Shown piece after piece: positions 1-64,000 of a stretch of 64,000 nucleotides of DNA. The notes beneath the pieces were generated by a model that was not told the origin of the DNA, did not search any database, and saw only the letters and a program-made list of their open reading frames with translations. The stretch spans positions 62,001 through 126,000 of the forward strand of contig CAJVYC010000006.1 of NCBI GenBank assembly GCA_913009205.1, given 5' to 3'. The stretch's first letter is position 1. Each line of letters opens with the position of its first letter. The DNA comes from an uncultured Fluviicola sp. (lineage in GTDB: Bacteria > Bacteroidota > Bacteroidia > Flavobacteriales_D > Crocinitomicaceae). Both the position numbers and the translations under genes were made by a program.

Positions 1-894
1 TTCTTTGCCCTTTAAACTATAATAGACAGCGACATCAATACTTTGATTTTGATAATTGATCGATTTCTTGTCTGAAAATGCCACTTGACCAGTCTCCAAA
101 GTGGTGACATTACTTGAAGACGTTTGAAGTGTTTTTCCAGATGGATCGATTACACTCATATAAACGATTTTGTTTCCTCCATCCGTAATTGGGTTTTTGC
201 CAATTGTGAATTCAGAACGAATTTGAACGACCTTTCTAGCTCTAGACTCTTCACCCATCTCGTTGTTCAGTTTTTGCTTCAAACCAACGGATTTTATAGA
301 ATAGGCATTTAACTTTTGACCTTCTTTAATTTTCACAAAGCGATCATCCGCTAATTGAGCTGCAGAATCTCGAGACGCTGCAGTATAACCTAAAGTCTGA
401 GTAGTTTCATCAAGATCATTTCTTAAACCGTAATTCAAGGTATGTAAAGAGTCAATTTCATAAACATAACCTCTCATAATATCTCTTAACCCAGCAATCT
501 CGGTTTTTTGTCGTGCAACAATAGAAGCATTAATTCTCCCCGATTTTTGGCTTGCATCAAGATCTGCCATCAAAAGCTCTATGGCTTTTTTTTGAGAATC
601 AATTGCTGCATTTTGTTCTGGAGTGCCGTTCTTCTTAAGCTCGTCATAGGTTCTAAGCATGGTTACGAAATCCTCGCGAAGATCGTTCGACATATCACCG
701 ACATACTCCTTCAGCATTTCATTCATGACTTTCATGTCTTGAGTGAGCTTTGTATTATCTAATTCAGTTTCGTTCAAAGCAGTATTCTTGGAGGACCACA
801 TGTAGCCCATAATACCCAACATTATTAACAGCATAATAACGATGGCAATAAAGGCACCGTTACTTTTTTTTGGGGAGTTCATTTCTTCAGACAT
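1..894 (-). CDS. Hypothetical membrane-anchored coiled-coil protein (partial, C-terminus beyond window edge)
   Basis: Open minus-strand frame from ATG at 894 (MSEEMNSPKKSNGAFIAIVIMLLLIMLGIMGYMWSSKN...) to the window edge; one N-terminal TM segment, then helical region. Missing from the ORF track because it runs off the edge. Confidence 0.8.
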   Translation of the reverse strand, partial: MSEEMNSPKKSNGAFIAIVIMLLIMLGIMGYMWSSKNTALNETELDNTKLTQDMKVMNEMLKEYVGDMSNDLREDFVTMLRTYDELKKNGTPEQNAAIDSQKKAIELLMADLDASQKSGRINASIVARQKTEIAGLRDIMRGYVYEIDSLHTLNYGLRNDLDETTQTLGYTAASRDSAAQLADDRFVKIKEGQKLNAYSIKSVGLKQKLNNEMGEESRARKVVQIRSEFTIGKNPITDGGNKIVYMSVIDPSGKTLQTSSSNVTTLETGQVAFSDKKSINYQNQSIDVAVYYSLKGKE

Positions 895-991
895 AAACCG
901 TAATTTAGGAGATACACGTAATATACGAATGTATAGCGTAAATATTCAATCTTAATTCCAAAAAAAAATGTAATTTTTCTGGGGAAAGAAT

Positions 992-1243
992 TTATGCTTC
1001 CTCTAAAGAGTAGGTGTAACTCTCCATGATTTGGTTGGCCAACAATTTCTTACATGCCTGATCTACCATTTGATCGGCTGCTTCTTGATTACCCGCTTCA
1101 ACAAATAATCTAACGTGTCTACCAATTCGAACACTTTCAATAGAATCCAAACCTATATTCTTCATACTACTAGTCACTGCTTTTCCTTGAGGGTCTAACA
1201 ATGCATCCAATGGCATCACGTCTATTTCGGCCTTAAATCTCAT
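992..1243 (-). CDS. purS: Phosphoribosylformylglycinamidine synthase subunit PurS
   Basis: 83-aa protein with PurS pattern MRFKAEIDVMPLDALLDPQGKAV...GLDSIESVRIGRHVRL. Confidence 0.88.
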   Translation of the reverse strand: MRFKAEIDVMPLDALLDPQGKAVTSSMKNIGLDSIESVRIGRHVRLFVEAGNQEAADQMVDQACKKLLANQIMESYTYSLEEA

Positions 1244-2024
1244 CCTTCTTCTTTTTTAAAAATATGATTCCTACTAACGATAAAATCAGATACAAACTTA
1301 CAATTAATGCAATAGACCAAGTCTGGAAAATCAAAATTAATACAGTACTTATTAACAAAAATAAATATCTGATTTCATTCGTTTTCCACCCAAAGGATTT
1401 AAACTTTAATGCGAACATTGGAAGGGGCACAACCATAAGCAAACTCATGATGACAATCAGAATGGATAGGTTGAAGGGGTCGTAAAGCATTTGCATTGCT
1501 GGGGTATACGTAACATCAGAATAGCACAGAACCAATGGGAACGTCATGAAAAACAGGGTAAGCGCAGGAGTTGGCAATCCAATAAAACTGTTTGTTTGTC
1601 TTTTATCGACATTGAATTTCGCTAACCTAAACATGGCAAAAAACGGAATAAATAACGCGAAAAACGGAAGCGCAAACAACTGATGACCTTCGAATATATC
1701 CCATAAGAATGCGTCCATGTTATAATTGATCACTTCATAATGATGATTGTTAATAAAATCACGAACATCCATTGACATTATTACCATCATAATAATTCCT
1801 GGCGCGATTCCAAAAGTCACCATATCAGCCAATGAATCCATTTGTTTTCCCAGTTCCCCATCGGACCCTATAAGTCTGGCTATAAACCCATCAAGAAAAT
1901 CGAAAATTGCACCAGCAAAAATCGCAAAAGGAGCTAAATCTATCCGTCCCATTATAGCTAAAAGAATGGCTACAATACCAGACAGCATATTAGCTGCAGT
2001 AAAGAAATTGGCTATATTAAACAT
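1233..2024 (-). CDS. pssA: CDP-diacylglycerol--serine O-phosphatidyltransferase
   Basis: CDP-alcohol phosphatidyltransferase motif DFLDGFIARLIGSDGELGKQMDSLADMVTFG, multiple TM segments. Confidence 0.9.
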   Translation of the reverse strand: MFNIANFFTAANMLSGIVAILLAIMGRIDLAPFAIFAGAIFDFLDGFIARLIGSDGELGKQMDSLADMVTFGIAPGIIMMVIMSMDVRDFINNHHYEVINYNMDAFLWDIFEGHQLFALPFFALFIPFFAMFRLAKFNVDKRQTNSFIGLPTPALTLFFMTFPLVLCYSDVTYTPAMQMLYDPFNLSILIVIMSLLMVVPLPMFALKFKSFGWKTNEIRYLFLLISTVLILIFQTWSIALIVSLYLILSLVGIIFLKKKKDEI

Positions 2025-2123
2025 TGGATACTATAAAATATTAAATTTGTTTAAAAAAATCAACTGAAGACGTCTAATATCCATCTAATAATTGACCTAC
2101 ATTACAAAGAATACAATTTTTTA

Positions 2124-3290
2124 GTGAAAATACTGTTAATGACATATAAAAATCTACAATTGATGAAAGCCAAAGGTTTAGTTATTATATGTTCACTATT
2201 ATGTTCTGTGCAGCTTAGTTCAGCGCAATCAGATCCAGGATTAACAAATACAATCGCTCCAAAATATTCAAATGAATTCCTCTCCATTGGAGTAGGTGCA
2301 GAAGCATTAGGTCAAGCCAATGCTGTTGTTGCCCAGACAAACGGCGTGAATTCTGGCTATTGGAATCCAGCAGGATTGACACATGTTGATAAATGGCTAG
2401 AAGTCGGATTGATGCACTCAGAATACTTTGCGGGAATTGCGAAATACGATTATTTAGGACTCGCACATTCTATTGATGAAAAAAGCACCATTGGATTTAC
2501 AGCTATTCGTTTCGCGGTAGACGACATTCCAAACACAACTCAATTAATCGATAACAATGGAAACATCGATTACGATAGAATAACATCTTTTACAGCAGCT
2601 GATTACGGATTTTTGTTTTCATACGCTAGAAAACTCCCCATTAAAGGACTGAGCGTAGGTGGGACTTTCAAAGTTATCCATAGAAAGATTGGGAGTTTCG
2701 CGAAATCATGGGGATTCGGAATTGATGCCGGAGCTCAGTATGAAACGAAGAACAAATGGAAATTCGGTTTGATGTTAAGGGATGTAACCTCAACATTTAA
2801 TGCTTGGGTATTTACTTTGGACAGCGAAACACAAGAGGTATTTTTAAATACTGGAAATGCACTTCCAGAAAACGGACTCGAATTGACTTTGCCAAGAATT
2901 ATTCTTGCAGGTTACAGAAAGTTTGATCTCGGAAAAAAAGGAATTTACGCTTCAAGTGAAATTGACATTGATATCACAACTGATGGTCGACGTAATACTG
3001 TCTTAAAAACAGACCTCTTTTCCTTTGATCCTCATGTTGGAGTTGAAATTGGCTTTAAAAATTATGTTCAATTGAGAGCAGGTGTTTCGAACATGCAATT
3101 CGTTAAAAATTTCGATGATTCTGAATCACTTAACATACAACCAAACATTGGAATAGGATTAAATATAAAAAACTTCTACCTTGACTACGCGTTTACAGAT
3201 ATCGGCGACGCTTCAGTGTCACTTTATTCACATATCGTTTCGCTAAGAATAAAACTTAATAAGCCCGATGGACTTGCTACAACTAAATGA
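2124..3290 (+). CDS. PorV/PorQ-family outer membrane protein (PorV2-like, T9SS)
   Basis: Signal peptide, then EFLSIGVGAEALGQANAVVAQTNGVNSGYWNPAGL typical of PorV/PorQ beta-barrels; overlaps downstream PorU-like gene by 4 bp. Confidence 0.8.
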   Translation: MKILLMTYKNLQLMKAKGLVIICSLLCSVQLSSAQSDPGLTNTIAPKYSNEFLSIGVGAEALGQANAVVAQTNGVNSGYWNPAGLTHVDKWLEVGLMHSEYFAGIAKYDYLGLAHSIDEKSTIGFTAIRFAVDDIPNTTQLIDNNGNIDYDRITSFTAADYGFLFSYARKLPIKGLSVGGTFKVIHRKIGSFAKSWGFGIDAGAQYETKNKWKFGLMLRDVTSTFNAWVFTLDSETQEVFLNTGNALPENGLELTLPRIILAGYRKFDLGKKGIYASSEIDIDITTDGRRNTVLKTDLFSFDPHVGVEIGFKNYVQLRAGVSNMQFVKNFDDSESLNIQPNIGIGLNIKNFYLDYAFTDIGDASVSLYSHIVSLRIKLNKPDGLATTK

Positions 3291-6200
3291 AAACAGGACA
3301 ATACACAGCTCTACTTCTTCTGCTCTTTTCGTCGTTTATAACGAACGCACAGAGCTATGGGAACGAGTGGATCGCTTATAATCAATCTTATTATACATTT
3401 CAAATCCACGAAACTGGAATTTACAAACTGGATTATGCGACATTAAATGCATCTGGAATTCCACTTTCATCGTTTCAATCAGATAATATTCAAATTGTCG
3501 GGAAGGAAAAGGAAATTCCAATCCATGTGGCCGATGGTGGTGATAATTCTATTGACCCAGGTGATTACGTCTTGTTTTATGCCGAACGCAATGACGGATG
3601 GCTGGATTCTACCATATTCGCAGACCCAAATCACATAGGAAACCCTGGATACAGTCTTTACAATGATACTTTGTTGTATTTCTTCACTTGGAATTCGAGT
3701 ACGAATAACTCAAGATACGTAGTTGAATCAGATGTGAATTTTGGTACTTTTTCTTCCGTATCTGATTTTATAATCGAAAAACACGAGACTTCTTTGTTTC
3801 AAGAATATTTCGAAGGCGTCAAAATATCGAATGCTTCAAGCTCCTTCTATACCGCAGGTGAAGGTTGGGGGAAAAGCAAAAACAATGGAGCATCCGGAGG
3901 ACATATTAGTTATTTAACTGCAATTACCCCCTCTCCCTATTCAGGATCGGGTGCACCAAATGCTGTTTTTACTGGACGCTCGGTTTCTGTTTCTGATGCG
4001 AGCACATCAATACCTGGTGGCGATAATCACCACTCAAGTTGGGTTATTGGCGTTTCAAATACAATTCTTCAGGACACTACTTGGAAGGGATACAAGCAAA
4101 ATAGAGCTTATGCTAGTTTTAATCCAACCCTTTTATCAAACGGAAACACCACCGTTCAATACCAAATAATTGGCGACCTGAATGCACTTACGGATTTTCA
4201 ATCTCCACAATATTTTTCAATAGAATATCCAAGAGCATTAAATTTTAATGGCAGCAGCTCTTTAGATTTTGAAGTTCTTAATGACCCTCAAGGAAAAATC
4301 AGATTGGACATTGTGTCTGCGGGTTACAACCAACCTTTAATGCTTGTTCATGGTGATACACCTCGAATTGTTCCTTTTGTTCCCAACGGTGGATTTCATT
4401 CTGTTCTAATTCCAAATAGTGGAAATGGTGCAAGCCAATCGGTGATTTACAAGGACTCATCAATGATCCTAAATGTTGGACCATTAACTGCCGTAAACGA
4501 AAACGGTAGTTTCACAGATTTCTCAACCGCAAACTTAGAAGGTGCGCTTATTTTAATTTACCACCCATTATTGCAAGGTCCTTCTGAGCAATACGAAGTA
4601 CACAGAACCAGCCCATTAGGAGGAAGTTATAACGTATTAATGGGGAACGTCGAAGAATTGTATTTACAATTTGGAGGGGGAGTTCAAAAGCACACAAACG
4701 GTGTACGCCGATTTGTAGATTTCGTTTACGACAATTCAACAGCAAAACCAGTTGGATTGTTTTTAATGGGAAAAGGCCTGCGAGAATCGACCTTCAACCT
4801 CACAACTTCCGACGGTCCTGGAACGAGGCAAAATGCCGCACGTTTCGGAATGCAATTAATTCCTTCATTTGGACAGCCATCTAGTGATGTTGCTATCACG
4901 GCGAGTTTAGTCTCTGGCGGTACAATGTGGTCTCCACTGATGCCAACAGGCAGGATTTCAGCAAGAGACAGCGTTGAATTACAAGATTATTTAAACAAAG
5001 TTATCGAATACGAGGCGGAACAGGATCCAATGTCTGTTTATAACTCTGCAACTAAAGATTGGCAGAAACATGTAATTCATTTCGCTGGAGGCTCTAATGC
5101 GACTGAACACCAACTATTCCAGTCAAACATGAACAGCATGGAGTCGAAAATAGCTACAAGCTTTTTTGGAGCTGATGTAATGCGCGTTTACAAATCAAGT
5201 TCAAACCCATTAGATCCGACAATTTTGTCAGGTGTCACCGATCGAATTTCTGAAGGAGTTAGTTTAATGAGTTACTTCGGTCACGCATCAGGAACAAATA
5301 GTGGATTTGAAATTAATCTGGACGATGCTGCTAATTGGGATAATCAAGGGAAATATCCCGTGATGCTTGTTAACTCCTGCTACAATGGGAATATTTTTCA
5401 AGCTACAAACTCAAAATCAGAGGAATTTGTACAAGTTGCTAACTATGGTGCAATTGCCTACATCGCTTCCGTTGGACTTGGATTTGCAAACACACTCAAT
5501 GACTACTGTCAAAATTTTTACACGAAACTAAGTAATACGGAATACGGCTCTACTCTGGGCCAATTGATGAAGTCCAATATTGAGTCGATGCAAACATTCA
5601 ACTCTCTTACACTAGAAACGACCTGCATGCAAATGGTGTTAAATGGCGATCCAATGTTGAAAATAAATCCGCATTTAGCTCCAGAGATTGAAATGACCCC
5701 TCAAAATATATCGTTCTCGCCAACAGACTTCAATTTAACTGTTGACTCTATTACAGTCGAAATTGATCTTAAAAATTTAGGCCAGTCCATTGCAGATACT
5801 TTCTATGTTGTAGTGGAACGAAATATCCCAAACAGCGCTATAGATTCAATTTACATCATCCCCGTTTTAGGACTTGATTATACAAAAACAGTGACGTTAA
5901 AAATGCCATTGCAACCCAATATCGCTGTTGGAATCAACAACTTTAACATCACAGTTGACATTCCATCTACTGTTCCAGAGCAGTATGATGAGATTGGTAA
6001 CAATCAAGTATTAACGAGTCTTTTCATTAACATTGATGGAATTGTCCCCGTCGTACCCTATGAATTTGCAGTTGTCCCAGATAGCTTAGTCACTGTGAAG
6101 GCATCAACAGTCAATCCTATTGGCGACTTCAATACCTACCGTTTTGAAATTGACACTGTTGATTTTGAAGGAACAGTTCCTCAAAGTGGCGAATACCGTT

Positions 6201-8473
6201 ACTCTATTCAATCTAGTCTAGGTGGAGTTAAAGAAGTCGACCCAATGGATTGGAATAGTGTTACAACTGGACTAAGTAAGCCTTTGGTTTGTGAAGACAG
6301 CACCGTATACTTTTGGAGAACTTCAATTGTTGGAGATGATGTTTGGCAAGAATCATCATTCCAATACATAAAAGGGAAAACAGGCTGGGGACAAGACCAC
6401 TTCTATCAATTCAAGAAGAATGGTTTTTTCAATATTGATTACGATAGACTGGCGCGACGTAGAGAGTTCGCGCCAAACACGAAACAATTGGAGTGTGTTG
6501 TAAATGGATTCGATGGAACTATTCAAATTTATTACAATCGATATTCAATAGATGGAAACCTAATAACATATGGTATTGGTGCAGGTTTAAGTCACAAGTT
6601 ATTGGTTGCAGTTCTTGATTCAGTAACATTAGAACCTTGGGGGACTTATTTAGCTGATACCACAGGACCATTTAACGTGATCTACAATCCCAATAATCAA
6701 TTTGGAAACAACAACAATAACAATACATATGTATGGAAGTATTTTACCTTTTTACAAAGTGATCCAGCTCAATTAGCGGCCTTCCAAAACATGGTATTGG
6801 ATTCAGTTCCAAACGGGCAGCATATGCTAATCTACTCTCCAATGGGGGCTCGATATGACTTATGGGACGCACTTGACTCCGTAAACATGTATAATACATT
6901 TGCGGCATTGGGAAGCGATAGTATCTATGCAGGCCGACCCAACCACGCCTTTGCCATGTATGTTAAAAAAGGATACCCCTCCAGTTCCATTGAAAATGTT
7001 GCTACGAGTATGAATGGTGAAACAAGCATAGTAGCGAACATGGTTGGTGATAACACAGGATTAGAGACGTCCACTACAATCGGACCTGCTTCTAACTGGG
7101 GATCAATACACTGGAAGCAAGACCCTGATGAAGCTATCACTTTTGACTCGACAGCACTAACTATAAAAGCTTTTAACATCTTTGGCGTTGAGCAAATTTC
7201 AATTGATACCTTATTCAGTTTGAATGACTCTATTATCAACCTCAACCCAATAATAGACGCCTCTTTGTATCCTTACATTAATTTGAAAGCTACATACCGC
7301 GATCCTGTTAATTTAACTCCAGCCCAAGTAGATCGTTGGCATGTACTTTTTACTCCTCTTCCTGAGGCTGCGATTGACGGAACAAGTCAATACACTTGGA
7401 CACTTCCAAATGATACATTACAAGAAGGTGAGGATGTTCAATTTGCCGTTGACGTTAAAAACATATATACCATTGACATGGATTCGCTTTTGATTTCCTA
7501 TTGGGTGGAAGACAAGAACAATACGAAGCAATTTATTGCTTATCCGCGTCAAGATTCATTGAAAGCTGGACAAGTGCTTAGAGACACAATGACCTTCAGT
7601 ACAGTCGGGCTCGGTGGAATTAATTCGCTCTGGATGGAAGTAAATCCTTATGTGAATGGAAGTTTATACATCACAGATCAACCTGAACAGCAACATTTCA
7701 ATAATTTACTCCAAATTCCATTCTTTGTTAAACCAGATGACGAAAACCCAATCCTGGATGTTACATTTAATGGAAATCACATTCTAAACGGCGATATTAT
7801 TGACCCGAACAGTGAATTGTTGATTACACTGAAAGATGACAATGACTTCCTTATTATGGATAACATTTCAGACACGACGCTATTTGGGATTTACTTAACA
7901 GATCCAAATGGACTTCAGAAAAGAATCCCTTTCGATGATGCTATTGGAAATACAGTTATGCAATGGGTTCCTGCAACATCTCAAAACAAACGTTTTAAAA
8001 TTATTTGGCCGGCAGAATTCACATTGGATGGGACCTACACTCTATTTGTTCAAGGAGCAGATCGAAGTGGCAATGTTTCTGGTGAAATTGAATACAAAGT
8101 TACTTTCGAGATTATTCATGAGTCGACAATCACGGCAATGATGAATTATCCAAATCCATTCAGCACGAGTACGCGCTTTGTGTTTACATTGACGGGATCA
8201 GATGTTCCTGACGATATTATAATTCAAATCATGACCGTTACAGGACGAGTAGTGAGAGAAATAACTGAAGACCAACTGGGATTAATTCAAATCGGAAGAA
8301 ACATCACTGAGTACGCTTGGGATGGAACGGACGAATTTGGCGATCCACTTGCGAATGGCGTTTATTTATACCGAGTTAAAGCTCTTATAAATGGTGAAAG
8401 CATAGAGCATAGAGCTTCTGGCGCTGATCAGTATTTCAAGAAGGACTTCGGTAAGATGTATTTGATGCGTTAG
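3287..8473 (+). CDS. C25-family peptidase, T9SS sortase PorU-like (PorU2)
   Basis: 1728 aa; gingipain-type motifs SYFGHASGTNSG and VMLVNSCYNGNIFQ; C-terminal MMNYPNPFSTSTRFVFTLTGSD...EYAWDGTDEFGDPLANGVYLYRV. Confidence 0.82.
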   Translation: MKTGQYTALLLLLFSSFITNAQSYGNEWIAYNQSYYTFQIHETGIYKLDYATLNASGIPLSSFQSDNIQIVGKEKEIPIHVADGGDNSIDPGDYVLFYAERNDGWLDSTIFADPNHIGNPGYSLYNDTLLYFFTWNSSTNNSRYVVESDVNFGTFSSVSDFIIEKHETSLFQEYFEGVKISNASSSFYTAGEGWGKSKNNGASGGHISYLTAITPSPYSGSGAPNAVFTGRSVSVSDASTSIPGGDNHHSSWVIGVSNTILQDTTWKGYKQNRAYASFNPTLLSNGNTTVQYQIIGDLNALTDFQSPQYFSIEYPRALNFNGSSSLDFEVLNDPQGKIRLDIVSAGYNQPLMLVHGDTPRIVPFVPNGGFHSVLIPNSGNGASQSVIYKDSSMILNVGPLTAVNENGSFTDFSTANLEGALILIYHPLLQGPSEQYEVHRTSPLGGSYNVLMGNVEELYLQFGGGVQKHTNGVRRFVDFVYDNSTAKPVGLFLMGKGLRESTFNLTTSDGPGTRQNAARFGMQLIPSFGQPSSDVAITASLVSGGTMWSPLMPTGRISARDSVELQDYLNKVIEYEAEQDPMSVYNSATKDWQKHVIHFAGGSNATEHQLFQSNMNSMESKIATSFFGADVMRVYKSSSNPLDPTILSGVTDRISEGVSLMSYFGHASGTNSGFEINLDDAANWDNQGKYPVMLVNSCYNGNIFQATNSKSEEFVQVANYGAIAYIASVGLGFANTLNDYCQNFYTKLSNTEYGSTLGQLMKSNIESMQTFNSLTLETTCMQMVLNGDPMLKINPHLAPEIEMTPQNISFSPTDFNLTVDSITVEIDLKNLGQSIADTFYVVVERNIPNSAIDSIYIIPVLGLDYTKTVTLKMPLQPNIAVGINNFNITVDIPSTVPEQYDEIGNNQVLTSLFINIDGIVPVVPYEFAVVPDSLVTVKASTVNPIGDFNTYRFEIDTVDFEGTVPQSGEYRYSIQSSLGGVKEVDPMDWNSVTTGLSKPLVCEDSTVYFWRTSIVGDDVWQESSFQYIKGKTGWGQDHFYQFKKNGFFNIDYDRLARRREFAPNTKQLECVVNGFDGTIQIYYNRYSIDGNLITYGIGAGLSHKLLVAVLDSVTLEPWGTYLADTTGPFNVIYNPNNQFGNNNNNNTYVWKYFTFLQSDPAQLAAFQNMVLDSVPNGQHMLIYSPMGARYDLWDALDSVNMYNTFAALGSDSIYAGRPNHAFAMYVKKGYPSSSIENVATSMNGETSIVANMVGDNTGLETSTTIGPASNWGSIHWKQDPDEAITFDSTALTIKAFNIFGVEQISIDTLFSLNDSIINLNPIIDASLYPYINLKATYRDPVNLTPAQVDRWHVLFTPLPEAAIDGTSQYTWTLPNDTLQEGEDVQFAVDVKNIYTIDMDSLLISYWVEDKNNTKQFIAYPRQDSLKAGQVLRDTMTFSTVGLGGINSLWMEVNPYVNGSLYITDQPEQQHFNNLLQIPFFVKPDDENPILDVTFNGNHILNGDIIDPNSELLITLKDDNDFLIMDNISDTTLFGIYLTDPNGLQKRIPFDDAIGNTVMQWVPATSQNKRFKIIWPAEFTLDGTYTLFVQGADRSGNVSGEIEYKVTFEIIHESTITAMMNYPNPFSTSTRFVFTLTGSDVPDDIIIQIMTVTGRVVREITEDQLGLIQIGRNITEYAWDGTDEFGDPLANGVYLYRVKALINGESIEHRASGADQYFKKDFGKMYLMR

Positions 8474-8555
8474 ATTCGATAGTTCGAAGAGTTGTCAAAT
8501 CGGAAATTCAAAAAAGCGAAGCGAATCCAACAGCAAACCGTTCGAATAACCCATC

Positions 8556-9785
8556 TTAAAAAAACCGGCAACTAAAAATAGCCGTATCATCAACAAGATC
8601 TAGTTTTCCTTTCCATTCATCCAACTTAGAAAAGATAAGACTGTTCATGTCATTCATTCCCAATGGATAATAATTATTGACCAATTTAACGAGGCGTTCT
8701 GACCCGAAAAACTCTTCCGATTCGTTTTCAAGTTCTACAACACCGTCAGTATAGAGAACCATTGTTGTGTTCGGACTTAGGACTACTTCACCTATATTTA
8801 TAAACGGAAGTTCATCCAACATTCCCAAGCCAATCGTTCCTTGATCGAGATCTTTGACCGTTTTACCATTCGTTAAAAATGGATGATTGTGTCCTGCGTT
8901 GACGTAACTCATTTTGCGACTCACAGCGTCGTAATGCGCAACGAAGAATGTGATGAATTTTTCACCTTTCGCGCTGCTCATTACCTTTTCATTGAGCTCC
9001 TCCATAAGAGATTGCATTTCGAATTTCTTGTATTGAAACAAAGCGCGCAATGTGGCTTGGAAATTTGCCATTAACATCGCGGCCGAAACGCCTTTCCCAG
9101 AAACATCAGCAATGCAAATAATGTATTGGTCGTCGCCAAGAGGAATGAAATCATAATAGTCTCCACCTACTTCGTGACGCGGCTTATACATCGCTGAAAT
9201 ATCCATTTTATTATTTGTCGGCAAGTCAGCAGGGAAAAGCATTTTCTGCATTACAGAAGCGACCTCCAATTCCTTTTTAAGACGTTCTTGCTTAATATCA
9301 ACTTGAGCCATTCGCTTGTTCTCGATAGCCACAACAATGATATTTGCCAGGGTTTGAATAAAACTCATATAGTTGAGCGTCTTCGCAATATTCCCTTTTC
9401 GTTCTATTCCAGCAATTAGAATATAAGCCAATGAGCGGCCTTTATGCGAAACAGGAACAATAACATCAAAGTCCATTAATAAATCCGACTGAGAGGACTC
9501 TATTTCTGTGATTTCAAGGAAGCGACCCAATTCTCTGTCAACGTCTATGTTATTTACTTTTCCTTTGTACCCAACCCTTAATAAGCACGTCCAAGCATCT
9601 TGTTTATTAAAAAACACAAACTTGTCGTAACCGAGTTGCTCTCTTACGATAAACTCAAACAATCGTGTCAATTCAGCAACATCTTTGTTCAAATTTACAG
9701 CCGTAGTTATGTCCAATAGCGAATTCAACTTAAAATCTTTAAGCTCAATTTGACTTTCTAAACTTCTAACTACTTCTTCTCTCAT
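8556..9785 (-). CDS. PP2C/SpoIIE-family serine/threonine phosphatase with N-terminal GAF-like region
   Basis: RHEVGGDYYDFIPLGDDQYIICIADVSGKGVSAAMLMA and ...TTMVLYTDGVVELEN motifs. Confidence 0.88.
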   Translation of the reverse strand: MREEVVRSLESQIELKDFKLNSLLDITTAVNLNKDVAELTRLFEFIVREQLGYDKFVFFNKQDAWTCLLRVGYKGKVNNIDVDRELGRFLEITEIESSQSDLLMDFDVIVPVSHKGRSLAYILIAGIERKGNIAKTLNYMSFIQTLANIIVVAIENKRMAQVDIKQERLKKELEVASVMQKMLFPADLPTNNKMDISAMYKPRHEVGGDYYDFIPLGDDQYIICIADVSGKGVSAAMLMANFQATLRALFQYKKFEMQSLMEELNEKVMSSAKGEKFITFFVAHYDAVSRKMSYVNAGHNHPFLTNGKTVKDLDQGTIGLGMLDELPFINIGEVVLSPNTTMVLYTDGVVELENESEEFFGSERLVKLVNNYYPLGMNDMNSLIFSKLDEWKGKLDLVDDTAIFSCRFF

Positions 9786-9786
9786 T

Positions 9787-10713
9787 TTATAAGTTCTCGA
9801 GAATTTCTGGCAACTTTCTTAATGCTGCCATTTCTTTAAATTTCACTTTTGAATCAACGCAAGGACTTCCGAAATACGTTTTTCCTGCTTGGAGATTTTT
9901 ACCAATTCCAGACTGCGCATAAACAGTAACTCCTTCTCCAATGACCACATCTGGAGCGCAACCGACTTGCCCCCAAAGCGTAACGTTGTCTTTAAGAACA
10001 ACACATCCAGCAATTCCAACATTTGCGGCCATAAGGCAATTCTTTCCAACCACAGTATCATGTCCAATGTGGACCTGATTATCGATCTTCGTGCCTTCAC
10101 CTATTTCCGTCATTGCGGAAACTCCTGCATCAATAGTGCAAAGAGCACCTATTTCAACTCTCTTTTTTAGGTGAACCGCTCCAACTGTATGCATGCGATC
10201 AAAGCCTGTATCTTTCTTTTTGTAATAAAAGGCGTAATGCCCAATCACAGTATTTGGACCGACAATTACATCATCTTCTAAAATGCAATTATCTCCAATT
10301 ACCGCTCCAGGATAAACAATAACGTTCTTTCCAATCTTCGCTCCGTGCCCAATGAAAACATTCGGATATATAATCGCAGATGGTTCTATAGTAATGTTTT
10401 CAGCAATTGAAACAGATTGCGGAACGTAGGGAGAAAAATGCCTTGTGAGCTTATTAAAATCATCAAAAGGTGTTTTAGAGATGATCAAAGCCTTTCCTTC
10501 TGGACATTCAACCTCCTTGTCAATCAAGATTGTTGTCGCCGCACTAGAAAGCGCTTTATCATAATATTTCGGGTGATCTACAAACACTAAATCACCATCA
10601 ACAACCTTATGTATTTCATTGATACCATTGACTTTGTGATTCTCATCGCCAACGAATGAGCAGCCAATTAATGCTGCAATTTCTTTTACTGTATATAATC
10701 GATTCAGTCTCAT
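9787..10713 (-). CDS. lpxD: UDP-3-O-acylglucosamine N-acyltransferase family (LpxD)
   Basis: Left-handed beta-helix hexapeptide repeats (AIIYPNVFIGHGAKIGKNVIVYPGAVIGDNC...), N-terminal LpxD domain. Confidence 0.82.
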   Translation of the reverse strand: MRLNRLYTVKEIAALIGCSFVGDENHKVNGINEIHKVVDGDLVFVDHPKYYDKALSSAATTILIDKEVECPEGKALIISKTPFDDFNKLTRHFSPYVPQSVSIAENITIEPSAIIYPNVFIGHGAKIGKNVIVYPGAVIGDNCILEDDVIVGPNTVIGHYAFYYKKKDTGFDRMHTVGAVHLKKRVEIGALCTIDAGVSAMTEIGEGTKIDNQVHIGHDTVVGKNCLMAANVGIAGCVVLKDNVTLWGQVGCAPDVVIGEGVTVYAQSGIGKNLQAGKTYFGSPCVDSKVKFKEMAALRKLPEILENL

Positions 10714-11000
10714 TTGAACATTTTACCTAGTAAAGATAGGCCATAAGATCCCCAACAATTGGCGCTCTCGTAAATGTTATGCGCCTCAAAATGTTCATAG
10801 CATTAACCCATATTTCAAGGGGTTTGGATTACAGGGAAACATCCCTAAAATTCACAAAGCTATTTACTGGGTATAGAATCACTCCAAAAAGATGTTCTTA
10901 TCATTCTGAATCCTTTCATCGGACTCTTGGAAATTTCATGGAAGATTCAATATTGTTTTGACTATTTTTACGTTTCTCGTTGCTAACCAAACAAAATTTA

Positions 11001-12695
11001 ATGCCCGGATTTAACCTTCGTTCAAAAGCTACATTTTCCAAAGAAGATGGCTCTTACAATCATGATGGATTAAAAGTCACGGATTATTATTCTGACGACG
11101 CAATCGTTTTGAATTCGCAGACCCCAAAGAATTATCATTCAGAATTTATATCTATTGACGACCGCTTTAAAGTTTGCGTGGAAGGAATGATTTACAACCT
11201 CGAAGTCAAAGAGGAACTGCCGAAGCTTTTGGAATTTGTAAAATCAAATAATGAGAGGGAAATAGCAACTATGATCGCAGACTGGGACGGCGAATTCGTT
11301 CTGATCGTCATTGACAAAGAAGAAAACAGATGCCTTGTGATCAACGATTCATGGGGAAGACTTCCGGTTTATTATTGGTCATCGGACGGTCAATTCATCA
11401 TAACAAGAAATATTTCGTACATCACTCAAAATATTGAACTAGAATACGACTCAGAAGTTCTGGGAATGTCGATCCTTCTTGGATTAACGCTTGGGCAAGA
11501 TACAATGTGGAAGAAAGTCTTGAAGCTTCCACCCCACTCGATCATGACATATAATTTGGACGAAAACAAGCCATCCGGAGGGAGCTTCTTCGACTTGAAC
11601 ACAGTTAGCGGTGATTACCACTTAGATGAACTGAAAGATGAAATCAAGGATGTCTTTGAAGAATCGTTAAAATCGCGATTGGACAAAATGGAAAACCCAA
11701 CCTTGTCCTTAAGTGGCGGATTGGACTCTCGATTGATTGCTGCAGCAATTAAGGATATTGACAGTAAAGTTCCATTTATAACTTACAACAGAACAAATGG
11801 AGTCGACAAGCCAGATTACGTTTCATCAAAGCAAATCATTGATCAATTGGGAACAAAAGATCAACATGAGGTCATTCAAATTGGAAAGACAAAACTGGAG
11901 GATGCTGACGAACTTTTAGCGTTCAAACAGGGATTAAACTACCTTTCAATGAGCTACGTTCTTCCGTATTACAAACTGCACAAAGAGCGCAATATCAGCA
12001 CTATCACAGGTGATGGAGGCGGAAAATGGTTTGTAGATCTCTATCCGTTAAAGAACTTAAGCTCAATGAAAAGTCTTATAGGATATATCCTACGCTACAA
12101 TGCTTTTTGCAGTATTGAAACGGCAGCTGCGATGGCAAATATCAACCCAAGTGTCTTAAAGGAAAAGTTAATTAAGACCTTGAAAGAATATCCATTTGCA
12201 AGCTATAATGACAAGTATACTTTTTTCCTGATTCGAGAAGCCGGAATTAATTGGGCCTTGGAAGGAGAGGATCGTAACCGACAATATACATGGAGCTCAA
12301 CTCCATATTATAATCCAAAATTAATCCGCTTGTGTTTAGCAATGCCTCAACGGTCGAAGGAATACGGAATGCTTTATAAATATTTGTACAAGCAGTTTCC
12401 TGGAAACTTAGAAAACGTGAGCAATCCAAATTGGAATGAAGTTGTTGAGGATTCAAAAAGTATTAGGCGCATTCACAACAAGCAAAAAATTAAGGGACTT
12501 ATTCCAGCGTTTCTACTTGAGAAGAAAAAAGGAATTTCAATGAATGATTTCGAATTCTCAAACGAATTGCAATCTATTGTGAAAGGCTGGGAACATAACG
12601 AATTACTAAATCTATCGGCCTTAAAGGATAAAAACTCAACAAACTTTTACTGGCAACTTTTTACGCTAACCAAGTTGATGAATTCTAATAATTAA
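11001..12695 (+). CDS. Asparagine synthase-related protein (degenerate glutaminase domain, intact PP-loop synthetase domain)
   Basis: PP-loop SLSGGLDSRLIAAAI; class II GATase-like N-terminus WDGEFVLIVIDKEENRCLVINDSWGRLPVYY. Start taken as ATG 11001 (ORF track uses TTG 10980). Confidence 0.82.
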   Translation: MPGFNLRSKATFSKEDGSYNHDGLKVTDYYSDDAIVLNSQTPKNYHSEFISIDDRFKVCVEGMIYNLEVKEELPKLLEFVKSNNEREIATMIADWDGEFVLIVIDKEENRCLVINDSWGRLPVYYWSSDGQFIITRNISYITQNIELEYDSEVLGMSILLGLTLGQDTMWKKVLKLPPHSIMTYNLDENKPSGGSFFDLNTVSGDYHLDELKDEIKDVFEESLKSRLDKMENPTLSLSGGLDSRLIAAAIKDIDSKVPFITYNRTNGVDKPDYVSSKQIIDQLGTKDQHEVIQIGKTKLEDADELLAFKQGLNYLSMSYVLPYYKLHKERNISTITGDGGGKWFVDLYPLKNLSSMKSLIGYILRYNAFCSIETAAAMANINPSVLKEKLIKTLKEYPFASYNDKYTFFLIREAGINWALEGEDRNRQYTWSSTPYYNPKLIRLCLAMPQRSKEYGMLYKYLYKQFPGNLENVSNPNWNEVVEDSKSIRRIHNKQKIKGLIPAFLLEKKKGISMNDFEFSNELQSIVKGWEHNELLNLSALKDKNSTNFYWQLFTLTKLMNSNN

Positions 12696-14790
12696 GCAAT
12701 TTTTCAAGCTCCGTTTTTACTTTCGCAGCATTTGTTAACAACGTCGCTTCTAGAATTGAATTCAAAGGAATTGCCGGTGTATCAACCGACCCAACAATTG
12801 AAACAGGCGCGTCTAAGTATTCGAAATTATCGCGCTGAATTCTACCAGCCAATCCTAAAGTAAACGAAGCCTCAACAGACTCTTCAGTAACCAACATCAC
12901 TTTGCTGTGTTTCTTCGAAACTTCGTTAATCTTATCAAAATCCAATGGATTCAATGTTCTTAAATCAATGATTTCAACTTGATCTTCAATTCCTTTACAC
13001 GCTTCGATCGTCCAGTAAATGCCGCGACCATAGGTAATCACAACACAAGATTCACTTGTGTCAATTTTATCTTGAGCTGCCTCCTGAACCACTCTAGCCT
13101 TACCAAATGGAATTATATAATCTTCATCCGGCTCAATCGACATTGCTCCTTCTGTTCCTTCAATTTTAGACCAATACAATCCTTTATGCTCCAAAAGAAC
13201 AACTGGATTCGGATCGTAAAATGCGGCTTTAATCAATCCTTTTAAATCAGCTCCTGTTGATGGGTACGCCACTTTAATTCCTCTAATATTTGTCAAAATA
13301 GATTCCACACTTGACGAGTGGTAAGGTCCACCAGAACCGTAAGCTCCAATTGGAACGCGGATTACACAGCTTACGGGCCATTTCCCGTTTGATAAATAAT
13401 AAGATCTGCTCACCTCCGTAAACAGTTGATTGAGGCCAGGCCAAATATAATCTGCGAATTGAACTTCTACGAATGGCTTCAATCCTACGGCTGACATTCC
13501 TACTGTAGAACCAATAATAAATGCTTCTTGAATTGGCGTATTGAATACTCTGTCATCGCCAAATTGTTGCGCTAAAGTTGCTGCTTCTCTAAAAACTCCT
13601 CCTAAACGTCCACCAACATCTTGACCGTACAACAACGCCTCAGGATGTTTATCCATTAATTCACGCACAGCAAACAAGGCTGAATCCACCATTACAGTTT
13701 TCTTCTTCCCTTTTGGTTCTCTTTCTCCTGTCTCTTCCGTAATTGGAGTTGGCGCAAAAATAAAATCGGTGATTGATTCTGGAACTGGATCTTCGGCGTT
13801 TAATGCTTTGTCGTATTCTTCATCAACGAACTTCTTAGTATCCGCTTCGACATTAATAATGTCAGCTTCTTCAATGCCCGCTTCTCGAAGTAATTCTTTC
13901 AATTTTGGATATGGATCACGTGCTGCGGACTCTTTCAAATCATCCCGGTACCATTCTTTGCGAACACCAGAAGTATGATGACCAAGTAAAGGAACTTTAG
14001 CGTGAACGATGAACGGTCTTCTTTCCGCGCGAACGATTTCGAAAACCTCTTTCATTGTTTGAAATGATTCTTCAAAATCACTTCCGTCTATTGTACGCAC
14101 TTCTATTCCATTGAATCCCTTCGCGTATTGTGTAATATCTTGAGCTCTTGTTTCTTCTGCATTTGCAGAGATATCCCAATCGTTATCTTGCACCAGATAA
14201 ACGATTGGGTATTGTTTCAACGCTGCCATTTGGAACGCTTCAGAAACTTCACCTTCCGTACAAGAAGCATCTCCTAGAGAACAAACCACAACTGGGTCTT
14301 CGCCTCCGAAATCTTCAGCTAAACCCTGCTTTTCTTTGTATTGAATTCCCATCGCAACACCTGTTGTTGGAATTGCCTGCATTCCTGTTGCAGAAGATTG
14401 ATGTGGAATTTTAGGCATGTCATCTCTTTTCAAAGAGGGATGGCAATAATACGTTCTTCCTCCAGAAAAAGGATCGTCTTTCTTAGCGAAAACCTGCAAC
14501 ATCAGTTCATAGGGAGTAATTCCAATTCCGAGAAGAATACTATCATCGCGGTAATAAGGCGCAACCCAATCTTGAGGTTTAAGTTGCATTCCGCACGCAA
14601 GTTGAATCGCTTCGTGACCTCTAGAAGTAGCATGAACATACTTAGAAGTTACCTCCTTGTTGTCCTCATACTTTTCTGCGAGTGTCTTCGCAGTACACAT
14701 CAATTTAAAGGCTTCGAATAGCGTTTCCTTAGATGTTTTCATTGCTTTGGTATTCTTTTTTTCGGTGATTTCTCCCATCTGCCGTTCCAT
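12685..14790 (-). CDS. Fused alpha/beta 2-oxoacid (branched-chain) dehydrogenase E1 component
   Basis: E1-alpha TPP region GDASCTEGEVSEAFQMAALKQYPIVYLVQDNDWDIS fused to E1-beta region YGQDVGGRLGGVFREAATL...FNTPIQEAFIIGSTVG. Start trimmed to ATG downstream of a TATATTTG element. Confidence 0.88.
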   Translation of the reverse strand: MERQMGEITEKKNTKAMKTSKETLFEAFKLMCTAKTLAEKYEDNKEVTSKYVHATSRGHEAIQLACGMQLKPQDWVAPYYRDDSILLGIGITPYELMLQVFAKKDDPFSGGRTYYCHPSLKRDDMPKIPHQSSATGMQAIPTTGVAMGIQYKEKQGLAEDFGGEDPVVVCSLGDASCTEGEVSEAFQMAALKQYPIVYLVQDNDWDISANAEETRAQDITQYAKGFNGIEVRTIDGSDFEESFQTMKEVFEIVRAERRPFIVHAKVPLLGHHTSGVRKEWYRDDLKESAARDPYPKLKELLREAGIEEADIINVEADTKKFVDEEYDKALNAEDPVPESITDFIFAPTPITEETGEREPKGKKKTVMVDSALFAVRELMDKHPEALLYGQDVGGRLGGVFREAATLAQQFGDDRVFNTPIQEAFIIGSTVGMSAVGLKPFVEVQFADYIWPGLNQLFTEVSRSYYLSNGKWPVSCVIRVPIGAYGSGGPYHSSSVESILTNIRGIKVAYPSTGADLKGLIKAAFYDPNPVVLLEHKGLYWSKIEGTEGAMSIEPDEDYIIPFGKARVVQEAAQDKIDTSESCVVITYGRGIYWTIEACKGIEDQVEIIDLRTLNPLDFDKINEVSKKHSKVMLVTEESVEASFTLGLAGRIQRDNFEYLDAPVSIVGSVDTPAIPLNSILEATLLTNAAKVKTELEKLLNY

Positions 14791-15066
14791 TTTTTGGAGA
14801 TCAAATATACGGAATCGATAGGACAATTAGGTACTTCTAACCTTGATACTGGCTGATTATTTCACATTTGCAAAAAGGTGTAATTATTTTAAATGAGCAA
14901 CTGTAAAACTACTCTTGTCAATTCCAAATTATCAAAACTGAAACTTTTTCACACTTCATCCGAGATAAAACCACAAAACTACGCTGCAGGAATCGTTACC
15001 ATATCAGTACTATCAGCAAGCGAAATAGATGCTCTGATAGAAATTCCTAACGGGATAATTGAATAC

Positions 15067-15106
15067 AAAAAAGCCGCTCCAGCCATGGAAGCGGGTTTTT
15101 TTTTAT
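15067..15106. terminator. Bidirectional intrinsic terminator
   Basis: A-tract, ccgct...agcgg stem (aaaaaagccgctccagccatggaagcgggttttttttt), T-tract, just 3' of the S9 peptidase gene. Confidence 0.7.
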
Positions 15107-15110
15107 CATT

Positions 15111-17276
15111 CTACTTATTGTTCTCGATCACGTAATCCAAAACTTTAGTCATTAAGTGAATTCTGTCTTTCCCTCTCACATTGTGCTCGTGCATTGGATA
15201 AGGAAAGAAATCCACTTGAATCCCTAGATCAACAAACTTGTTAACCAATGAAAGACTGTGTTGCATTACAACCGTAGGGTCTACCGTACCATGAATCAAC
15301 AATAATTCACCTTCTAAGTTGGCGGCGTGCGTCATTAAAGATGCTTTTTCATATCCTTTTGGATTTTGATCCGGCGTATCCATGTAACGTTCACCGTACA
15401 TTATTTCGTAATATTTCCAATCCGTTACTGGACCTCCCGCTACTCCAGCATTGAAAGTTCCTGGTTGACGTAACATTAAAGATGTCGTCATGAAACCACC
15501 GAACGACCAACCGTGAACCGCCAATCTTGATGCATCAACATAAGGTAAGGATTTCAAGTAGTCTACTCCTGTCATTTGATCTTCCATTTCTACGGTTCCC
15601 AATTGACGGTGAATTTGCGATTCAAAAGAAACGCCTCTTTCCGCTGATCCGCGATTATCAACTGTATAAATAAGATATCCTTGTTCTGCCATCCAATACA
15701 TCCAAAGGCTTGCACCGTCCAACCAAGAATCAGTTACTAATTGCGCATGAGGGCCTCCATAAACGTAAACCAAAACCGGATACTTCTTCGTTGGGTCAAA
15801 ATTACTTGGCTTGATCAAACGTGTGTATAATTTCGTTCCGTCCTTCGCATCAATTGTTGAAATTTCAGCGGTACCAATTATGTAATTTCTCAATTTATCT
15901 GGGCTTTCCATTTTAATAGAAACAATCTTTCCTTTAACGTCAATGATCCAATCGTTATTCGCTACCGTGTGGCTCGAGAAATTATCGTGAAAGAATTTTC
16001 CATCATCTGAAATTTGAACTGAATGCGATCCATTCGCTCTCGTCAAAATCTTCCCCTTCCCTGTAAGACTTACAGAATAAACATGCGATTGTGTCGGAGT
16101 CTCTCCTGTTGTCGTATAATAAACTTGCTTGTTCTTATATTCCATGATGTCCTTTACAACGAATTTATGATCCGTTAACTGCTGAATTAGGTTTCCGTCA
16201 AAATCATAATAATACAAGTTGTTGTATCCATTTCTCTCTGAAACCCAAACAAAATTGTTTGATCCTTCCAATGGAAAGAAAGCTGGATGTTCAGGCTCAA
16301 CCCACGTCTTACTCGTTTCTTCAAACAACGTTTTTACAAATTTTCCGTTTTTCGCACTGAAAACATTCAGCCACATATGATCTTGATCTCTGTTCACCTC
16401 AGCAACAACAACGAATTGATTGTCTGGCGTCCAAGAAACATTTGTCAAATAATTTTCTTTACCATTTCTTGTAGTAATGTAAAGCAATTCACTCGAGTTA
16501 ATGTTGTATATCCCTACTCTCGCTGTTTCACTTCCACCACCCGCCATTGGATATTTTATAGACTTTAAAGTTCCTGGAGTTGTACTATTGTCCATCAGTG
16601 GATAATCACTAACCTTTGACTCATCCTTTTCATAGAAAGCCAATAATTGACCAGAAGGAGACCAAAACAGGCCTTCCGTAATTCCAAACTCACTTCTTGC
16701 AATCGCTTGACCGGTAACAATATTTTTGTCTGTGTGCATTGTCACTTTATTCACTTCCCCCCCTTTTGCAACTACATGAATATTATTCTCAATTGTGTAT
16801 GCTAAGTTGTAAGATTCAGAATGAAACTTAGTAATCTCTGATTTTTCAGGAGCTTGACGAACTAGCTCTCCTGTTTTAGAATCAACATCGTAAACGTAAA
16901 AATTCTTTCCGTCACTGATCATGAATTTCGTTTCACCGATCCATTTCAATCCGTAAAAACTAGTGAGTTCTGATTTCAAAGCCGTATTCAATTCCTGAAT
17001 TGTCAGCATTATATGAACTTCGGTGTCCTTAACTGAAGACGTCATTAGCGTTTGGTAATTACTGGTAACGTAGGTGTAACTATCTCCACCAGGAATCCAT
17101 CCAAACTGATTCAATCTATCTGGACGAAGTGACCTATACTGTTGACTCACCGCTTCAGCCAAACTCAATTCCTTTTTCATCTGAGCTCTCTTCGGCACAA
17201 TTTTATTCATCGGTCCGCTTTGCCCGAGAGAACTGAACGACAATAATGCTATAAATACTATTTTTAAATGCTTCAT
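15111..17276 (-). CDS. S9 family peptidase (dipeptidyl peptidase IV type)
   Basis: Signal peptide; DPPIV N-terminal propeller; catalytic VHGWSFGGFMTTSLML and C-terminal LLIHGTVDPTV...HEHNVRG. Confidence 0.9.
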   Translation of the reverse strand: MKHLKIVFIALLSFSSLGQSGPMNKIVPKRAQMKKELSLAEAVSQQYRSLRPDRLNQFGWIPGGDSYTYVTSNYQTLMTSSVKDTEVHIMLTIQELNTALKSELTSFYGLKWIGETKFMISDGKNFYVYDVDSKTGELVRQAPEKSEITKFHSESYNLAYTIENNIHVVAKGGEVNKVTMHTDKNIVTGQAIARSEFGITEGLFWSPSGQLLAFYEKDESKVSDYPLMDNSTTPGTLKSIKYPMAGGGSETARVGIYNINSSELLYITTRNGKENYLTNVSWTPDNQFVVVAEVNRDQDHMWLNVFSAKNGKFVKTLFEETSKTWVEPEHPAFFPLEGSNNFVWVSERNGYNNLYYYDFDGNLIQQLTDHKFVVKDIMEYKNKQVYYTTTGETPTQSHVYSVSLTGKGKILTRANGSHSVQISDDGKFFHDNFSSHTVANNDWIIDVKGKIVSIKMESPDKLRNYIIGTAEISTIDAKDGTKLYTRLIKPSNFDPTKKYPVLVYVYGGPHAQLVTDSWLDGASLWMYWMAEQGYLIYTVDNRGSAERGVSFESQIHRQLGTVEMEDQMTGVDYLKSLPYVDASRLAVHGWSFGGFMTTSLMLRQPGTFNAGVAGGPVTDWKYYEIMYGERYMDTPDQNPKGYEKASLMTHAANLEGELLLIHGTVDPTVVMQHSLSLVNKFVDLGIQVDFFPYPMHEHNVRGKDRIHLMTKVLDYVIENNK

Positions 17277-17407
17277 ATTCTTTGTTTTGGTCTACTATTC
17301 TATCTAAAATCCTTCCAAAGATAATGAAGTTGTTAAGGCTTCATGAAATAAATACGCAAGTGGTTTTTAAAATACTACTACCTTTGCCTCAAAACCAAAC
17401 AATTGAC

Positions 17408-17896
17408 ATGAAGCATATCTCCGTAGAAAGCATAGAAAGAGCAATCAATAAAGTCGACAACTTAAACGACGAGGGCCTTGAAAAACTAGCTGAAACATAC
17501 GCGTTAGCCCAACAGACATTACTTGGATATGTAATGTCAGCGGCAGTAGAGTATAAAAATGATCAATTGGAAGGATTGCTTATTTACTACTACTGTCTTA
17601 TTTCGGAAACGTTTGCGCAAGAGCAAGCACAGCTGAAACAAATTAGTGATGAAGATATCGAGGTTTTTGAAGAGCCTTTTTTTCAAATGTTAGATGAGTA
17701 CTTTGACAAGGACCAAGAAGATCTCATTACTGATTTTACAGATCAACCAGAACTGATTCGCTTCATGATGTTGGAAATCACAACGAAAGACGAAGACGGA
17801 ACCTCTTTGGATGACGACACTGCGACGCAACTGTTTATTGTTACTTCTGCGATGATCACGTTAATGAACAGAGCAATCAAAGATGAAAACGCCTAA
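17408..17896 (+). CDS. Hypothetical acidic cytosolic protein
   Basis: ORF start trimmed to ATG 17408 (MKHISVESIERAINKVDNLNDEGLEKLAETYALAQQ); TACCTTTG promoter-like element upstream; overlaps the thioesterase gene by 14 bp. Confidence 0.7.
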   Translation: MKHISVESIERAINKVDNLNDEGLEKLAETYALAQQTLLGYVMSAAVEYKNDQLEGLLIYYYCLISETFAQEQAQLKQISDEDIEVFEEPFFQMLDEYFDKDQEDLITDFTDQPELIRFMMLEITTKDEDGTSLDDDTATQLFIVTSAMITLMNRAIKDENA

Positions 17897-18290
17897 AGAA
17901 ATTGTTGATTTGATGATGGAAAATGATCTGTTCAGTCAATGGATGAATGTTTCTATTCTATCAATCGACAAAGGGAATTGCAAGCTTCAATCAACGATTC
18001 ATAAAGATATGCTGAATGGTTTTGAAATTGCACACGGCGGAATTACGTATTCCTTATCAGACTCGGCTTTAGCATTTAGCTCTAATGCTTATGGACATCA
18101 ATGTGTCAGTATTGAGACTTCAATTTCACACATCCGACCCGTGTTCGTAGACGATGTCTTGACAATTGAATGTGAGGAAATTCATAGAGGAAAAACAATC
18201 GGAATTTACTCTGTAAATATAAAAAATCAAGAGAACAAACTAGTTGCTAAATTCAAGGGAACAGTTAATATCTCTCAAAAAGAATGGTAA
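17883..18290 (+). CDS. PaaI-like hotdog-fold thioesterase
   Basis: NGFEIAHGGITYSLSDSALAFSSNAYG hotdog motif. Confidence 0.85.
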   Translation: MKTPKEIVDLMMENDLFSQWMNVSILSIDKGNCKLQSTIHKDMLNGFEIAHGGITYSLSDSALAFSSNAYGHQCVSIETSISHIRPVFVDDVLTIECEEIHRGKTIGIYSVNIKNQENKLVAKFKGTVNISQKEW

Positions 18291-18417
18291 CTTCAACCCT
18301 AAATCTATTTTGAACAATTGGAAAAGTTCCAATCCCGACATCAAAAGTCTGAACCAAAATAATCGTACATTTATTTTACATTAACCATTGTTCTGAACCT
18401 AATTAATCAATAATCCA

Positions 18418-18864
18418 ATGTCTAAAAAAGAAGAAAAAGTCTACATGGTGGATGTCGTGATTCGTCATTTATGGCATAAGATGTCGAGAATGTACAATCA
18501 AAAAGCCAACGATTATGGCGTTAGTATTTCCGTCGGTTTTATTCTACTGAATGTTGACCAAGAAGGTACTCCTAGCACTCAACTTGGTCCTAAAATGGGA
18601 ATGGAGCCAACGAGTCTTTCTAGAACCTTAAAGACAATGGAAGAAAAAGGATTAATCTACAGAGAAGTTGATACTGAGGACAAACGAAAGGTTCTTGTTT
18701 TTTTAACAAAAGACGGTCTTGAGAAACGAAGAATTGCCCGTCAGGTAGTTCTTAACTTTAATGACAGAATCGTTTCAAGCATTCCCAAAGGAAAACTCAA
18801 AACTTTCTACGAGGTTGCAGAACGCCTAGACATGTCTATTGATAGAGAATTGAGCAACTTCTAA
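18418..18864 (+). CDS. MarR family transcriptional regulator
   Basis: wHTH pattern TQLGPKMGMEPTSLSRTLKTMEEKGLIYREVDTEDKRKVLVFLTKDG. Confidence 0.9.
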   Translation: MSKKEEKVYMVDVVIRHLWHKMSRMYNQKANDYGVSISVGFILLNVDQEGTPSTQLGPKMGMEPTSLSRTLKTMEEKGLIYREVDTEDKRKVLVFLTKDGLEKRRIARQVVLNFNDRIVSSIPKGKLKTFYEVAERLDMSIDRELSNF

Positions 18865-18971
18865 ATTGGACGAAACATCCAAACCCCCTATCCATTATTA
18901 TCATTTACGAATCGCCAGATTTAACTTTGTGTCCAGTTGAATTTCACTATTTATCATGATTATTATTTAAT

Positions 18972-18983
18972 TATGCATGCATA
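18972..18983. promoter_or_regulatory. Candidate operator palindrome TATGCATGCATA upstream of beta-oxidation operon
   Basis: Perfect 12-bp palindrome followed by TTATTTTACTATTTTTG (contains TAnnTTTG-type -7 element at 19000-19007); recurs at 25144. Confidence 0.5.
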
Positions 18984-19086
18984 GCATTAATTATTTTACT
19001 ATTTTTGATTAAGTGAGCTTTGAAAACAAGGATCATCAGAGGATTTTTATAACTTACTAAGCTTAAGAGTAAAATAAACTAACAAC

Positions 19087-21492
19087 ATGAATAGACATAT
19101 TCGCAAAGTAGCAATTATAGGATCTGGAGTAATGGGTTCAAGAATTGCCTGTCATTTCGCAAATATAGGATGCGAAGTTGAATTGCTAGATATCGTTCCT
19201 AGCGAACTAAACGGCCCTGAGAAGAAGAAAGAAGTTAGTATCGACTCTGATCAATTCAAAAATCGAATTGTAAATGAAGCACTAACTTCTTCTCTAAATT
19301 CCAACCCCTCTCCTATTTATAGAAAATCATTCGCTTCTCGAATTAGAACGGGGAATCTAACGGACGATTTGGCGAGAATAAAAGATTGTGATTGGATTAT
19401 CGAAGTTGTTATTGAACGCTTGGACATCAAACAACAAGTTTTCGAAAACATTGAAAAACATAGAACACCGGGAACGCTAATCACGACCAACACCTCTGGA
19501 ATCCCAATCAACTTAATGCTTGAAGGCAGAAGTAATGATTTCAAAAAGCATTTCTGTGGATCTCACTTTTTCAATCCACCGCGTTATTTGCAACTACTAG
19601 AAATTATTCCTTCGGAGGAAACCGATTCAGAAGTAATCGATTTCTTGATGGATTATGGACAACGTTTTCTTGGAAAGAAAACAGTATTTTGTAAAGATAC
19701 TCCGGCATTCATCGCCAATCGCGTTGGCGTGTATTCAATCATGTCATTGTTCCATGCCGTAGAAGAAATGGGATTGACTGTCGAAGAAGTTGATAAACTT
19801 TCAGGGCCAATTTTAGGCCGGCCAAAATCGGCAACGTTCAGGACATGTGATGTTGTTGGATTAGATACTTTGGTTCATGTAGCCAATGGACTAGAAGACA
19901 ATTGTCCAGACGACGAAGAAAAAGAACTTTTCAAATTGCCCGACTATATTTCAAAAATGGTCGAGAATGGATGGCTTGGATCAAAAACAAACCAAGGGTT
20001 TTATAAAAAAGTCAAGGATGAAAATGGCAAAAGTGAAATTCTGACTTTGGACTTAAATACGCTGGAGTACCGTAAAAAAGCAAGGGTTAAATTCCCTACG
20101 CTGGACATGGCCAAACCAATTGATGATCTTAAGACAAGAACCAAAATGCTTTTCATGGGAATGGACAAAGCGGGAGAATTTTACCGGAAATTGTTCGGTG
20201 GCCTTTTCGCTTACGTGTCGAACCGCCTTCCAGAAATCACTGATGACCTCTATAAAATAGACGACGCCTTAAAAGCTGGTTTCGGATGGGAACTTGGACC
20301 TTTTGAAACTTGGGACATCTTGGGGTTGGATCAAGGACTTAAAATGATTGACGGAGAGAATAAGAAGGCCGCAGCTTGGGTTTCTGAAATGAAAGAAACT
20401 GGAATTAAATCATTCTACAAGACTGAAAAGGGTGTTAAATATTTTTACAACGTCTCTTGCAAAGCGTACATTCCAATTCCAGGCGGAGAGGAAATCGTTT
20501 CACTAGAAGTACTTCGAAGTGAAAACAAAGTTTGGGGGAATTCTGACACAACAATAGTTGATATCGGAGATGGAATTCTGAACCTTGAGTTTCACACCAA
20601 AATGAATACCATTGGAGGCGGTGTAATTGAAGGCATCCAAAAAGCCCTGACACTTGCTGAAACAGAATACAAAGGACTTGTAATTTCAAACACTGGACAG
20701 AATTTCTCTGCCGGAGCAAATGTTGGAATGATCTTCATGATGGCAATCGAACAGGATTATGACGAATTGAACTTTGCCATAAAAACGTTCCAAGAGACAA
20801 TGATGAGGGTGCGCTACTCAAACATTCCAGTAGTTGTCGCGCCGCATAATATGGCTCTTGGAGGAGGTTGCGAAATTTCACTTCATGCCGATAAAGTAGT
20901 CGCACACGCTGAATTGTATATGGGACTTGTTGAATTTGGTGTTGGGCTGATTCCTGGCGGCGGCGGAACAAAAGAATTCGCAAAACGCTTGTCTGATGAA
21001 TACGTTGCTGGCGATATCAAAATCAACCGAATGAGAGAACGCTTTTTGACAATTGGTCAAGCAAAAGTATCGACTTCGGCTTATGAAGCTTTCGACCTTG
21101 GTTATTTAAGAGAAGGAATTGACGAAATAGTTGTAAGCCGCGAATACCAGCTTACACGAGCAAAAGAATCTTGTTTAAAAATGGCCAATAAAGGATATGT
21201 TGCTCCAAAACGAGAAAAGAACATCACCTTAATGGGACAAGAAGGACTCGGAATCGTTTATGTTGGAGCAAATACAATGTTCTCTGGAAATTATATGTCA
21301 GAACACGATCTTTTGATTTCTGAGAAGTTAGGATTCGTTCTATGTGGAGGAGATTTATCTCAAAACGAAACGGTTTCAGAACAATATGTTTTGGATCTGG
21401 AACGGAAAGCATTCCTTGAATTGTGTCAAGAAAAGAAAACACTTGAGCGCTTGGAAAGTATCGTTAAGAAAGGGAAAATATTAAGGAATTAG
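19087..21492 (+). CDS. 3-hydroxyacyl-CoA dehydrogenase/enoyl-CoA hydratase (beta-oxidation multifunctional alpha subunit)
   Basis: Rossmann motif VAIIGSGVMGSRIACHFANIGCEVELLD; HCDH region; C-terminal crotonase motif ALGGGCEISLHADKVVAHAELYMGLVEFGVGLIPGGGGT. Confidence 0.92.
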   Translation: MNRHIRKVAIIGSGVMGSRIACHFANIGCEVELLDIVPSELNGPEKKKEVSIDSDQFKNRIVNEALTSSLNSNPSPIYRKSFASRIRTGNLTDDLARIKDCDWIIEVVIERLDIKQQVFENIEKHRTPGTLITTNTSGIPINLMLEGRSNDFKKHFCGSHFFNPPRYLQLLEIIPSEETDSEVIDFLMDYGQRFLGKKTVFCKDTPAFIANRVGVYSIMSLFHAVEEMGLTVEEVDKLSGPILGRPKSATFRTCDVVGLDTLVHVANGLEDNCPDDEEKELFKLPDYISKMVENGWLGSKTNQGFYKKVKDENGKSEILTLDLNTLEYRKKARVKFPTLDMAKPIDDLKTRTKMLFMGMDKAGEFYRKLFGGLFAYVSNRLPEITDDLYKIDDALKAGFGWELGPFETWDILGLDQGLKMIDGENKKAAAWVSEMKETGIKSFYKTEKGVKYFYNVSCKAYIPIPGGEEIVSLEVLRSENKVWGNSDTTIVDIGDGILNLEFHTKMNTIGGGVIEGIQKALTLAETEYKGLVISNTGQNFSAGANVGMIFMMAIEQDYDELNFAIKTFQETMMRVRYSNIPVVVAPHNMALGGGCEISLHADKVVAHAELYMGLVEFGVGLIPGGGGTKEFAKRLSDEYVAGDIKINRMRERFLTIGQAKVSTSAYEAFDLGYLREGIDEIVVSREYQLTRAKESCLKMANKGYVAPKREKNITLMGQEGLGIVYVGANTMFSGNYMSEHDLLISEKLGFVLCGGDLSQNETVSEQYVLDLERKAFLELCQEKKTLERLESIVKKGKILRN

Positions 21493-21580
21493 AAATTCAC
21501 AATTATGAATTATTAGTTAGGGGTTAAGAGTTTAAAATGATCGTCTAACGGCTAAATTCTTTTAAAAAAAAATTAATAAA

Positions 21581-22756
21581 ATGGGAAGAGCATATATAGT
21601 AACTGGATATCGCACTGCTGTTGGAAAAGCGGGCAAAGGTGGATTTAGATTCTACAGACCTGACGATCTTGCAGCAAATGTTGTAAAACATATCATGTCA
21701 AAAGTTCCGCAATTGGACAAAGAACGCATTGATGATGTAATCGTTGGAAACGCAACTCCAGAAGCGGAACAGGGATTAAATATTGGGAGAATGATTTCAT
21801 TGATGGGATTGGACACTGTTAAAGTTCCAGGAATGACTGTCAATCGATATTGTTCCTCCGGATTGGAAACGATCGCAATTGCAACAGCGAAAATTGAAGC
21901 TGGAATGGCCAATTGCATTATTGCGGGAGGTGTTGAATCCATGTCAGTAATGGCGATGGGAGGATGGAGAATTGTTCCAAATCCAGCAGTTGGAAAGAAG
22001 AACCCGAATTGGTATTGGGGAATGGGATTGACAGCCGAAGCTGTTGCGAAAGATTTTAAAGTGAGCAGAGAAGATCAAGATGCATTCGCTTTGCAATCGC
22101 ATGAAAAAGCAATCGCTGCAATTAAATCCGGTCGATTCGAAGACGATATCGTGCCTATTGATGTGAAACACATTTTCCTTGATGAAAACGAAAAGCGTCA
22201 AGAAAAAATCTACACCGTTGATACAGATGAAGGTCCTCGATCAAGTAACTTAGAAGGACTTTCGCGATTGAGACCTGTCTTCGCAAATGGCGGTTCAGTT
22301 ACTGCTGGTAATTCATCGCAAACATCTGACGGCGCAGCATTTTGTCTTGTAATGTCTGAAGATATGGTGAATGAACTTGGACTGGAACCTATTGCAAGAC
22401 TGGCTTCTTACAGTGTTGTTGGCGTTGAACCAAAAATTATGGGTGTTGGACCAATTGATGCTATTCCAAAGGCCATAGCTGCTGCCGGATTAAAGCAAAA
22501 TGATATTTCTTTGGTTGAATTGAACGAAGCATTTGCTTCACAATCTTTGGCTGTGATTAGAGAAACTGGATTGAACCCTGATATAATCAACGTTAACGGA
22601 GGAGCAATTGCCCTAGGCCACCCACTAGGATGTACAGGAGCTAAATTGACAGTTCAGATAATGAACGAACTGAAAAAGCGCGACGAAAAATACGGAGTTG
22701 TGACAATGTGCATTGGAACTGGACAAGGTGCCGCAGGAGTGATCGAGATGTTGTAA
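21581..22756 (+). CDS. Acetyl-CoA C-acyltransferase (thiolase)
   Basis: Thiolase motifs NRYCSSGLETIAIA and NVNGGAIALGHPLGCTGAKL ... MCIGTGQGAAGVIE. Confidence 0.93.
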   Translation: MGRAYIVTGYRTAVGKAGKGGFRFYRPDDLAANVVKHIMSKVPQLDKERIDDVIVGNATPEAEQGLNIGRMISLMGLDTVKVPGMTVNRYCSSGLETIAIATAKIEAGMANCIIAGGVESMSVMAMGGWRIVPNPAVGKKNPNWYWGMGLTAEAVAKDFKVSREDQDAFALQSHEKAIAAIKSGRFEDDIVPIDVKHIFLDENEKRQEKIYTVDTDEGPRSSNLEGLSRLRPVFANGGSVTAGNSSQTSDGAAFCLVMSEDMVNELGLEPIARLASYSVVGVEPKIMGVGPIDAIPKAIAAAGLKQNDISLVELNEAFASQSLAVIRETGLNPDIINVNGGAIALGHPLGCTGAKLTVQIMNELKKRDEKYGVVTMCIGTGQGAAGVIEML

Positions 22757-22765
22757 CTTCGCAAC

Positions 22766-24064
22766 GTGAAAATCGAACATTTAATAAAAAACGCTGGGCA
22801 CCAAGAGCTACTTCCGATTCAAAAGAAGTGCATTGAGGCCTACCAAGAGAATTCAGAATTAATTTTGCTTTCTAAGACAGGATCTGGAAAAACAATTGCC
22901 TTTCTACTCTCCGTAATATCGAGAATAAGGGAAGATCAAGATTGTATTCAAGCCGTAATTATTGCTCCCACCAGAGAATTAACCCAACAAATTGATCAGG
23001 TATTTAGGTCATTGAAAAGTGGTTTGAAAGCCACACTTTGTTATGGTGGTCACTCTGTAAAAGACGAATCAAACAGTCTAAAAGCAATTCCAGAATTGGT
23101 TATTGCCACACCGGGTCGTTTGCTAGATCACATCGAAAGAGGGAACGTTAATCTTATCGATTGCGAAGCTTTGGTCATCGATGAATTTGATAAATGCCTT
23201 GAAATGGGATTTGATTACGAGATGGGTAAAATCACTCGTGAATTTAGTAAAGTAGAAAACATACTTCTCGCATCAGCAACGAAACCCGAAGACATTCCTG
23301 ACTATCTAAATTTTGATTCTCCCCACGTTCTTGACAACCTTATTGAAGATGATCTCATCAATATTGAAGAATTCGGAGTTCAATACAAAAGAAGCGTATT
23401 CAATGCGCTTGTAGAAACAGTTTGCAGTTTTGGAATCGAGAAATCAATTGTATTTTGTAATTACAGAGAAGTTGTTGAGGATGTTGTTAAGCGCTTAAAT
23501 GGCGAACGAATTTATAGCATCGGTTACCACGGAGGTTTGGATCAAGGGGAACGAGAACGCGCGTTAATAAAATTCCGAAATGGAAGTTACAACACCTTAG
23601 TTTGTACAGATCTTGGCGCTCGTGGATTGGACATTCCAGAAATCAAACACGTTGTTCATTATCAATACCCAAATAGCCTAGATGCATTTGTTCACCGCAA
23701 AGGAAGAACGGCGAGAATGTCAGAAGACGGCTCCTCTTACTTGTTCATTGGACCAGAAACACAATTGCCAGAATATTTGGAAGACCCCACTGATTCCTTC
23801 CGACCTGGAGAATACTTGGACACAACTCCTGAATGGGAAACATTGTATTTCAGTGCTGGAAAAAAAGAAAAAGTGAACAAGATTGATCTCGTTGGATTTT
23901 TATCGAAAAAAGGGCAATTGGGGAAAGGCGAAATTGGATTAATCACTGTTCTTGATCATACATCGTATGTTGCTGTGAAGAAATCAAAGGTGAAAAATGT
24001 TTTGAGTCTGATACGATCAGAAAGGATCAAAGGTAAAAAGTTGAAGATTGAGGTGTCAATGTAA
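22766..24064 (+). CDS. DEAD/DEAH-box RNA helicase
   Basis: SKTGSGKTIAFLL, APTRELTQQ, ATPGRLLDH, VIDEFDK (DEFD variant), HRKGRTAR; GTG start. Confidence 0.9.
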   Translation: MKIEHLIKNAGHQELLPIQKKCIEAYQENSELILLSKTGSGKTIAFLLSVISRIREDQDCIQAVIIAPTRELTQQIDQVFRSLKSGLKATLCYGGHSVKDESNSLKAIPELVIATPGRLLDHIERGNVNLIDCEALVIDEFDKCLEMGFDYEMGKITREFSKVENILLASATKPEDIPDYLNFDSPHVLDNLIEDDLINIEEFGVQYKRSVFNALVETVCSFGIEKSIVFCNYREVVEDVVKRLNGERIYSIGYHGGLDQGERERALIKFRNGSYNTLVCTDLGARGLDIPEIKHVVHYQYPNSLDAFVHRKGRTARMSEDGSSYLFIGPETQLPEYLEDPTDSFRPGEYLDTTPEWETLYFSAGKKEKVNKIDLVGFLSKKGQLGKGEIGLITVLDHTSYVAVKKSKVKNVLSLIRSERIKGKKLKIEVSM

Positions 24065-24069
24065 CCCTC

Positions 24070-25104
24070 TCATTTCTTACTGAACTTTGTATACTGAGCA
24101 CGAACCGTTTTTTCTGCTAGCTTATTCTGCACCGTAAACATAGAATTGTGCTTCCCTCCAGCGTATTGATGGTTTGGATACCACTTCCATAGAAAGCCAC
24201 CTGCGAAAAAATCCTGATCCCAAATATTATCATAGATTGCTGTTAATGCGCGAACTTGACTGCGCTGATCAATTTTTTCCTTTTTGGTGACACTATAATT
24301 CCAGGGAGTTGCTGCACACTTTCGAATACTTCGATAGCCGTATTCCGTGAATATTATTTTCCGATCGACTACTGAACTCAACGAATCAAAAACGGGAATG
24401 TACTTCGACCAACCCATATCCAAGTCTTTTTTCTTCGGAATACCAGCCTTACTAATAGGGAAGTAGGCATCAATTCCAATGTAATCAAGCTTCCCCCAAA
24501 ATTTCACATTTTCAAAGCAGTCCCAGTTTTCAGCATATGTCAATTTACCCTTATAAACTTCACGCACCTGCCTTATCAAGCGCAAAAACAGCTGAGGTCG
24601 ACTTTTCACAACCAGCTGCATTTCGGTTCCAATACAATACACTGCAGAATTCTCTTCCGCTGCAACCCTTGCAAAGGCGATGATATAAGCACCATAATCT
24701 TTTTCAAACTTCACCCGTTCCTCTTCAGATTTCATTTCAATTTTACCAGTAAAAACACCATTTGCCACCCAAATTTGGGGCTTGATCATTGTCTTCACTC
24801 CTTGCTTATGCAATTCTTGAATTGCAACCCGCGTTCCATTCAATCCTTCCCCTTCCCACTGATTATTATCTTCATAGAAAACGGTCCCAGAATCGTTATA
24901 AGGCATGAAACAATAAGGAATAACCGCAGCGTAATTTGCTCTAATCCTTAAAATTGGGGGAAGATGAATCGAGTCCAAAAGAAAGCGTTCTGAAACCAAG
25001 CTAACACCATTAACCCGATCATTAATAGTGTCTTGAGCAGATATGTTATTTGTCAAAACAAATAACAAAACTCCTAGTAAATATCTCAATCGTATTTCAT
25101 TCAT
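24070..25104 (-). CDS. Glycoside hydrolase, GH113-like, secreted
   Basis: Signal peptide; KTMIKPQIWVANGVFTG, YCIGTEMQ, LDYIGIDAYFPIS, IIFTEYGYRS pattern. Confidence 0.72.
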   Translation of the reverse strand: MNEIRLRYLLGVLLFVLTNNISAQDTINDRVNGVSLVSERFLLDSIHLPPILRIRANYAAVIPYCFMPYNDSGTVFYEDNNQWEGEGLNGTRVAIQELHKQGVKTMIKPQIWVANGVFTGKIEMKSEEERVKFEKDYGAYIIAFARVAAEENSAVYCIGTEMQLVVKSRPQLFLRLIRQVREVYKGKLTYAENWDCFENVKFWGKLDYIGIDAYFPISKAGIPKKKDLDMGWSKYIPVFDSLSSVVDRKIIFTEYGYRSIRKCAATPWNYSVTKKEKIDQRSQVRALTAIYDNIWDQDFFAGGFLWKWYPNHQYAGGKHNSMFTVQNKLAEKTVRAQYTKFSKK

Positions 25105-25143
25105 TTGCTTTCACAAAATACAACTACTAAATTTATTTTCTAT

Positions 25144-25155
25144 TATGCGTGCATA
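25144..25155. promoter_or_regulatory. Candidate operator TATGCGTGCATA upstream of acyl-CoA dehydrogenase
   Basis: 11/12 match to the site at 18972, same downstream TTATTTTACTAT block. Confidence 0.5.
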
Positions 25156-25203
25156 GCAATGTTATTTTACTATATTTATGACATAGTACCAAAATATTTA
25201 CAA

Positions 25204-26991
25204 ATGTCTGAAAACGAAAAGCCAATTAAAGGAGGGGAATTTTTAATTCGTAAAACATCCCCAGCTGATATATTTATTCCAGAAAACTGGACAGAAGAAC
25301 AACTAATGATTGCGGACATGTGCCATGATTTCATTGATACTGAAATACTTCCACATATGGATCGTATTGACTCAATGGAAGAAGGATTGATGCCATCGCT
25401 AGTTGAAAAAGCAGGCGCGCTTGGTCTATTAGGAATGTCAGTTCCTGAAGACTTAGGCGGGATGGGTGTGGATTTTAAGACTTCACTATTGGCAACCGAA
25501 TACCTCGCAAGTGGCTATTCATTTTCCGTGGCTTATGGTGCTCACACAGGAATTGGTACTTTACCTCTGCTCTACTACGGAACAGAAGATCAAAAGAAAA
25601 AATACATTCCAAAACTCGCTTCAGGCGAATGGAAAGCGTCTTATTGTTTAACTGAGCCTGGTTCTGGATCAGATGCCAATTCAGGAAAAACAAAAGCAGT
25701 GCTTACCGAAGATGGAAAACATTATGTTGTCAACGGTCAAAAAATGTGGATTACGAACGCTGGTTTCGCAAACCTATTCACGGTATTTGCAAAAATCGAT
25801 GACGATGATAAACTAACCGCATTCTTAATCGAAGCGGATTCGGAGGGAATCACGTTGAATCCAGAAGAAAAGAAAATGGGGATCAAAGGATCTTCTACAA
25901 GACAAGTTTTCTTCAACGATGTTAAAGTTCCAGTTGAAAACTTGCTTTCAGAAAGAGAGAACGGATTTAAGATCGCCCTGAACATATTGAACATTGGTAG
26001 AATTAAATTGGCCGCTGGAGTTATGGGTGGAGCGAAACAAGCCATCACAGAATCTGTCAGATACGCTAACGACCGCTTGCAGTTTGGTCGTGAGATCTCT
26101 AAATACGGTGCAATCCGATATAAACTTGCAGAGCAAACAATCAAAACATTTGTTAATGAATCAGCCATTTACAGAGCTGGACAAAACATTGATGATGCAA
26201 TTGCAGGTTATGTTGCTGCTGGAATGGACAAAGGCGAAGCGACATTGAAAGGAATTGAGCAATTCGCTCCCGAATGCGCAATCTTGAAAGTATCGGGATC
26301 TGAAGCTCTTGACTACGTCGTTGATGAAGCAGTTCAAATTTTTGGTGGAATGGGCTACTCAGCTGAATCTTCAGTTGAACGTGCGTACCGCGATGCTAGA
26401 ATCAATAGAATATTTGAAGGAACGAATGAGATCAATAGATTATTAACTGTCGACATGGTTCTGAAACGCGCTATGAAAGGCGAATTGGATTTGATGGGGC
26501 CTGCAATGGCGGTTGCCGGAGAATTAATGAGTATTCCTGAGTTTGGAGATAAACCAACAGATATTCTTGGAAATGAAACATTATACCTAGAAGGATTCAA
26601 GAAAACCGTTCTGATGGTTGCTGGATCAGCAGTTCAAAAATTAATGCAGTCCTTGTCAAAAGAACAAGAAGTTCTAATGAACATTGCCGATCTTTCAATC
26701 TATACGTATTTGGCTGAATCAGCTTTGCTAAGAGTTCAACAAATGATCGAGCTTAAAGGGGAAGAAGCGTGTGAAGCTCAAATCGCGATTGTAAAAACGT
26801 ATTTCTACGACGTAGCGGATGAAATCAGCAAAGCGGCTAAAGATGCAATCAATTCATTCGCAGAAGGTGACGAAGCAAAAATGATGTTGATGGGACTGAA
26901 GCGTTTCACGAAAACAGAACCGTTTAACCCGAAGGCAGCACGTCAGTTAATAGCGACGAGAATTATTGAAGCGAATAAGTATTGTTTTTAG
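25204..26991 (+). CDS. Acyl-CoA dehydrogenase family protein
   Basis: CLTEPGSGSDANSGKTKAV, FGGMGYSAESSVERAYRDARINRIFEGTNEINR; start trimmed to MSENEKPIKGGEF because the promoter/operator block lies upstream of it. Confidence 0.9.
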   Translation: MSENEKPIKGGEFLIRKTSPADIFIPENWTEEQLMIADMCHDFIDTEILPHMDRIDSMEEGLMPSLVEKAGALGLLGMSVPEDLGGMGVDFKTSLLATEYLASGYSFSVAYGAHTGIGTLPLLYYGTEDQKKKYIPKLASGEWKASYCLTEPGSGSDANSGKTKAVLTEDGKHYVVNGQKMWITNAGFANLFTVFAKIDDDDKLTAFLIEADSEGITLNPEEKKMGIKGSSTRQVFFNDVKVPVENLLSERENGFKIALNILNIGRIKLAAGVMGGAKQAITESVRYANDRLQFGREISKYGAIRYKLAEQTIKTFVNESAIYRAGQNIDDAIAGYVAAGMDKGEATLKGIEQFAPECAILKVSGSEALDYVVDEAVQIFGGMGYSAESSVERAYRDARINRIFEGTNEINRLLTVDMVLKRAMKGELDLMGPAMAVAGELMSIPEFGDKPTDILGNETLYLEGFKKTVLMVAGSAVQKLMQSLSKEQEVLMNIADLSIYTYLAESALLRVQQMIELKGEEACEAQIAIVKTYFYDVADEISKAAKDAINSFAEGDEAKMMLMGLKRFTKTEPFNPKAARQLIATRIIEANKYCF

Positions 26992-27590
26992 ATATGGTAA
27001 TTAACCAGAATAGAAAACCGTAGGTAACGATTGAAATTCCCTTTTACCTAATAGGAAGAATTGTATTAAAGCGTGATGAGTTCACTATTTCCTCTGATGG
27101 TTGTCTAATAAATCATATTGACGATTTTATGGAAAAGTTTGGTATGATGAAAAAAAGAAGGGATAAAAACGAATTGTTCTATCTTAACATGAAGCCATTA
27201 AGGACTACAAATAAAACGAAGAAGACTAATTGCAAATCTATATTATAAGATTGATCTAACGTATATAAATGTTATTATCACATTGGAATCCGTTTTAATG
27301 TAATAATATTTGTTTACCCCTTATTCCCCCCCATTTTTAGAGGTTTTTATTTTCTCAATTGTGGGATTCGAATTTTTTCTTCTCCATTACTTATTAAAGC
27401 TTATTGTTCCGCTTCAATTCAAAGAAGAAGTATATATAATAGTTCTGGAATTAAAATAATAGACGCACTGCTAACACAACTGGACCCCTTAGGGTTTCTA
27501 CTTCGAGAGATGACTTACGTGTTAACAAACATTATTCCTTTCTTCAAGAAAACAATTTTTATTACCCGAAACCGTTTTTTGATAAAAAAA

Positions 27591-28076
27591 CTACTTCTTC
27601 AACACAATCCCATCACCTGTAAACCCTAAAGCTGGCTTCGGCTCTGTAATCGCAGCAATCTCTTCAGCGCTTGCATTCACGTCCTCTAGGAAATGCTTTT
27701 GCAATTCAACTGAAACCGTATCCCAAAACGCAATTCCGTGAATGTACGCTCCTGTTCCTACTGGTGTTGCAGGTGGAATAGTAAAATGATCCTTGAAGCG
27801 AACCATAAACGATTCACCATTTCCTTTATCAACTTTCACAAAACAACCTGCCTTTGCACATACTTCGCTTAAATCAGCTTCAATTGTAAACTCCATTTCA
27901 CCCGATTGAGCTTCAAATGTCTTTACCATGTCTGCAACAGAAATTGCATTCTTGATGTCAACTTTATATTTTCCGTAACTCTTACCGAGCTTAACTTTAT
28001 CGTTTGAAGAGACGGTTGACACTGCGCAAGACAATGCGATAATTCCTCCAACTAGTAATAATGCTATTTTATTCAT
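27591..28076 (-). CDS. DUF4920-like lipoprotein/secreted protein
   Basis: MNKIALLLVGGIIALSCAVS signal/lipobox; GKSYGKYKVDIKNAISVADMV...EADLSEVCAKAGCFVKV pattern; start trimmed. Confidence 0.7.
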   Translation of the reverse strand: MNKIALLLVGGIIALSCAVSTVSSNDKVKLGKSYGKYKVDIKNAISVADMVKTFEAQSGEMEFTIEADLSEVCAKAGCFVKVDKGNGESFMVRFKDHFTIPPATPVGTGAYIHGIAFWDTVSVELQKHFLEDVNASAEEIAAITEPKPALGFTGDGIVLKK

Positions 28077-28137
28077 TTGATTGTATTTTGATTCTGCAAA
28101 TATCGCAAGAAGATTGACCAATTAGAAAGATAATCGC

Positions 28138-28192
28138 ATAAAAAAGCCACTTTATCTCGATTCAACCCGAGCCAAAATGACTTAGTTCTTTA
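28138..28192 (-). terminator. Imperfect intrinsic terminator
   Basis: Minus strand AAGTCATTTTGGCTCG-ggttgaat-CGAGATAAAGTGGCTTTTTT, 3' of the 28204-28578 gene. Confidence 0.5.
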
Positions 28193-28203
28193 TTTAGAAA
28201 TTC

Positions 28204-28578
28204 CTACTTTAAGTAAGAATCTATAAAATCATACAATTGTAATGTTTCATCATCAACCGTTACGTGGGTTACTTTGCACGCTGTAAGCAATCTTACCATA
28301 ACATAACGGTTCTTCAAAGTGTTATCAACCATTGTCAATGTCGCCTTGTGAGATGCCTCGTCAAAATCAACAGTAAACATACTTTTGTAATAACTTGCAC
28401 TCTTATCAATCGATTCTTTTGAAAGCGTTGATGGCAATGTGAACTCATATAAACCTGAAGTTTTACTTGCTGCTAAATCTTCCGCTCCTTTAAATGTAGC
28501 AATTTGATGTGCTTCTTGAGAAAAGCTGAATGATAAGAGACCAACAAGGAAGAATAATGTAGAAATAATTTTTTTCAT
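28204..28578 (-). CDS. Hypothetical secreted protein
   Basis: MKKIISTLFFLVGLLSFSFSQ signal peptide; ORF-track version extends artefactually over rnhB, so trimmed. Confidence 0.75.
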   Translation of the reverse strand: MKKIISTLFFLVGLLSFSFSQEAHQIATFKGAEDLAASKTSGLYEFTLPSTLSKESIDKSASYYKSMFTVDFDEASHKATLTMVDNTLKNRYVMVRLLTACKVTHVTVDDETLQLYDFIDSYLK

Positions 28579-28666
28579 CTGTTCAATTTTAATAATGACG
28601 ATAAATATCATGCAATAGTTGTACCGATTAGCCAAACTACAACTTTTTTTGCCAACTTTACGTCCG

Positions 28667-29272
28667 ATGGGAAGACTTTTACTATACAAAAACAGGAATC
28701 TTATTGAGGCTGGATGCGATGAAGCAGGACGTGGTTGTTTGGCGGGACCGGTTGTTGCCGCCGCCGTAATTTTACCAGCAGATTTCTCAAATGAAATCCT
28801 TGATGACTCAAAAAAATTAACGGAAGCAAAGCGTAATAAATTGCGTCCGATTATAGAAAAGGAGGCCCTCGCATTTGCTGTGGCTTTTGTTTCTGAAAAA
28901 GAAATTGACGAAATCAATATTTTAAACGCGAGCTTTCTTGCCATGCACAGAGCTGTTGCCCAATTGAACCAAAAACCTGAAATGCTCCTCATTGACGGGA
29001 ACCGGTTCACAACTTATGAAGGAATCCCCCACGAATGCATCATCAAGGGGGATGGAAAATTTTTGTCAATTGCTGCGGCTTCAATTCTTGCGAAAACTTA
29101 TAGAGATGAGTACATGGAAAATATCCATGAAGAATTTCCTTTTTACGACTGGAAACAAAACAAAGGGTACCCCACAAAAAAACACCGCAAAGCAATTCTT
29201 GAGAATGGCGATTGCATGCATCATAGGAAAACGTTCACTCTTCTTTCTAAAGATACATTATCGCTTTTCTAG
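28667..29272 (+). CDS. rnhB: Ribonuclease HII
   Basis: [23 protein letters not shown]...[11 protein letters not shown]...LLIDGNRF. Confidence 0.95.
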
Positions 29273-29359
29273 AGTGCACAAGTAGTTGTTAATTTCTATA
29301 CGCTAAGGCCATCTTTCACTGGCTCTTTCTTCTTAATTTTAAAGCAAAATCACTCCCCT

Positions 29360-31507
29360 ATGTTGAATCGGATTGTATTAGCAATCATTTTCTTAGCAAG
29401 CCTTTCATGGATCATCTATGTGGCAATCGACATTTCAAGCGAAAAAAATAATTATTCTCCAGAATCTTTATTCAATAGTATGGATGGTGAAGTTCTAATC
29501 GTGGCGCGTCCTTGGGAAGTCAATTTCATTGATCTTGAAAAATTTGGTGACGCTCCAAGTTATGATTTGATAACTTCTTTAAATGATTCTGCTTATAACA
29601 GGGGTTACTTCAGTCAAAAAAGAGACCATCTTCTTCTAGTGAAGGACAAAAACTGGAGTGTCGCTTCTATCGATTTATTATTCGGCAAAGGAAAAACGAA
29701 TAATCTAGGCTCTGAAGAATTCAAGATTGGCGCTTACAATGGACGTTTCCATAAGACAAAACTCTATCTTTGGAAAACAACTATCGACAACGAAGGCACA
29801 AAGAAAAGCAACTTCATTTTCGACAAAAAAGCCTCGGCCGCGATTTTTAGGTTTTCAGAAGTAGGCAAAATAAACAACCACTCAGACGTCTATTTCAAAA
29901 AAGATGGAAAGATAAATTACATCACTAAAGACGCGAACATTAAGCAAGGAAGTCAGGTTCGAGATGAAACTCTATTTGCAGGAATCACAACACGGAACTT
30001 TGATACGTATCAATTTTTTGAAAGAGATTACTACGCAACATTGGATGAAGATTTCAAAAATGGACCGATGTCGAAATGGCTATTAAACGGCTTCGTGAAG
30101 CTCACATATCAAGGAGAAACTATAATCATTTCAGATTATATCAGTGGGCAGGATCCAATTCTAATTCTCAATGATTTAAACCAGACTCAAGACTCGTCTC
30201 TTTTTTCCGATAAACTAATCAAAGGTTTTCCTTCTCAAAATTCGACATACACAATCAAGTATTTGGAGGATGCCGTCGTAATCTCTGAAAGTGCCGCGCT
30301 GTGCGGTCAAGTGATCGCTGATTATCGATTGGGAAATACAATCGCATTAGACAAAACAATCCGAGCGAAAATCTTTGGTCAATTGCCAAGAGCTGTTTCC
30401 GAACGAATGATCAGCAGCGAGGCTTCTTATTCGAAAATGGTTTATGCTGGGAGATTGATGGAAACACATACCGGGTCTTCTGAAATGGTAGCGCAACCAA
30501 AATTAGCAAGCTCAATTTCAATGAGTTGTGGGTTTGACATCGCTGACTTTGCTGAACTTCCTGGAAATGGAAATATTGTCGCACTCGGAACCAAGGGAGA
30601 GGTCTTGGGTTTTCGAAATAAAAAAACAGCATGGAAATCAGATATAAAAGTCAAAGCCATTGGTGAAATCCAATTAATCGATTTGCATGGAACAGGTGAA
30701 AACTTCATTTTACTGAATACCAAAGACGAAATCCATCTTTGGAACTTGACAGGTCATTACGAAACAGGCTTCCCAATTAAACTAGAATCTGACGCGACCA
30801 ATGAAGTTAAATTCTATCGATGGAAAGAAAAAGGATATTTCCTTATTGCCGATGAAAACCAGAAAGTATTTCAATTTGATGCGAAAGGAAGAGAGTTAAA
30901 TATTATTTCTACAGGATTAGATATCAAAAGAAGAATTGATGTTTGGTCAAGTCAAAGACGACTTTTTGCAGGTTTTGCCAGTTCTTCCTTATTTAAAATG
31001 TACGATATCGAAAAAAGAAAAGTGCATAGGGAGTTTCCAATTTCCGCAGTTTCCTTTTCATTGAAAGTTCCAAACCAACTTTTTCAATTCGGGACAACTA
31101 ACAATCAATTGGTTAAGTTCGATCAAAAAGGTGTCAGAACAGATTTTGAAACGTACAGTCGAGCAAAACTTCGAGGCCTTCAAATGGACAATTCCAACGC
31201 TGTAATTATCGTGCAATCTGCGAACATAATTCGATTAATTAATTCGGAAGGAGTTCCATTTGGTGAAATCAAACTGCCTTTCAACGAGGTTGAAGATGTG
31301 CATATATTCACGGGCGATTCAGGAAAAACTTTGATCGGCGTAATTGATGGTTTGGAGAATAATGTATATTTGTATAGTACGGACGGACAAAAGGTTGTAA
31401 ATAAATCGCTCGAAGGTCAATCAAAAATTCGATTGGGCTCTACCAATAACCAATGGCGAATTACGACAATCGTAGACCAATTCGTCATACAGTACTTTGA
31501 GGACTAA
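29360..31507 (+). CDS. Hypothetical membrane-anchored protein
   Basis: 715-aa ORF, N-terminal TM segment, no motif recognised. Confidence 0.75.
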   Translation: MLNRIVLAIIFLASLSWIIYVAIDISSEKNNYSPESLFNSMDGEVLIVARPWEVNFIDLEKFGDAPSYDLITSLNDSAYNRGYFSQKRDHLLLVKDKNWSVASIDLLFGKGKTNNLGSEEFKIGAYNGRFHKTKLYLWKTTIDNEGTKKSNFIFDKKASAAIFRFSEVGKINNHSDVYFKKDGKINYITKDANIKQGSQVRDETLFAGITTRNFDTYQFFERDYYATLDEDFKNGPMSKWLLNGFVKLTYQGETIIISDYISGQDPILILNDLNQTQDSSLFSDKLIKGFPSQNSTYTIKYLEDAVVISESAALCGQVIADYRLGNTIALDKTIRAKIFGQLPRAVSERMISSEASYSKMVYAGRLMETHTGSSEMVAQPKLASSISMSCGFDIADFAELPGNGNIVALGTKGEVLGFRNKKTAWKSDIKVKAIGEIQLIDLHGTGENFILLNTKDEIHLWNLTGHYETGFPIKLESDATNEVKFYRWKEKGYFLIADENQKVFQFDAKGRELNIISTGLDIKRRIDVWSSQRRLFAGFASSSLFKMYDIEKRKVHREFPISAVSFSLKVPNQLFQFGTTNNQLVKFDQKGVRTDFETYSRAKLRGLQMDNSNAVIIVQSANIIRLINSEGVPFGEIKLPFNEVEDVHIFTGDSGKTLIGVIDGLENNVYLYSTDGQKVVNKSLEGQSKIRLGSTNNQWRITTIVDQFVIQYFED

Positions 31508-31530
31508 TACCAGAAACTTAAAACTAACAA

Positions 31531-34071
31531 ATGAAAACTCTAAAACTACTTGCAGCCATCGCTGCTGTGCTGTGCTTTTATAGTACAGGGCTATCACAAA
31601 ACTATGTTGGAATTACACCAAGTAACTATGCCGGAGTAATGGGGACTGATGTCAATCCCGCCAGCTTCGTCGATGGACGATTCGTGTTTGATTTAAACTT
31701 GGCAAGTGTAAATGTTGGCCTTTGGACAAATGCGGGGTCATTTACAACGGTTGACATGCCTAAATGGTGGGTTAAATCATTCAAAGCAGATAGCTCTGGT
31801 TATGATAATCCGGACAATGATTGGATACTGCCAGATTCTTCATTTGTGGATAGATACATCACCAAAAACTTTTCTCCAACTTCGGTAAAAACAGTTGGGA
31901 TTTACAATAACGTTCAAGTAGATGTTTTGAACTTTATGTTTCATATCAATAGAAAAATTGCGATTGGAGCGGCTGTTAAGTTCAGATCTATAACCAACGT
32001 TGATGATGTTGATCCTAAATTGGCCTTTCTAGCTGAAAATTCATTGGACTACGAGCAACTTTGGAATCAAGACATTAATGAAACATTATTAAATTTCAAC
32101 CACATGTCTTGGATGGAATACGGTTTAATTTATTCTCAAGTTCTAAAAGACGATGGTGAGCACTTCATAAAAATGGGAGCTAAAGCTAAATGGCTTTCCG
32201 GCTATACTGCTGCTTATTTGCATACATCAAACTTATCATATAATCTTTCTAGTGGTGATTCCACAAATGAACTCGTAGGTGATTTCTCATACGGTCACTC
32301 AACTGGCTTATTGAATGGAGATTCTGAAGCAGGTAAATTACCTGGAGTAACGTCTAAATTTGGTCTTGGATTAGACCTAGGGTTTGTTTACGAATGGCGT
32401 CCTGATTGGAAAGACTTCAAATACGATATGGATGGCGAAACTAACATCTGGAGAAGAGACCAAGACAAGTACAAAATTAGAGTGGGCGCTTCAATACTTG
32501 ATATTGGAGGGATGAAATTCGCTAAAGGTGGATTAAGCCAGGATTTTAGCGTGAATCAAACTTCAGGATTCTTTGACTTGAATACATTTAACGTAGGAAA
32601 CGGAATTCTTGGCATTGACAGTGTTATTACTGATTTAGTTGACAATGACCCTAACTGGACTTCAGGAGGTAGCGACTCAGACAATACATTCTTCATGCAA
32701 TTGCCTACTGCTGTAAGCTTGCAGTTTGATTACCATATTTATAAATGGTTCTATGTAAACGCTACTGGAAACATAAATGTTCAGAATAGAAAAAATCCAC
32801 ACCGTGTAAGAACGGCAAATCAACTTTCTATTACACCTAGTTTTGATCACGCCTGGTTCGGTGTTCACCTTCCATTTATGATGAACAAGTACTCAGGTTT
32901 TAAGTCTGGAATCGGTGTTCGATTAGGACCTCTTACAATTGGAGTGAACGATTGGAATGTTCTTTTCGCAAGCGGTAAGAAAATTAGAGGTGCTCAAGCA
33001 TATGCTGGATTGCGTATTCCTGTTCTTTATGGTCATCCAAGCGATATCGATGGTGATAAAGTTTCTGATGAACTTGATGAGTGTGAGGTAGTGCCGGGTT
33101 TATGGGAGTTCAACGGTTGTCCTGATTCAGATCATGATGGTATTAAAGATATTGATGATCACTGTCCACAGGAAGCTGGTTTAGCTGAATTCAACGGATG
33201 TCCAGATAAAGATAAAGATGGAATTCCGGATAAAGATGATGCTTGTCCAGAGGTTGCAGGAGATATTAAGTTCAACGGTTGTCCAGATAGAGATAACGAT
33301 AGTATTATTGACAGCAAAGATGATTGTCCAGACACTCCAGGATTACCTGCTTTCAATGGTTGCCCAGATACAGATGGTGACGGAATCAAAGATTCTGACG
33401 ATGCATGTCCAGAAGTTCCTGGTCCATTAGTAAACAATGGATGTCCAGATACAGATAATGATGGATTGTTTGACTTCATTGATGAATGTCCAACTAAGTT
33501 CGGACCAAAAGAAAACAACGGTTGTCCTTGGCCAGATACTGATCAAGATGGATTATTAGACAAAGATGACAAGTGTCCCTACATTGCTGGGCCTAAGACG
33601 AACGAAGGTTGTCCTTATACTGATACTGATGGAGATGGAGTTCTCGACAAAGACGATGACTGTCCAGCTACACCAGGACCAGTTGAAAACAAAGGATGTC
33701 CTAAAATTGAGGAAGAAGTTGCTGAGATCTTAAAGACAGCATTTGATAACTTAGAATTCGAAACTGGAAAAGCAGTAATTAAACAAGAGTCTCTTCCATC
33801 ATTGACTGAGTTAGCAGAAGTTCTAATTAAGAAACCAGAATGGAAACTTCAAATTGCAGGTCACACTGACAACGTAGGAAACGAACAAAACAACTTGGTT
33901 CTTTCTAAGAAACGTTCTGAAGCTGTTAGAGACTTCATGATCTCTCAAGGAATTGTTACAGAGCGCTTATCTGCACTTTACTTCGGTGAAACGCAACCAA
34001 AAGCGACTAACGATACCAAAGAAGGTAGACAAACAAATAGACGTGTTGAAATGACAATAATATTCAACTAG
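31531..34071 (+). CDS. OmpA-family outer membrane protein with thrombospondin type 3 repeats
   Basis: Signal peptide; beta-barrel region; DxDxDGxxDxxDxCPxxxGxxxxNGCPD repeats; OmpA C-term LQIAGHTDNVGNEQNNLVLSKKRSEAVRDFMISQG. Confidence 0.93.
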   Translation: MKTLKLLAAIAAVLCFYSTGLSQNYVGITPSNYAGVMGTDVNPASFVDGRFVFDLNLASVNVGLWTNAGSFTTVDMPKWWVKSFKADSSGYDNPDNDWILPDSSFVDRYITKNFSPTSVKTVGIYNNVQVDVLNFMFHINRKIAIGAAVKFRSITNVDDVDPKLAFLAENSLDYEQLWNQDINETLLNFNHMSWMEYGLIYSQVLKDDGEHFIKMGAKAKWLSGYTAAYLHTSNLSYNLSSGDSTNELVGDFSYGHSTGLLNGDSEAGKLPGVTSKFGLGLDLGFVYEWRPDWKDFKYDMDGETNIWRRDQDKYKIRVGASILDIGGMKFAKGGLSQDFSVNQTSGFFDLNTFNVGNGILGIDSVITDLVDNDPNWTSGGSDSDNTFFMQLPTAVSLQFDYHIYKWFYVNATGNINVQNRKNPHRVRTANQLSITPSFDHAWFGVHLPFMMNKYSGFKSGIGVRLGPLTIGVNDWNVLFASGKKIRGAQAYAGLRIPVLYGHPSDIDGDKVSDELDECEVVPGLWEFNGCPDSDHDGIKDIDDHCPQEAGLAEFNGCPDKDKDGIPDKDDACPEVAGDIKFNGCPDRDNDSIIDSKDDCPDTPGLPAFNGCPDTDGDGIKDSDDACPEVPGPLVNNGCPDTDNDGLFDFIDECPTKFGPKENNGCPWPDTDQDGLLDKDDKCPYIAGPKTNEGCPYTDTDGDGVLDKDDDCPATPGPVENKGCPKIEEEVAEILKTAFDNLEFETGKAVIKQESLPSLTELAEVLIKKPEWKLQIAGHTDNVGNEQNNLVLSKKRSEAVRDFMISQGIVTERLSALYFGETQPKATNDTKEGRQTNRRVEMTIIFN
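33043..33702 (+). repeat. Eight thrombospondin-type-3 (calcium-binding) repeat units
   Basis: Tandem ~75-90 bp coding units ending FNGCPD/NNGCP. Confidence 0.85.
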
Positions 34072-34090
34072 TCGACGAATAATATAAATT

Positions 34091-34129
34091 GGTCGATTCG
34101 GAGTGACATTCTGAGTCGGCCTTTTTTTT
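34091..34129 (+). terminator. Intrinsic terminator after OmpA-family gene
   Basis: ggtcgattcgga-gtgacat-tctgagtcggcc followed by T8. Confidence 0.75.
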
Positions 34130-34169
34130 ACTCTTACTTTTTTAGTGCATTAAAAAAAAACTAGTATCC

Positions 34170-34718
34170 ATGAAGCTACTAAAGAAAATCATTTTTCTAA
34201 TTATCGCGCTTGTCGCTTTGATTCTAATAATGGGATTGTTTGTCGAAGATGAATATTCGGTAACGAAAACCATTATTGTCCAGCGAAATTCAGATGACGT
34301 TTTTAAGTACATTAAAAACTTAAAAAATCAAAGTGAATACAGCGCTTGGGAAAAAGCAGATCCTCAAATGAAGAAATCATACGAAGGAAATGATGGCGAA
34401 GTTGGATTTGTTTCAACCTGGAATAGCACCAATGATGATATAGGAAAAGGAGAAATAGAAATAGTTGAAATTGAGGACGGTAAACGGATAGATTTCAAAG
34501 TTCGTTTCAAAGAACCATTCGAAGCAGACACCCATGTCTTTATAAGCACGGAAGCGTTGGGTCCGAGCTCAACCAAAGTAACCTGGAACTTTCACGGCCA
34601 AGTAGCATATCCAATGAACATGATACTTCTTTTTATGGATATGGAAAGTGAAATCGGCCCCGACCTTGAAGTTGGACTTAAGAACCTAAAGAAGTTACTT
34701 GAATCAAGTGAAATATAA
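34170..34718 (+). CDS. SRPBCC family protein
   Basis: N-terminal TM, then polyketide cyclase-like FKYIKNLKNQSEYSAWEKADPQMKKSYEG...VGFVSTWNS. Confidence 0.78.
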   Translation: MKLLKKIIFLIIALVALILIMGLFVEDEYSVTKTIIVQRNSDDVFKYIKNLKNQSEYSAWEKADPQMKKSYEGNDGEVGFVSTWNSTNDDIGKGEIEIVEIEDGKRIDFKVRFKEPFEADTHVFISTEALGPSSTKVTWNFHGQVAYPMNMILLFMDMESEIGPDLEVGLKNLKKLLESSEI

Positions 34719-34769
34719 TATTTCTTCTCTTTCTCAATTTTGAACTGATAATTCATCTACTTTTATGCC

Positions 34770-36374
34770 GTGATATCTCTTCAAAGAAAACACCGGTACC
34801 TATTTAGTATCCTCTCCGGAATGCTCATGGTCCTTTCATTCCCCTTTACAGGAAGTTTAACTTTTGTTGCGTTCATAGCGTGGATACCCATTCTTCTTGT
34901 GGAAGCAAATGTCTCCCAACAGAATTACAGGTCGAGGAAAGTTCTTCTACATGCATACATCACATTTTTCATTTACAACATTGGAACAACTTGGTGGGTC
35001 TGGAATGCAAGTCCAGGAGGTTCAATACTAGCCTTTTTGCTTAACAGCCTGTTAATGGCCTTGGTGTTTTACGGTTTCCATCTCACAAAAAAACACGTAG
35101 GGAACAAAGAAGGTTATATAGCCCTTCTGCTCTACTGGGTTGCATTTGAGCACTTCCACTATGATTGGGAAAGTGCATGGCCGTGGCTCAGCTTAGGGAA
35201 CGTATTTAGCATCACACCGTCTTGGGTTCAATGGTATTCATTCACAGGCGTCCTAGGGGGATCATTTTGGGTTTTGATCGTAAACCTATTACTCTTTAGG
35301 GCCTATCAAAATGTTTTGTTGAAAGGAGAAAAATGGAAAATACAAACACCCCTTTTCTATTTGGCAGGTCTAGCATTTCTATTGCCAATGGCAATCTCTT
35401 TGATTACCTATTTCAATTACACGGAAAAAGAAAGGCCGATAGAAGTTGTCGCGATACAGCCGAATGAAAATCCGTACGGGTCCAAATTTAGTAAAAGTGT
35501 CGACGAACAAATGAAAGACATGGTGGCGTTAGCAAAGCGGAAAGTAACTTCCAACACGGATTTGATTCTTGCTCCAGAAACTTCTTTGGCAACTTACATC
35601 TATGTTAAATCACCTCAGAATGAAGCCGCGTTTAATACTCTAATAGAATCCAAATCAGAACTTAACGACGCCGTTCTTTTGTGGGGCGCAATGACTTTTG
35701 ATTTCTTCAAACAAAAAAGGTCGTCAGTTTCAGCGGAGATTTCACCTAACATGTGGCAAGAGAGCTACAACTCATCTGTACTTATCGATTCTATTGAATC
35801 ACCCAAATTCATTCACAAATCGAAATTGGTACCAGGCGTTGAAAAAATTCCATTCGTCGCTTACATCCCCTTTATGGCAGAATGGTCAATCGACATGGGA
35901 GGATCTAGTGTTGGTTATGGAGTTGAAGACGAACCAAAAATATTTGAAACAAAAAAATTCAAAGTGGCACCAGTAATTTGTTATGAATCTATATTCGGAG
36001 AATTTGTGTCTCAGCAATGCAATAAAGGCGCAGAATTGATTTGTATTTTAACAAATGACGGATGGTGGAAGAACACCCCCGGTTATAAGCAACATGCAAG
36101 TTTTGCTAGCCTCAGAGCTATCGAGAACAGAAGATGTGTTGTTCGCTCGGCAAATACGGGTACAACGTCTATTATAAACCAAAGAGGAGATATCGTTCAG
36201 GCGACAGATTGGTGGGTAAAAGATGTGATTAGAGGAACTGTGAATTTGAATAAGGATACAAGCTTCTACACAAAATATGGAAATGTATTAGGTAGAAGTT
36301 TTGGTTTTATATCCTTATTGCTCTTACTTTTAACCTTTGTAAAACGATTTCAAAAACTTGCCCAAAACAAATGA
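34770..36374 (+). CDS. lnt: Apolipoprotein N-acyltransferase
   Basis: N-terminal TM bundle, CN-hydrolase domain: LILAPETSL, KSKLVPGVEKIPF, VAPVICYESIFGEF, TNDGWW; GTG start. Confidence 0.9.
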   Translation: MISLQRKHRYLFSILSGMLMVLSFPFTGSLTFVAFIAWIPILLVEANVSQQNYRSRKVLLHAYITFFIYNIGTTWWVWNASPGGSILAFLLNSLLMALVFYGFHLTKKHVGNKEGYIALLLYWVAFEHFHYDWESAWPWLSLGNVFSITPSWVQWYSFTGVLGGSFWVLIVNLLLFRAYQNVLLKGEKWKIQTPLFYLAGLAFLLPMAISLITYFNYTEKERPIEVVAIQPNENPYGSKFSKSVDEQMKDMVALAKRKVTSNTDLILAPETSLATYIYVKSPQNEAAFNTLIESKSELNDAVLLWGAMTFDFFKQKRSSVSAEISPNMWQESYNSSVLIDSIESPKFIHKSKLVPGVEKIPFVAYIPFMAEWSIDMGGSSVGYGVEDEPKIFETKKFKVAPVICYESIFGEFVSQQCNKGAELICILTNDGWWKNTPGYKQHASFASLRAIENRRCVVRSANTGTTSIINQRGDIVQATDWWVKDVIRGTVNLNKDTSFYTKYGNVLGRSFGFISLLLLLLTFVKRFQKLAQNK

Positions 36375-36922
36375 AACGCGCGCAAGTTGATACCGGACTA
36401 TTAGTTGAAGAGCACAGTGATTACTTGCTCAGCTTCGCCATGTCTAAACTTCGCGATATTGACCTTTCAAAAGATTTGGTTCAAGATACGTTTCTTTCTG
36501 CGATCATAAAAATTGATACGTTTGAAAACCGAAGTAACATCCGTACTTGGCTAACAAGTATTCTCAATCGAAAAATCATTGATCATTGGAGAAGAGCTGA
36601 AACAAGGTATACAGATCCTATTTCTTCTTTTTTCGATAAAGATGATTACGGTAAGCATTGGATTCTAGACAAGAAAGACAACACCACAAATGAAACAGTT
36701 GAGGACGAAATCATCTTTGAAGAGACAAACGATGACCTTTTCGAATGCATTGGGAAACTACCGGAAAAATGGAAAGGTGTCATTGCATCAAAATACCTAG
36801 ATGAAAAGGTTAGCGAAGATATTTGTAAGGAATTGGAAATAACACCTTCAAACCTCTGGGTAATAATACATCGTGCTAAATTGCTTTTGCGCGATTGTCT
36901 TCGAAAAAGAGATGTAAGATGA
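36371..36922 (+). CDS. RNA polymerase sigma-70 family (ECF) sigma factor
   Basis: LSKDLVQDTFLSAIIKIDTFENRSNIRTWLTSILNRKIIDHWR (region 2); region 4 ISEDICKELEITPSNLWVIIHRAKLLLRDCL. Confidence 0.92.
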   Translation: MKRAQVDTGLLVEEHSDYLLSFAMSKLRDIDLSKDLVQDTFLSAIIKIDTFENRSNIRTWLTSILNRKIIDHWRRAETRYTDPISSFFDKDDYGKHWILDKKDNTTNETVEDEIIFEETNDDLFECIGKLPEKWKGVIASKYLDEKVSEDICKELEITPSNLWVIIHRAKLLLRDCLRKRDVR

Positions 36923-37161
36923 AAGGCTGTCAAGAAATAACAGGCTTGTATGAGCAAGGTAAAATCAATCGGATTTCAATATCTGATAAGATTGCTATTC
37001 GTTCGCATAGAGCTATTTGCAGAACGTGCCGACAATATTTCAAGAACAGTGATCTTATGGATGTATTTATCACCAAGAAATTTAAATATTTAGGGAGCTA
37101 TACCTTCACAACAAGTGAAAAAACTAAGATTAAAGAGGAGTTGGAAAATATTAATCTTTAA
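36919..37161 (+). CDS. Putative zinc-binding anti-sigma factor (ZAS/zf-HC2-like), short soluble form
   Basis: ATGA overlap with sigma gene; HxxxCxxC motif in SHRAICRTCRQYF; 80 aa, no TM segment. Confidence 0.7.
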   Translation: MKGCQEITGLYEQGKINRISISDKIAIRSHRAICRTCRQYFKNSDLMDVFITKKFKYLGSYTFTTSEKTKIKEELENINL

Positions 37162-38719
37162 ACTTTAGAACGCCAATTTTTTCCTTACTGCCCCAAATCG
37201 CATAAATCAACATTTTACCGTTTTTATAATCAACATCGAACATTTTAGGAACAGCCAAGGCTTCAACATCCACCCTATCAAAGAAGGTTTCCCTTTCTTT
37301 TTCGCCCGTTTCTATGTCTATACTTGCAATTGCGACAACATTCTTTCTTCTGCCGTAATTCGCAGTATACAATCTATCTTCACCCAAGAAACTTCCATCC
37401 GGTGAATAATTCTTTATGTTATCATTGAACACGAAGTAAATTTTACCCGCATCAATGAAGCTTTCATAACTACTATAGGGTCCACCATCATTTGCCGACA
37501 CTTGATACTTGCGTACTTTTTCTATCCAATCGAATTCGCCTTCGGGATTAATTTTATAGGCGATAATATCGTTGTAGTAATAATAATATGTTTGTGTTGT
37601 TTGCCCGCCTGCACCAGCTGAAGTTGTTCGAATTTGAATGTAATATTGTTCCATTGTTCCAACGATACTTCCATCCGCCTTTAAAGTTGCATCCCGCATT
37701 ATATAGTTGTACAACTGAGGCTCACCCCTTCCATTATCTTCCCTTCGATTTGCACGTCTCTTTTCCTTATCCGACCAACCTTGCGTTACAAATTCATCTT
37801 CAAACTCTTCAAATCCTTCTTGAAGGACCGTATTCGTTTTTACATCCAATCTCTGATGAAAAACTCCAGTCACAGCTCGTTCCTCTCTCTCGCCATAAAT
37901 ACCCGTTATTGTAAAAATTCCATTCTCATCTGAAGACATTGCCATTGCGTCCACCCTCTTGCCGTCAAAATCCAATTCAAAATCTTGCAATCCATCTTCA
38001 GCAATATGAAAAATATGAAGGGCTTTATAGTCGAATTTATTCTTAAAAAAGCGTTTTTTCTCAGGCTCGTCGTATTCTGTAACAGCTAAGAAGTATTCTC
38101 CGTTATTCGAAATATGATGTTCATGAATTGTGGACAGCTTCGCTTCAAAAGGCAAAGGGTATTCGCCATCATTCACCAATTCTAAATTTGAATCAAAAAT
38201 TTTGAAGCCGTACGTATGTCTCGATTCACGTTTTCCAGGGATTTGCCAAACAATACCGAGATATTTACCATTCGACGATTTTTTAATATCAAACCAGCCG
38301 CGCTGACCGCCTTTGGTTAACGAATACGAAGCCAATTCAACAGGAAGGCTATCAGTAATCATCTCTTTTGTATACACTTGCATGTAAAGCCGATTCTTGG
38401 CTTCTGATTTATCAGATAGGAAAACAACAAATTTATTATCGATTATTCTAGCGCCTTCAAAAGTGGCAATACTTTTATTCGCGTATGTTTTTATCTTGCC
38501 TTTATTAACCAATTCTAAATCCTGATGGCGAGAAGCTTGGTACGAACCAAGAACTCTACCCCCAGCCCAGCGAAGTGCATAGAATTCGCCGTTTTCAGTT
38601 GGCAGCAAATAAATCAGACGACCATTAACGCGTTGCATTTCACCCCACTCGACTTCTTGAGATTGCGCTTGTGTAATCATCGAAACGAAAACAAATACTA
38701 ATGGGATTAAATAATTCAC
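37151..38719 (-). CDS. Hypothetical secreted protein
   Basis: 522 aa with signal peptide MNYLIPLVFVFVSMITQAQS; convergent 11-bp overlap with the upstream anti-sigma gene. Confidence 0.78.
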   Translation of the reverse strand: MNYLIPLVFVFVSMITQAQSQEVEWGEMQRVNGRLIYLLPTENGEFYALRWAGGRVLGSYQASRHQDLELVNKGKIKTYANKSIATFEGARIIDNKFVVFLSDKSEAKNRLYMQVYTKEMITDSLPVELASYSLTKGGQRGWFDIKKSSNGKYLGIVWQIPGKRESRHTYGFKIFDSNLELVNDGEYPLPFEAKLSTIHEHHISNNGEYFLAVTEYDEPEKKRFFKNKFDYKALHIFHIAEDGLQDFELDFDGKRVDAMAMSSDENGIFTITGIYGEREERAVTGVFHQRLDVKTNTVLQEGFEEFEDEFVTQGWSDKEKRRANRREDNGRGEPQLYNYIMRDATLKADGSIVGTMEQYYIQIRTTSAGAGGQTTQTYYYYYNDIIAYKINPEGEFDWIEKVRKYQVSANDGGPYSSYESFIDAGKIYFVFNDNIKNYSPDGSFLGEDRLYTANYGRRKNVVAIASIDIETGEKERETFFDRVDVEALAVPKMFDVDYKNGKMLIYAIWGSKEKIGVLKFKD

Positions 38720-38750
38720 TTCTTATCTGATTTCAATAATCGGTCCAAGG

Positions 38751-40106
38751 TTACTTTACAAGCTGAATTCCGGTATAGTTTTGAGGAGTAATTAACTTCA
38801 ATTCTGCTTTAAGATCATCTGACACTTCTAATGTATCTACGAAAGAATGGACCGTTTGTTTGGTTGTTGCCTCATTTTTTCTTGTCAATCCTTTTAATGC
38901 TTCATAAGGTTTCGGGAATCCTTCTCTTCTCAAAACCGTTTGAATGGCTTCTGCCACTACCGCCCAGTTCTTTTCTAAATCCAAATCGAATGCTACACGA
39001 TTCAATAATAATTTGTCCAATCCAATTAAAGTCGACTTAAATGCGATAAACGTATGAGCTAAAGGTACTCCTATCGTTCTAAGCACTGTTGAATCCGTAA
39101 GGTCACGTTGTAATCTTGAAACAGGTAATTTAGCTGAAAGGTGCTCAAACAAAGCATTTGCTACTCCAACATTTCCTTCAGAATTTTCAAAATCAATTGG
39201 GTTCACCTTGTGTGGCATTGCCGAAGATCCAATTTCACCTTCTTTTAATTTTTGCTTGAAATATTCTATTGAAATATAGGTCCACATATCTCTATCTAAA
39301 TCCAAAACAATCGTGTTGATTCTTTTCAAAGCATCGAACATTGCCGCCATATTGTCGTAATGCTCAATTTGCGTCGTAGTTTGACTTCTACTTAAGCCTA
39401 ATGTGTTATTCACGAATCCATTTGCGAAACCAATCCAATCGTGCTCTTTAAATGCTACATAATGTGCGTTAAAGTTTCCTGTTGCCCCACCGAATTTAGC
39501 AGAGTAAGGAACGTTCACCAAATGCGCTCTTTGTATTGTTAAACGTTCAGAAAAAACTTGAATTTCTTTTCCCAATCGCGTTGGGGATGCCGGTTGACCG
39601 TGTGTTTTAGCCAACATTGGAATATCTTTCCAATCGCTCGCCAATTCCTTTAAGCGGCCAATCAATTTATCCAACAAAGGCAAATATTCTTTCTCGATAG
39701 CCTCTTTCAACGAAAGAGGAATCGATGTGTTGTTAATGTCTTGAGATGTCAATCCAAAGTGAACAAATTCCAAGTGAGCGGTCAACCCCAGTTGTGTCAT
39801 TTTGTCTTTTAAAAAATACTCAACAGCCTTTACATCGTGATTGGTAACCTTTTCGGTATCCTTAATCCACAACGCATCCTCTTCAGAGAATTGCTCATAG
39901 ATATTTCTCAAAGAACCGTATTGATCCTTGGGAAAGTCAGTCAAAGCGTCTACTCCACTTTCAACCATTGCGATGAAGTATTCAACTTCAATAATTACTC
40001 TGTATTTGATTAAACCAAACTCTGAAAAATACGGTTGTAATTCGCTAGTCTTTCTTTGGTACCTGCCGTCAATAGGTGAAATTGCTGTTAAGCTGCTGAA
40101 ATTCAT
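38751..40106 (-). CDS. purB: Adenylosuccinate lyase
   Basis: TAISPIDGRYQRKTSEL; signature GSSAMPHKVNPIDFENSEGN. Confidence 0.95.
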   Translation of the reverse strand: MNFSSLTAISPIDGRYQRKTSELQPYFSEFGLIKYRVIIEVEYFIAMVESGVDALTDFPKDQYGSLRNIYEQFSEEDALWIKDTEKVTNHDVKAVEYFLKDKMTQLGLTAHLEFVHFGLTSQDINNTSIPLSLKEAIEKEYLPLLDKLIGRLKELASDWKDIPMLAKTHGQPASPTRLGKEIQVFSERLTIQRAHLVNVPYSAKFGGATGNFNAHYVAFKEHDWIGFANGFVNNTLGLSRSQTTTQIEHYDNMAAMFDALKRINTIVLDLDRDMWTYISIEYFKQKLKEGEIGSSAMPHKVNPIDFENSEGNVGVANALFEHLSAKLPVSRLQRDLTDSTVLRTIGVPLAHTFIAFKSTLIGLDKLLLNRVAFDLDLEKNWAVVAEAIQTVLRREGFPKPYEALKGLTRKNEATTKQTVHSFVDTLEVSDDLKAELKLITPQNYTGIQLVK

Positions 40107-40200
40107 AAGTATAAGCTTGTGGAATCAATAATTGTTCAAATGTAAAGATACAAATACCTTAGAAAATACGCGAAATGGAATCCTTTGATTATTTTTGAAC

Positions 40201-41073
40201 ATGCGATTTTTCAAAAATCTTCTTTTTGGATTTAAGGCTTACATCAAAGCTATCAAGTTTATAATCAAACACAAGTGGTATTGGTACCTTGCCATTCCTG
40301 CCGCACTAATGCTGATTATTTACAAGCTTGGAGAGATGGTAATGGAGCACCATGTAATTCCAAAAGTAGACAACGTAAATGAAATCGTTTGGTCAATGAT
40401 CTACATCATGTTTGAAATTGCGGTAGCGGTTTTACTCATGAAATTTGCAAAATACCTCGTCGTTATTATTTTATCGCCACTTCTGTCGGCATTAAGCATG
40501 AAGACGGAGAAGATCTTGACTGGTAGAGTCTACCCCTGGGAGTTCAAACAACTCGTTAAAGATATTAAGCGTGCTATGAAAATTGTAGTTCGAAATATCA
40601 TGTGGGAAACTCTTTTTCTCATCATCTTACTGTCTGTTTCCTACATTGGATGGGATGACCCGGCAAAATCGCCAATTTTCTATATTACGTATGCTATCGG
40701 ATTCTTCTATTACGGATTTGGATTTTTGGATTACATTAATGAAAGAAGAAGGTTGGACATGGACCAAAGTATCACATTTGTGAGGGACCACCGTGGAATG
40801 ACAATTGCAATTGGTGCAGTCTATTCTGTTTTGCTACTCGTTCCCGTAGATTTAGGCGCCTTATTCGATTGGTCTAACTTTAACAATGATGCAATGGGAA
40901 CAATTGGCACATTCATTTTACACCTTTCCCTCTGGCTTTGTGCGTCTGCCGCACCTATATTGGCTATTGTTGCTGCAACTATAGCAATGCACGACCTGGT
41001 TGACTTAAGTACAAATGAATACTCGCAAAAAATAGATGTTTTAGAAGAGAAAGATTATAAAGATGAGGAATAA
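40201..41073 (+). CDS. EI24-domain-like multi-pass membrane protein
   Basis: MRFFKNLLFGFKAYIKAIKFIIKHKWYWYLAIPAALMLIIY and several TM helices; start trimmed to ATG. Confidence 0.65.
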   Translation: MRFFKNLLFGFKAYIKAIKFIIKHKWYWYLAIPAALMLIIYKLGEMVMEHHVIPKVDNVNEIVWSMIYIMFEIAVAVLLMKFAKYLVVIILSPLLSALSMKTEKILTGRVYPWEFKQLVKDIKRAMKIVVRNIMWETLFLIILLSVSYIGWDDPAKSPIFYITYAIGFFYYGFGFLDYINERRRLDMDQSITFVRDHRGMTIAIGAVYSVLLLVPVDLGALFDWSNFNNDAMGTIGTFILHLSLWLCASAAPILAIVAATIAMHDLVDLSTNEYSQKIDVLEEKDYKDEE

Positions 41074-41141
41074 AGAGAATTTGCTTTATTTTTGCATAAC
41101 TTTTGCCTTTGACAGATCAAAACCTAACTAATTAATTGAAT

Positions 41142-42518
41142 ATGAGTAATTTTTATAGAGCTGTACTTTCTCTTTGTTTTGTTTTTTCTATAGCACTTGC
41201 ACATGGGGAAACATTGAATGGTACTCCTCCAGATTCGACTTCTTCTATCGTTAACAAAACGGCTTCACTTTATATGGTTGAAGAGGGAAAAACGTCATTT
41301 GGAGCGGGGAAAGTAAGAGATGCGCTTATCAAATTCAGACAAGCATCAGTTAAAGATAAATACAGTTGGAGAGCCGTTTATTGGATTAGTAAATGTCATT
41401 ACAAATTGAACAATTACGGGTTGGCATTAAAATATGTCAACTTGGCAATGGATCTTGGTAAAGAAAAAGTTACCGATGAAATTTATTATACACTAGGATC
41501 TACCTACCACCGTCTAGGAAATCTTGATACAGCAATCATAAATTATCAGATTGCCATAGATAAGCTTACTAAATTAAGATCATTCGATTTACAAATTGCA
41601 CACAACATTGAACAATGTAAATTCGCTCAAGAAATTCTGAAAAATGGAAATTCATTTGAAAGAATTCGTCTTTCTGGAGATGTGAACTCTGGATTCGATG
41701 ATTACAATGTCTTATTGACAAATGGCGGTAAGACAATGTACTTCACGTCAAGACGATCGAATACAACAGGAGGAGGCTTGAACCCCGATGATCAATTGTT
41801 CTTCGAAGATATTTATAAAATGGAATGGAATGCCGCTACTGGAGAATGGGAGGGTATTACGAATCAACTGGATAAAATGAATTCAGACGGGTTTGAATCA
41901 TTGCATTATATCTCAAGCGATACTTTATCAGGGATAATAACCTGGAACACAACGATGATGGATGTTAAGAAAACAACTCGTGTTTCTGATATTTGTGAAA
42001 TTAAAAAGAACAACAAGGGAACTTGGAACAGTCCAAAGACGATAAAAAACAAATCAATTAACACCTCTTTCTACGACGGGAACGCGACTTTGACTGCTGA
42101 CGGTAACACGATGTACTTCATGACAGATCGTAAAGGAGAAAGAAGCGGTTGCGATATTTATTATGTTGAGAAAATTGGAAAGAAATGGGGAACGGCAGAA
42201 CCACTTCCAGAGCACATTAACACAAAGAAACACGAAACAACTCCTTTTGTAACTCCTGATGGACAATATTTGTTCTTTAGCTCTGAAGGCCATCCAGGGT
42301 TGGGAAGATTCGATGTTTTTGTTTGTAAAAACTTAGGCGGTTCGTGGAGCGAGCCTGTAAATATGGGAGCCGGTATAAACTCTGTGAATGACGATATGTT
42401 CTTTACGTATTCTGCGGAAACGAAGAAAGCTTATGTTTCAGGATATGAAATTACTGGAGGCAAGGCGAGTATCGATATTTATGAAGTTGATATGTCGACC
42501 TACGTTTTTCCAAAATAA
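41142..42518 (+). CDS. TPR and WD40-like (PD40) repeat protein
   Basis: Signal peptide; TPR helices; NVLLTNGGKTMYFTSRRS, NATLTADGNTMYFMTDRKGE, PFVTPDGQYLFFSSEGHPGLGRFDVFV. Confidence 0.85.
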   Translation: MSNFYRAVLSLCFVFSIALAHGETLNGTPPDSTSSIVNKTASLYMVEEGKTSFGAGKVRDALIKFRQASVKDKYSWRAVYWISKCHYKLNNYGLALKYVNLAMDLGKEKVTDEIYYTLGSTYHRLGNLDTAIINYQIAIDKLTKLRSFDLQIAHNIEQCKFAQEILKNGNSFERIRLSGDVNSGFDDYNVLLTNGGKTMYFTSRRSNTTGGGLNPDDQLFFEDIYKMEWNAATGEWEGITNQLDKMNSDGFESLHYISSDTLSGIITWNTTMMDVKKTTRVSDICEIKKNNKGTWNSPKTIKNKSINTSFYDGNATLTADGNTMYFMTDRKGERSGCDIYYVEKIGKKWGTAEPLPEHINTKKHETTPFVTPDGQYLFFSSEGHPGLGRFDVFVCKNLGGSWSEPVNMGAGINSVNDDMFFTYSAETKKAYVSGYEITGGKASIDIYEVDMSTYVFPK

Positions 42519-42540
42519 AAGAAATTAATACGATTTTAAA

Positions 42541-42588
42541 ACATCATCTGAATTTCGATAACAATCGGGACTGATGGTGTTTTTTTTG
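42541..42588 (+). terminator. Putative intrinsic terminator
   Basis: acatcatc...gatggtgt followed by T-run. Confidence 0.5.
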
Positions 42589-42605
42589 AATATAACAAAT
42601 GATGA

Positions 42606-43337
42606 ATGCAACGTTACTTTTTTGAACTCTCCTATAATGGAACAGACTATTTTGGATGGCAACGTCAACCGAAGGAGATTTCTGTACAACAAGTTATTGA
42701 GGATTCCCTGAGTAAAATACAGTCCAATCAAGAAATCAAAGTAGTCGGATGCGGAAGAACCGACAGCGGAGTTCATGCCAAGCATTTTGCCCTCCACGTT
42801 GAACTTCCAACAATTTCCGATACGGATAAAATGACGTTCAAACTGAACCGAATGCTACCCGATTCAATTTTGATTTCAAAGATCTATTCGGTAAACTCTG
42901 AATTGCACGCTCGCTTCAGTGCTAAAGCAAGAACATACAGGTATTACATCCATAAGGCTAAGAATCCATTCAAGAAGAATTTGAGCTGGTACGTTCCGCA
43001 AGAATTGAATATTGATGAAATGAACAAAGCCGCCCAAAAGCTCTTAGGTAAAAAGGACTTCACTTCTTTTTCAAAATTACACACGGATGTAAAAACGAAT
43101 ATCTGCAACGTTACAAAAGCCGGATGGGTGAAAGAAGCAGATGGAATTTATTTTGAGATTTCTTCCGATCGTTTTTTAAGGAATATGGTGAGGGCAACCG
43201 TCGGAACATTAATGGATGTTGGATTCGGAAAAATAAAAGCAGAGAGCATGTCAGAAATTTTAAGCGCAATGAACAGAGAGGCAGCATCGGTCTCTGTTCC
43301 TGCCCATGGATTGTTTTTATGGAAAGTCGATTACTAA
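42606..43337 (+). CDS. truA: tRNA pseudouridine(38-40) synthase TruA
   Basis: ELSYNGTDYFGWQRQP, GCGRTDSGVHAKHFALHVE. Confidence 0.95.
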   Translation: MQRYFFELSYNGTDYFGWQRQPKEISVQQVIEDSLSKIQSNQEIKVVGCGRTDSGVHAKHFALHVELPTISDTDKMTFKLNRMLPDSILISKIYSVNSELHARFSAKARTYRYYIHKAKNPFKKNLSWYVPQELNIDEMNKAAQKLLGKKDFTSFSKLHTDVKTNICNVTKAGWVKEADGIYFEISSDRFLRNMVRATVGTLMDVGFGKIKAESMSEILSAMNREAASVSVPAHGLFLWKVDY

Positions 43338-43500
43338 TATGGATTGAAAAGAAGTAAATCTCGAAAAGACTACCGTTAAAATTTTAGCAAATTATCCGTT
43401 GGTTTCTTTCGGATTGTCCATTCATAAATTGATTCATCAAGCTCAACCTTGCGCAATTCTTTATTTGGTGAACTCGTAATTATTATTCTTAATCTAAATT

Positions 43501-43538
43501 AAAAAAGATCAATGCCGTAATGGGCATTGATCTTTTTT
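43501..43538. terminator. Bidirectional intrinsic terminator between convergent truA and T9SS type B gene
   Basis: Perfect 16-bp inverted repeat aaaaaagatcaatgcc-gtaatg-ggcattgatctttttt. Confidence 0.92.
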
Positions 43539-43560
43539 CTTCAATCTAATTAAAGATTTC

Positions 43561-46500
43561 TTATCTCATAACATTAATATGGCCTGTTTTCTCTCGAACA
43601 TCAGTCATTTCAATATCAAAAGCGTTTTTATATCTCATTCGCCAAACATACGTTCCGTCTTGAACCTGTTTTCCTATTCCATTGGTTCCATCCCAAACAA
43701 AATTATCATCGTAGGATTCAAATATCGTCTCTCCCCATCTGTTGTAGATGATAAATTCAAATTCTTCGAAGGTACAATTGTGAGCAATTCTGAATGCATG
43801 GTTGTATTCATCACCATTTGGCGTAAATGTATTCGGAACAAAAATCGGACAATCACAATCGATCACATAAATCAAAACGGTATCTCCTGTATCCCCACAT
43901 CCGTATGCCATAGCAGAAATCATTAGTGTATCTTCGAGATCGTATTGATCTGCATACATAAAGATGTTTCCTTGTGTTCCATCGTACCAATGAAGTGAAT
44001 CTAGGTTGTTAATCTCTGGCGCAATAAAAATCGTTTGACCGTCACAAATTCGTTTGTCATTTCCAAGTGTGAAATCAACATTTCCGACAATTACTTCAAT
44101 TGAATCATAAGCCGAACAAGCTGCAAATGCTTCTAGGGACCAAATTCCTTCACTAACAATAATCGACGCTGTTGTTTCTCCAGTTTCCCAGAGATACGTT
44201 GCGCCTGGCATAAATGCCGTCACCTCAACAAGTGCTGTATCACAAAGTAATATTTGTTCCGGTAAATCTATAAATGGATTTGGAACCATTTGAATACTAA
44301 TTGTATCATAACCGATACAGTTATTCGCTCCAACAACCTCAACAAATACTTGGTCTTGTCCTCCCCAGGCAGCAGTGCTTGTTGAATCACTTCCACCAAT
44401 CCACAAATAACTATTGTAGGCTTGGCTAAGATTATAAACTACAGTGTCTGTAGTACAATATTCTGCGGGCCCTAGAATCTGAGGAACTGGTGCGAGTATT
44501 TCGTTAATAATAACTGTATCTGTGCTTAAACAACCAAAGATGCTAGTCACTTCAACGAAATAGGTTCCGTCATCCATAATTTCAGTTTCCGCAGTTATAT
44601 CTCCATTACTCCATAAATACATGTCTCCAAAAGGAACAGTGGCATCAATAGAAATCGTGTCGTATTCACAAATATCTTGATCTGGACCTAAATCAATTAC
44701 CGTTACCGTGTGATAACCTACCGTAATTGTATCCAATGCAACACATCCATTTGAATCTGTTACTTCAGCCCACACTGTTGATGATGTTGAAATAGTATAT
44801 GTTGGAGCGGTGGACCCATCCGACCAGAGCACAGCACCTCCGACGGGTAATAATGGAACTAAATCCAATGTAAACCCATCACACAACATTGTATCATTAC
44901 CCAAACTGTTTGCGAAGTTTAAGAAATCACTGATCACCAATGTATCTGTAGAAACTCCACATGCAGTGGTAATGCTCAACCAATATGTTCCTTGAGCTGT
45001 TACTGTAATATCCGGTATTGTATCACCTGTGCTCCACATATATTGGGGATCAACTACGTTTGACGTTGATACCATTGTCACCGGTGAACCAAGACAAACA
45101 GATATATCGTTTCCTAAACTAACAACTGGAATTTGCGTCACGTAAACTTGCATAGAATCACTTAACCAGCATCCCTCGGGAGTCATGTAATCAACATGAT
45201 AATCCGTATCGAAAGACGGGCTAAATACTGGCAATGTAGTAGTAGGGTTTAAAATATCCGTAATTGGGTTCCAAGTAATATTCGAAGAGGATCCAAGATC
45301 GAGTGCAATTGATTGCCCTGCACAAATCGTACTGTCCGCTGGTATATTAATAGCAGCCGAAGAAACATACGTTATCAAAACTGTATCGCTAACTGCGCAC
45401 ACACCGTTATCTACGGTCAATATAAATTCCAGAGTAGAATCAACCAAAATTGTTGGTGCTGCAATTGTATTGTCGTCCAAATACAACCCATTTGACCAAG
45501 TATAAACAGGAGCTGTAGCCAATGTAATTCCGTTAAGCGTAAACCCAGCTGTTGTGCATAAATTTGAATCTTGTCCTGCATCTACAAAGAAGTCATTTGC
45601 GTTAACCAAAACGGAATCGGAATAAAGACAAGAACCTTGTGCAACATCAACGACATACCATGTACTTGCTGTCGGCGTTGCCATCGGTGAAGCAATCAAT
45701 GGATCATCCAAAGACGTAATTGGAGACCAATCAAATGTAAAACCAGTATTGTCAAGTACTTGAATTGAAGTATTCTCTAACAACCAAACATCTTCACCTG
45801 CAGCAGTGAATACAGGTTGGATCCATCTAAACCTTGTTGAAGCCGTCATGGCTCCAGCTGGAATCGGAACTGAAACTGCAGTAATTACTGGGTATGTATA
45901 TTCGAATAACGTAGAGATCGTTATCCAAGGAGCACCTCCAGTTGTAGAGTACTGCAATAGAACATTTTCTCCGGCATTTGCATTATCACAAGGGGCAACG
46001 CCATCAGCAATCTTAATATTAAACTCGATGCTTCCCCCAAGCAGAACATTCATATCGACGGTTTGAGCAATCCTGTTTGGCGCTCCATCGAAGAATAAGG
46101 CATCTCCTGAAAGCGATCCACAAATATTTGAATTTTGATATCCAACAACTGAGTTCCACATGTTTGGATCAATACCTCCGTTAAAATCATCATAATATGC
46201 AATTTGGGTCACATCAAAATTAAGTAAAGACGAATCTCCTAGACAAATTGAAGGGTTAACCGCAGAAAAAACAACTGAAGCGATATTACCACCATCTACA
46301 TGGACGTAGACACTATCTGTAGAGAAACTACACGTAGATCCGATAGAAGAAACAGTTACATAATACCAGCCACTAACCATAGCGGTTAAGATGGGAGACT
46401 GAATATCTGGATTGTCGAAATAGTAAGCAGGTGCCCAAGAATACTCCCAAGAGCCGGGCGTGGTAATATTCACCCCCATTTGGATATTATTAAACATACA

Positions 46501-48108
46501 GACCGTATCATCACTGGCGACCGCATCAATAACTGGTGGGTTTGGCACTGCTACACTGAACGCATACTCTTGTTCACATCCTGATATCAATGAGTTCCCA
46601 GTAATGATGTAAACATCATTTATAATTGGTGGGTAAAGTGTCAATGTATTTGTTGTTCCAATTATTGTAATTGAATCTGACATTGTCGTCCATTCTGGAT
46701 TAAACATTGCGCTTGGTGGCGATAAATTAACCGTGTCACTTGTACACAACGCTGAATCCACTAATAGTGGTGGTTCAATAGAATAAGAACCTACTGAGTA
46801 AGCATAACTCTCAGCATTCCCTGAACCGTACGAATATGCGCTAAATCCATTCGGAGCTTGTAAATTATGACTTCCTTGGGCAATAACAATTGACGCAAAT
46901 GAGTTGACTGGATTCGATGGGTAGGTATTAAAATCTCCAACTGGAATGGCAATCCCATCCAATAGTACAGTTCCAACATCGATTGTTTCCACAACGAGAT
47001 TCAGGTTATGAGAATTAATAAGTCCTGAAGTAACAGTGCCAAACGTAACGTTTGAAATTCTTTGATCGTCAGCATTCAGAACGAGCATGGCTGGATCACC
47101 TGTTCCACTGCAAGATGTTCCTTGCATAAATTGTATTACCGATATTGGTCCACTACCAACTATTTGGTCCGCAGTGTTTATGTTATTAAAAATTTGAGAT
47201 TGCCCTGTATTAAGAATGAAAGGAGCTCCTCCATTAACGGAAACGCTTGTCCCGTTATTTCTAGCTACGACTGAGTAGGTATAACTTGTTGGGCCATTAA
47301 ATGGAATAGTATAATATTCATTCCCCCAACTCGCTGAAGGTAGCATTTGATCACATATATGATCACAATATGTACAACCTGTTGGAATATTCGCGCATTC
47401 AACACCACCGAAAACTGCAAATGGTCTACATTCTCCACTCGCTGCCGTTCCAACAATAAACGTTCCTGTTAAATCGGTGAAATTATCCGCTGCTGTTATT
47501 TGGTAGGATTCTCCTTGATCCAATTGAACAATGTATGGCACACCGGCCGCGTTGCCTCCATCTGTTGGAACACTTGGTGTAATTTGAATTTCTGTTCCAT
47601 CTTCGGTTGCTACAACTAAACATTCAGAACTAAAATTATTTCCATTAAATCCAATTCCTTGATATGTTGTAACGATGTAATCTATTCCCAATGATTTAAC
47701 AGGTAGAACTTTCGTTGCATCGGCTGTTGCATTTGCAAAATTAATACCGAAGACACTTACATCATCAAGGGTTGTAATGTGAATCCCTCTCAAGTCAACA
47801 ACGTCGTTCAAAACGTGAAGCCCCATTGCAAGAGGAACAACAACAGTTGTTACAACATTCGGAACAACCACAAACGGCTGACTCCAGGCCTGTAAAGGCA
47901 TGTCAACAGTTCCTGATGTTGCCACAGAAGACGATATGAATAGGCGAAGTTCAGCATTTAAACCTGAGTAATTATTCATAAATCCCATCCAGAAATCGGT
48001 TCCAACAGTTGGGATAATTCCTTGTCCAAATGAGTTAGCGCTCAAAAGAAGTGTAAAAGCCAAAATTGACTTTCGGAAAAACGAGATGAGTTTAGTTTTC
48101 ATCAGCAA
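43561..48108 (-). CDS. Giant secreted protein with IgGFc-binding-like N-terminal domain and gliding-motility/T9SS type B C-terminal domain
   Basis: 1515 aa; N-term GTDFWMGFMNNYSGLNAELRLFISS; C-term CPIFVPNTFTPNGDEYNHAFRIAHNCTFEEFEFIIYNRWGETIFES...WDGTNGIGKQVQDGTYVWRMRYK. Confidence 0.88.
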   Translation of the reverse strand: MLMKTKLISFFRKSILAFTLLLSANSFGQGIIPTVGTDFWMGFMNNYSGLNAELRLFISSSVATSGTVDMPLQAWSQPFVVVPNVVTTVVVPLAMGLHVLNDVVDLRGIHITTLDDVSVFGINFANATADATKVLPVKSLGIDYIVTTYQGIGFNGNNFSSECLVVATEDGTEIQITPSVPTDGGNAAGVPYIVQLDQGESYQITAADNFTDLTGTFIVGTAASGECRPFAVFGGVECANIPTGCTYCDHICDQMLPSASWGNEYYTIPFNGPTSYTYSVVARNNGTSVSVNGGAPFILNTGQSQIFNNINTADQIVGSGPISVIQFMQGTSCSGTGDPAMLVLNADDQRISNVTFGTVTSGLINSHNLNLVVETIDVGTVLLDGIAIPVGDFNTYPSNPVNSFASIVIAQGSHNLQAPNGFSAYSYGSGNAESYAYSVGSYSIEPPLLVDSALCTSDTVNLSPPSAMFNPEWTTMSDSITIIGTTNTLTLYPPIINDVYIITGNSLISGCEQEYAFSVAVPNPPVIDAVASDDTVCMFNNIQMGVNITTPGSWEYSWAPAYYFDNPDIQSPILTAMVSGWYYVTVSSIGSTCSFSTDSVYVHVDGGNIASVVFSAVNPSICLGDSSLLNFDVTQIAYYDDFNGGIDPNMWNSVVGYQNSNICGSLSGDALFFDGAPNRIAQTVDMNVLLGGSIEFNIKIADGVAPCDNANAGENVLLQYSTTGGAPWITISTLFEYTYPVITAVSVPIPAGAMTASTRFRWIQPVFTAAGEDVWLLENTSIQVLDNTGFTFDWSPITSLDDPLIASPMATPTASTWYVVDVAQGSCLYSDSVLVNANDFFVDAGQDSNLCTTAGFTLNGITLATAPVYTWSNGLYLDDNTIAAPTILVDSTLEFILTVDNGVCAVSDTVLITYVSSAAINIPADSTICAGQSIALDLGSSSNITWNPITDILNPTTTLPVFSPSFDTDYHVDYMTPEGCWLSDSMQVYVTQIPVVSLGNDISVCLGSPVTMVSTSNVVDPQYMWSTGDTIPDITVTAQGTYWLSITTACGVSTDTLVISDFLNFANSLGNDTMLCDGFTLDLVPLLPVGGAVLWSDGSTAPTYTISTSSTVWAEVTDSNGCVALDTITVGYHTVTVIDLGPDQDICEYDTISIDATVPFGDMYLWSNGDITAETEIMDDGTYFVEVTSIFGCLSTDTVIINEILAPVPQILGPAEYCTTDTVVYNLSQAYNSYLWIGGSDSTSTAAWGGQDQVFVEVVGANNCIGYDTISIQMVPNPFIDLPEQILLCDTALVEVTAFMPGATYLWETGETTASIIVSEGIWSLEAFAACSAYDSIEVIVGNVDFTLGNDKRICDGQTIFIAPEINNLDSLHWYDGTQGNIFMYADQYDLEDTLMISAMAYGCGDTGDTVLIYVIDCDCPIFVPNTFTPNGDEYNHAFRIAHNCTFEEFEFIIYNRWGETIFESYDDNFVWDGTNGIGKQVQDGTYVWRMRYKNAFDIEMTDVREKTGHINVMR

Positions 48109-48162
48109 TGTATATTTGTCTTCTTGTGAAAATACGGATTTTAGCGATAATATTATAGTTAA

Positions 48163-48297
48163 ATGTTTCCTTTATTTGACTTGAACCCGCAGAAGCAGGT
48201 TGAAAATATCTACGAGGCCACGGATTCCGATTTTGAATCTGCCGTGCATGAATTGTTTGGAGATAGCAAGCTAGTTTTGCCTGTTGTGAAGGATTAG
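48163..48297 (+). CDS. Small ORF, 44 aa, unknown
   Basis: MFPLFDLNPQKQVENIYEATDSDFESAVHELFGDSKLVLPVVKD*; codon usage looks coding but no recognised homology. Confidence 0.3.
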   Translation: MFPLFDLNPQKQVENIYEATDSDFESAVHELFGDSKLVLPVVKD

Positions 48298-48418
48298 GTT
48301 ATAAAGACAGGACGTTTTCAAACCAAAATTAATTAAACGAAGTATGACCCCGCATTACAAATTGGCCTTACTACCAGCAAATTTATCACGGATCTATAAT
48401 AACTAGAATTCTTTCTCT

Positions 48419-48785
48419 TTATCCTAATAGGCCTTTACCATCGCAAGCGAGCTTCCAATTCGGCATAGATTTAGATGGAATTGCACCTTTATTACAAATG
48501 CTTTCTGGATTTCTATTCAATAATTCTATATCGGTTATACGGCCATTTACTTCAACAAAGAATATAATGTAGATGGTAATGAAATCAAATTTATTTGAAT
48601 CAATGTCTGAATAATTAAAGTTATTCCTAAAGTAAATCAATAATTCTTGATGCCCAGCAGGGAAACCAATTGATCAACTAATAAATTGTACAATAAAATT
48701 CTTTTTTCTTCCGAAGATTTCGAGTAAGAAGTTCCTGAAACAATAAGAATGAAGCAAAATAAAATGGTTCTTATATTTTTTTATG
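48419..48785 (-). pseudogene. Frameshifted TonB C-terminal-domain-like secreted protein
   Basis: Frame A encodes signal-peptide-like IRTILFCFILIVSGTSYSKSSEEKRILLYNLLVDQL; frame B continues FPAGHQELLIYFRNNFNYSDIDSNKFDFITIYIIFFVEVNGRITDIELLNRNPE...SMPNWKLACDGKGLLG*; no intact start codon. Confidence 0.6.
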
Positions 48786-48813
48786 AGCAATTATTGCTCC
48801 ACTTCATTATTCG

Positions 48814-48874
48814 TAACGGCTGGTATATGTAGCGTTCCATCCCGAAGAGCGCTATGATTTTATATAAAGCGTTA
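48814..48874. repeat. Imperfect interrupted inverted repeat (attC-like hairpin)
   Basis: TAACG/TATAT/TAGCG ... CGCTA/ATATA/CGTTA nested arms separated by asymmetrical bulges. Confidence 0.45.
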
Positions 48875-48898
48875 GCTTCTGTTTTTTTTTTACTGTCA

Positions 48899-49249
48899 TC
48901 ACATAAATTTGAAATTTATTGAAACACAAAAAATATATGCATTTAAGACCAAATAAAAAAAAGCCGGTAAAGTAATCCAAATGCCATCTTTTACCTTTAT
49001 TCTTATAATTACGCCAGCTAACATTAGCAACGCAAGTCCAAAAGATGAAATAATTAGAATAAAATAAATTTTAAGTCCTACTAACAAACCGAGAGCACCT
49101 ATAATCTCTAATAATGTGATTGTTAATCCTATTTTTTTAAGCCCGAATCTCTCAAATTCATCTTTCATATGTGGTGCTTTAAAATAGGAAAAGGCATAGG
49201 CGAAAAAAGACAAACTTGATATTAAAATGCATATTGTAAGCAAGTTCAT
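48899..49249 (-). CDS. DoxX-like family membrane protein
   Basis: Four TM helices; FSYFKAPHMKDEFERFGLKKIGLTITLLEIIGALGLLVGL. Confidence 0.7.
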   Translation of the reverse strand: MNLLTICILISSLSFFAYAFSYFKAPHMKDEFERFGLKKIGLTITLLEIIGALGLLVGLKIYFILIISSFGLALLMLAGVIIRIKVKDGIWITLPAFFYLVLNAYIFCVSINFKFM

Positions 49250-49251
49250 AT

Positions 49252-49590
49252 TTATTTAATTGATAAATATGCTATGAAAATACTAAGGGCCAAAAGAATG
49301 AGAGATGGTAAATGTTTAATAAATGGATTACTTATTTTGAAATGAAAATATTGAGCTCCTATCATTAATAGCCCCATAAGAATAGATGGAATAAGAACTA
49401 ATGAGGGGTACCAAACACCCACAATAAGCAATGTTGATAAAGATATTTTTGTTGTTCCTACAATATTTCGGGTGAAATCGCTCAATCCAAATTGGTTGAA
49501 TTCTTTTAAGACATTATGAAATCTAAAAGTCCAAACATATACAACAGATATTGAAACAATAATTTGTGATAAATTCATTAAATTTTCCAT
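49252..49590 (-). CDS. DoxX-like family membrane protein (paralogue of neighbour)
   Basis: Four TM helices; WTFRFHNVLKEFNQFGLSDFTRNIVGTTKISLSTLLIVGVW; 2-bp gap to neighbour. Confidence 0.65.
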   Translation of the reverse strand: MENLMNLSQIIVSISVVYVWTFRFHNVLKEFNQFGLSDFTRNIVGTTKISLSTLLIVGVWYPSLVLIPSILMGLLMIGAQYFHFKISNPFIKHLPSLILLALSIFIAYLSIK

Positions 49591-49702
49591 TCTTTTTCTT
49601 TTTTTTTAATCCTGATTATATGGCTTTTCCGTATTCGCCTAATTTTAACTGTTATTACAGTTTGCTTTTTTTAAGTACTCTTGTATTCAATTAATTAAAG
49701 GT

Positions 49703-49738
49703 TTTCAGCTAAGAAGACTTAGGACTTTTTAGCTGAAA
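49703..49738. promoter_or_regulatory. 10-bp perfect inverted repeat upstream of DoxX-like pair
   Basis: TTTCAGCTAA-16 nt-TTAGCTGAAA. Confidence 0.4.
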
Positions 49739-50004
49739 TGAGCTGTAAAGATAAGAATAGATTTCTACTAATATTTTTGTTTTGAAACTTAAACAACTTA
49801 TGCTTTTTAAGTGATCTTATGCTCTTTGGTATTAAAAGATTTAAAATATTGCTGAAATGATTTTTCTTTTTTAATTACGACTCCAAAATTAACTGATGAA
49901 TCAAACCTATCAAGAAAAGGTCTTTTAATTTATGAAAATGAACAATAGAAGATCGGATGAATATTTATACATGGTTTGTTCTGGTATATACATACCACTC
50001 CCAG

Positions 50005-51285
50005 CTACTCCACAATCAACAAATAATTGTTCTTTTTACCCTTGCTCAAAAGCACGTATTTGTCATGAACCAATACTTCAGAAGTAATCATAAATTGATC
50101 GTTCACCTTTTCCTTGTTCACAGAAATCGCGTTTCCTTTCAACTCTCGTCTTGCTTCACCATTTGAAGCTAAGAAATCCGTTTTTGATCCTAAAGCATCA
50201 ATGATTCCAAGTCCAGCATCCAAGTCAGCGCGAGAAACTGTTGCGAATTTGAATGCTCCTTTCATTGCTTCAAAAGCGGGAACACTAAATGCCTTTATCT
50301 CTTCGTTGGTCGCCTTTCCGAAAACCAAGTTCGTTACTGCAATAGCTTCCGTCAATGCATCTTCACCATGAACACGACGCGTAATATCGGCAGCCAATTC
50401 TTTCTGTAATTTTCTTAAATACTCCGCTTCTTTGTGCTCAGTAATAAGCGTTTCTATCTCTTCTTGCGATTTGAGCGTAAATATTTTGATATACTTTTCA
50501 ACGTCTTCATCAGAAGCATTGAACCAATATTGGTAGAATTCATAAGGCGATGTCTTTTCAGCATCCAACCAAACGTTTCCACCTTCAGTTTTTCCAAACT
50601 TCGTTCCGTCCGCTTTTTTGATCAATGGAGTTGTAACAGCGAATGCTTCTCCCCCACCCTTTCTACGAATCAATTCAGTTCCCGTCACAATGTTTCCCCA
50701 TTGATCAGAACCTCCCAATTGAACAATACAATTTTTGTGCGTATTCAAATAGTAGAAATCATATCCTTGAACCAATTGGTACGAAAACTCAGTAAACGAC
50801 ATACCTGTTTCCAGTCTTGACTTTACAGAATCTTTCGCCATCATGTAATTCACAGACATGTGCTTTCCAATATCACGGATAAAGTCCAAGAAATTAATTT
50901 CTTTGAACCAATCGTAATTATTGACCATTTCAGCGGCATTTTCACCACTTTCGAAATCCAAAAACTGCTCCAATTGCTTTTTAACACAATCAACATTATG
51001 GTCCAGCGTTTCAGTATCCAATAAATTTCTTTCTTGTGATTTTCCAGAAGGATCACCGACCATTCCTGTAGCTCCACCAACCAACGCGTACGGCTTATGT
51101 CCTGCACGTTGGAAATGAACGAGAGTCATTATCTGAACCAAACTTCCAATGTGCAATGAATCCGCAGTCGGATCAAAACCAATGTATCCAGAAGATACTT
51201 TCTTGTTTAACGCCTCTTCTGTTCCAGGCATTATATCGTGGATCATTCCTCTCCACTGCAACTCTTCTATAAAATTCTTAGGCAT
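50005..51285 (-). CDS. tyrS: Tyrosyl-tRNA synthetase
   Basis: SGYIGFDPTADSLHIGSLVQIMTL (HIGH-like), GSDQWGNIVTG, KADGTKFGKTEGGNVWLD; C-terminal S4 domain. Confidence 0.96.
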   Translation of the reverse strand: MPKNFIEELQWRGMIHDIMPGTEEALNKKVSSGYIGFDPTADSLHIGSLVQIMTLVHFQRAGHKPYALVGGATGMVGDPSGKSQERNLLDTETLDHNVDCVKKQLEQFLDFESGENAAEMVNNYDWFKEINFLDFIRDIGKHMSVNYMMAKDSVKSRLETGMSFTEFSYQLVQGYDFYYLNTHKNCIVQLGGSDQWGNIVTGTELIRRKGGGEAFAVTTPLIKKADGTKFGKTEGGNVWLDAEKTSPYEFYQYWFNASDEDVEKYIKIFTLKSQEEIETLITEHKEAEYLRKLQKELAADITRRVHGEDALTEAIAVTNLVFGKATNEEIKAFSVPAFEAMKGAFKFATVSRADLDAGLGIIDALGSKTDFLASNGEARRELKGNAISVNKEKVNDQFMITSEVLVHDKYVLLSKGKKNNYLLIVE

Positions 51286-51290
51286 TTTGA

Positions 51291-52190
51291 CTACTTCGTA
51301 AGGTTCTTAAATACTTCCTCTAATGATTTCTCTTCTGTTCGCAATGTGATTGCAAGGATGTCGTTTTCTTGGGCAAATTTAGCGACAGCTTTTCTTAAAT
51401 CGATATTTTCTTTTGATTCAAGAAGCCATCCACCTTTCACTTGTTCTACTTTTCCAACTCCTGGAATTTTCTTCAACAAGCTTTTTGAAACGGTTCCTTC
51501 AAACTCTGCATAAACAGTCAGTTTTGACCCGACGAGTTGAAGATCGGCAGCTTTATCATCCGCTACAATTTCACCTTTATTTATAATCACAATTCGATCA
51601 CAAATTGCCTCAACTTCTTGCATAATATGCGTTGAAAGCATAACGGTCTTTTCTCTTCCGATGCTCTTGATTAACTCTCTAATTTCAACCAATTGATTGG
51701 GGTCCAAACCAGAAGTAGGCTCATCAAGAATTAAAACATCAGGATCGTGAATGATTGCTTGCGCTAATCCAACACGTTGACGGTACCCTTTTGACAATTG
51801 ACCGATCTTTTTGTTTTGTTCCACTTCAAGACCGACCTTTTTAATCATTTCGGCAACGCGCTCTTTCAAATTCTCGACTTTATAAATCTTCCCTACAAAC
51901 GTCAAATATTCTTTAACATACATATCCAAATACAAAGGATTATTTTCAGGCAGATACCCGATCAATTTCCGAGTTGCCAATGAATCACTTGAAACAGGCA
52001 AACCACAGACTTTAACTTCTCCACCAGAAGCAGAGATAAAGCCTGTAATAACTTTCATCGTCGTAGATTTCCCAGCTCCGTTTGGTCCTAAAAAACCAAC
52101 GATTTCCCCGCTATTCACCTTGAAAGAAATATCTTTCACAGCCGCTTGGCTTCCGTAATATTTAAATAGATTTTTAACCTCTATTGACAT
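51291..52190 (-). CDS. gldA: Gliding motility-associated ABC transporter ATP-binding protein GldA
   Basis: Walker A GPNGAGKSTTMKVITGFI, LSKGYRQRVGLAQAIIHDPDVLILDEPTSGLDPNQL. Confidence 0.87.
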   Translation of the reverse strand: MSIEVKNLFKYYGSQAAVKDISFKVNSGEIVGFLGPNGAGKSTTMKVITGFISASGGEVKVCGLPVSSDSLATRKLIGYLPENNPLYLDMYVKEYLTFVGKIYKVENLKERVAEMIKKVGLEVEQNKKIGQLSKGYRQRVGLAQAIIHDPDVLILDEPTSGLDPNQLVEIRELIKSIGREKTVMLSTHIMQEVEAICDRIVIINKGEIVADDKAADLQLVGSKLTVYAEFEGTVSKSLLKKIPGVGKVEQVKGGWLLESKENIDLRKAVAKFAQENDILAITLRTEEKSLEEVFKNLTK

Positions 52191-52338
52191 GTGTTAGAAT
52201 TTGATTGAACGAATTTAAGGAATATTCGAAGACTAGTTGATTGATGAATTTAAAGTTTTCAAAATAATAACAGTTCTAATTGTGAATAGTTACGAATTCA
52301 AAGATTGAAGTATTCAAGGATATCACGTTTTTCCTGCT

Positions 52339-52346
52339 TATTTTTG
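52339..52346 (+). promoter_or_regulatory. Bacteroidota -7 element TATTTTTG abutting rsgA start
   Basis: TAnnTTTG consensus 5 nt before ATG 52352. Confidence 0.45.
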
Positions 52347-52351
52347 CTGCA

Positions 52352-53302
52352 ATGTCAGAAAAGGGTAAAGTATTAAAGTCTACGGGAAAATGGTACATCG
52401 TTGAATTAAACGATGGCAGCATTGTGAATTGCAGAATCCGCGGAAAAATGCGATTGGATGGACTCCGAACAACGAATCCAGTGTCCGTTGGCGATGTCGT
52501 TATTCTTTCTGAGAAGGAAGATGAAGAAGGAAATCGAGTGATTGATGATTTTGAAAATCGAAGGAATTACATCGTTCGAAAATCGACGAATCTGAGTCAT
52601 CAGAAACAGATTATTGCGGCAAATATTGACCGTGCTTATTTGTTGGTTACCACACATTCGCCAGACACACACCTTGCATTTATCGATCGATTTTTGGTCG
52701 CAGCAGAATCATTCCGAATTCCAACAACGCTTTTATTCAATAAGATTGATCAATATTCCGAAGATGACTTGGAATATATAGATGCATTGATTTACATGTA
52801 TGAGGGCATTGGCTATCCGTGTCACAAAGTTTCAGCGTTGAATAAAGACAACGTTGATTTTCTTAAGAATGAGATTAAAGACAATCAAGTTGTGATTTCA
52901 GGCCATAGTGGTGTTGGAAAAAGCACACTTGTAAACGCGATTGATTCTAAGATGAATATACGAACGGGTGAAATCTCGGAATCACATCTGCAAGGAAAGC
53001 ACACAACCACGTTTGCCGAAATGCACAAGTTGACGACCGGTGGATATATCATTGACACACCTGGAATTCGCGCTTTTGGAATTATAGGCATGGACAAGAC
53101 GGTTATTTCGCACTACTTCCCCGAAATGAGACGGTTGATGGACCAATGCAAGTTCAACAACTGTCAACATATCAACGAGCCGAAATGCGCCGTAAAAGAG
53201 GCGTTGGAGAATGAGCAACTGGACGAAAGTCGCTACATGACCTATGTTCAATTGATGGAAGAAGATGAAAATGACATCCACCGAAAAAATATTTACGGTT
53301 GA
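52352..53302 (+). CDS. rsgA: Ribosome small subunit-dependent GTPase RsgA
   Basis: Circularly permuted GTPase: LLFNKIDQY, VISGHSGVGKSTLVNAI, TTTFAEMHKLTTGGYIIDTPGIRAFGI, C-terminal zinc motif CKFNNCQHINEPKCAV. Confidence 0.95.
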   Translation: MSEKGKVLKSTGKWYIVELNDGSIVNCRIRGKMRLDGLRTTNPVSVGDVVILSEKEDEEGNRVIDDFENRRNYIVRKSTNLSHQKQIIAANIDRAYLLVTTHSPDTHLAFIDRFLVAAESFRIPTTLLFNKIDQYSEDDLEYIDALIYMYEGIGYPCHKVSALNKDNVDFLKNEIKDNQVVISGHSGVGKSTLVNAIDSKMNIRTGEISESHLQGKHTTTFAEMHKLTTGGYIIDTPGIRAFGIIGMDKTVISHYFPEMRRLMDQCKFNNCQHINEPKCAVKEALENEQLDESRYMTYVQLMEEDENDIHRKNIYG

Positions 53303-53748
53303 GAGTTCTCGTTCAACGTGTTAGTGAAGCTTCGGTTAAAATTGACGGAAAAGTTCATGGAGCCATTAATCGAGGTTTGCTTTTGCTTATCGGAATTGAA
53401 AATGACGACACAGAAGACGATGTCAATTGGATTTCACAAAAAATTATAAATCTCCGAATCTTCAGCGACGAAGCTGGAAAAATGAATCTATCTTCGGCAA
53501 ACATTGGAGGAGAATTCTTGGTAATAAGTCAATTTACATTGCACGCATCGACCAAGAAAGGAAATCGACCGAGCTACATAAAAGCAGCACGACCTGAGAC
53601 CGCAATTCCTTTGTATGAATATTTTGTTGAACAATTGAAAAAATCGGAACATGAAGTGGAAACCGGCATTTTTGGAGCTGATATGAAAGTGAGCTTAATC
53701 AACGATGGACCTATTACGATTTGGATCGATTCAAAAAATAAAGAATAA
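53299..53748 (+). CDS. dtd: D-aminoacyl-tRNA deacylase
   Basis: MRVLVQRVSEASVKIDGK...FLVISQFTLHASTKKGNRPSYIKAA; TTG start overlapping rsgA stop. Confidence 0.95.
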   Translation: MRVLVQRVSEASVKIDGKVHGAINRGLLLLIGIENDDTEDDVNWISQKIINLRIFSDEAGKMNLSSANIGGEFLVISQFTLHASTKKGNRPSYIKAARPETAIPLYEYFVEQLKKSEHEVETGIFGADMKVSLINDGPITIWIDSKNKE

Positions 53749-53749
53749 G

Positions 53750-54532
53750 ATGAAACATTTAACTGCAATTGTATTGCTAACATTCGCATTTAACGGGACT
53801 AGTCAAACTATAATTACAGAAGCTCCTTCTGTTTCTGCTAGTGCCACAACCGTTCCAAAAAATACTCTTCAAATTGAAAGTGGAATGAGTGCAAGTTCTA
53901 ATAATTATTGGACAACCATCTCATTGCCTTATGCCTTATTTAGATTAGGCCTTTCTAATAGATGGGAGTTAAGAATGAATAACTCATTCAATGTTCGGAA
54001 ATACAACGGCAGCATATTTTCAAATCCATCAACAAATTATGGTTTTGGTTCCTTCCAAGTAGGAACTAAATTTCAATTTATTAAAAACCCAGAAAGTAAA
54101 ACAAAAATTGCTGCAATAGCTAACGTAACGATCCCTAGTCATAATTCCAACTCAAGAGCTGCCTCATTGAATTTTAGTTTTAGTCATCAATTGGGTAGTA
54201 AGCATTCAATCGGATATAACCTCGGATACAATCCAAGCTATGCTCTATCAATTTCAAGCCCTGATATCATTAGTAATGTCAATTATTCACTGATTTATGG
54301 TTATTCCCTGAATTCTAAATTATCAATCTTTGGCGAGTTCTTTGGAAACTACCATTACTATCCAGCTGTGTTTGACCCAACAACTTCACTTTCTGTAGAT
54401 TTCGGAATTATGTACCTTCTCAGAGACAACATTCAAATTGATTATGCATATGCACATGGAAGAGGATTCACGAACCAATTTGACTTTCATTCGCTCGGAT
54501 TCAACATTCTATTGAACTCAAAAAAGAATTAA
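53750..54532 (+). CDS. Hypothetical outer membrane beta-barrel (transporter-like) protein
   Basis: Signal peptide MKHLTAIVLLTFAFNGTSQ; alternating beta-strand pattern; start trimmed. Confidence 0.68.
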   Translation: MKHLTAIVLLTFAFNGTSQTIITEAPSVSASATTVPKNTLQIESGMSASSNNYWTTISLPYALFRLGLSNRWELRMNNSFNVRKYNGSIFSNPSTNYGFGSFQVGTKFQFIKNPESKTKIAAIANVTIPSHNSNSRAASLNFSFSHQLGSKHSIGYNLGYNPSYALSISSPDIISNVNYSLIYGYSLNSKLSIFGEFFGNYHYYPAVFDPTTSLSVDFGIMYLLRDNIQIDYAYAHGRGFTNQFDFHSLGFNILLNSKKN

Positions 54533-54861
54533 TGGAAATCAAAGAAGCTCAAAAAATCGTCGACGATTGGATCAATGAATACGGAGTGCGCTACTTCGAC
54601 GAAATGACCAATACCGCAATATTAATGGAAGAAGTCGGTGAAGTCGCTAGGATCATGTCGCGTCGATACGGTGAACAAAGCGAAAAGGAAAGCGACAAAG
54701 GCAAAGACCTCGGAGATGAAATGGCAGACGTTATGTTTGTTCTTATCTGTTTAGCGAACCAAACCGGAATTGATCTTGAAGGAGCGATGCGCAAGAACCT
54801 TGAAAAGAAAACGAAACGCGATCATTCGCGTCACAAGGACAATCCGAAACTGAAGGATTAA
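54532..54861 (+). CDS. MazG-like nucleotide pyrophosphohydrolase
   Basis: LMEEVGEVARIMSRRYG...KDLGDEMADVMFVLICLANQTGIDLEGA. Confidence 0.88.
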   Translation: MEIKEAQKIVDDWINEYGVRYFDEMTNTAILMEEVGEVARIMSRRYGEQSEKESDKGKDLGDEMADVMFVLICLANQTGIDLEGAMRKNLEKKTKRDHSRHKDNPKLKD

Positions 54862-54883
54862 TTAGAAGTTAGGGGTTAAAAGT

Positions 54884-55324
54884 TTAGAGTTGGATAGTTT
54901 TAGCTATTAATAACGAAACAACTTTATCAATAGGAAAGGTGAACATTTCTTCACTTAATTCTGAAATTGAAACCCACCTGAACTTCTCTCCTTCTTCGGT
55001 TAATGGATACGAATGATTCGAAATGGGAATGGCGGCAAAATCAACTTTCCAAACCCGATAATAAAACGAAAACAACTGGTCTTCTTCCCGATAAGCCGAT
55101 GATTGAAAGAAATCATTAACGTAAAAGAATTCTCCGATTTCAGCATCGAGGTTCATTTCTTCTTTGATCTCACGAACGAGAGTTTCTTTATGGCCCTCTC
55201 CCCAATTCAATCCGCCGCCAGGAAATTTCGTCATTGAAACACCATAGCGTCGTTCATCAGAAACGAGAACTTCGTTATTGGAATTAATAATAATTCCATA
55301 AACACGGAGGTTGTACTTTTTCAC
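54884..55324 (-). CDS. NUDIX hydrolase
   Basis: Nudix box GGGLNWGEGHKETLVREIKEEMNLDAE. Confidence 0.92.
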   Translation of the reverse strand: MKKYNLRVYGIIINSNNEVLVSDERRYGVSMTKFPGGGLNWGEGHKETLVREIKEEMNLDAEIGEFFYVNDFFQSSAYREEDQLFSFYYRVWKVDFAAIPISNHSYPLTEEGEKFRWVSISELSEEMFTFPIDKVVSLLIAKTIQL

Positions 55325-55341
55325 CTTTAATGGATTAAAAT

Positions 55342-55734
55342 CTATTTCTCCAAAATTGTTTTAAGATCTGGTTTGAAGTACTGATCCGACTTCAATACTT
55401 TTCCATCTTCTCGGTAAATTGGGTTACCATCCTTATCTAATTTACTCATGTTAGAACGTTGAATTTCTTCGAACACTTCAACAATTTTATCCTGCATTCC
55501 GTGCTTCAAAATCGTTCCGCAAAGAATATAAAGCATATCCCCCAAAGCGTCGGCTACTTCCACTAAATCTCCGGCTTGAGCTGCTTCTAAATACTCTTCA
55601 TTCTCTTCCGCCATTAACTTGAAACGCAACATGATATCCGCTTCAGTAAGCTCAACTGTTGGCGAATAGTTGTTGCTTATTTTAAAAGCTTTGTGAAAAG
55701 TTTCTACTGCCGCTATCGTGTCTTTAAGTTCCAT
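55342..55734 (-). CDS. Nucleoside triphosphate pyrophosphohydrolase (MazG/PRA-PH-like)
   Basis: VETFHKAFKI...LRFKLMAEENEEYLEAAQAGDLVEVADALGDMLYILCGT. Confidence 0.85.
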   Translation of the reverse strand: MELKDTIAAVETFHKAFKISNNYSPTVELTEADIMLRFKLMAEENEEYLEAAQAGDLVEVADALGDMLYILCGTILKHGMQDKIVEVFEEIQRSNMSKLDKDGNPIYREDGKVLKSDQYFKPDLKTILEK

Positions 55735-56059
55735 GTGTCATTGTTTAGTACAAAGATTGCAATTCGACAAGTAGGTAACAAGAATTTAATTTGAAATAAA
55801 AAGAGAGTTATCAACGTTTAGTTAAGAAGTTGTTATGCTATGCATACACAATTAATATAGGCGAAAAAGAGGAACAATTCTAGTACAAAACAGAAACTAT
55901 GAAAAATGTGCCCACGAAAAGCTCGGTGATTAGTAGAGAAGTTTTCATATCAAGAAAATCAGTTCGTTTTCATCTATTAACGGCTTCAATAAAATTTGTT
56001 ACAAATAAGATCTCAAAACCACCTATTGATTTACTTAGATTCCATACTTTTGCTCCCTC

Positions 56060-56920
56060 ATGATTTCAGGCATCAAGCATATTCTTAAAAAGCACCTTAA
56101 ATTTTATAAGGTAAGGCACCGATTGAAACTCAATATCCGAGTTCGTCAGCATACTTTGATTGAATATTACCAAGCTAAAATGGTGTCCGATGACCTCCCA
56201 GACATTCAAGATGCAGGCTTAAAAATCTTTTCTCAATTCGAAGAGGATGGATTGCTTCTTTATGTTTTTTCATTAATTGGAATGACGAATCGAACGTTTA
56301 TTGAATTTGGATCGGATGATGGCATCAACAGTAACTCCGCGAATTTGTATTACCATCATGAATTCCACGGACTATTCATGGACGGGAATCCACATGCACT
56401 TCATAGAGGGTCCTACTTCTTTGACAAATACCGAAATGCCAAAAAAGTGCCGCCTGTATTTAAAGAGGCGATGATTACCGCTGAGAACATTAACGAGTTG
56501 ATCGAATCGGCTGGATTCGAAGGAGAAATCGGTCTTTTATCAATCGATATTGACGGAAATGATTACTGGGTTTGGAAGGCAATTGAAGTTGTCTCTCCAC
56601 AAGTGGTTATTATTGAAACGCACAACGAATTTGGAATGAACGACATCGTTGTTCCTTACGATCCTGATTATTTCTATCCTGGAAAACATCCTGATTATCA
56701 TGGAGCTTCTCCTGTCGCAATGACGAAATTGGCCAAGAAAAAAGGATACCGTTTGGTAGGCGCAAATGAGCTTGGATTCAATTTCATCTATGTTCGCGAA
56801 GATCTTGTTCCAAACGAACTTCCTGAAGTTTCAGTAGAATCTTTATTGACGCATCCTTCTAATACGGAAGCTCAGGCGCGGTTTGAATCGATTAAAGATT
56901 GGGATTACGTTACTGAGTAG
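56060..56920 (+). CDS. FkbM-like/SAM-dependent methyltransferase-like protein
   Basis: FSQFEEDGLLLYVFSLIGMTNRTFIEFGSDDGINSNSANL...GLLSIDIDGNDYWVWKAI. Confidence 0.6.
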   Translation: MISGIKHILKKHLKFYKVRHRLKLNIRVRQHTLIEYYQAKMVSDDLPDIQDAGLKIFSQFEEDGLLLYVFSLIGMTNRTFIEFGSDDGINSNSANLYYHHEFHGLFMDGNPHALHRGSYFFDKYRNAKKVPPVFKEAMITAENINELIESAGFEGEIGLLSIDIDGNDYWVWKAIEVVSPQVVIIETHNEFGMNDIVVPYDPDYFYPGKHPDYHGASPVAMTKLAKKKGYRLVGANELGFNFIYVREDLVPNELPEVSVESLLTHPSNTEAQARFESIKDWDYVTE

Positions 56921-57070
56921 TTTTTAGCTTGAATACTAACAGTACTCAATGAAAACACTATCCCAAAATGTATTTGCGAAGGTCTGGGAACATTGAAAAG
57001 TCAAATTAAAACGACAATTTAGCTGCAAACCTATAACAAAAGGCTCAAAATCACATTTAAGAAAGCCAAC

Positions 57071-58405
57071 ATGAGATCTCTATTTTACACTTTAGCAATA
57101 CTATTTCTGTTTTGTAAAATTACAATTGGGCAAGTTGGAGCCAGTATTTTTGATGATTCTAAAATACACACAATATCTATCAATTCTCTGGATAGGATTA
57201 AATATGAGGAGTTCCATGATGAACTTTTTAGAGTATACAAGTCTGATCTGAAAAATAACACCTCTGATAAAACGTATACAGCAGCTTCTGTTGTTATTGA
57301 TAGTTTTACAATTGACACAATTGGACTTCGATATAAAGGCCAATCTACTTTTAAAGGACTACCTGCAAATGGAAAATATTCTTTTAAGATAGACTTCAAT
57401 GAATTTATTCTAGGACAAAAATTTGATGGGTTAAAAAAACTCAGCCTGAATAACAATAGATTGGATGTAACCTGTATGCGCAATAAGTTAGCCTTGGAAT
57501 CAATGATGCGTATGGGAATTGAAGCTCCTCGAACTTCCTACGCTAAAGTCTTTGTTAATGGTGCAAATAGGGGATTATATCTACTAGTAGAACAGGTAGA
57601 CGAAATATTTGTCAATCAGAGATTTTCTTCAGATTCTACCGGATTTTTATACGATGTAAATGGTTGGACAGGCGGCCCTCAGGTTGCACCAACTCCATCC
57701 AATCTAGAAAAGCAACTTTTGCCGAAAACAAGAAGAGACGAAAATAATTATCAGAGCATTATTGATGTCTGGAACATTACAAATGAAACGCCGGATTCGT
57801 TATTTTATGATGTAGTCAGTGAGGTTTACGATTATGATAATTTCATAAGGCAAATGGCTGTTCAAACCTTTGTCGGCGACAGAGACCATTATTGTGTTTC
57901 AGGATCAAATCATTACTTATATCAAAACCCTAAATCGGGTAAATTTGTTATGATACCTTGGGATTACGATCTCAGCTGGATTAAAGACTGGTACGGTGGT
58001 GATTATTTAAATATTCGAAATCCAGTTACATGGTCGGACTGCAGTGAGCATCAAAACTCTGTATACGCAACAAAAATGCTGAACGTTCCTGAAATTACGA
58101 ACAAGTATCATCACGCCCTATGTGAAGTTCTAAACCATGGTTTTGATAGCCTTTGGGTGGAAGAACGGATCAATACCTTATCTGCATTAATTGGAAAAGA
58201 AGTAGTCAATGATCCTGTTCATTTTGCACAGTTCGATGATTTTGAATATCAACTCGACAATAGCTACACATTTATAAGCTATAGGTCATATATAGATCCA
58301 CACGTTTTTCACGGAATGAGAAACCTAATAAGACATCGTTATGCTGATGTAAGAGATGCATTGCGCGAAGCTGGGTATGATTGTCATTACCAAAAAAGGG
58401 AGTAG
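57071..58405 (+). CDS. CotH kinase family protein, secreted
   Basis: Signal peptide; LRYKGQSTFKGLPANGKYSFKIDFN...GLYLLVEQVDEIFVNQRF...MIPWDYDLSW. Confidence 0.88.
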   Translation: MRSLFYTLAILFLFCKITIGQVGASIFDDSKIHTISINSLDRIKYEEFHDELFRVYKSDLKNNTSDKTYTAASVVIDSFTIDTIGLRYKGQSTFKGLPANGKYSFKIDFNEFILGQKFDGLKKLSLNNNRLDVTCMRNKLALESMMRMGIEAPRTSYAKVFVNGANRGLYLLVEQVDEIFVNQRFSSDSTGFLYDVNGWTGGPQVAPTPSNLEKQLLPKTRRDENNYQSIIDVWNITNETPDSLFYDVVSEVYDYDNFIRQMAVQTFVGDRDHYCVSGSNHYLYQNPKSGKFVMIPWDYDLSWIKDWYGGDYLNIRNPVTWSDCSEHQNSVYATKMLNVPEITNKYHHALCEVLNHGFDSLWVEERINTLSALIGKEVVNDPVHFAQFDDFEYQLDNSYTFISYRSYIDPHVFHGMRNLIRHRYADVRDALREAGYDCHYQKRE

Positions 58406-58677
58406 TATAAAACTGAGCTCTCCTAATATATATCCTACTGCTTGTACATCTTTTTTTTCTGACATTCTTGGCTTAATATAGAGTTAAACAAACTATTTGA
58501 CCGTTGAGTCAAAGTTAATAGTCAATTGATTAAAATACAATACGTATTAATACACAATATAATCAAGATGCAACTCATTGCTTGTATTGGAGAAATATTA
58601 AAATGAGATCATCCAATATTTAATGTCCAGAACAAAAGAATAATTAATCTTAATTATCAATAGTCTCTTGTAAATTT

Positions 58678-59748
58678 CTAATAATACTCCTTTCCAGGAT
58701 TCATTATTCTCGTTTGATGTCGAATTGATTCTTGGTGAATTGCATCCATTACTTTCCGCACAAATTGAGACGTCAAATTGTAATCGTCGCTGTGTTCCAA
58801 TCTAGAATTGATAATTTTTTTCCAATGTTCTTCTTGCAGAATCGTAATATTATTTTCTCTTTTCAATTGACCAACTTCTTCGCTTAAGAGCATTCGTTCA
58901 CTCAATAAATCAAACAATCTATCATCCAAAGATCCAACGCGCGAACGGATATCATCGATTTTCCCTGCTATGTCAATTGATACTTCGTGCGATCTTAAAA
59001 TCAATTGATCCATCATTTCTGACCAACGCTTTGGTGTAACTTGTTGCGCTGCGTCCGACAATGCGTTATCTGGATCTGGATGCGATTCGATCATCAATCC
59101 ATCAAAATTCAAATCCATCGCTTTTTGACTTACTTCCAAAAGTAAATCGCGATTTCCAGTGATATGACTTGGATCACAAATGATTTTTGTCTCAGGTCTA
59201 CGTTCTTTCAAGGCAATTGGAATTTCCCAACTCGGAACATTTCTATATTTTGGATGATTGTAGACTGAAAAACCTCTGTGAATTCCGGACAAATCTGTTA
59301 GTCCAGCAGTTTCGAATCGTTCAAACGCTCCCAACCACAATGACAAATCCGGATTGACTGGATTCTTAATCATTACAGGGATATTTGTGCCTCTGATAGC
59401 ATCCGCAATCTCCTGAACGGTGAAAGGATTTACAGTTGTTCTGGCTCCAATCCACAGGATATCAACACCGGCCTTCAATGCCATTTCAACGTGTTTTGCG
59501 TTCGCAACTTCCGTAGTTACTTTCAAGCCCGTTTCTTTCCCTGCATTTACGAGCCATTCCAATCCAACTTCCCCTACTCCTTCGAACGAATTTGGACGCG
59601 TACGTGGCTTCCAAATCCCAGCTCTTAATGCATGAATTTTACCTGTTGCTTTTAAGTCCAAGGCCGTTTGTAAAACCTGCTCTTCACTTTCTGCACTGCA
59701 CGGCCCTGAAATTTGCACAGGACGTTCGTATAGATCTAACCAGCTCAT
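58678..59748 (-). CDS. Bifunctional 3-deoxy-7-phosphoheptulonate synthase / chorismate mutase type II
   Basis: ISGPCSAESEEQVLQTA, RAGIWKPRTRPNSFEGVG, KIICDPSHITGNRDLL, C-terminal chorismate mutase DDIRSRVGSLDDRLFDLLSERMLLSEEVGQLK. Confidence 0.93.
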   Translation of the reverse strand: MSWLDLYERPVQISGPCSAESEEQVLQTALDLKATGKIHALRAGIWKPRTRPNSFEGVGEVGLEWLVNAGKETGLKVTTEVANAKHVEMALKAGVDILWIGARTTVNPFTVQEIADAIRGTNIPVMIKNPVNPDLSLWLGAFERFETAGLTDLSGIHRGFSVYNHPKYRNVPSWEIPIALKERRPETKIICDPSHITGNRDLLLEVSQKAMDLNFDGLMIESHPDPDNALSDAAQQVTPKRWSEMMDQLILRSHEVSIDIAGKIDDIRSRVGSLDDRLFDLLSERMLLSEEVGQLKRENNITILQEEHWKKIINSRLEHSDDYNLTSQFVRKVMDAIHQESIRHQTRIMNPGKEYY

Positions 59749-59840
59749 AATTTTTATTATTTAATTCAATTTCAAATCGCATTAAATTGGTTCTTTAAAG
59801 GTATTCAATTGTTCACTGACCCCCCCTTTATTTTGCATAA

Positions 59841-59875
59841 AAAAGTCTCTCTCAGTTAAACCGAGAGAGACTTTT
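59841..59875 (-). terminator. Intrinsic terminator in the 5' leader of DAHP synthase gene (candidate attenuator)
   Basis: Minus strand AAAAGTCTCTCTC-GGTTTAACT-GAGAGAGACTTTT + TT; 13-bp perfect stem, 9-nt loop. Confidence 0.85.
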
Positions 59876-59902
59876 ATTTTAAATATGTCAATTTCTTCCC
59901 AG

Positions 59903-59959
59903 CTAGTAAAATATAGTTGACCACCAAAGAATGAATTTATTTTGAATTTGTATTTTCAT
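59903..59959 (-). CDS. Candidate aromatic leader peptide MKIQIQNKFILWWSTIFY
   Basis: ATG AAA ATA CAA ATT CAA AAT AAA TTC ATT CTT TGG TGG TCA ACT ATA TTT TAC TAG; Phe, tandem Trp, Phe-Tyr codons; 28 nt before the terminator stem, upstream of an aromatic biosynthesis gene. Confidence 0.72.
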   Translation of the reverse strand: MKIQIQNKFILWWSTIFY

Positions 59960-60454
59960 TGATGCAAATCTTTCACATTATTTAATTCAAATCCTAATCA
60001 TCTCGAAAAAAAGTGAATTCATTCGGCTTCTAGCTCTGAAGGCCACAGGGTTCATTTGCACCGGAACACAGCTCCAATGAAACTTTCACGACTTTATGCA
60101 TCCTCGATTAAAACCAAACACAACATTTTTTTACCGCAGAGAGACAAAAGCATAAGTGAAGAGTATCTATTTAGCCGCTATTTTTTACTGATGGCAAAAT
60201 TCAAACCTTTTAAAAAGACGAAACGAGAGAGGTTCAGTTGAATTCAAAAATCTGTTGACGGAGCAATAATTGGATCGGTATATTTGAATGCCTTAAAGAT
60301 GAATAAGGAAGTGGAATATTTGAAATCAATTCTATAACCCCACACATATTCATCACTCTAAGACTTTTAAATAAATAATATGAATATTTATACGTTTGTT
60401 TATGGGCTGATTCAATTGATTTGGTAGTATCTTTGTCACCTAATAAAATTGATA

Positions 60455-61345
60455 ATGGAGAAAGAGATTAGAGGTAAAGTCCAATGGTCACATGAAATAG
60501 GGTTTGTTTTAATACACCTCAGTCCACTGTTGATTTTTGTGACTGGAGGAACTTTTGTGGATTGGATGATTTGTCTGATTCTCTATTTTGGAAGAATGTT
60601 TTTCGTAACGGCTGGATACCACCGTTATTTTGCACACAAGACTTATAAAACATCACGCCTTTTTCAATTTATCATTGCGTTTTTTGCTCAGACATCGCTT
60701 CAAAAAGGAGCATTGTGGTGGGCTTCATCACATCGCGGTCATCACAAGCATAGTGATACTCCACCGGATCCGCATTCGAACAGAATTTATGGTTTTTGGT
60801 ATTCTCACATTGGTTGGATTATCGGACCTGACTTTAAGAAAACACATTACGACAAAATAAAGGACTTCTCTAAGTTCCCTGAACTTGTTTGGTTGAATAA
60901 AGCTCACCTCATTCCGCCCTTATTTTTAATGATTGTTGTTTTCTTTGTTGGCGGTTATTTCAATGCAGGAAGTGTTTCGGGAATTGTTCAACATGGATGG
61001 TCAAGTTTGGTTATTGGTTTCTTTACAAGTACGGTAATTCTATTGCATGGAACTTTTACTATTAACTCATTGACCCATATGATTGGTTCGAAACGTTATA
61101 AGAGTAATGATGAATCAAGAAATAACTTTTTTCTCGCTATTATAACCATGGGTGAAGGGTGGCATAACAATCATCACTATTATCAATCAAGTGTCCGTCA
61201 AGGATTCTATTGGTGGGAAATAGATTGTACATTCTATATTTTAAAAATGATGTCTTGGGTTGGATTGGTCTGGGATCTTCGACCTATCCCGAAAAACTTT
61301 AGAGATGCAAGAAGTCTGGAAGAAGTAAAGCATTCATCTTTATAA
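60455..61345 (+). CDS. Acyl-CoA desaturase (fatty acid desaturase)
   Basis: Histidine boxes HRYFAH, HRGHHKHSD, EGWHNNHHYY; TATCTTTG element upstream; start trimmed to ATG. Confidence 0.92.
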   Translation: MEKEIRGKVQWSHEIGFVLIHLSPLLIFVTGGTFVDWMICLILYFGRMFFVTAGYHRYFAHKTYKTSRLFQFIIAFFAQTSLQKGALWWASSHRGHHKHSDTPPDPHSNRIYGFWYSHIGWIIGPDFKKTHYDKIKDFSKFPELVWLNKAHLIPPLFLMIVVFFVGGYFNAGSVSGIVQHGWSSLVIGFFTSTVILLHGTFTINSLTHMIGSKRYKSNDESRNNFFLAIITMGEGWHNNHHYYQSSVRQGFYWWEIDCTFYILKMMSWVGLVWDLRPIPKNFRDARSLEEVKHSSL

Positions 61346-61359
61346 ACAGCAACCATTAA

Positions 61360-62040
61360 ATGATCTCATTTTTTCGTTATTTGTTCATGATCCTATGGAC
61401 AATATTTTGTATCAGCCTAAGCTTGGTACTAATGCTCATTCTTTTTAACAGGTCTATTCCGTTGAAAATGGCAAGAACGTTTTGGTCTTCAGGTGTTTTA
61501 AAACTTGCGGGGGTTCAATCAATATCGACAGTAGGGTTAGATAATATTAATTTAGAGAAAACATATGTTGTTGCCTCCAATCATCTTTCTTATTTAGATA
61601 TCCCACTTCTTTGTAAAGTCTTGCCGTTCAATCTCTATTTCGTGGCAAAAAAGCAAATCAAAAGTGTTCCTTTTTTAGGATGGTACATGATGCTAACAGG
61701 GATGTTCTTCATTGATAGAAAAAACAAGAATAAAACCATGGAAAGTTTTACTTCTGTTGGGAAACGAATAAAAGAGGGAAAAAGTATCTTAATTTTTCCT
61801 GAAGGAACAAGAAGTAAAACGGGATCTATTGGAGAGTTAAAAAAAGGAGCATTTGTTCTTGCGTCAAAAGCTGGAGTGGGTATTCTTCCAATAAAAATTA
61901 CAGGAACAGGTAAAATATGGAACGTTAAACATGGGACTCTTAAGCCTGGTAATGTTACTGTTGAAATATTGAAAAGTTTGCCGACAAGTAGCGTTCAAAG
62001 TCTAGCTTTGAATACGAAAATTGCCCTTACAAATGCCTAG
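61360..62040 (+). CDS. plsC: 1-acyl-sn-glycerol-3-phosphate acyltransferase
   Basis: ASNHLSYLDIPLL (NHxxxxD) and ILIFPEGTRSKTG. Confidence 0.88.
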   Translation: MISFFRYLFMILWTIFCISLSLVLMLILFNRSIPLKMARTFWSSGVLKLAGVQSISTVGLDNINLEKTYVVASNHLSYLDIPLLCKVLPFNLYFVAKKQIKSVPFLGWYMMLTGMFFIDRKNKNKTMESFTSVGKRIKEGKSILIFPEGTRSKTGSIGELKKGAFVLASKAGVGILPIKITGTGKIWNVKHGTLKPGNVTVEILKSLPTSSVQSLALNTKIALTNA

Positions 62041-62046
62041 ATAGAG

Positions 62047-62445
62047 TTACCGCTTGATCATTCGAACCGCTCCGACATGCTCTCTTGCGATAACATTAAC
62101 GAAATACACCAATAATTTGAACAATTCAATTGATCAAACCTATTTTTTTCAATTAACCTTCCGGTAACAACAGTCACTGTGACTTGAACCTCAGGACCTT
62201 ACAGATCAAATTTCACTGTAAATATTCCTGAAGTAGGGCTTGGATATAGACTCCAATTTCAATCAAAATGATTTTCATTAATGCTAACGCTCGTGGGTGT
62301 AAAACAAATTGAGGGGTCGCTGTACCATCTTGTTGTTACAATCACAACATATCCTCAGTTGGCGTAAATTATTGTCCAGTTTCGCCTACAATAGGTTAAC
62401 CATCTACGTAATTGATCCATTAATCTTTCGTACTTCCGTTAAGAT
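62047..62445 (-). pseudogene. Decayed T9SS type A sorting-domain protein (C-terminal remnant)
   Basis: Minus-strand frames read ...WINYVDG*PIVGETGQ*FTPTE/GYVVIVTTRWYSDPSICFTPTSVSINENHFD*NWSLYPSPTSGIFTVKFDL*GPEVQVTVTVVTGRLIEKNRFDQ.../LVYFVNVIAREHVGAVRMIKR* with several in-frame stops and frameshifts. Confidence 0.8.
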
Positions 62446-62628
62446 GTTGTTGGCATCAAATAACCCATCCGATTCGTAGTTATTTAGTAGGCTATTTCTT
62501 TTAGAAATAAAGGAGGTTACAAAATTGATATTCTCCATTTTTATTCTCATCTATTTTGTATTGAAAGCTCCCTATTCTTGTTAACCTAAAATAAATCACT
62601 CTTTCTTTTCGCTACAAATAAGGCCCCT

Positions 62629-63300
62629 TTAAGTTTTCTTTTTCACACCTGGGATAAAATCTTTTAAATAGAATGGTTCCCAATAGGCAACATCTACGAA
62701 ATTTTCATCTTGGAATTTTTGATAGGCCAATTGTACTTGCCCTTTTGCCGAAGACTTAATAGTCTTATCAATAGAACAGTTGCGTCCTCCCCAAATTTCA
62801 ATCAATTTTTCCGCCCCGTCACCGAAATAAACGAAGGGCTCAAAGTTGCGGTATGAATCTTCATCGATGATGTCTGCGGTAATTTCTTTTAATGCCACTG
62901 CGCTTTCATTAACGAATAAGTTGTATGCTTCCATTCGTCGTGCATCTATCAAGGCACATAAATTTGTATCTAAGTGCGTTTTTTTGGCTTGTTCTGTCAA
63001 TGATGTCAAAGCATCAATTGCGATAAGCGGAATTTTCAAAGCGTAACAAAGTCCTTTTGCTGTTGCTGCTCCAATTCTCAACCCTGTATAAGAGCCAGGA
63101 CCGCTTGCCACAGAAATTGCTGCAAGATCTTTCAGTTCGATATTGGCTGCTGCAATAACATCTTGAACAAAAATCGTGAGGTTCTCACCGTGAGAGTAGC
63201 CGTCTTCTTCAAGTTCTTTGATCGCTAAGAGTTCGCCATTATTTGACACAGCAACAGAACATACTTTTGTTGCGGTTTCTAAATGTAAAATATAACCCAT
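62629..63300 (-). CDS. tsaB: tRNA threonylcarbamoyladenosine biosynthesis protein TsaB
   Basis: ILHLETATKVCSVAVSNNGELLA...ISVASGPGSYTGLRIGAATAKGLCYAL; start trimmed. Confidence 0.93.
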   Translation of the reverse strand: MGYILHLETATKVCSVAVSNNGELLAIKELEEDGYSHGENLTIFVQDVIAAANIELKDLAAISVASGPGSYTGLRIGAATAKGLCYALKIPLIAIDALTSLTEQAKKTHLDTNLCALIDARRMEAYNLFVNESAVALKEITADIIDEDSYRNFEPFVYFGDGAEKLIEIWGGRNCSIDKTIKSSAKGQVQLAYQKFQDENFVDVAYWEPFYLKDFIPGVKKKT

Positions 63301-63704
63301 TAGATATCTTTCTCCGCATTTGCTGGATCGTCCCAATTTTTAGGATTGACACAGAAATCATGTTCTAATTCCAGCACTGCACCAACTGTTTTGTATTTGA
63401 ACCAATTTTTTTCCCAAATATAGGCCAAATCAACAGCTTCAGAAGCAACAGTGCCGTCTGATTTTTTGAATTCAACAACAACCTCATAGTAATTCTCATA
63501 ACCTGTATGACGAACTGCTACAGAAAGAACTTTCACTTTTTCGGGCTTTACCATTGAGCAACATCCGCAGAAGAAATAAATGGATGCCATTTTTTCAATT
63601 TTCTCTTTTGCTTGCTCAGCCTGAGTCTTTGTAATGTAAGCCAACTGATCTGCTTTTGAAACAAATGAAATCAATAAGGCAAATGTAAAAATCAATTTTT
63701 TCAT
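63300..63704 (-). CDS. Hypothetical secreted protein
   Basis: Signal peptide MKKLIFTFALLISFVSKA; coupled (TAATG) to tsaB. Confidence 0.72.
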   Translation of the reverse strand: MKKLIFTFALLISFVSKADQLAYITKTQAEQAKEKIEKMASIYFFCGCCSMVKPEKVKVLSVAVRHTGYENYYEVVVEFKKSDGTVASEAVDLAYIWEKNWFKYKTVGAVLELEHDFCVNPKNWDDPANAEKDI

Positions 63705-64000
63705 TCTTGAACTTCTAATTTGAATCCAATTCCATGGATATTTGCTATCTGAATACGTTCGTCTTCCTTGAGATACTTTCGAAGTTTTGTGATAAAAACA
63801 TCCAAGCTTCTGCCAACGAAATAATCATCCTGTCCCCAAACGCCTGTCAAAACGATTTCTCTCGCAACGACTTGATTTATGAAGCGACACAGAATACTTA
63901 AAATCTGAGCTTCTTTCTTGGTTAAGGTCTTTTGAAAATTGGCGTGTTTTAATTCGAAATTGATCGTGTCAAAAATATAGTCACCGATTTTAATTTCAGA
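63701..64000 (-). CDS. OmpR-type response regulator, C-terminal DNA-binding domain (partial)
   Basis: Minus-strand ...KIGDYIFDTINFELKHANFQKTLTKKEAQILSILCRFINQVVAREIVLTGVWGQDDYFVGRSLDVFITKLRKYLKEDERIQIANIHGIGFKLEVQE*. Confidence 0.85.
   Translation of the reverse strand, partial: SEIKIGDYIFDTINFELKHANFQKTLTKKEAQILSILCRFINQVVAREIVLTGVWGQDDYFVGRSLDVFITKLRKYLKEDERIQIANIHGIGFKLEVQE

Follow-up and report, generated by a model that had tools for sequence, protein, structure and literature searches.

Gene content and features of the locus

The window, a stretch of 64,000 nucleotides from a contig of an uncultured Fluviicola sp. (genome of 2.82 Mb, 99.2% complete), encodes on its minus strand a bifunctional DAHP synthase/chorismate mutase with DAHP_synth_1 and CM_2 domains. 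A mini-ORF with aromatic codons and an intrinsic terminator lie upstream of this gene, and all three elements sit exactly where the original prediction had placed them. The features discussed below are as follows.

58678..59748, minus strand: DAHP synthase/chorismate mutase gene, 356 aa (PF00793, E=2.5e-38; PF01817, E=1.1e-18).
59795..59814, minus strand: conserved block GAACAATTGAATACCTTTAA downstream of the terminator, with close variants in the relatives' leaders L003, L004, L005, and L006.
59839..59875, minus strand: intrinsic terminator AAAAGTCTCTCTCGGTTTAACTGAGAGAGACTTTTTT, a 16-bp stem (one G-U) with a UUA loop followed by six T (RNAfold).
59859..59871, minus strand: region 3, GUCUCUCUCGGUU, common to the candidate antiterminator and the 5′ arm of the terminator; identical in the sister genome G003, where the 3′ arm is changed.
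59894..59904, minus strand: region 2, AGCUGGGAAGA, candidate 5′ strand of the antiterminator, which overlaps the stop codon and begins 16 nt past the final Trp codon; unchanged in G003.
59903..59959, minus strand: leader mini-ORF MKIQIQNKFILWWSTIFY, ATG to TAG, with homologous mini-ORFs in 15/15 trp-carrying congeners.
59905-59903, minus strand: stop codon TAG of the mini-ORF.
59921..59926, minus strand: tandem Trp codons 12 and 13, the putative sensing codons; WW is also found in G003.
59965..59968, minus strand: TTTG, located 5 nt upstream of the mini-ORF ATG and a candidate for the core of the -7 promoter element of Bacteroidota (TAnnTTTG).

The predicted leader peptide contains the aromatic residues F9, W12, W13, F17, and Y18. 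Among the 909 ATG-initiated mini-ORFs of 8 to 30 codons in the window, WW or WxW occurs in 6 and the combination of WW with at least five aromatic residues in 1, and the one at 59959-59903 is the sole W-rich mini-ORF ahead of a terminator. The terminator stands between this mini-ORF and the gene. RNAfold assigns its hairpin stretch −22.7 kcal/mol with 16 pairs, the outer 13 of which make up the perfect 13-bp stem described in the original prediction. A simple consensus scan missed this terminator, and terminators in the comparison of leaders were called by folding. Elsewhere in the window, two proteins that appear MazG-like from their sequences are encoded less than 1 kb apart (54532-54861, plus strand; 55342-55734, minus strand).

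The TAnnTTTG motif is described as the sigma-A -7 box in Flavobacterium (PMC9723704). Since TTTG lies 5 nt before the ATG, the mRNA would begin at the start codon or within a few bases of it. The same 5-nt spacing was found in the window's leader (L001) and in L003, L005, L006, L062, and L064, and the spacing is 8 to 10 nt in other family members.

A candidate antiterminator under predicted control by ribosome position

An AU-rich antiterminator proposed at the outset, UAUUUUA paired with UAAAAUA, was rejected, as it yields only −1.3 to −2.8 kcal/mol and the sister genome has GACTTTA instead of TATTTTA. In its place we propose a duplex of region 2 with region 3, at −11.2 kcal/mol versus −5.3 kcal/mol for shuffles in the window's leader (p=0.022). 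Complementarity between the two regions holds across 14 leaders (combined Fisher p=2.8e-5), with the antiterminators of several leaders, most clearly L005, L007, and L062, individually no better than shuffles. Exchanging the region 3 partners among leaders also weakens their pairing with region 2 (permutation p=3e-4), and the same swap test among the ten less related leaders alone gave p=1e-4. Covariation of the 2:3 helix in the six most alignable leaders was not above the shuffle control (477 of 500 shuffles scored as high), so the case for this helix is built on the complementarity that unrelated leaders maintain. In those six leaders, 88% of cells pair, versus 20 to 40% for slid partners. 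For helix 3:4, which is the terminator, the leader alignment exceeds the shuffle control in paired cells as well as in covariation score. One compensatory change at a terminator loop position between two near relatives (C-G in L009, A-U in L010) is suggestive only.

The geometry of the leaders is regular with respect to the Trp codons. In every leader, region 2 starts 14 to 24 nt past the last Trp codon. The stop codon falls 6 to 24 nt past that codon, and region 2 may start ahead of it, at it, or beyond it. When the window's leader was folded with the footprint of a ribosome masked, the antiterminator reached −8.4 kcal/mol with a probability of 1.0 for a stall at Trp12 or Trp13, and −0.4 kcal/mol with the ribosome at the stop codon. 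In silico, an antiterminator that shares the 5′ arm of the terminator is therefore exposed at a Trp stall and covered at the stop.

Without a ribosome, the window's leader is predicted to prefer the antiterminator until region 4 has been transcribed; if this folding is right, termination would require translation. In some relatives, a hairpin that includes the Trp codons is predicted to form first. The terminator of the window's leader (−22.7 kcal/mol) is far stronger than its antiterminator (−8 to −11 kcal/mol), and antitermination must therefore depend on folding order or kinetics.

Conservation of the leader and its association with trp genes

The comparison of leaders drew on the sequences upstream of the orthologous genes in the genus and in 80 named genomes. 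The gene trpE is present in 15 of the 34 genomes of the genus, and in all 15 of these a mini-ORF with at least one Trp codon, followed by a terminator, precedes the DAHP synthase gene. Twelve congeners without trp genes could be read upstream of the gene, and only one of them, the genome of the window, has the leader. Leader and trpE are associated (Fisher p=1.6e-6, counted as 14/14 versus 1/12).

Leader peptides of the genus mostly carry W-x-W, often with N-D next (e.g., MRKITTYAWLWNDIE, MITTNTYKWFWNDLV, and MINKSTYNWQWNDFI). Those of near relatives are MKTQIQNKLILWWPTRLY, MKMQTTYSNFDFWCSRAVL, and MKMQKTHSSFFYWYGSPCFRR, and that of G006 is MNAKNTFNGSWDAYE; relatives keep the Trp codons as WW, WxW, or at least one W. 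Comparable leaders are found in other family members, namely, L070 from Crocinitomix (..FLNWWTE) and L064 (..FSWWIAFLR), both with a divergent trpE and a downstream aroA. The comparison of orthologous leaders that had been proposed as a check thus showed the Trp mini-ORF and terminator to be conserved in the genus and elsewhere in the family. Together with an antiterminator that ribosome position could control, this conservation supports the core of the original prediction, an attenuator that depends on translation of a leader peptide with aromatic residues. In Sphingobacteriales, leaders of DAHP synthase genes are rich in Tyr and Phe and are followed by terminators (L104, MNFKNTYYYGYFFYLGRNRA; L136, MSFKTTYYYGYFFYQDRNGYCM), which suggests that lineages differ in the amino acid sensed.

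In most leader-bearing congeners, the gene stands back to back with a trp operon; among the aromatic amino acids, a terminal pathway was found for Trp alone. As read from L052, L064, and L070, trpEGDCFBA diverges right beside the DAHP synthase gene, which is followed by aroA. The divergent trpE has a WWW or W.W leader of its own (e.g., MTQNTNWWWHSTNRWCEWR) and a terminator. More generally, trpE leaders (L139-L153, L062, L064, L067, L070, and L060) show WWW, WW, or W.W, most with a second W cluster, and a similar Trp leader lies upstream of trpE in a Marinifilum genome (L113).

Prephenate dehydratase is present in 4 of the 34 genomes of the genus, and in 3 of these 4 a second DAHP synthase/chorismate mutase-like gene was observed beside it (G010:C14, G028:C114, and G005:C90). 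PF02153 prephenate dehydrogenase was found in none of the 34 genomes, which may carry a divergent enzyme. Because the leader-bearing gene pairs with trp and the second DAHP synthase sits beside prephenate dehydratase, the former is most likely the Trp-branch DAHP synthase, which would account for the Trp codons in its leader. The presumed sensed amino acid is in this way linked to the pathway of the gene, since DAHP synthase opens the route to Trp.

Predicted mechanism and alternative explanations

These observations make it highly probable that the leader is a ribosome-mediated Trp attenuator of the E. coli trp type, placed ahead of the DAHP synthase/chorismate mutase gene. Transcription would begin shortly before the mini-ORF, and the mini-ORF would be translated. 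When Trp-tRNA is ample, the ribosome would reach the stop codon and hide region 2, regions 3 and 4 would form the terminator, and the gene would be off. When Trp-tRNA is scarce, the ribosome would wait at Trp12 or Trp13 and leave region 2 exposed, which would pair with newly made region 3, block the terminator, and allow the gene to be transcribed.

Whether such a response has a present use is a separate matter in the genome of the window, where trpE, trpB, and prephenate dehydratase were not found. Judging from gene content, aromatic amino acid synthesis is lost widely across the 34 genomes of the genus, with trpE missing from 19 and prephenate dehydratase from most, and the window's species seems incapable of synthesizing Trp or Phe. 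The trp operon seems to have been lost here and the attenuator to have stayed intact in sequence, which suggests that the attenuator outlasted the pathway it served; the response may be of no present use because the trp operon is gone. The leader could accordingly be a relict of the lost operon that regulates nothing useful, with a second promoter downstream of the terminator driving most expression. This explanation concerns present use and is compatible with the anatomy of a Trp attenuator; we regard it as possible, if on the unlikely side. All 11 other genomes without trp genes that have a readable upstream region lack the leader, and the conserved block downstream of the terminator contains TACCTTTA (59803-59796), which resembles a second -7 box. 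The block lies at a longer spacing from the terminator in L005 and L006, and it persists in relatives despite changed spacing or loss of the leader; it is thus possibly a terminator-independent second promoter, and such a promoter could bypass the attenuator. Against a relict, the window's leader shows no decay relative to the trp-carrying sister genome: the two share identical WW codons and regions 2 and 3, they differ in the spacer, the flanking codons, and the 3′ arm of the terminator, and the terminator of the window is the stronger one.

A continuing role can also be envisaged. Chorismate synthase is present in the genome, and PabB-like and isochorismate synthase-like proteins were detected in a domain-only scan, both below NCBIfam cut-offs; these proteins suggest that chorismate in this species probably serves folate and menaquinone. 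It is conceivable, and in our view unlikely, that the Trp attenuator still works in the window's species and has been co-opted to gauge the external amino acid supply, setting how much chorismate is left for folate and menaquinone.

The original prediction had the gene sense all three aromatic amino acids, with the Phe, Trp, and Tyr codons all contributing. The aromatic residues of the window's peptide and those of its near relatives' Phe/Tyr-rich leaders (YSNFDFW in L005, FFYWY in L006) fit such a general sensor, and masked folding of the window's leader allows the antiterminator for a stall at Phe9 as it does at Trp12 and Trp13. Folding disfavors the remaining codons: no antiterminator forms for a stall at Tyr18, or for one at Phe17 with ribosome edges of +12 or more, since these codons lie too close to region 2 and a ribosome there (assumed edges, +12 to +17) already hides the antiterminator strand. 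Phe9 and Phe17 are both Leu in the sister genome, W.W is the conserved core in most of the genus, and the gene pairs with trp. Sensing of Trp is therefore favored over sensing of all three, because Phe17 and Tyr18 are too near the stop and Phe9 is unconserved, and a general aromatic sensor at this locus is improbable. Mixed Trp/Phe/Tyr sensing is possible in leaders of the L005 and L006 type.

A plain terminator with a chance ORF, stopping antisense or stray upstream transcription, for instance, would need no ORF at all and would agree with an upstream region unlike that of the sister genome. Relatives conserve the Trp mini-ORF together with the terminator, both in every trp-carrying congener and in family members from other genera, and the ORF is thus not due to chance. 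Nor does any upstream minus-strand gene require a terminator here, as had been noted originally: none ends nearby, and the nearest, tsaB, lies at 62629-63336 with divergent genes between. We give this explanation almost no credence.

A riboswitch, a T-box, or a protein-binding leader would equally fit a conditional terminator by itself and is extremely improbable, as the conserved part of the leader is a coding pattern and the search of Rfam at gathering score, covering the window and seven relatives' loci, returned no match except one unrelated SAM riboswitch. Permissive searching gave chance-level scores only (e.g., PyrR at 24 bits versus a cut-off of 54). Trp_leader (RF00513) was matched neither at gathering score in the window and the seven loci nor among the weak matches. 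On the sequence evidence, the locus is best classed as a putative leader-peptide attenuator outside the Rfam Trp_leader family.

Significance and comparison with known systems

Leader-peptide attenuation has, to our knowledge, been little studied in Bacteroidota, and members of this phylum rarely use Shine-Dalgarno sites. A conserved, divergent pair of Trp attenuators, serving the trp operon and the DAHP synthase gene and each with its start codon beside the promoter element, would directly test transcription-translation coupling in the phylum. If the attenuator works, the DAHP synthase gene is probably on when Trp runs short, a classic control in a little-studied group. The window's genome, with its leader kept and its trp genes gone, is also a natural experiment on how long a regulatory RNA can outlive its pathway.

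In the E. coli trp attenuator, trpL combines a mini-ORF with Trp codons and alternative 2:3 and 3:4 hairpins, and the position of the ribosome sets the choice between them. The leader described here resembles this system (trpL, RF00513) in its Trp-codon mini-ORF and, in silico, in its alternative 2:3 and 3:4 hairpins. It differs in that the target is DAHP synthase rather than trpEDCBA, in belonging to a different phylum with no sequence or Rfam match, in a mini-ORF that starts almost at the promoter, and in a 1:2 hairpin that is weak in the window's leader. E. coli aroH likewise encodes a DAHP synthase isozyme regulated by Trp. Its expression follows Trp through repression by TrpR at the promoter, and the expression predicted here would follow Trp through attenuation.

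No DAHP synthase attenuator built on Trp codons turned up in the literature searched; the one published case uses Phe and Tyr. That case, Corynebacterium glutamicum aroF, is described as carrying a Phe-responsive attenuator whose leader peptide, AroR, contains Phe-Tyr-Phe (PMC4046766; PMC11802643, citing Neshat et al. 2014). Both systems place a leader-peptide attenuator before a DAHP synthase gene, and they differ in the codons, which are conserved as Trp in the leaders studied here. For the amino acid operons of Flavobacterium psychrophilum, leader-peptide attenuation has been noted in general, in passages that name no DAHP synthase case (PMC9723704); its attenuators share with the predicted Trp attenuator the phylum, the class of mechanism, and the type of promoter.
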